DNA of 24,575 nt from a virus: IMG/VR virus record IMGVR_UViG_3300025889_000901, positions 1-24,575 of that record, one strand, 5' to 3'. The translations under genes and the position numbers were made by a program. Each line of letters begins with the position of its first letter. The stretch's first letter is position 1. Shown here in pieces: positions 1-24,575 of the stretch. The notes under the pieces are model-generated. The model was not told the origin of the DNA and searched no databases. It saw only the letters and a list, made by a program, of their open reading frames with translations.

Positions 1-221
1 TAACGTTAACAGATCCAAAAGAATACAAAGGTGGAGAGTTAGAGTTTGACTTTAGGAATTTAGATCCTGATAAAAAACCTAACATTAGAGCGTGTACTGA
101 AATATTACCAAAAGGCTCTTTGGTTGTGTTTCCTTCGTTTGTATGGCATAGAGTTAAACCCGTAACTAAAGGAGAAAGGAATAGTCTAGTAATATGGAAT
201 CTAGGTTATCCATTTAAATAA
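1..221 (+). CDS. 2OG-Fe(II) oxygenase, C-terminal part (5' end outside window)
   Basis: The reading frame starting at base 3 is open from the window edge to a TAA at 219-221 and gives the last 72 residues of a 2-oxoglutarate/Fe(II)-dependent dioxygenase of the prolyl-4-hydroxylase-like superfamily. Visible signatures are a YKGGELEF strand early on, then VVFPSFVWHRV, whose His is the expected distal iron ligand, and about ten residues later KGERNSLVIW, whose Arg is the residue that normally holds the 2OG carboxylate. The HxD half of the iron site lies upstream of the window. Enzymes of this group hydroxylate protein side chains, nucleobases or small molecules; the substrate cannot be told here. 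The stop is one base before the ATG of a second oxygenase, so they are probably cotranscribed. The family call is firm, the role unknown. Confidence 0.85.
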   Translation, partial: TLTDPKEYKGGELEFDFRNLDPDKKPNIRACTEILPKGSLVVFPSFVWHRVKPVTKGERNSLVIWNLGYPFK

Positions 222-222
222 T

Positions 223-942
223 ATGAATGATATAAAACAAGGTGGCAGTAGTACACCACAAAAACCAAAAGGACACGTAGATTTTAAATCTGCGTTTTAT
301 TTTCAAACACCAGTGTGGATCGCAGAAGCACCGATGTTTCTTAAAAACGCAACTAAACTAACAGATAAATATATTAAGAAAGCTGATAAACTTCTTAAAG
401 ATAAATTAAAAAACGAACCTAAATGGAAAAAAGAAATAGGTACATTTGGTTTATCTAAACATAGTGAAAGTTTTTCACAAGACCCTAAAGCAAAAGAGTT
501 AGTAGAGTTTATAGGTCAACGATCCTTTGAGTTTTTAGATTGGCAAGGTTTTGATTTAAGAAATCACAGCTTACACTTTACAGAATTTTGGGTACAAGAG
601 TTTAGTGAAAAAGGTGGTGGTCATCATTCTACACATCAACATTGGAATCAACACGTATCAGGATTTTATTTTTTAAAGTGTAGTGAAAAAACATCTTATC
701 CTATCTTTCACGAACCAAGACCTGGTGCAGAGATGACAAAGTTACCTTTAAAAGATCAATCACAAATTACAATGGGAACTAATCAAGTTCATTATAAACC
801 TAATCCAGGAACAATGATTATATTTCCAGGTTATGTCCCTCACGAGTTTGCAGTTGATGCAGGATTAGATCCATTTAGATTTATACATTGGAATATAAAA
901 GTTGTTGAAACAGCAATTTCAAAAGAAAAGAGTATCAAATGA
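223..942 (+). CDS. Putative 2OG-Fe(II) oxygenase (PF13759-like)
   Basis: This 239-residue protein resembles the phage and bacterial putative 2OG-Fe(II) oxygenase family. The N-terminal half is lysine-rich and helical. The double-stranded beta-helix begins near residue 118. A His cluster (H134, H135, H138, H140, H144) precedes SGFYFLK, matching the family pattern of histidines before SG-x-Y-Y. The second half has GTMIIFPGYVPHEF, with H207 the likely distal ligand, then RFIHWNIK (R219) where the 2OG-binding basic residue is expected. A clean HxD is not visible; HQH at 138-140 may supply the first ligands. It starts 1 nt after the previous stop and overlaps the next oxygenase by 4 nt (ATGA), so the three oxygenases form one unit. 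Likely cytosolic; substrate unknown. Confidence 0.8.
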   Translation: MNDIKQGGSSTPQKPKGHVDFKSAFYFQTPVWIAEAPMFLKNATKLTDKYIKKADKLLKDKLKNEPKWKKEIGTFGLSKHSESFSQDPKAKELVEFIGQRSFEFLDWQGFDLRNHSLHFTEFWVQEFSEKGGGHHSTHQHWNQHVSGFYFLKCSEKTSYPIFHEPRPGAEMTKLPLKDQSQITMGTNQVHYKPNPGTMIIFPGYVPHEFAVDAGLDPFRFIHWNIKVVETAISKEKSIK

Positions 943-1592
943 GCTTTAAAAAAAATAAATATATAGTTATCAAAGAAGCTGTACCCAAAGACATAGCTGA
1001 ATTTGTTTACAATTATTTTTTACTTAAAAGAACTGTTGCAAGAACTTTATTTGATCAAAGGTATATCTCTCAATTTACAGAGGAATGGGGAACGTGGTCA
1101 GATCAACAAGTTCCAAATACATATTCGCATTATGCAGATATAGCTATGGAAACTTTGTTAATGAGAACCTTACCTGTTATGGAAAAGAAAACAGGACTTA
1201 AGTTAAATCCAACATATTCTTATGCAAGAATATATAAAACAGGAGATGTGTTGCATAGACACAAAGATAGATTTAGTTGTGAAATATCTACAACTTTAAA
1301 TCTTGGTGGTGATCCATGGCCAATCTATTTAGAACCTAAAAAGAATGTGGGTATACCTGATGGTAAAAAGATAACTGTATCTAGCCAAAACAAAGGTGTT
1401 AGAGTTAATTTGAAACCTGGAGATATGTTAGTTTACAAAGGTATGGAATTAGAACACTGGAGAGAAGAGTTTCAAGGTAACGACTGTGCTCAAGTATTTT
1501 TACACTATAATGATCAAAAATCCAAAGATGCTGCTCAAAATGTAAATGATCGAAGACCGCATTTAGGACTTCCCGCTTGGTTTAAAAAGTGA
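939..1592 (+). CDS. 2OG-Fe(II) oxygenase, prolyl-4-hydroxylase-like
   Basis: A 217-residue protein with a complete dioxygenase core, distinct in sequence from the gene before it. The iron site reads HRHKD at residues 106-110, giving an H108-x-D110 motif, and the distal histidine is H173 in LEHWREEF. YSYARIYKTGD just before the motif is the strand typical of prolyl-4-hydroxylase-type folds, and the GDMLVYKG segment precedes the distal His as usual. The basic residue that should bind 2OG after H173 is not obvious. The start overlaps the previous stop by 4 nt, implying translational coupling. Its TGA stop (1590-1592) overlaps a promoter-like element, so this gene probably ends a transcription unit. 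Substrate unknown; phage oxygenases of this kind are common in marine genomes. Confidence 0.82.
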   Translation: MSFKKNKYIVIKEAVPKDIAEFVYNYFLLKRTVARTLFDQRYISQFTEEWGTWSDQQVPNTYSHYADIAMETLLMRTLPVMEKKTGLKLNPTYSYARIYKTGDVLHRHKDRFSCEISTTLNLGGDPWPIYLEPKKNVGIPDGKKITVSSQNKGVRVNLKPGDMLVYKGMELEHWREEFQGNDCAQVFLHYNDQKSKDAAQNVNDRRPHLGLPAWFKK

Positions 1593-1598
1593 TATAAT
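1590..1598 (+). promoter_or_regulatory. Extended -10 promoter candidate (TGATATAAT)
   Basis: TGATATAAT matches the sigma70 extended -10 consensus TGnTATAAT at every defined base and overlaps the TGA stop of the oxygenase gene. No convincing -35 is present, which extended -10 promoters can tolerate. Transcription would start near 1604-1607, right at the foot of the following stem-loop, and would serve the virion genes from 1654. Use is inferred. Confidence 0.55.
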
Positions 1599-1606
1599 CT
1601 TTAGAT

Positions 1607-1642
1607 GGGGGCTGTACTCCACCATACCTACAGCCTCCTTTT
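1607..1642 (+). promoter_or_regulatory. Stem-loop followed by TTTT: 5' leader hairpin or terminator
   Basis: Bases 1607-1616 (gggggctgta) pair with 1629-1638 (tacagcctcc) over 10 bp with one G.U, around a 12-nt loop, followed by TTTT (1639-1642). Taken alone this is a rho-independent terminator for the oxygenase genes. Because a good -10 lies just upstream, it could instead be a 5' structure on the virion mRNA, ending 4 nt before the AAGGA ribosome site at 1643-1647. It may do both. Confidence 0.6.
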
Positions 1643-1653
1643 AAGGATTATTT

Positions 1654-2103
1654 ATGAGTTTAGGATTTGACGCAATATCAGCATTACCTTTTGCTACATC
1701 GGGACCCGACAATAGTGTTGCGGTAGCTGTAACAGGCAATCAATTAACTATTACAATTGGTAGTGTAGGTATCATAGCTGATTCGATTGTTGAAGATGTA
1801 ACAGGAAACGCATTAACATTAGGTCTTGGTACTTTAAGTATTAGTGGTAAAGCTAATGTAAGTGTTACAGGATCACAAGTAGCCCTAGGTTTAGGAACTA
1901 TTGTAGTTACTGCAGATGCTAATGTAACAGCAGTTAAGAACGCGTTGACGTTAGCCACAGGAAATGTTACAGTAACAGGAGCAGCAAATATAAATCCTGA
2001 CAAAGTATCTCTTGCTTTAGATACTAAAGAGCCAGGAGTTATTACGTGGAACGATATAATACCAGGAGCAACAATGGTTTGGACACCAATAAAACCGTAC
2101 TAA
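1654..2103 (+). CDS. Virion-associated protein with 22-residue beta repeats
   Basis: A 149-residue protein made of tandem repeats of 22-23 residues. Units begin near residues 27, 50, 72, 94 and 116 (the last partial), with a consensus close to TGN-x-L-T-L-x-L-G-T-x-x-V-x-A-x-A-N-V. Almost no charge and alternating hydrophobic/Thr/Gly residues suggest a beta-solenoid or fibrous fold. The repeats are flanked by a conserved-looking N-terminus (residues 1-20) and a C-terminal cap rich in Trp and Pro (GATMVWTPIKPY). I recognise the type from marine phage genomes, where it sits among tail and head accessory genes, but its function is not established. AAGGA (1643-1647) lies 6 nt before the ATG. It is the first gene after the promoter/hairpin and is followed 1 nt later by a fibre-like gene, so a virion surface role is inferred. 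Confidence 0.7.
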   Translation: MSLGFDAISALPFATSGPDNSVAVAVTGNQLTITIGSVGIIADSIVEDVTGNALTLGLGTLSISGKANVSVTGSQVALGLGTIVVTADANVTAVKNALTLATGNVTVTGAANINPDKVSLALDTKEPGVITWNDIIPGATMVWTPIKPY

Positions 2104-2104
2104 T

Positions 2105-2872
2105 ATGGCATCAACTTATTCAACAGATTTATCATTAGAATTAGTCACAACCGGTGAAAAAGCTGGCCTATGGGGTGCAATTACAAATACTAATTTACAA
2201 CTATTACAAACAGCAGCATCAGGTTATGTAGAAGTAACTTTAAGCACGGGCACAACTACATTAAGTTTGGCTGACGGATCGTCGAGCGCGAATGGTAAAA
2301 ACCTTTATATTAAACTTGTAGGAACTTTATCAGGTAATGCTAGTCTAGCGATGCCTGCATCTACAACAGGTGGAAATGCAAACAGAGTATTTTTTGTAGA
2401 AGATGGAACTACTAGAGGTGGAGCTGGAGATAGTTATACAGTAACATTACTAACAACAGGTCAAAGCGCATCTACTCAAGTGCCTCTTCCAGAAGGTGCA
2501 ACAGCTTTAGTTTATTCTAGAGGTAGTGTACCTGCAACAACATTAGGTATGTTACAAAAAGGAATGACTTCTGTAACTGCAGCAAGTAAAACTACATACA
2601 CAGCAGTAGCTGGTGATCAAATCGTAGTAGATACAGTTGCTAACCCAGTTACAATTACATTACCAAGTTCACCTGCAGTGGGTGATGAAGTAACAATTAT
2701 GGATGGTTCAGCATCAAATGGTTTTGCAACAAACAATTGTATTATAGATAGAAATAGTCAACCAATAGAAGGTGTCGCTGCTAATGATACTCTTGCTACT
2801 AATAATCAATGTGTAACTCTTATTTATGCTAATGCCACAAAAGGTTGGCTATATAAATCAACAAATCAATAG
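2105..2872 (+). CDS. Tail-fibre-like structural protein
   Basis: This 255-residue protein starts with a segment (residues 1-32, including STDLSLELVTTGEKAG) typical of a marine phage structural family often annotated as fibre or virion protein; this part is likely the particle-binding end. The rest is Thr/Ser/Gly-rich beta sequence with few charges. It has a VTLSTGTTTLSLADG strand pair, a middle part with LMTTGQSAST-like stretches, and a C-terminal domain (from about residue 155) resembling the beta-sandwich units of other fibre proteins (TYTAVAGDQIVVDT, PVTITLPSSPAVGD). It lies between the repeat protein and the gp10-like gene and has no clear ribosome site of its own, starting 1 nt after the upstream stop, which points to coupled translation. 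The structural role is well supported by context; receptor binding is only inferred. Confidence 0.7.
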   Translation: MASTYSTDLSLELVTTGEKAGLWGAITNTNLQLLQTAASGYVEVTLSTGTTTLSLADGSSSANGKNLYIKLVGTLSGNASLAMPASTTGGNANRVFFVEDGTTRGGAGDSYTVTLLTTGQSASTQVPLPEGATALVYSRGSVPATTLGMLQKGMTSVTAASKTTYTAVAGDQIVVDTVANPVTITLPSSPAVGDEVTIMDGSASNGFATNNCIIDRNSQPIEGVAANDTLATNNQCVTLIYANATKGWLYKSTNQ

Positions 2873-2881
2873 GAGTAATTA

Positions 2882-5065
2882 ATGCTTACGAAAATTAAGT
2901 TTGCTCCAGGAATAGACAAACAAGACACTGCTGTTGGAGCAGAAGGTCGTTGGGTTGATTCAGACAATGTAAGATTTAGATATGGACTACCAGAAAAAGT
3001 TGGTGGTTGGCAATCATTACTTACAGATACTTTAGTAGGTGTAGCTAGAAAACAACACGCATTTGTTGACAAAGATGGTAATAGATATGTAGCCATTGGT
3101 ACAGACAAATTTTTAATTATATATTTTGAAGGACAATTTTTTGATGTAAGTCCACTTGCAACAGCAATTTCTGGTGCAACTTTTACTTTTAACGCTACAA
3201 CAACAGTAACTTTAACAACCTCTGCGGCACACAACATAAGTGTTGGAGATATTATTCGTTTAACAGGAACAACTTTACCAGGTGGTACAACAGGAGTAAC
3301 TACAGCTACTTTTGATGACACTAACTTTCAAGTTTTATCTGTGCCTACATCTACAACTTTAACAATTCAAGCAGCGACAGCTGGTTCAACTTCTTCAGGC
3401 GGATCCGTAACTATTAATCCTTTTGAAGTAGTGGGTCCTGCAGCACAATCCTATGGCTATGGTTATGGTGTTGGTAATTATGGCGGTACAATTACAGGTG
3501 CAGCTCAAACAACTTTAGATGGTGGGTTGGCCGCGGATACAAATGGTAACAATGGTTCAGCAACACAAATTAGATTAGCATCTACTACAGGTTTTCCTGC
3601 AACAGGAGGAACCATTGCAGTAGGTAGTGAGTTAATAACATACACAGGTGTATCAGGCGTAGAGCTAACAGGTATTTCTAGAGCACAAAAAGGAACATCT
3701 TCAGCAATACATAGCACTGGAGCTACAGTTACAAACGCTACAGAATTTACAGGATGGGGAGATGCAGTTGATGCAGGAACTATTACACTTGAACCAGGCC
3801 TTTGGTCATTAAGTAATTTTGGTGATGTATTAGTTGCAACAATTGCAAATGGTAAAACTTTTACTTGGGATTCTTCTATTGCAGCAAGATTATCTACACG
3901 TGCTTCTACAACTACATCAGGATTTCAAACTACAAATAATCCTACAGCAACAAGAACAACTTTAATTTCACCAACAACAAGACACTTAATTCATTTTGGA
4001 ACTGAAACAACAATAGGTACACCCTCTACACAAGATGATATGTTTGTAAGATTTTCTGAAGATGAAAATATAAATGCATATACACCAGAAGCAACTAACA
4101 CAGCAGGGACACAAAGATTACAAGATGGTACAAAAATTATGGGAGCTTTGGTTGCAAAAGAAAATATTCTAGTGTGGACTGATAATGCATTGTATACAAT
4201 GAAATTTGTTGGTGCTCCTTTTACATTTGGCTTTGAACAAGTAGGTACTAACTGTGGATTAATAGGTAAGAATGCAGCGATAGAAATTGATGGTGTAGCT
4301 TACTGGATGGGTAATAATGGTTTCTTCTCGTTTGATGGTACTGTTAACACATTACCTTGTTCTGTTGAAGATTATGTTTACGATGATGTGGATACTACAA
4401 AAGGTCAACAAGTAAACGCTGGTATTAATAATCTATTTACAGAAGTTATTTGGTGGTATCCAACAGCAGGGTCTGAATTTAATAATAGATATGTAGTATT
4501 TAATTATGGAGAAACAGGACAAAATACTCCAATGGGTAATTGGTACACAGGTACTAATACTAATTCTATTAGAACAACTTGGATTGATTCACTAGTATAT
4601 CCTAGACCTTATGCAACTGCATTTAATAGTTCTAACACAGGAACTTTTCCTGTTATAAGTGGTGAAACAGGATTAGGTCAAAGCGTATTGTTTGAACACG
4701 AATCAGGAACCGATCAAGTAAATCCGGATGGTAGTGTAACTGCATTAACATCTTTTATACAATCCTTTAGTTTTTCATTACAAAAAGATCAAGCAGAAGT
4801 ATTTTTAGCCCTTAGAAGATTCTTACCTAACTTTAAAGTATTAACAGGTAACAACCAAATAACATTATCTATAAAAGATTTTCCATCGCAAGATGATATA
4901 GAAACAGCTTTAAGTCCTTTTATTATTACTTCTTCTACTTTAAAAGTTGACACTAGAGCAAGAGGACGATATGCAAATATAAAGATAGAAAATACTGGTG
5001 TAGGTGAGTCTTGGAGATTTGGTACATTCCAAGTAGATATACAACCAGATGGAAGGAGAGGCTAA
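2882..5065 (+). CDS. P22 gp10-like phage stabilisation / tail protein
   Basis: At 727 residues this is the main tail-structural gene in the window. The N-terminus (APGIDKQDTAVGAEGRWVD, then a VRFRYGLPEKVGGW segment) matches the phage stabilisation protein family related to P22 gp10, which closes the portal channel after DNA packaging. Two inserted beta modules are visible: about residues 95-180 (AHNISVGDIIRLTG, FQVLSVPTSTTLTI), a small barrel common in phage virion proteins, and about 225-290 (IRLASTTGFPATGG, ELITYTG, ISRAQKGTSSAIHSTGA), a widespread viral surface module. The core resumes with WTDNALYTMKFVG, AYWMGNNGFFSFDG and SVEDYVYDDV. AGGAG (2871-2875) overlaps the previous stop at good spacing. 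The stop overlaps the next ATG (TAATG). Assignment to the stabilisation family is from sequence memory, not a search. Confidence 0.75.
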   Translation: MLTKIKFAPGIDKQDTAVGAEGRWVDSDNVRFRYGLPEKVGGWQSLLTDTLVGVARKQHAFVDKDGNRYVAIGTDKFLIIYFEGQFFDVSPLATAISGATFTFNATTTVTLTTSAAHNISVGDIIRLTGTTLPGGTTGVTTATFDDTNFQVLSVPTSTTLTIQAATAGSTSSGGSVTINPFEVVGPAAQSYGYGYGVGNYGGTITGAAQTTLDGGLAADTNGNNGSATQIRLASTTGFPATGGTIAVGSELITYTGVSGVELTGISRAQKGTSSAIHSTGATVTNATEFTGWGDAVDAGTITLEPGLWSLSNFGDVLVATIANGKTFTWDSSIAARLSTRASTTTSGFQTTNNPTATRTTLISPTTRHLIHFGTETTIGTPSTQDDMFVRFSEDENINAYTPEATNTAGTQRLQDGTKIMGALVAKENILVWTDNALYTMKFVGAPFTFGFEQVGTNCGLIGKNAAIEIDGVAYWMGNNGFFSFDGTVNTLPCSVEDYVYDDVDTTKGQQVNAGINNLFTEVIWWYPTAGSEFNNRYVVFNYGETGQNTPMGNWYTGTNTNSIRTTWIDSLVYPRPYATAFNSSNTGTFPVISGETGLGQSVLFEHESGTDQVNPDGSVTALTSFIQSFSFSLQKDQAEVFLALRRFLPNFKVLTGNNQITLSIKDFPSQDDIETALSPFIITSSTLKVDTRARGRYANIKIENTGVGESWRFGTFQVDIQPDGRRG

Positions 5066-5232
5066 TGACTAAAGTAGTAGTAAGATTACCAGAACCTAAA
5101 AAAGAATATAGTGAGGATAACCAAAGACAAATTAACAGAGCGTTAACTACAATTATTGAACAGTTAAACTCTACATACTTAACACAATTAAAAGAAGACT
5201 CGGAAAGATATACGTGGTTCGGATTAGGATAA
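5065..5232 (+). CDS. Small conserved phage protein
   Basis: A 55-residue protein starting MTKVVVRLPEPKKEYSED. The frame is open further upstream (an ATG at 5011), but the ATG at 5065 is preferred. It overlaps the upstream TAA as TAATG and has GGAAGGAGAG (5051-5060) at proper distance, whereas the earlier ATG would overlap the structural gene by 55 nt. The C-terminal half (QRQINRALTTIIEQLNSTYL) is an amphipathic helix likely to oligomerise, and the protein ends in YTWFGLG. Similar short proteins occur between tail genes in marine podophages. A structural or assembly role is plausible from position only. Confidence 0.7.
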   Translation: MTKVVVRLPEPKKEYSEDNQRQINRALTTIIEQLNSTYLTQLKEDSERYTWFGLG

Positions 5233-5577
5233 ATGGCAAATATATATAAAAACCAAAAATTAGATTTAACAACTAACACAGTTACAACTTTATATACTGT
5301 AGCATCTAACTCTAGAGCTATTGTAAAATCTATATTAGTTTGTGATGACACAAACAATGGTAGTGATATTACAGTAGACTTATTTAATGGAGATCCAGCA
5401 TCAGCTGATAAATTTACTATATTTAAAAATAAAGCTATAGCAGGTAATGCCACAGAACAATTATTAAATGAGCCTTTAATTATGCAAGAAAGTGAAGTAT
5501 TACAAGTAACCGCTGCAGATGCAAATAGATTGCACGTTGTAGCATCAATATTAGAAATCAACAGGGAGGACAGATAA
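5233..5577 (+). CDS. Small beta-rich virion protein (hypothetical)
   Basis: A 114-residue protein starting directly after the previous stop (TAAATG), with AGGA just upstream inside the preceding gene. The sequence alternates strands such as TLYTVASNSRAIVKSILVCDD and DITVDLFNG, then LQVTAADANRLHVVASILEI, which reads as a single beta-sandwich domain of the kind found in small head or tail decoration proteins. No enzymatic motif is visible. The gene sits in an unbroken run of structural genes and shares its TAATG junction with the next one. A virion component is the best guess; the exact role is unknown. Confidence 0.65.
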   Translation: MANIYKNQKLDLTTNTVTTLYTVASNSRAIVKSILVCDDTNNGSDITVDLFNGDPASADKFTIFKNKAIAGNATEQLLNEPLIMQESEVLQVTAADANRLHVVASILEINREDR

Positions 5578-5828
5578 TGTCATTTGTAGAAACAGAAGCT
5601 TCAGTTAGATATGAGATAATTAACGGTAAAAAGGTACCTGTAATTACACCTAAATGTGAAGTCACTTTAACTAATACAGTAACGGGCCAAGAATATATGT
5701 CTGACGCAGAAGCATTGGCAGATGTACAAAATGTTAATACAGATACTAAGGCAGAGCATATAAAAAGAGACGTAAATATTACTGTAGAAGAGATAAAAAT
5801 AGGCGCTGACTTTAATATCAGCGATTGA
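5577..5828 (+). CDS. Hypothetical small phage protein
   Basis: An 83-residue acidic protein (VRYEIINGKKVPVITPKCEV, then TGQEYMSDAEALADV and an acidic/basic C-terminal half). A GGGAGGA ribosome site (5564-5570) precedes the ATG, which overlaps the prior TAA. The NGKKVPVITP and TVTGQEYMSDAEA pattern resembles short accessory proteins of marine tailed phages, but I cannot name a family. It ends the first block of structural genes; its TGA is embedded in a promoter-like TTGACG, so the next block probably has its own start of transcription. Confidence 0.65.
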   Translation: MSFVETEASVRYEIINGKKVPVITPKCEVTLTNTVTGQEYMSDAEALADVQNVNTDTKAEHIKRDVNITVEEIKIGADFNISD

Positions 5829-5853
5829 CGAATGTATAAAAACCTAGTAAATT
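5825..5853 (+). promoter_or_regulatory. Sigma70-like promoter candidate
   Basis: TTGACG (5825-5830) and TAAATT (5848-5853) are separated by exactly 17 nt, in the only sizeable gap (5829-5919) within the virion genes. The upstream stop codon TGA lies inside the -35. Transcription would start near 5860 and read the ejection-protein block. The -10 matches only 4 of 6 consensus bases, so confidence is moderate. Confidence 0.45.
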
Positions 5854-5919
5854 GTGAGATACTCGCCTATTTACAAGTGTTGCGTACTTGCTTAAACAAT
5901 AACAATATAAAGAGAAACT

Positions 5920-7452
5920 ATGGGATTTAATCCGTTTAAAGCAGCAAAAAAAGTAGTAAACAAAGTAGCTAAACCTTTTAGAAAAGTTAGTCAAAAATTT
6001 ATTCCAAAAGAAATGAGATTTGCTTTACCTTACTTAGCAGCAGCTACACCATTTATGTTACCTGCTGGAGGCTTTGGAGCTTCTGGTTTATTTTCTTCTG
6101 CAGCAGGCAGAGGATTTTTATCTGGATTAGCAAACGTTGCAGGACAAGCAGGAGCAGATCCAGAGGGTAAAGATATTAATTTATTATCTACATTATTAGC
6201 TAGTGGAACTGGTTATGGAACTACACCGGGAGCAGGCGAAAATATAAGAGGATTAAAATTTGGTGAAAGTCCAATTACAAAAGAAGGAATTTTAACACAA
6301 ATGGAAACTGCTCCTATAGGAGCAAGCAGTATTGCAGATGCTTCTAATTTAGGAATGCTTGAAAGAGCGGCTAATGTAGGAATAGAAGGATTAGCTCAAG
6401 GTGCAGATTTGTTAGGTGGTACAAGAGAAACTATGGCAGGATTTGGAGATGATCCAGCTTCTTTATTTACAAAAGAAGGAGCTAAAGGATTGGGTAAATC
6501 AATAGCGGTTCCATTATCCCAAGGAAGTGGTGATCTTGCAAAAGCAGGAGCAGATATAGCACTTAGAGATTTTGAAGAAGCTGAGAGATTAGAACAAGCT
6601 CAAATAGAAGAAACTACAACAGCTGACGAAGAAGAGAGAGCTAATTTACAAATGACCTTTATGAGACAAGCAGGAATACCAGAAGAAACCGTTGAAGAAA
6701 CTTTAATAGTAAATGATTTAGGAGATTACTATGAACCACCAGTTGAAGAAGCAGCTAATGGTGGAATTATGGGTAGAGCAAATTTTTCTTTTGGAGGAAG
6801 AACAATGGCTCCTTTAGCAAATTTTGCTATTAGAAATATAGATAATGCTAGACAAGGATTAAACAAGCAAATGGAAGCTGCTGCTAAATTAAGTGATGAA
6901 ACAATGCAATCTACACCAACAGCTAAACCAGAAATGATGCGTCCAAGTATGATAGATGCGCAAGCAGCTTTTGAACCAAAACAAGCAGATGAATTTATTG
7001 AAGCTATTAGAAACCCTAACACAGGTGGAATTGATTATAAAATGGCAGAAATGAAATTAGGTACTAAATTAAAAGGTGATGAAACTTTAAGTGAATTAAT
7101 TAGTATGTATTTATATAGTATAAGAAAAGATAAATTAGGGATGGCAGCAATTACTGCAGGTTATGGTGGACTAGGTGTAGGAGCTATGGCAAATAATAGT
7201 TATGCAAATGGTGGAATTACTGGATTAAAAGATGGAGGTATGTTAAACTTTGGTGGAAGAGAAATGGATTTAAGAACTGGTGGGTTTGTACCTATTGGTA
7301 AAAAAGAAAGAGCAGATGATGTACCTGCTAGACTTTCTAAAAATGAATTTGTAATGACTGCAGATGCAGTTAGAGCAGCAGGTGGTGGAAGCGTCAATGA
7401 AGGAGCAAAACGTATGTACGAAGTAATGAATAAATTAGAGGCTAGAGCATAA
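5920..7452 (+). CDS. Virion internal / ejection-type structural protein
   Basis: A 510-residue protein with a basic N-terminus (residues 1-35, many Lys and Arg, possibly DNA-facing). A hydrophobic Ala/Gly/Phe-rich stretch at about 36-75 (ALPYLAAATPFMLPAGG) could insert in or cross a membrane. An acidic helical middle (DFEEAERLEQAQIEE) and a distinctive C-terminus (FVPIGKKERADDVPARL, then NEFVMTADAVRAAGGG) follow. That C-terminus is a signature I recognise from marine podophage virion proteins of unknown function. Two Gly-rich motifs, NGGIMGRANFSFGGR near 280 and NGGITGLKDGGMLNFGGR near 430, look like a duplication. It starts the block after the promoter candidate and overlaps the next ATG by 1 nt. 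A role in DNA ejection is inferred from position and composition. Confidence 0.65.
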   Translation: MGFNPFKAAKKVVNKVAKPFRKVSQKFIPKEMRFALPYLAAATPFMLPAGGFGASGLFSSAAGRGFLSGLANVAGQAGADPEGKDINLLSTLLASGTGYGTTPGAGENIRGLKFGESPITKEGILTQMETAPIGASSIADASNLGMLERAANVGIEGLAQGADLLGGTRETMAGFGDDPASLFTKEGAKGLGKSIAVPLSQGSGDLAKAGADIALRDFEEAERLEQAQIEETTTADEEERANLQMTFMRQAGIPEETVEETLIVNDLGDYYEPPVEEAANGGIMGRANFSFGGRTMAPLANFAIRNIDNARQGLNKQMEAAAKLSDETMQSTPTAKPEMMRPSMIDAQAAFEPKQADEFIEAIRNPNTGGIDYKMAEMKLGTKLKGDETLSELISMYLYSIRKDKLGMAAITAGYGGLGVGAMANNSYANGGITGLKDGGMLNFGGREMDLRTGGFVPIGKKERADDVPARLSKNEFVMTADAVRAAGGGSVNEGAKRMYEVMNKLEARA

Positions 7453-8195
7453 TGGCAGTAGATCAAACACAAGTTTTACCCGCACCGGTATTAGAAGCAG
7501 CCTTAACGGCCTTTACACAAAAGTTACCTCCTTTAATGGGGAAACAAATTAATACGGCAGCATATGATCCACAAGTTGCAGCACAAACAGCTTTACAAAC
7601 TAATGCTCAAACCGCAGCAGGTGGTTTAGGATCTTTAGTTGGACCAGATGCATACCAACAATTTATGTCTCCTTACCAACAACAGGTAATGGATACAACA
7701 TTATCAGAATTTGATAGACAACAAACAATAGGACAACAAGGTTTAAGAGATCAAGCTATTGCATCAGGAGCTTATGGTGGTGGCAGAGAAGGTGTAATGC
7801 AAGCTCAATATATGAATCAAGGTGCAGCCAACAGAGCACAACTACAAGCACAATTATTAAATCAAGGATTTATGCAATCGCAACAAGCAGCAGCACAAGA
7901 CTTAGCGGCAAGACAAGGTCTAGGTACTTATCAATCTCAACTAGGTCAAGCACAACAAGGATTTGAACAAGCTAAATTAGATGCAGGTACACTTGCAGCA
8001 AGAGAAAAAGAGTTTGAAGAATTTACAAGATTAGGTTTAGTTGGACAACAACTAGCACAAATACAACCAGGCGCATTCCCAACTACAACGATCGGGTATC
8101 AATCAAGCGCGGCACCAGCAAGTCCAATGGCTAGCTTCTTAGGAGGCGCAGCAGGAGCAGGCGGTGTACTAGGTAAGTTAGGAATATTTGGATAA
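7452..8195 (+). CDS. Gln/Ala-rich putative DNA-ejection protein
   Basis: A 247-residue protein very rich in Gln and Ala. Residues 60-85 contain YQQFMSPYQQQVMDTTLSEF, a motif I associate with marine podophage internal virion proteins. From 80 to 185 it is one long Q/A helix (LRDQAIASGAYGGGREGVMQ, AQLQAQLLNQGFMQSQQ) that should form coiled coils. The C-terminus is Gly/Ala-rich and hydrophobic (FLGGAAGAGGVLGKLGIFG), suited to membrane contact. This layout fits short-tailed-phage ejection proteins that leave the particle and build a channel in the cell envelope, but no residue-level proof exists. Start and stop overlap the neighbours by 1 nt, so expression is tightly coupled. Confidence 0.6.
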   Translation: MAVDQTQVLPAPVLEAALTAFTQKLPPLMGKQINTAAYDPQVAAQTALQTNAQTAAGGLGSLVGPDAYQQFMSPYQQQVMDTTLSEFDRQQTIGQQGLRDQAIASGAYGGGREGVMQAQYMNQGAANRAQLQAQLLNQGFMQSQQAAAQDLAARQGLGTYQSQLGQAQQGFEQAKLDAGTLAAREKEFEEFTRLGLVGQQLAQIQPGAFPTTTIGYQSSAAPASPMASFLGGAAGAGGVLGKLGIFG

Positions 8196-9307
8196 TGAGT
8201 AGAATTTTAAGAAGACCAATGTTTAGAGGTGGACGCGTAGATAGTCGCGGAACGGGGATTACTACTGGTCTAACAGATAAACCTAAAAGAGGTTTAGTAG
8301 ATGAGCCAGGTGGTTATGCTGGATATGAAGATATATTAGCTCAAACACAATTTAATCAAAATAGAGACCGTAATAAACAATTTACTTATCAATCAGTATT
8401 AGATCGAATGAATGATTACTATAATAAATTATACACAGGTGGAGTAAACGAAGATGATTTAAATAATTCTATGCAACTAGCTCCTCCTATGTCTACAGAG
8501 GAAATAGCTCAATCAACTTTTTATGAAAAAAATCCAAAAGGATTTCAAGAAGAATTTTTTAAAGGTACTTTTGATGGAACTAATTATAATAAAGAAATGA
8601 AAAATATAAGTAAACAATTTGCTAAATTTAATCCAGGTAAACCTAATCCTTATATAAAGCCTAACGTTGAAATATTAGAAACAGAAACATTTGATAATAA
8701 TGATAATGTTACAGGAAATCTTCCTAAAGAGTTAAGTGATAGAGAAAAAATAAAAGCAAACACAGAATTGTTTGCAGAAATGTTAGGTAAAAAGAAAGCT
8801 AGAATTCAAGATGCTTCTAATATGGCATTAGGTTTTGCTGGAAGAGCTTTTGAAGATGAAGCAACAACTAAAAGCGCACTAGGTAAATTCTTTGCCGATG
8901 AAGCTAAACGACCAAGTGAAGCAGCTAAAATAGATACAGCTGCCGGATCAGCAGCAATTAATGATTATATTGCAGGTAAAAGATCTGCAGAACAAACAGA
9001 ATTGTTTTTACAAAAATTAAAACTATCTCAAGGAAGTTTAGCTGATAAATATAATGAAGCCAGAAAAGTTGAAACAAATAAAGGAAAAGCATTCGCTACA
9101 GCTTTATATAATAAAGAAGGAAAAGATCTTAAACAAGTTAATAAAATACCTGAAAGTATAGATGATATTAAACAATTAGGTTTAAACAATGGTGATATAA
9201 TTCTTGCTCCTAACGAAGTTAATGGCAATAAAGTATTATCTGTTCTTCAAGTAATTATTAGTTCTAACGGAAATGTTTCAACTAGAAAATATTTTCCAGA
9301 TCTATAG
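8195..9307 (+). CDS. Putative virion/ejection protein with RRPMFRGG N-terminus
   Basis: A 370-residue protein opening with LRRPMFRGGRVDSRGTGI, an Arg/Gly motif that recurs at the N-terminus of marine phage structural proteins. The middle (about residues 45-180) is Asn/Lys/Gln-rich and low in complexity. Residues 185-290 form an alanine-rich helical part (MALGFAGRAFEDEATTKSAL), and the C-terminus has a small beta domain (GDIILAPNEVNGNKVLSVLQ). No known enzymatic motif is seen. It lies between the Q-rich protein and the 1342-residue gene, in the position where ejection proteins are expected. The AGGAG for the next gene begins at its last base. Function is inferred only from context. Confidence 0.6.
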   Translation: MSRILRRPMFRGGRVDSRGTGITTGLTDKPKRGLVDEPGGYAGYEDILAQTQFNQNRDRNKQFTYQSVLDRMNDYYNKLYTGGVNEDDLNNSMQLAPPMSTEEIAQSTFYEKNPKGFQEEFFKGTFDGTNYNKEMKNISKQFAKFNPGKPNPYIKPNVEILETETFDNNDNVTGNLPKELSDREKIKANTELFAEMLGKKKARIQDASNMALGFAGRAFEDEATTKSALGKFFADEAKRPSEAAKIDTAAGSAAINDYIAGKRSAEQTELFLQKLKLSQGSLADKYNEARKVETNKGKAFATALYNKEGKDLKQVNKIPESIDDIKQLGLNNGDIILAPNEVNGNKVLSVLQVIISSNGNVSTRKYFPDL

Positions 9308-9315
9308 GAGATTAA

Positions 9316-12300
9316 ATGGCTGAAGCTAACAAAGGTAAAGATTATGGTCTTGGTACCTCGATACTAGCTGGTGTTGGTTCAGGTGTATTTAAAATATTTG
9401 AAGGTGCTGCAACATTAGGTGCAACTCTTTTAGATTTAGGTGTAGATAAAAATAGAGCAGAAGCAATAGAAGAATATTTTGATAAAATAAATCCTTTTGA
9501 TGAAGCAGCAGAAGCTACAGCTGCTGGTAAAATTACAGAACTTATAGTTAATATTGGTATACCAGGTGGTCTTGCATTTAAAATAGGATCAGGTTTAACT
9601 AAAGCTACTTTAAGAGCTAAAGAAGCTGGTACATATTTAAGTAGAAATGAAAAATTAAAAAGATATGGTAAAGGTGCATTAGCAGGTGGTGCAGCCGAAG
9701 CAGCTTTTGTAGGAGATGTAGAAGATGCTGGTACTTTCGGAGATTTTTTAGGTGGACCCACAGAAGTAGATAGAGAATCAGATACACCACAGGCAGAATT
9801 ATTAAACAGATTAAAGTTTGGTGCAGAAGGTGGATTGTTTACATTGGGTATTGGAGCAGGTGCAAGAGGTATATCTAAATTAAGAAATCAAGCAGGCACA
9901 GGTAAAGCGATTACAGACCCTATGTCTAGATGGATTGATAAATGGATATCAAGACCATTAAGAGCAAGAGGACCTGCGGCACAAGAAGGTTTTGAAGCAG
10001 AGAAAGCATATCAAGGATTATTAGGTAGAGATACGAACGTAGCAGAAAACGCTATGATTAAAATAGATACTATTACAAATAGAATACTTAAAAATTTTAA
10101 AAAATCTGGTAACAAAGTAGACGAAGGTAAAAGAAAAGAACTATTAAAAAAAATGAATGACATCTTAACCGATGGTAACAAACTTAATCCTAATATTGAT
10201 GATGCGGGTAAAGTTACTTTAAATTCTATTGATGAAACTAAAGTTGTAGATTTTTCTAATGACTTAATAAATAATTACAAAGCAGATCCTAAAGATGTAG
10301 CAGAGCTTGTACAAAACTTTAACTCTATGCGTGGAACGTGGTCAGAACTATTTACATTAATGGGTTCAAGACTAACACCAAGTGCATTAGACGACTTTCA
10401 AAAAGTAATTCCAAAAGCAATTAATGATGTATTAGATAGAGGTTATGAAGTATTTAAAAATAATCCTATGTCTGTTGCAGATAACTATGGACCTAGCAGT
10501 AAAGTAATTAATGTAGCTGTTAAAGAATTTATAGATGAAGCTGCTAAAAAAGGTGTAACACTTTCTGAGGATGTAGCAAAAGGTATGGTTAATGAAGTGT
10601 GGAACAATGCTAAATTACCTAGAGGTGTTATGATGAATGAAGGAACAAAATCAGGTGTTGTTAGATTAAACTCTGTTCCTAATTTTTTTTTAAAATCAGA
10701 AGCTGCTGAACTGTTATCTAAAAAAGGTGACTTTGTAAAAACATCGGGTGGTAAAAACTTATCAGATTTAACAGGTGTTGGACAAAAAGTTATTAAAAAA
10801 TTATTAGGTAAAACAGAAAACCCTATGTCAACTATTGTTGAAGGTACAAATGCTTTATCAATACAAGTAAGATTAAATCAATATTTAGATGATCTTGTTA
10901 AACAATCTAATGTTTTAAAAAAGAATTGGGATGCGTGGGACGCAGGTGGTCGAATTGGACCAGAACCAAGAGTGCCTTTTCTTGTAGATGATCCTGGTGA
11001 AGCAAAAAAATATTTTGGAAAAGATGCACTTTTAAATCGTGACTTTGAAATTATAGCACCTGCAGAAGGTGGTTCAATTAGATCTACCAAGCTTGGTAGA
11101 TTTGAAGACATTGATGCAAAGATTAAACCTGTTGACGACATAGAAAAAGCAAGACTAGAAGAATTAGGTATTGTAGATGAACTTACAAATCCTATTGCTG
11201 GTAAGTATGCGCTATCTGATTATGCACAAGCATTAAAAGAAGTAGACAATTTAAAGAAAAAAGATTTACCCGCAACATTGTATCAAAATTTAGTGTTGTA
11301 TCCTAAAGCTACATCACAAATGGCTAAAACAATTCTTGCACCATTTACTCACGCAAGAAACTTTATCAGTGCTGCAGCCTTCGCAGCAGCTAATGGTTTT
11401 GTACCGTTTGGTAATACTAAAGATGTTAAGAGAGCATTTGATGCATTACAATTAAAAGGTTTTAGAAAAGACAATGAATTTTATCAAGAACTATTAGAAC
11501 TAGGAGTTGTAAACTCACAGGTACAAGTAAGACAAGTTATGGATTTAATGGAAGATGTTAAGTTTGGTGAAGTGTTAAACAAAGTAGGAGCAGACTACAA
11601 TGGTTTTAATACTTTTATGAAAGGACTAAAGAAAACACAAAAGTTTGCACAAGATGCATACACAGCTGAAGATGATTTTTGGAAAATATTTACATACCTT
11701 GGTGAACAATCAAGACTTAAAAATGCTTATCAAGCAAAAGGTTTACAATTAGGTGATGACATTGTTGAAGTTATTACAGATGCAGAAGGTAGAAAATTTG
11801 ACAGAAAGATTGGTGTATTTAATGATGAGTATTTAAAAAAACAATCAGCTAAATTAGTTAAAAATAATATACCTAATTATGCTTTTGTATCAGAGTTTAT
11901 TAAAGGTTTAAGAAAATTACCTGTTGGAAACTTTGTAGCTTTTCCTGCAGAAATTATGAGAACAGGTACAAACATTGTATCAACAGCATTAGATGAAATA
12001 TTTTTTACAGCAAGAATAAATGGTAAAGAAGTTAATCCATTAAGAGCTAGAGGTTTACAAAGACTAACGGGTATGGCTGCCACAACAGCTGCATTACCAC
12101 TTGGAACTGTTGCGATGATGCAAACTTTAAATGATGTAAGTGATGAAGAGTTAGAAGCAATGAGAAGATATGTACCAGAGTGGTCAAAAAATTCTGTGCT
12201 TGTACCATTTAAAGATAAAGAAGGTAAACTATCTTACGTAGATTTTTCACATTTAAATGCTTACGATACTTTAACAAGACCTATACAAACTGTAGTTAAT

Positions 12301-13344
12301 GCCGTGACTTCTGGTAGAGCAGACAAAGATGGTATTATGGATGATTTTATTTTAGGTTTAATTGATTCTACAAAAGAAATTGGTCAACCTTTTATATCAG
12401 AATCTATTTGGACAGAAGCTTTACAAGACATAGCACCGATACTTGGTAGAGGTGGTGTAGATGCATCTGGTAGAGAAATATATAATAAAGATCCTGCTAT
12501 TGATCCTATTGGTAGTAAGATTATGAAATCAGTTGCACATTTAGTTGAAGCACAAGCTCCTCTTAACTGGAGACAGCTTGGTAGATTAGGTTTAGCTATA
12601 AGACCTATTGATAGTTTAGGAAGATATGATGATCGTGGTAATGAATATGAATTAGGAAATGAATTACTTGGTATTGCAGGAATGCGTAGAGTTAAAGTAG
12701 ATCCAAGAAAATCTTTAAATTATAAAATTACAAATTTTGTCGATGGTGTTAGAGATTCTAGAAATGTATTTACAAGACAAACTTTAAAAGGTGGTGTAGT
12801 TACTCCAGAAGAAATAATTGATGCCTACATAGATTCTAACAAAGCTTTATATGAAATTAATAGAAGAATGTTTTTAGATATAGATGCTGCAAAAACATTA
12901 GGAATGGGTGAAGATGCTATTGCACAAAATATGGTAAACAGAGGTCAAAGAAGAGCTTTTGGATTTTTAAATGAAGGATTGTTTAGACCTTATTTCCCAT
13001 CAAGAGATGTTGCAGCGTTGTTTGAAAAAAGAGCTTTAGAAATAGGAGCACCAAATGCTTTTGAACAAGCATCAGATGTAATATCAAGAATACAAGAAGT
13101 TTTATCAGAAGTACCTTTAAATGCAGATGTATTTCCTGACATAAAAAATCCTTTTAGTAATTTACCAGAACCTACACTAGGTCCTGCAGCGTCATTACCT
13201 GGCCTACCTCCACTACCAAATACAGCGCTTGTAAACAATGCACAGTTTGGTAATATTGATCCTGTAAGTAGATTAACACTAGCAGAAGAGACTTACTTAA
13301 GTCCACTAGAACAATCTTACAGAAAAAAACAAAGAACAACATAA
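9316..13344 (+). CDS. Large internal virion (DNA-ejection) protein
   Basis: The largest gene in the window, 1342 residues. The N-terminus has a Gly/Ala-rich hydrophobic region (residues 10-45) and another near 75-100 (IVNIGIPGGLAFKIGSGL). The middle is long, charged and helical. Around residue 675 TILAPFTHARNFISAAAFAA, and near 920 MAATTAALPLGTVAMMQTL, look membrane-active. The C-terminal tail (about 1285-1310) is Pro-rich. No lytic transglycosylase or protease motif was recognised. Size, composition and location just before the lysis genes are those of the giant ejection protein of podoviruses (T7 gp16-like in role, not evidently in sequence). AGGAG (9307-9311) precedes the ATG, and the stop overlaps the holin-candidate ATG. 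Confidence 0.65.
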   Translation: MAEANKGKDYGLGTSILAGVGSGVFKIFEGAATLGATLLDLGVDKNRAEAIEEYFDKINPFDEAAEATAAGKITELIVNIGIPGGLAFKIGSGLTKATLRAKEAGTYLSRNEKLKRYGKGALAGGAAEAAFVGDVEDAGTFGDFLGGPTEVDRESDTPQAELLNRLKFGAEGGLFTLGIGAGARGISKLRNQAGTGKAITDPMSRWIDKWISRPLRARGPAAQEGFEAEKAYQGLLGRDTNVAENAMIKIDTITNRILKNFKKSGNKVDEGKRKELLKKMNDILTDGNKLNPNIDDAGKVTLNSIDETKVVDFSNDLINNYKADPKDVAELVQNFNSMRGTWSELFTLMGSRLTPSALDDFQKVIPKAINDVLDRGYEVFKNNPMSVADNYGPSSKVINVAVKEFIDEAAKKGVTLSEDVAKGMVNEVWNNAKLPRGVMMNEGTKSGVVRLNSVPNFFLKSEAAELLSKKGDFVKTSGGKNLSDLTGVGQKVIKKLLGKTENPMSTIVEGTNALSIQVRLNQYLDDLVKQSNVLKKNWDAWDAGGRIGPEPRVPFLVDDPGEAKKYFGKDALLNRDFEIIAPAEGGSIRSTKLGRFEDIDAKIKPVDDIEKARLEELGIVDELTNPIAGKYALSDYAQALKEVDNLKKKDLPATLYQNLVLYPKATSQMAKTILAPFTHARNFISAAAFAAANGFVPFGNTKDVKRAFDALQLKGFRKDNEFYQELLELGVVNSQVQVRQVMDLMEDVKFGEVLNKVGADYNGFNTFMKGLKKTQKFAQDAYTAEDDFWKIFTYLGEQSRLKNAYQAKGLQLGDDIVEVITDAEGRKFDRKIGVFNDEYLKKQSAKLVKNNIPNYAFVSEFIKGLRKLPVGNFVAFPAEIMRTGTNIVSTALDEIFFTARINGKEVNPLRARGLQRLTGMAATTAALPLGTVAMMQTLNDVSDEELEAMRRYVPEWSKNSVLVPFKDKEGKLSYVDFSHLNAYDTLTRPIQTVVNAVTSGRADKDGIMDDFILGLIDSTKEIGQPFISESIWTEALQDIAPILGRGGVDASGREIYNKDPAIDPIGSKIMKSVAHLVEAQAPLNWRQLGRLGLAIRPIDSLGRYDDRGNEYELGNELLGIAGMRRVKVDPRKSLNYKITNFVDGVRDSRNVFTRQTLKGGVVTPEEIIDAYIDSNKALYEINRRMFLDIDAAKTLGMGEDAIAQNMVNRGQRRAFGFLNEGLFRPYFPSRDVAALFEKRALEIGAPNAFEQASDVISRIQEVLSEVPLNADVFPDIKNPFSNLPEPTLGPAASLPGLPPLPNTALVNNAQFGNIDPVSRLTLAEETYLSPLEQSYRKKQRTT

Positions 13345-13538
13345 TGAGTATTAAACCAAAGACAACAAGAGAACATATTTTATCCCTTTACGGCCATATA
13401 TCTGGCGTTAAGAAAAATTTATCACACGTACACCAAGACGTAGAAAAATTGGGCGGTAAGATAGACAAGTTCTATTGGGTTCTTTTGACTGTTGCGGGAA
13501 CAGCAGTCGTCTTTGTGTTAGAAAGGATGATTAACTAA
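13344..13538 (+). CDS. Small single-helix membrane protein, holin candidate
   Basis: A 64-residue protein with a charged amphipathic N-terminal part (residues 8-42, ISGVKKNLSHVHQDVEKLGG), one transmembrane helix (about 43-59, FYWVLLTVAGTAVVFVL) and a four-residue tail. This layout resembles XhlA-type small holins or holin partners: a cytosolic coiled coil plus one C-terminal membrane helix. The stop overlaps the endolysin ATG (TAATG), making a lysis cassette. Together with the endolysin it is slightly richer in G/C than the flanking virion gene. A holin role is inferred from topology and neighbour; no family is certain. Confidence 0.6.
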   Translation: MSIKPKTTREHILSLYGHISGVKKNLSHVHQDVEKLGGKIDKFYWVLLTVAGTAVVFVLERMIN

Positions 13539-14017
13539 TGCAGCTTTCACGTAATTTCAGTCTTCAAGAGCTTATCAAATCCGACACAGCTATCAGGCAG
13601 GGTATTGATAACAATCCTAACTCTGATCAAATAGAAAAATTAAAATTACTTTGCGAAAATATATTACAACCCGTAAGAGATCACTTCGGCAGAGTTAAAA
13701 TTACTAGCGGATTTCGTAGTCCAAAATTGTGTCTAGCCATTGGTAGCTCAGCAGATTCACAGCACGCAAAAGCAGAAGCAGCAGACTTTGAATGTTTAGA
13801 CGTTGACAACGCAGAGCTTGCAGATTGGATACACCAAGAGCTTACTTATGACCAGCTCATCTTAGAATTTTACACACCCGGCGAACCTAACTCGGGATGG
13901 ATACATTGTAGCTGGATCGCGGATACTCCAAGAGCTAGTTTTTTACACGCATATAGAGAAGAGGGTCGTACAAAATACAAACCCGTACTTGGCAAAGCCA
14001 CAGAAATATTTAAGTAG
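13538..14017 (+). CDS. Peptidase M15 family endolysin
   Basis: A 159-residue zinc peptidase of the M15A type (PF08291-like), expected to cut the peptide stems of peptidoglycan at the end of infection. The motif ITSGFRSPKL (56-64) is followed by SQHAKAEAADFE, giving zinc ligands H76 and D83, and by SGWIHCSW, giving the third ligand H123. E110 in DQLILEF is in the region where the family carries its second conserved acid. There is no signal peptide, so export would need the adjacent holin candidate. AAGGA upstream and a TAATG overlap with the holin ORF support the start. Length is normal for a single-domain phage M15 enzyme. This is one of the most secure calls in the window. Confidence 0.88.
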   Translation: MQLSRNFSLQELIKSDTAIRQGIDNNPNSDQIEKLKLLCENILQPVRDHFGRVKITSGFRSPKLCLAIGSSADSQHAKAEAADFECLDVDNAELADWIHQELTYDQLILEFYTPGEPNSGWIHCSWIADTPRASFLHAYREEGRTKYKPVLGKATEIFK

Positions 14018-14022
14018 CCAAG

Positions 14023-14400
14023 ATGAAAAATAGTTTACTTGTCCACAAACATTTAATTATTCGTGCTGAAGCAAGTAAACCACCAACAGATGAAGATTGG
14101 TTAAAAGATTGGATGATGGGTTTTATAGAATCCATTGATATGAAAGTCTTTATGGGTCCTTATGTAAAGTATTGTAATATGCCTGGCAATCGAGGTATCA
14201 CAGCTGTTGCTATTATAGAAACATCACACATTGCTATGCATATTTGGGATGAACCAAAGCCTGCATTAATGCAGTTAGATGTTTATAGTTGTGGTGATTT
14301 TAATCCTACAGATATTTGTAATAAGATTATGAAAGACTTTGACATTCATAAAATAGAATACAAATACTTGAATCGCGAAACGGGTTTAGTCGATTTATAA
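14023..14400 (+). CDS. speD: SpeD-like pyruvoyl-dependent decarboxylase (AdoMetDC family)
   Basis: A 125-residue protein matching the small bacterial S-adenosylmethionine decarboxylase proenzyme family, whose chain self-cleaves before a Ser to form a pyruvoyl cofactor. KHLIIRAE (9-16) fits the first strand, and TSHIAMHIWDE (67-77) fits the processing site, with S68 the candidate pyruvoyl Ser and H73 behind it. LDVYSCGDFNP (85-95) carries C90, the conserved catalytic Cys. The residue before S68 is Thr, where characterised SpeD proteins usually have Glu. In polyamine synthesis the enzyme makes the aminopropyl donor for spermidine, but relatives can decarboxylate ornithine or arginine instead, so the substrate is open. 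It follows the endolysin by 5 nt and ends the left plus-strand arm. No other polyamine gene is in the window. Confidence 0.8.
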   Translation: MKNSLLVHKHLIIRAEASKPPTDEDWLKDWMMGFIESIDMKVFMGPYVKYCNMPGNRGITAVAIIETSHIAMHIWDEPKPALMQLDVYSCGDFNPTDICNKIMKDFDIHKIEYKYLNRETGLVDL

Positions 14401-14439
14401 TTTTCGACGAAAAAAACTTTTATCTTAGAAAATCCTATA
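14401..14439. other. Convergent gene junction
   Basis: This 39-bp gap separates the plus-strand SpeD-like gene from the end of the minus-strand unit. CGACGAA (14405-14411) is repeated in inverted form as TTCGTCG (14452-14458) with a 40-nt loop reaching into the minus gene, and GTCGA/TCGAC (14389-14393, 14404-14408) makes a weaker stem. Neither is a convincing terminator, though one would be expected here. Confidence 0.3.
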
Positions 14440-14658
14440 CTATTGTGGTGGTTCGTCGTTACAAATATAACCAATAACTTGTTTACCTTTATATTCGTGA
14501 TAGACGTGATTAGAAAATAACTTTCTTTTCTTTTGTTTTAAAACTTTTACATTATAATGAAACCAACTGTCGCAAGGTTGATTAATTTCAAAAGGCGTAG
14601 CTATTTCAACATCACCTAATGATGTTAAATACAATAAGGTGATCACAATGGGTTTCAA
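14440..14658 (-). CDS. Small, possibly exported phage protein
   Basis: A 72-residue protein on the minus strand with a hydrophobic start (MKPIVITLLYLTSLG) that could be a signal or anchor segment, though it is short and lacks a clear cleavage site. Conserved-looking features are PFEINQPCDSWFHYNV (C29), HEYKGKQVIGYICND (C66) and a basic stretch at 40-48. The two cysteines could form a disulphide if the protein reaches the periplasm. I have seen similar proteins in marine phage genomes without assigned function. Its ATG overlaps the stop of the SNF2-like helicase by 4 nt, so the two are expressed together from the divergent promoter near 16120. Confidence 0.65.
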   Translation of the reverse strand: MKPIVITLLYLTSLGDVEIATPFEINQPCDSWFHYNVKVLKQKKRKLFSNHVYHEYKGKQVIGYICNDEPPQ

Positions 14659-16088
14659 ATCCAGTCTCTTAGTTCTTCACCCATAACTTCTGTGGCAATA
14701 TTAATTTTTTTACGTAGAGCTTTTCTAATCTTTTCATCTATAGTTTTTGGTGCTATAAGATCTATGTATGTTACCGACTTCTTTTGACCTATTCTGTGTG
14801 CTCTGTCTTCTGACTGTAGTCTTTTTTCTAAATCATATCCATTAGAATAGTAAATCATATTATTAGCAGCAGTTAATGTAATACCATATCCACCAGTCTG
14901 TGGATTACCTACAAAGAATCTAGCTTTAGAGTTTGGGTCTTGAAACTTCTCTATATTTTTTTGCCTATGTTCTGCCTCAATTGCGCCATAGTATTGTACT
15001 ATGGAGTCTTCACCGTATTTTTTAGATACAGCCTTTACTATCTGTTTAATATCATAAACATAATTAGCCCAAATAATAACTTTACCTTCTACTTCTTCTA
15101 ATAAATCTAACAATGATGTCATACGATTGTTTTTTATTTCTGTAATAGTATCATCATCATTTTTTAAATGACCACAAGTTATCTGATGTAGACGCATAAG
15201 TTGTGTTAGTACGTGAGGCGCTGTTGCTAGCTTACCTTTTAATTGAGCGAGGGCCGCGGATTTCATCGTAGCATATATTTGTTTTTGTTCATCTGTAAGT
15301 TCTACTTCTCTTTGTACATAAGTTTTAGGTGGTAGATCTAAACAATCTTCCTTTAAAACACGATAAGAAAAGTCTTTTAATTTGTCTGATAATTCACCCA
15401 ATCTTTTATATCCTCCTACAATCTGTACTCTACGTCCACCAAAATTTCTATCTAGCATAGTAGCATATCTATTTCTAAACGCATAGTAACTATCAAAGCC
15501 AAGTAAAAAACTATCAAGAAATCCACATTGTGTGTATAAATCTAGTGGTGATTTAGTTACCGGAGAACCTGTGAGTATTCTTCTGTATTGTGCAAGCAAA
15601 CCTAAAGATAATATAGCTTTAGTTCTTTTTGCTGTTGGAGTTTTTATAGTTGTAGATTCATCAATAGCCATTAATGTTTTGTGGCAACTAAGAAACTTTG
15701 TGGCAAATTGTAGGCCTTTCTTTGTTGAAAATGATTCTACATTCATAACAAGAATGTGAAGATCTAAGTCTACTTTGAATAATTGTTGATACTCTTTTTC
15801 TTTTGTTTTAGATGTTGTAGCCGTCCATAATACAGATTTATGATCTATATGATTAGCTAAATGAGTTGGTATTTCTCCAGAAAACCAGTTTCTATATACA
15901 CCTTTTGGTGCTATAATTAGCGCCGCATTTATTTTACCTTTATCATAAAGCATAGCTATATTATCTACTAATACTTTTGATTTACCCGTACCCATTTCCA
16001 TAAAGTACGCATACTCTTTTTTATCCCACGATTTTTCTAATGCAGTCAATTGATGTGCATAAGGCTTAGTCTTAAATTTATAGTTCAT
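14655..16088 (-). CDS. Compact SNF2-family (SF2) helicase
   Basis: A superfamily 2 ATPase of 477 residues from the ATG at 16088. A TTG nine codons upstream (16115) would also be in frame but lies inside the promoter, so ATG is preferred. Motif I is MGTGKSK (Lys36), motif II is IDEST (D143, E144), motif III is LTGSPV, motifs V and VI are GGYGITLTAANN and SEDRAHRIGQ (arginines 429 and 432). YAHQLTAL near the start acts as the Q-motif-like element. SNF2 enzymes translocate on dsDNA and strip or remodel bound proteins or branched structures; marine phages often carry such short forms. It heads a two-gene minus-strand unit opposite the replication genes and may help replication, recombination or displacement of host proteins. 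The ribosome site is weak. Confidence 0.85.
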   Translation of the reverse strand: MNYKFKTKPYAHQLTALEKSWDKKEYAYFMEMGTGKSKVLVDNIAMLYDKGKINAALIIAPKGVYRNWFSGEIPTHLANHIDHKSVLWTATTSKTKEKEYQQLFKVDLDLHILVMNVESFSTKKGLQFATKFLSCHKTLMAIDESTTIKTPTAKRTKAILSLGLLAQYRRILTGSPVTKSPLDLYTQCGFLDSFLLGFDSYYAFRNRYATMLDRNFGGRRVQIVGGYKRLGELSDKLKDFSYRVLKEDCLDLPPKTYVQREVELTDEQKQIYATMKSAALAQLKGKLATAPHVLTQLMRLHQITCGHLKNDDDTITEIKNNRMTSLLDLLEEVEGKVIIWANYVYDIKQIVKAVSKKYGEDSIVQYYGAIEAEHRQKNIEKFQDPNSKARFFVGNPQTGGYGITLTAANNMIYYSNGYDLEKRLQSEDRAHRIGQKKSVTYIDLIAPKTIDEKIRKALRKKINIATEVMGEELRDWI

Positions 16089-16108
16089 AATTTTTTTATT
16101 CTTTCTAG

Positions 16109-16145
16109 TTGACAATTATATAAACACTACTATATAAGATGTCAA
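16109..16145. promoter_or_regulatory. Overlapping divergent promoter pair with dyad symmetry
   Basis: On the plus strand TTGACA (16109-16114) is followed by TATATA (16131-16136, spacing 16) or TATAAG (16133-16138, spacing 18). On the minus strand a second perfect TTGACA (complement of 16140-16145) is followed by TATATA (complement of 16117-16122, spacing 17), or TATAAT at spacing 19. Each -10 lies in the other promoter's spacer. The outer TTGACA/TGTCAA and the inner TTATATA/TATATAA repeats make a 37-bp imperfect palindrome. The plus start would be near 16144, giving a leader of about 12 nt. The minus start would be near 16110, giving a leader of about 22 nt. Simultaneous occupancy by two polymerases looks impossible. 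Confidence 0.7.
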
Positions 16146-16155
16146 GAACTAAGAA

Positions 16156-16554
16156 ATGAAAAATAAAATATTTGAGTTATACAAACCAGAGTCATTAGCA
16201 AACTTTTTAGAGTTTCATAAAAGTAATCCTAATGAAAAATTTGTTTATGTAATTCAACAACCCCCACCTAATATAAATATATTAAGTGCGTCCGACTTTG
16301 GGTATCTTGTAATTTGTTTGCCTAATAGAGATCAGGCAATATTTTCTACTGCACCTTATGTACAGAAGATGAGAAAAAATTTACAAGACTTTCGCAAAGA
16401 AGATTATTTACTTGCTGTAGGAGATCCTGTAATAATAGGTATCTCAACTTGGTTAGTAGGTGAAACTACAAACGGACAGTTTAATATGTTGAAGTGGGAT
16501 AAACGTGAATATAGATACTATCCATTAGAAGTGGACGGATATCAGAAAGGATAA
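16156..16554 (+). CDS. Hypothetical early protein
   Basis: A 132-residue protein with no family I can name. It has a helical start (FELYKPESLANFLEFHKSNP), a beta-rich middle (KFVYVIQQPPPNINILSASD, GYLVICLPNRDQAIF) and a C-terminus with several aromatic residues (WDKREYRYYPLEVDGYQKG). No membrane helix or metal motif is present. It is the first plus-strand gene after the divergent promoter, with a leader of about a dozen bases and only a weak AAGAA ribosome site, so translation may be close to leaderless. Its position suggests an immediate-early role, perhaps host takeover or regulation, but this is inference. The next gene begins 2 nt after its stop. Confidence 0.65.
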   Translation: MKNKIFELYKPESLANFLEFHKSNPNEKFVYVIQQPPPNINILSASDFGYLVICLPNRDQAIFSTAPYVQKMRKNLQDFRKEDYLLAVGDPVIIGISTWLVGETTNGQFNMLKWDKREYRYYPLEVDGYQKG

Positions 16555-16556
16555 CA

Positions 16557-17120
16557 ATGAGTCAAGACGTAAGAAATATGATGTTAGAAGATTCTAAAGA
16601 TCTTTTAGATAATGTAGAAGTTTCAACTGTTGCACAAGAATGTGTAAAGTTAAAACAAAAAGAGGATGAGATTGCATCGTTAGAGGAGCAACTCAAAAGT
16701 AAAAAATTGGAGGCTGATGATATCAGCTCTCGTGTAATACCAGAATTACTAGCAGAACAAGGACTATCAGAAATTAAATTAGCTGATGGATCTAAAGTAT
16801 CTGTTAAAAAAGAATTTAGGTGCACTCTTCCAAAAGATGAAGCGAAGAGAACTGCAGCCTATCAATGGCTTCGTGATCAAGGGTTAGGAGATATTATTAA
16901 AAACAATGTCTTTGTAACTTTTGGTAAGGGAGAAGATAACAAGGCTGAGCAATTGCTTAACCTTGCAGCAGAGAATGGGTTTGAACCACAACAGAAATCT
17001 GATGTGGCTTGGATGACATTAACTGCTCTATTCAGAGAGCGTATCGAGTCCGGGCTCGATATGCCATCTGATGTCTTTAGTACGTGGATTAAAGACAAAA
17101 CTAAAATCACTCGGAAATAA
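16557..17120 (+). CDS. Coiled-coil protein of the replication module
   Basis: A 187-residue protein with a coiled coil at about residues 28-60 (KLKQKEDEIASLEEQLKSKK) followed by a compact domain that starts ELLAEQGLSEIKLADGSKVS and includes FRCTLPKDEAKRTAAYQWL. It has a helical C-terminus (TALFRERIESGLDMPSDVF). The DGSKVSVKK strand and the helix behind it look like a nucleic-acid or protein-binding fold, but I cannot name the family. AAAGGAT (16545-16551) gives a good ribosome site. It lies between the first early gene and the possible ssDNA-binding protein, so an accessory role in replication is inferred. A 9-bp inverted repeat sits inside its 3' end (17040-17063). Confidence 0.65.
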   Translation: MSQDVRNMMLEDSKDLLDNVEVSTVAQECVKLKQKEDEIASLEEQLKSKKLEADDISSRVIPELLAEQGLSEIKLADGSKVSVKKEFRCTLPKDEAKRTAAYQWLRDQGLGDIIKNNVFVTFGKGEDNKAEQLLNLAAENGFEPQQKSDVAWMTLTALFRERIESGLDMPSDVFSTWIKDKTKITRK

Positions 17121-17137
17121 CTAATGGAGAATGTATA

Positions 17138-17908
17138 ATGGCTAATGAAATAAAAGCTAAACAAAACGCATCACTAGCACTGTTTGGTGATGATGTATCC
17201 AAAGGTTTTGAGAATATGACGCAAGAAGATATGGCGTTACCATTTGTCAGAATCTTAGGACAACTATCACCGCAGGTAACTGATGGTGATGCAAAGTATA
17301 TAGATGGTGCCAAACCAGGTATGATCTATAACACTGTTACCAGCGAACTTTACGATGGTAAAAAAGGTATCAAGGTTATTCCTTGTTATTACAAAAAAGA
17401 TTATCCTGAATGGTCGGATAGAGGGGATGGTCCAGGTGCTCCTGTGGCTATACACTTACCGAACAGTCCGGTAATCGCAACAGGTAAGAGAGATGGATCT
17501 AAAATTAGATTACCTAATGGTAACTATTTAGAAGAGACAGCTTCTTACTATGTAATGATTGAGACAAAGAACGGTGGTTATACACCTGCTTTGATCACAA
17601 TGAAATCAACTCAATTAAACGTTAGCAAAAAATGGAATTCAATGATGAAGACCATACAAATTGCTGATGGTAAAGGGGGATTTGCTATACCTCCTATGCA
17701 CGGAGTTGTTTATAATCTAGCATCTACCTTACAAAAGAACGACAAAGGTTCTTGGTATGGCTGGGTTGTAACGCAGGACAGAATTTTAGGACAATCAGAC
17801 AAGGCTTTGTATTTAAGTGCAAAGGATTTTTCTGGGAATGTATCTAAAGGGACCGTTCAAACAAAAGCTGATGTAGAAGAGAAGGTTAAGGACTCAACTC
17901 CTTACTAA
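17138..17908 (+). CDS. Conserved replication-region protein, possible ssDNA-binding protein
   Basis: A 256-residue protein beginning MANEIKAKQNASLALFGDD, with MTQEDMALPFVRILGQLSP near residue 27. The body is beta-rich with many aromatics and Lys (KGIKVIPCYYKKDYPEWSD, LITMKSTQLNVSKKWNSMMK, WYGWVVTQDRILG). The C-terminus is charged but not strongly acidic. I recognise the MALPFVRILGQLSPQV motif from marine podophages, where the protein lies next to replication genes with no firm function. Composition and position suit an ssDNA-binding protein. A GGAGA upstream supports the start. It is followed by a strong hairpin (17916-17940) that would set its mRNA 3' end, consistent with high expression. 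Confidence 0.6.
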   Translation: MANEIKAKQNASLALFGDDVSKGFENMTQEDMALPFVRILGQLSPQVTDGDAKYIDGAKPGMIYNTVTSELYDGKKGIKVIPCYYKKDYPEWSDRGDGPGAPVAIHLPNSPVIATGKRDGSKIRLPNGNYLEETASYYVMIETKNGGYTPALITMKSTQLNVSKKWNSMMKTIQIADGKGGFAIPPMHGVVYNLASTLQKNDKGSWYGWVVTQDRILGQSDKALYLSAKDFSGNVSKGTVQTKADVEEKVKDSTPY

Positions 17909-17915
17909 TAAAAAT

Positions 17916-17940
17916 AAGGGGAAAGGAAACTTTCCCCTTT
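17916..17940. terminator. GAAA-tetraloop hairpin, rho-independent terminator candidate
   Basis: AAGGGGAAAG (17916-17925), loop GAAA (17926-17929) and CTTTCCCCTT (17930-17939) form a perfect 10-bp stem with a GNRA loop in the gap between two plus-strand genes. The plus-strand tail is only TTT, one base of it past the stem, then ACAAAG, so termination may be partial. Read on the minus strand the hairpin is followed by TATTTTTATT, a better U-tract, although no minus gene ends here. Confidence 0.7.
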
Positions 17941-17961
17941 ACAAAGAAATGATAAGTGATA

Positions 17962-19482
17962 ATGAACAAATTCAAAAATATATTTAACGGATTAACTATA
18001 GCATATGGACAATACCAACCTGGTGAACGTGGTGAAAGCGGAAAACAAAAAGGAAAAGCTTTTATTGTACGTGGTGCCGTTACAGACGAACTCTGGAAAA
18101 ACCATCTTGAAGGAAAAGGAGCCGCACTCGGAATTATCCCTATTACAGAAGATAACGATTGTCGCTGGGGGTGCATTGATATTGACGAGTATAATTTCAA
18201 TCACGCTAGCCTCATTCAAAGCATACGAAATCTTAACCTCCCCTTAATTGTTTGCCGTTCTAAATCAGGCGGAGCGCACGTATTTTTATTTACTAAAGAA
18301 AACATTCCTGCATCATTGATGCAATCAAAATTAAAAGAGATGGCCATCATACTTGGTTATGAAGGTTCAGAAATATTTCCCAAACAAACAGAAATTCTAG
18401 TGGATCGTGGGGACACTGGGAACTTTTTAAACTTACCCTACTACAATGATATGAAAGGCTTGCGCTATGCTATCAACGATAATGGCTCCGGTTGTACACT
18501 TGAAGAATTTTATCAGCTCTATGATAAGTTTTCTTTGCGAAAAGATCAGGTGGAACAAATTAAAACGGAAAAGAAAAAAATAGAAGAAGCATTTCCTGGA
18601 GGTCCACCTTGTTTAAATAAACTTGCATCAACAGGTTTTGGTGAGGGTTCCAGGAATAATGCATTGTTTAATATCGCAGTTTATTACAAACAATCTAATC
18701 CTGATACTTGGGAAGATGAGATTGTAAAAGCTAATATGAAATTTATGGAACCACCATTAAGTAATAGTGAGGTTCAACAATTAATTAAATCTGTAAATAG
18801 AAAAGGTTATGACAAGTATAGATGTAAAGATGCACCTATTAATGCAGTATGTCAGTCTGGGTTATGTAGAACAAAAAGATTTGGTGTAGGTTTTGGTGAA
18901 GAAGAAATGCCTGTACTTGGAAGTCTTACAAAATATTCATCATCACCACCACAATGGTTTTTAGATGTAGATAAGAAGAGAATAGAATTAAAATCAGAAC
19001 AACTTTACAGTCCAAATTTATTTGCACTAGCGTGTTTAGATCAAGCAAATTTAATTGTACCTATACCTAAACCAAAAGATTGGAAACAACATTTTTTAAA
19101 ACCAATGATGCAAGGACTACAAGAAGTAGAACCTTTAGAGTCTTTAAATCCTATCAATGAACTTACAGGACTATTACAAGATTGGACTACTAACAGACAA
19201 TCAGCAAGAACGATTGATGATGTATTTAATAAATTACCTTTTACTGATGAGAAAAGAGAGTTTACATATTTTAGAATGGAAGACTTTTACAATTTCTGTA
19301 AACGAAATCATTGGGAAAAAGATAAGAATCAAACAGGTAACTTAATTAAAAGACTCGATGAGTTTGTAGGAGAAGAAAGAGTACGTATTAAAAAGCAACA
19401 ACCTAGACTAATTAAAATAAAAACAATGAAACAATCAGAGGCCGCAGTATCTAAAACACCATATCAAATAGAAAACTTTTAA
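17962..19482 (+). CDS. DNA primase, archaeo-eukaryotic (AEP/TOTE-like) type
   Basis: From the ATG at 17962 the protein has 506 residues; a GTG at 17956 in frame would add two. The catalytic domain (about 1-195) has CRWGCIDIDEY with D73 and D75 as metal ligands, SKSGGAHVFLF with H106 as the second motif, and GNFLNLPYYN as the third, the standard triad of AEP primases. A Lys-rich linker (about 200-210) leads to a helical part (RNNALFNIAVYYK, ending NRKGYDKYRC) like the PriCT domain, with cysteines at 288, 297 and 302 that may bind zinc. The rest is helical and of unknown role. It should make primers for the adjacent polymerase A. The two halves use different arginine codons (see findings). The stop overlaps the next ATG. 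Confidence 0.8.
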   Translation: MNKFKNIFNGLTIAYGQYQPGERGESGKQKGKAFIVRGAVTDELWKNHLEGKGAALGIIPITEDNDCRWGCIDIDEYNFNHASLIQSIRNLNLPLIVCRSKSGGAHVFLFTKENIPASLMQSKLKEMAIILGYEGSEIFPKQTEILVDRGDTGNFLNLPYYNDMKGLRYAINDNGSGCTLEEFYQLYDKFSLRKDQVEQIKTEKKKIEEAFPGGPPCLNKLASTGFGEGSRNNALFNIAVYYKQSNPDTWEDEIVKANMKFMEPPLSNSEVQQLIKSVNRKGYDKYRCKDAPINAVCQSGLCRTKRFGVGFGEEEMPVLGSLTKYSSSPPQWFLDVDKKRIELKSEQLYSPNLFALACLDQANLIVPIPKPKDWKQHFLKPMMQGLQEVEPLESLNPINELTGLLQDWTTNRQSARTIDDVFNKLPFTDEKREFTYFRMEDFYNFCKRNHWEKDKNQTGNLIKRLDEFVGEERVRIKKQQPRLIKIKTMKQSEAAVSKTPYQIENF

Positions 19483-19682
19483 TGATAGGAGTTAATTGGC
19501 ACTTAAAGTTTCGTTTAAAAATAGAGGAATTACAAAAAGAAAATGAAAAACTAAAACTTAATAACACCATACTAAAACGTAAAGTAAAAAAATATGAAAA
19601 CAATAATATTAGGACCACCAGGGACGGGAAAAACAACAACACTCTTAAATCTGGTCGATCAGTTTATACAGCAAGGCGTTAG
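19482..19682 (+). CDS. Small coiled-coil protein overlapping the helicase start
   Basis: A 66-residue reading frame whose ATG overlaps the primase stop (TAATG). Residues 8-44 (LKFRLKIEELQKENEKLKLN and onward) are a basic coiled coil. It runs 89 nt into the helicase gene in another frame, so its Arg/Lys-rich tail is encoded by the same bases as the helicase P-loop. Without it there would be a 111-nt gap between primase and helicase, unusual in this tightly packed arm, which favours a real gene. The long overlap argues for caution: the tail may be a by-product and only the first 40 residues functional. Confidence 0.5.
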   Translation: MIGVNWHLKFRLKIEELQKENEKLKLNNTILKRKVKKYENNNIRTTRDGKNNNTLKSGRSVYTARR

Positions 19683-21102
19683 ACCTAGACAGATAGGTTA
19701 TTTCTCCTTTACTAAAAAAGCTGCAACGGAAGCTGCAACGAGGGCCGCGGATAAGTTTGGTTTGGATATAGAAAATGATTTAACATTCTTTAGAACACTA
19801 CACTCTTATGCATTTAATCAATTAGGTATGACTAAAGAAAAAATGTTAAGCGCTGATGATTATAAAGAGTTTGGTGAAAAATGTGGCATACCTATTAAGA
19901 CAGCAAGATTTTCTGATAGTGATGGTACATTTAATTGTGATAATGAATATCTTACTATTATAAACACAGCAGCTGTAAAACGAATGGATCTATTAGAATA
20001 CTATGATTCTAGACAAAACATTTTAGATATAGAAAGAGATACTTTGTATTTATTAGCAGAAGAATTAAAAAGATTTAAAAAAGAAAAAGGACTTAAAGAC
20101 TTTAATGATTTATTAGAAGATTTTATTGCAAAAGAAAAACATAATAAGTTTGAGGTATTATTTATAGATGAGGCACAAGATTTATCTTTGTTACAATGGG
20201 AGATGGTAAGAAAGATTTGGTCTAAAGCAGGAAAAACTTATATTGCAGGTGATGATGATCAAGCTATATTTAAATGGGCTGGTGCAGATGTAGATCACTT
20301 CATAGCATTAAAAGAAGAAGTAAATGATATTAAAGTATTAGATCAATCTTACAGAATACCAGGTGGTCCTATACACGAACTATCACAAAATATTATAAAC
20401 AAAGTACAGAATAGATTTGATAAAGATTATAAACCTAGAGATGATGAGGGTATCTTAAAAAGATATTCTGACATTACACAAGTAGATATGTCTAAAGGTA
20501 ATTGGTTGGTATTGTCTTCTGCAAATTATTTTTTAGATGATGCTAAAGATTTATGTGAGATACAAGGATGGTATTATCAATTTAAAGGACGTAACTCTAT
20601 ACCCCTAAAACTTCTTATGGCTTTAAATAATTGGGAAGCTTGGCGTAAAGATGCACAACTAAATCATTTAGAAATAAAAAATATATATGAATATCTAGGA
20701 TCACACGTATTGCCTGGATTTCAAAAAGGTAAGACATTACATTCTGACACAAAGTATCTAATGAGAGATTGTAGAGCTGAACACGGTTTGGTTACAGACA
20801 GTGTATGGTATGAAGCATTCGAAGGATTAGATCCTATGACGGAAACTTACATTCGTAATATGAGGGCGAACGGTGAGATGATAAATAAAAACCCTCGTAT
20901 TATAATGTCAACAATACACGGAGCAAAAGGAGGAGAAGCCGACAAAGTTTTATTGATGCAAGACATAACTAATGCAGCGCTAGAAACGTTTAGTCACGAC
21001 CCGGATGAATTACATAGATTATTCTACACAGGTGCGACGCGCGCGAAGCGTGAATTACACGTCTTAGATCCAAAAGATTTTGATCGAGCATATATACTAT
21101 GA
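19594..21102 (+). CDS. UvrD/Rep-like SF1 DNA helicase
   Basis: A 502-residue superfamily 1A helicase with all motifs in order: I GPPGTGKT (residues 7-14), Ia YFSFTKKAATEAA, II FIDEAQD, III IAGDDDQAIFKWAGA, IV LDQSYRIP, V STIHGAKGGEADKV and VI LFYTGATRAKREL. The HGAKG and TRAK arrangement is that of UvrD/Rep/PcrA, 3'-5' translocases that unwind DNA. It is about 200 residues shorter than cellular UvrD, mostly through a smaller 2B region and no C-terminal tail, which is usual for phage forms. It lies between the primase and polymerase and has no DnaB-like partner in the window, so it may be the replicative helicase. The P-loop is nearly at the N-terminus, supporting this start. It overlaps DUF3310 by 4 nt. 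Confidence 0.88.
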   Translation: MKTIILGPPGTGKTTTLLNLVDQFIQQGVRPRQIGYFSFTKKAATEAATRAADKFGLDIENDLTFFRTLHSYAFNQLGMTKEKMLSADDYKEFGEKCGIPIKTARFSDSDGTFNCDNEYLTIINTAAVKRMDLLEYYDSRQNILDIERDTLYLLAEELKRFKKEKGLKDFNDLLEDFIAKEKHNKFEVLFIDEAQDLSLLQWEMVRKIWSKAGKTYIAGDDDQAIFKWAGADVDHFIALKEEVNDIKVLDQSYRIPGGPIHELSQNIINKVQNRFDKDYKPRDDEGILKRYSDITQVDMSKGNWLVLSSANYFLDDAKDLCEIQGWYYQFKGRNSIPLKLLMALNNWEAWRKDAQLNHLEIKNIYEYLGSHVLPGFQKGKTLHSDTKYLMRDCRAEHGLVTDSVWYEAFEGLDPMTETYIRNMRANGEMINKNPRIIMSTIHGAKGGEADKVLLMQDITNAALETFSHDPDELHRLFYTGATRAKRELHVLDPKDFDRAYIL

Positions 21103-21323
21103 AGAAAAAAATAACAGACGATTGGAAATTTAAACAAGTTGGAGGATCCCATTATATGTATATGGCCATTCAGCCAGCAGAGTTTATAAACAAAAACAAG
21201 TTGCTTTTTGCAGAGGGCAACGCTATAAAGTACATATGCAGACACTCAAGCAAGGGTGGCATAGAAGATATAGATAAAGCAATACATTATCTAGAAATGG
21301 TGAAAGAGAGAGATTATAAATGA
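21099..21323 (+). CDS. DUF3310 family protein
   Basis: A 74-residue protein with the DUF3310 signature: QVGGSHY (residues 13-19), IQPAEFI, FAEGNAIKYICRH and GGIEDIDKAIHYLEM. Proteins of this family are carried by many tailed phages near replication or nucleotide genes and have been annotated as nucleotide kinase-like without solid proof. Helical repeats and conserved His/Arg/Glu residues suit binding of a phosphorylated ligand. The start overlaps the helicase stop (ATGA) and the end overlaps the polymerase start (ATGA), so it is coexpressed with both. Family call is firm, function is not. Confidence 0.85.
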   Translation: MKKKITDDWKFKQVGGSHYMYMAIQPAEFINKNKLLFAEGNAIKYICRHSSKGGIEDIDKAIHYLEMVKERDYK

Positions 21324-23182
21324 GAAATACACAGATACCTTTGTTCACTCCAGAAACAGAGTGGGTAATGCCAGAAGAATTAAAAAATCTTAAAGGTGCA
21401 AAAGAAATAGCAATAGATTTAGAAACTAATGATCCTTATTTAAAGGAATTAGGCTCTGGTAATGTTACTGGAAAAGGACACATTGCAGGCATTGCGGTGG
21501 CCATAGAGGGCTGGTCTGGCTATTTTCCGATACATCACGAGTCTGGTGGTAATATGGACAAAAAATTGGTGCTTTCCTGGCTAAAAGATATCTGTAATCA
21601 AGAAGAGACTACCTTTATATTTCACAATGCAATGTATGATATTTGTTGGTTAAGATCAGCAGGTATAAATATTAAGGGTAAAATTGTAGATACAATGATA
21701 GCAGCGTCTTTAATTGATGAGAATAGATTATCTTATCAATTAAATACATTGTCTAAATTTTACGTAGGTATTGGTAAAGACGAGAGCATTTTAAATGCAG
21801 CAGCTAAAGAGTATGGCTTAGATCCTAAAAAAGATATGTGGAGATTACCTGCATTGTTTGTAGGACAATATGCAGAACGTGATGCAGAGTCCACACTAAA
21901 ACTTTGGCAAAGATTAGAAACAGAATTATACAAAGAAGAACTTTGGGATGTGTTTAATTTAGAAACTAAATTATTTCCTTGTCTTGTAGATATGAGATTT
22001 AAAGGTGTAAGAGTTGATTTAGAGAAAGCAGCTAAGATTAAAAAAAATCTTATGCAACGTGAATCTAAAATTATTAGTAAAATTAAAGAACTAACTAATG
22101 TTGATGTAGAGATACACGCAGCAAGATCTATTGCAAAAGCTTTTGATAAACTAAAATTACCATACGATAGAACAGAAAAAAGTAAGGAACCAAGTTTTAC
22201 AAAAAACTTTTTACAAAATCACCCACACGAATTACCAAAATTAATTGCAGATGCAAGAGAGATAAATAAAGCTCACACTACATTTATAGATTCAATAACT
22301 AAACACGCAGTCGATGGAAGAATACACGCAGACATAAATCAAATAAGATCAGATGCAGGAGGAACTGTAACCGGTAGATTTAGTATGAGTAATCCAAACT
22401 TACAACAAATACCAGCAAGACATCCTGAACTGGGTCCTATGATTAGATCTATATTTATTCCAGAAGAAAAAACTAAATGGGGATCATTTGATTACTCACA
22501 ACAAGAACCTAGAATTTTAGTACACTATGCAAAGTTACAAAATTTATCAGGCGTTGATGAAATTGTAGATGCTTACAATGAAGGTGATGCAGACTTCCAC
22601 CAAGTTGTAGCAGATATGGCAGGCATAGAACGTAAGCAAGCCAAGACGATCAATTTGGGTTTAATGTATGGTATGGGTAAAAATAAGTTGATGGCCGAAT
22701 TGGGTCTAATGAAAGAGTCGGCGGAAAAACTAATTAAACAATATCATTCTAAAGCACCATTCGTAAAACAACTTATGGATAATGTATCTCGTAAAGCAAA
22801 CGACAGAGGTAAAATTAGAACTTTAGGAGGTCGTGCGTGTCATTTTGATTTATGGCAGCCTACACAGTTTGGTATATTTAAACCATTACCATTAGAACAA
22901 GCTAGAAAAGAATATGATGAACCATTAAAACGTGCATTTACTTACAAAGCATTAAACAAATTAATACAAGGATCAGCAGCAGATATGACAAAAAAATCTA
23001 TGGTAGCTTTATATGAAAATGGTATAATACCACACATTCAAATTCACGATGAAGTAGACATATCAGTGGAGTCGAATGCTAAAGCAGAAAAAATTATTGA
23101 GATAATGGAATCTGCAGTGGAACTTAAAGTTCCAAACAAAGTAGATTATGAACAGGGAGCTAATTGGGGTGAAATAAAATAG
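21320..23182 (+). CDS. polA: DNA polymerase family A with 3'-5' exonuclease
   Basis: At 620 residues this is a phage-type DNA polymerase I with proofreading and no 5' nuclease domain. Exonuclease motifs: AIDLETND (D33, E35), FHNAMYD (N103, D107) and YAERDAEST (Y184, D188). Polymerase motifs: GRFSMSNPNLQQIPAR, motif A FDYSQQEPR (D391), O-helix motif B RKQAKTINLGLMYG, and motif C IHDEVD (H576, D577). Motif A has Gln-Gln-Glu-Pro where most family members have Gln-Ile-Glu-Leu. L446 is at the position of E. coli Phe762, known to tune nucleotide choice and speed. It is the replicative polymerase of this phage, probably working with the primase and UvrD-like helicase upstream. TAG stop and GTG start of the next gene overlap by one base. 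Confidence 0.92.
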   Translation: MRNTQIPLFTPETEWVMPEELKNLKGAKEIAIDLETNDPYLKELGSGNVTGKGHIAGIAVAIEGWSGYFPIHHESGGNMDKKLVLSWLKDICNQEETTFIFHNAMYDICWLRSAGINIKGKIVDTMIAASLIDENRLSYQLNTLSKFYVGIGKDESILNAAAKEYGLDPKKDMWRLPALFVGQYAERDAESTLKLWQRLETELYKEELWDVFNLETKLFPCLVDMRFKGVRVDLEKAAKIKKNLMQRESKIISKIKELTNVDVEIHAARSIAKAFDKLKLPYDRTEKSKEPSFTKNFLQNHPHELPKLIADAREINKAHTTFIDSITKHAVDGRIHADINQIRSDAGGTVTGRFSMSNPNLQQIPARHPELGPMIRSIFIPEEKTKWGSFDYSQQEPRILVHYAKLQNLSGVDEIVDAYNEGDADFHQVVADMAGIERKQAKTINLGLMYGMGKNKLMAELGLMKESAEKLIKQYHSKAPFVKQLMDNVSRKANDRGKIRTLGGRACHFDLWQPTQFGIFKPLPLEQARKEYDEPLKRAFTYKALNKLIQGSAADMTKKSMVALYENGIIPHIQIHDEVDISVESNAKAEKIIEIMESAVELKVPNKVDYEQGANWGEIK

Positions 23183-23826
23183 TGGCTTATTTGAATGCAA
23201 ACATTCCAGCTACCTATGCACAAATACGAAAGGAGTATTTATATGATCTTAAAAAACATCACGGAGAAGTTGAAGACTGTATTATCTTTGGCCTTACCTC
23301 TATGGGTGGGCGTGCAATCTTATTTCATTGCATTATGGAAAATGGTGCAATCTTTTATCGTCTCCCAATATCAGCATTTATTCAAAGAGGATTTAAAATC
23401 GAAGATGTTCCTGAACGTAGACTTGACGAACTGGAGTTATGGAATTCTTTTAGTTATTTTCCTACTGTTACTTCTTGGAATATTTTAAGCGCAGCTTCAG
23501 GAAAATACATAGGTAAAGATAAAAAGTGGCATCACGGCAGTTATTTATTTACCGTTGACTGGGCACACCCAGATGGTAATATACTAGATACTGATCATTC
23601 AGAGATTCCGCACGAACATAAGTGCGCACATATCATAGCCCTCGATGATGGGAACTATGCGGCACAGCCAAACAACAGATGTATATGGGATCTACCTTCT
23701 TTTACTGTAAAAGATAATATTCCAGACTGGAAAGTGCAAACAAACGAGTGGAATGTTGAAGATACAGGTAAATGGAAAACAGAAGACACTGACAATTTCT
23801 TTTATGAAATTGAGGAGAAAAAATGA
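23182..23826 (+). CDS. Conserved phage protein of unknown function
   Basis: A 214-residue protein that begins at a GTG overlapping the polymerase TAG stop. Readable parts are IPATYAQIRKEYLYDLKKHH, a strand/helix core (DCIIFGLTSMGGRAILFHCI), LPISAFIQRGF, and WHHGSYLFTVDWAHPD with several His and Asp that might bind a metal. It ends in a Trp- and acid-rich tail (WKVQTNEWNVEDTGKWKTED). I recognise the type from marine podophage replication regions, but no name is known to me. Base composition is somewhat richer in G/C than the polymerase gene, with more CGT arginine codons. Coupling to the polymerase suggests a replication or late-switch role, which is inference. Confidence 0.65.
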   Translation: MAYLNANIPATYAQIRKEYLYDLKKHHGEVEDCIIFGLTSMGGRAILFHCIMENGAIFYRLPISAFIQRGFKIEDVPERRLDELELWNSFSYFPTVTSWNILSAASGKYIGKDKKWHHGSYLFTVDWAHPDGNILDTDHSEIPHEHKCAHIIALDDGNYAAQPNNRCIWDLPSFTVKDNIPDWKVQTNEWNVEDTGKWKTEDTDNFFYEIEEKK

Positions 23827-23835
23827 GGAATTATT

Positions 23836-23913
23836 ATGAACTATTATGGAACAGGTTTATTAATAGTAATGTTAGTAGTATTGGCTCTATGTGGAGGACC
23901 AAGTGTCCAATAA
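23836..23913 (+). CDS. 25-residue membrane mini-protein candidate
   Basis: An open frame of 25 codons reading MNYYGTGLLIVMLVVLALCG and then GPSVQ, almost entirely one transmembrane helix (about residues 7-20). It starts 9 nt after the previous stop, with GAGG (23825-23828) 7 nt before the ATG, and ends inside the next gene with an 11-nt overlap. A competing frame from 23823 (ATGA overlap with the previous stop) gives 32 residues with no obvious character, so the membrane reading is preferred. Such mini-proteins can be holin or lysis regulators; nothing more can be said. Confidence 0.5.
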   Translation: MNYYGTGLLIVMLVVLALCGGPSVQ

Positions 23914-24280
23914 ACCATTAAACATATCTGAATCAGCTGCCGTGCAGATGCCGATGAAGACGGTTGCCAGTTTGATTTTGCTCGTCGCAGCCGGCGTCTT
24001 CGCTTATACCGAGCTTACGGCTAGGTTGGTATCATTGGAGACATCACGTGAATTGTTTCAAAATGATTTGCTTAAAAAAAGTGAACAGGTCCCCGTCGAT
24101 CAAGAGCAGATATTTTTAATCGAGGATCTTTATAAAACCGTAGAAAAAATGGAAAAGACTCAAGAAATGAATATGACTAACAAAGTTAATATAGAATTTC
24201 TTTCTTCACAATTAGATAAAGCACTAGAGGATATTGAAGCTTTAAAAGATAAGGTAAGAGAAAATGGAAAGAGTCACTAG
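23903..24280 (+). CDS. Membrane-anchored coiled-coil protein (holin/spanin-like candidate)
   Basis: A 125-residue protein. A GTG at 23891 is in frame, but the GTG at 23903 has GGAGGA (23892-23897) at ideal spacing, so it is preferred. The start MSNKPLNISESAAVQMPMK and a transmembrane helix (about residues 19-40, TVASLILLVAAGVFAYTEL) are followed by a long coiled coil (about 41-122) ending KDKVRENG. The layout is that of an inner-membrane protein with a long soluble rod, as in i-spanins or phage membrane-anchored assembly factors. I recognise the SESAAVQMPMKTVASLI opening from marine phage contigs, with no function known. Its 5' part is strikingly G/C-rich (52 of 90 bases at 23936-24025). It overlaps the next gene by 17 nt. 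Confidence 0.65.
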   Translation: MSNKPLNISESAAVQMPMKTVASLILLVAAGVFAYTELTARLVSLETSRELFQNDLLKKSEQVPVDQEQIFLIEDLYKTVEKMEKTQEMNMTNKVNIEFLSSQLDKALEDIEALKDKVRENGKSH

Positions 24281-24428
24281 AAAAATTTTAGATTACATAG
24301 AAGAAATGCAAAGAACTGTAAAACAAATGCGTTATGTAAAAGACCTTAAAAAAGAAGTAGAAATTAATGGTACAGGCACACACAAATATAGAATTAAAGA
24401 GGGGCCAAATAAAGGTAAAGTATTATGA
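24264..24428 (+). CDS. 54-residue basic helical protein
   Basis: A short gene reading MERVTRKILDYIEEMQRTVK, then KDLKKEVEINGTGTHKYRIK and a GPNKGKVL end. The first 35 residues are an amphipathic basic helix, the rest a small strand pair. AAGGTAAGAG (24250-24259) lies before the ATG, the start overlaps the previous gene by 17 nt and the stop overlaps the next ATG by 4 nt, so it belongs to a translated chain. No family is recognised; nucleic-acid binding is possible from the charge but unproven. Confidence 0.6.
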   Translation: MERVTRKILDYIEEMQRTVKQMRYVKDLKKEVEINGTGTHKYRIKEGPNKGKVL

Positions 24429-24575
24429 CCGAAATGATAGTGGCTCTTCTTATGATAATTAACGGAGAAATTAAGGAACACAGAATTCAAGAATCTATGT
24501 CTGAATGCCTGAAGGGTAAGAGGATTGCAATGCGTGATACAAAGAAACAAGTACAGTACCAATGCATAAAATCTA
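24425..24575 (+). CDS. Small phage protein, 5' part (runs off window)
   Basis: The first 50 residues of a protein open to the window edge: MTEMIVALLMIINGEIKEHR, then ESMSECLKGKRIAMRD and VQYQCIKS. The hydrophobic N-terminus may be a membrane or signal segment, and two Cys (residues 28 and 47) are spaced as in small secreted or disulphide-bonded proteins. The SECLKGKRIAMR segment recurs in marine phage small proteins I have seen, always without function. It overlaps the previous stop as ATGA. Confidence 0.6.
   Translation, partial: MTEMIVALLMIINGEIKEHRIQESMSECLKGKRIAMRDTKKQVQYQCIKS

Follow-up and report, generated by a model that had tools for sequence, protein, structure and literature searches.

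Small phage proteins of the SpeD family that decarboxylate basic amino acids are already in print (PMC9992855, PMC10407285; both cited here from the available parts of their texts). The purified phage enzyme that can be placed in our alignment is the SpeD homologue of pelagiphage HTVC201P. According to PMC9992855, it did not restore spermidine in E. coli lacking speD, and the purified enzyme decarboxylates L-arginine (Km 0.87 mM, kcat 0.25 per second) and is inactive on L-ornithine and L-lysine. The text of that paper gives this protein as AHX71538, while its table and the phage record give AXH71538. BAR31446, a homologue from an uncultured marine phage, was insoluble, but agmatine in E. coli rose threefold with it. 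Ornithine activity was seen for five homologues from freshwater phages; arginine was also used by one of them, with a trace in another. The tree in PMC9992855 contains three clades: S-adenosylmethionine decarboxylases (AdoMetDC), arginine enzymes, and ornithine enzymes together with the AdoMetDC-active protein of phage phiN3. Host enzymes were proposed to convert agmatine to putrescine.

PMC10407285 describes SpeDA (pyruvoyl arginine decarboxylase) and SpeDC (pyruvoyl ornithine decarboxylase) enzymes from bacteria and archaea. It groups HTVC201P and SpeDC in a single clade, where arginine activity may have emerged for a fourth time, represented by one phage, and names four diagnostic residues of SpeDC (Gln, Thr, Phe and Tyr, without positions in the available text). 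Its criterion in the hunt for substrate-shifted SpeDs was a SpeD without SpeE, or two SpeDs. Published SpeDC genes occur in clusters with speD and speE, among others. A literature search on pelagiphages and adenosylmethionine decarboxylase found these two papers only, among the matches listed.

Here we describe a related gene in one virus record of 24,575 bases, possibly a fragment; we call this whole stretch the window. Our additions are the extent to which a threonine at the processing site is shared, relatives in bacteria whose gene neighbours are informative, and a pair of related phages in which the insertion site is filled in one and empty in the other. The first-pass annotation had reported an open reading frame at 14023-14400 with an E-T-S-H motif and residues S68, H73 and C90, located after the lysis genes. 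The reading frame list and the alignment agree with this, and a 64-residue reading frame and an M15 endolysin lie directly upstream. Its remark that no spermidine synthase is nearby also holds within the 24,575-base window, which may be a fragment: PF01564 had 0 matches. The features are listed below; rows are those of the alignment behind our 88-row tree, and T-S-H refers to the residues at the processing site.

13344 to 13538, plus strand: 64-residue open reading frame with a single hydrophobic segment close to the C terminus, judged by eye; only its position is holin-like
13538 to 14017, plus strand: M15-family endolysin directly upstream of the SpeD homologue (Peptidase_M15_3, 65 bits; PHROG endolysin, 137.6 bits)
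14023 to 14400, plus strand: T-S-H type SpeD homologue, 125 residues, ATG start (AdoMet_dc match, model, alignment)
14062 to 14064, plus strand: codon of Arg14; R in 79 of 79 T-S-H rows, a count partly forced because the position lies inside a search pattern, and D, E, N or K in the 9 AdoMetDC-type rows
14218 to 14229, plus strand: processing motif E66-T67-S68-H69 (alignment); Ser68 is the predicted pyruvoyl precursor and Thr67-Ser68 the predicted cut
14239 to 14241, plus strand: His73, equivalent by alignment to T. maritima H68 (role from the available text of PMC10407285)
14248 to 14250, plus strand: Asp76; Pro (of HTWPE) in 7 of 9 AdoMetDC-type rows
14272 to 14274, plus strand: Gln84, in 78 of 79 T-S-H rows, again partly forced by a search pattern, and 0 of 9 AdoMetDC-type rows
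14290 to 14292, plus strand: Cys90, equivalent by alignment to T. maritima C83 (role from the available text of PMC10407285)
14440 to 14658, minus strand: small open reading frame, convergent with the SpeD homologue (reading frame list, PHROGs, locus comparison)
14655 to 16115, minus strand: SNF2/phage DNA helicase, convergent (Pfam, PHROGs); a recurrent downstream neighbour

In a profile search, the protein matched Pfam AdoMet_dc (PF02675) with 59.9 bits against a cut-off of 25 (E 3.5e-16), and a PHROGs search matched it to phrog_3125, S-adenosylmethionine decarboxylase, with 66 bits. The gene is under purifying selection: the median dN/dS was 0.064 and the maximum 0.17 in the 69 of 78 comparisons to related loci that had unsaturated dS. 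Because of this E value and this median dN/dS, we regard the match as more than chance. An AlphaFold2 model based on an alignment of 64 sequences had a mean pLDDT of 91.8. Its top solved Foldseek matches were T. maritima AdoMetDC structures (E 5.6e-06), which were also best in VIA-align (Z 13.5-13.6, 111-113 residues, rmsd 2.5-3.0); T. brucei AdoMetDC/prozyme structures were among the structure matches as well. The protein is predicted from this model to share the AdoMetDC fold of the Thermotoga enzyme. S68, H73 and C90 (T. maritima S63, H68 and C83) are invariant across the 64 aligned members, and the available text of PMC10407285 gives H68 a role in both processing and catalysis. The protein is a class 1b SpeD homologue that is predicted to keep the self-processing chemistry and has probably changed its substrate.

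Inactive AdoMetDC paralogues act as activators in trypanosomes. By that precedent, the window protein could be a SpeD homologue without catalytic activity that the phage retains for a different task, for instance to bind or regulate an enzyme of the host. We consider this very improbable: every processing and catalytic residue is kept, and the HTVC201P protein is active, as the available text of PMC9992855 reports.

The threonine before the pyruvoyl serine had first been taken as a peculiarity of the window protein. We rejected this idea, as Thr is the rule in this position: it was found in 209 of 210 homologues (175 of 176 distinct proteins, the window copy counted) among the matches listed, in which distant homologues are under-sampled, the viral-contig homologues being the best 80 of 119 from one scan and the best 80 of at least 590 from another. 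Besides viral contigs, the 210 consist of 41 genome-record loci and 8 fetched phage records out of 12 pelagiphage-type records among the matches; two cyanophages were kept apart. Four of the genome loci (L108, L109, L113 and L129) look by eye like phage contigs binned with cells, and L126 is possibly another. The search patterns of two homologue scans held H8, H10, R14, A15 or Q84 to C90, which in part forces the conservation seen at these sites; residues 66-73 lie outside the patterns. The scan that yielded the window's subclade had six patterns, one of which was residues 72-79 and none of which covered 66-69. The sole non-Thr protein among the 210 homologues listed has Lys before the pyruvoyl serine (E-K-S-H, L046:67-441). 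Another homologue has T-S-N where others have T-S-H (L204:2992-3375). In the 9 AdoMetDC-type rows, the residue before Ser is Glu in eight and Asp in Sinorhizobium phage phiN3.

Phylogenetic trees separated the two groups. In the 88-row tree, a branch with SH-aLRT 92 separated the 79 T-S-H rows from the 9 AdoMetDC-type rows; four of these 9 come from phages reported to be AdoMetDC-active (S-PM2, phiYS40, P2559S and phiN3), and several have very long branches. When the four longest AdoMetDC-type rows, phiN3 included, were left out, the T-S-H split in the resulting 84-row tree was 100/100, with five AdoMetDC-type rows remaining, of which S-PM2 alone is from a phage reported active. The window protein and the validated phage SpeDA of HTVC201P lie on the same T-S-H side in different subclades, the window protein within a 16-row set (99/97), although the 127 columns of the alignment limit the inner forks. 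HTVC201P serves as the validated SpeDA in these trees, which hold no validated bacterial SpeDA or SpeDC row.

The same trees bear on the possibility that the window protein is an ordinary AdoMetDC, which would raise spermidine together with the host's spermidine synthase. The family name in databases and the phage annotations say as much. Additionally, the phiN3 protein is AdoMetDC-active without Glu before Ser and without HTWPE, and it attaches, on a long branch, nearest to the T-S-H rows of the 88-row tree. Therefore, the residue before Ser is not an absolute marker. The Asp at the position of Asp76 is found in phiN3 too. The protein scored 53.8 against a cut-off of 75.65 with NCBIfam TIGR03330, the AdoMetDC equivalog, and this might be read as a sign of lost AdoMetDC activity. 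We rejected that reading. Three of the four AdoMetDC-active phage proteins (phiYS40, P2559S and phiN3) also miss this cut-off, at 70.3, 63.3 and 28.9, and that of S-PM2 exceeds it; thus, the low score is no argument against AdoMetDC. Nevertheless, in both trees the T-S-H rows stay on one side of the branch, and the HTVC201P protein, whose motif is the same, failed to restore spermidine in the experiments reported in the available text of PMC9992855. No clustering with confirmed AdoMetDCs carrying the same Thr was seen, the four active phage proteins having E, E, E and D before Ser. The earlier proposal that this enzyme may act on ornithine or arginine and may not make decarboxylated AdoMet gains by inference from the T-S-H side of the tree and from the arginine enzyme of HTVC201P, and is weakened by phiN3, the nearest to the T-S-H rows.

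T-S-H genes were also found in 41 genomes. SpeE was over its cut-off in 17 of these, reaching at least 90 bits in 16, and was absent at that score from 25, many of the 41 being metagenome-assembled or single-cell genomes by title, with completeness not given. With the five genomes that have phage-like contigs removed, no SpeE of at least 90 bits was present in 20 of 36. A second SpeD-like gene accompanied the T-S-H gene in 14 of the 16 genomes with SpeE of at least 90 bits (all except G001 and G022). Five of these second genes are canonical (G021, G024, G026, G028 and G040) and nine are weak, class 1a-like. In G021, G024, G026 and G028, the T-S-H SpeD, a canonical SpeD with AESH..HTWPE, and SpeE lie in a row on one strand. 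These genomes (three titled Deltaproteobacteria and one an uncultured proteobacterium) carry a near-identical T-S-H protein and are not independent. That a T-S-H copy stands beside a canonical SpeD in one cluster argues against an AdoMetDC function for the former. Nine small-genome gammaproteobacteria point the other way: there, SpeE has the T-S-H gene as its SpeD neighbour, in divergent orientation, as would fit an AdoMetDC. The other SpeD-like gene in these nine had a weak match to its model, at 32-52 bits (cut-off 255.8). In four of the nine genomes we read this class 1a-like protein, which has 244-258 residues and the motif K-E-S-H; the two that were scanned had 38 and 44 bits against 255.8. 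We infer that this protein may be the AdoMetDC of those gammaproteobacteria. Taken together, the HTVC201P result, the split in the trees and the coexistence with a canonical SpeD make AdoMet the less likely substrate, and we regard an ordinary AdoMetDC as rather unlikely.

Other gene families in these genomes did not discriminate between arginine and ornithine. Agmatinase (PF00491) was found in 18 of the 41 T-S-H genomes and agmatine deiminase (PF04371) in 23, with at least one of the two in 36. We rejected these agmatine-using families as an argument for arginine, for 13 of 14 control genomes have one too. The gammaproteobacterial family of G025 has the T-S-H gene in 23 of 25 genomes and PF04371 in 20 of 25; this near-universal pattern does not separate the two substrates either. 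PF02784 occurred in 31 of the 41 genomes, a count that is uninformative because this family also covers lysine-pathway decarboxylases. PF01916 showed no pattern in the 41 genomes (seven at E 0.001, six of them over the cut-off).

The surroundings of the gene were compared across 81 loci (L001-L080 and L129), of which 74 had at least 900 bases downstream and 66 at least 480 upstream. Of the 74, 57 have a convergent helicase no more than 1.5 kb downstream, and 17 had no helicase match in the available stretch. The M15 endolysin was directly upstream in 35 of 66, elsewhere in 19 and without a match in 12. The 64-residue reading frame at 13344-13538 had no Pfam match over cut-off and no PHROG match. 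The neighbours and their order are unchanged in a related phage, 023Pt_psg01 (85% identity for the helicase, 61% for the 64-residue reading frame and 50% for the M15 endolysin), whose record has no PF02675 match. Thus, the SpeD homologue is a cargo gene, present or absent at the junction between endolysin and helicase. No paper on 023Pt_psg01 was found in the literature by its name. In all six Pelagivirus records examined (HTVC201P, MedDCM-S35-C6, Eistla, HTVC109P, HTVC105P and HTVC021P), the gene is directly before ribonucleotide reductase alpha and one small gene after an exonuclease; therefore, the link to late genes is not general. Promoter-like matches near the window gene were no more frequent than by chance (11; mean 14.3), and a terminator scan gave 3 against a mean of 1.3, with none at the 3' end of the gene.

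Several side observations came from these loci. An Hsp20-family gene adjoins the SpeD homologue in L079 and L129, and lies 3 to 5 kb from it in HTVC103P (L086) and HTVC115P (L083). L129, titled Thermoplasmatales archaeon SG8-52-3, has a 78% identical SpeD homologue, the Hsp20-like gene and a helicase of the window type, and has the look of a phage contig that was binned into an archaeal genome. In HTVC109P (MH598805, L085:3004-3375), the annotated SpeD coding sequence begins at 3109, whereas family homology sets in at about 3004; the annotation thus seems to start some 35 codons too late. Elsewhere in the window, positions 17956-19482 encode a primase with an AEP-TOTE domain (PF22548) and PriCT_1. 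Positions 223-1592 hold two adjoining reading frames; the first is a 2OG-Fe(II) oxygenase (PF13759), and the second had no Pfam match, part of it matching HTVC033P DNA annotated as a putative ferrochelatase. Oxygenase and 'putative ferrochelatase' genes precede the tail-fibre gene in 023Pt_psg01, and correspond to those of the window by order only.

Based on these data, we propose that the window protein decarboxylates a basic amino acid by means of a pyruvoyl group, with arginine as the likely substrate, a reading that we favour with some reserve. The proenzyme would cut itself between Thr67 and Ser68, giving a beta chain of 67 residues and an alpha chain of 58, and Ser68 would become the pyruvoyl group at the N terminus of the alpha chain. 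This group would form a Schiff base with the alpha-amino group of the substrate, and CO2 would be released with the assistance of His73 and Cys90. The reaction is most likely the conversion of L-arginine to agmatine; otherwise, with a clearly smaller probability, it may be that of L-ornithine to putrescine. The most economical role would be that host enzymes turn the agmatine into putrescine and larger polyamines during infection, the host being SAR11 as judged from relatives.

We prefer arginine over ornithine because the one purified phage member in our alignment, HTVC201P, uses arginine in the account available from PMC9992855. The genome and sequence data presented here do not decide between the two. 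Direct synthesis of putrescine by a pyruvoyl-dependent L-ornithine decarboxylase of the SpeDC type is a lesser possibility, though one to be taken seriously. The available text of PMC10407285 places HTVC201P itself in the SpeDC clade and counts Thr among the four diagnostic residues. Likewise, the SpeD-SpeD-SpeE cluster of the four bacterial genomes is more like the settings it reports for ornithine decarboxylases than those for arginine decarboxylases, as published SpeDC genes cluster with speD and speE. The window subclade also differs from that of HTVC201P. Conversely, HTVC201P had no ornithine activity, and arginine and ornithine phage enzymes fall into separate clades in the tree of PMC9992855, to judge from its available text.

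Our preferred reading, an arginine decarboxylase, has to accommodate the fact that the window protein is only 41% identical to HTVC201P and belongs to another subclade with near-fixed differences. We also entertain a broader and more tentative idea. The T-S-H proteins might form a lineage of their own among substrate-shifted SpeDs, mostly marine, chromosomal in several bacterial groups and passed to SAR11 phages more than once, in which the window subclade would have a specificity unlike that of HTVC201P (ornithine, or a substrate unreported for the fold). We give this a minor share of our confidence.

The phage records examined label such genes S-adenosylmethionine decarboxylase, and surveys that rely on labels would count them as spermidine genes. 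If T-S-H proteins use arginine or ornithine, many contigs of marine phages and some marine bacteria are mislabelled in this respect, and the metabolism of infected cells would be affected at a different step. The bacterial relatives, some of which lie beside a canonical SpeD and SpeE, are a candidate source of the pelagiphage gene.

How does the window protein compare with the named systems? With class 1b AdoMetDC (T. maritima 1tlu/1tmi; phage S-PM2) it shares the predicted fold and the S/H/C residues. In contrast, the Glu before Ser is Thr in the window, the Pro of HTWPE is Asp, and the N-terminal position that is D, E, N or K in AdoMetDC-type rows is Arg14. Loss of a Pro (gamma) that is conserved in AdoMetDC is a criterion for SpeDA, and the two candidate sites for this Pro are both non-Pro in the window protein (N56 and D76). 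With SpeDC, as described in the available texts of PMC10407285 and PMC9992855, the window protein would, on our reading, have in common that it is a substrate-shifted class 1b SpeD homologue; for SpeDC, a diagnostic Thr is described in the central region. Set against the SpeDC signature, whose positions are not in that text, the window has Thr67 and Tyr88, and it has Ala63 and Met72 where HTVC201P has Gln and Phe. HTVC201P (AXH71538, L081:4010-4378) resembles the window protein in Pfam family, E-T-S-H motif, S/H/C residues, Arg14, Asp76 and Gln84. The near-fixed differences between the window's subclade (14 rows) and that of HTVC201P (9 rows) include A63/Q, M72/F and Y47/V, and the genes differ in place, that of HTVC201P being beside exonuclease and ribonucleotide reductase and that of the window beside the lysis genes. 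The closest annotated match among the matches listed is HTVC115P (QGZ18262), which is 52% identical. Its gene, unlike that of the window, follows DNA polymerase and a hypothetical gene, and its protein has both the E-T-S-H motif and the Met before the catalytic His that are found in the window protein.
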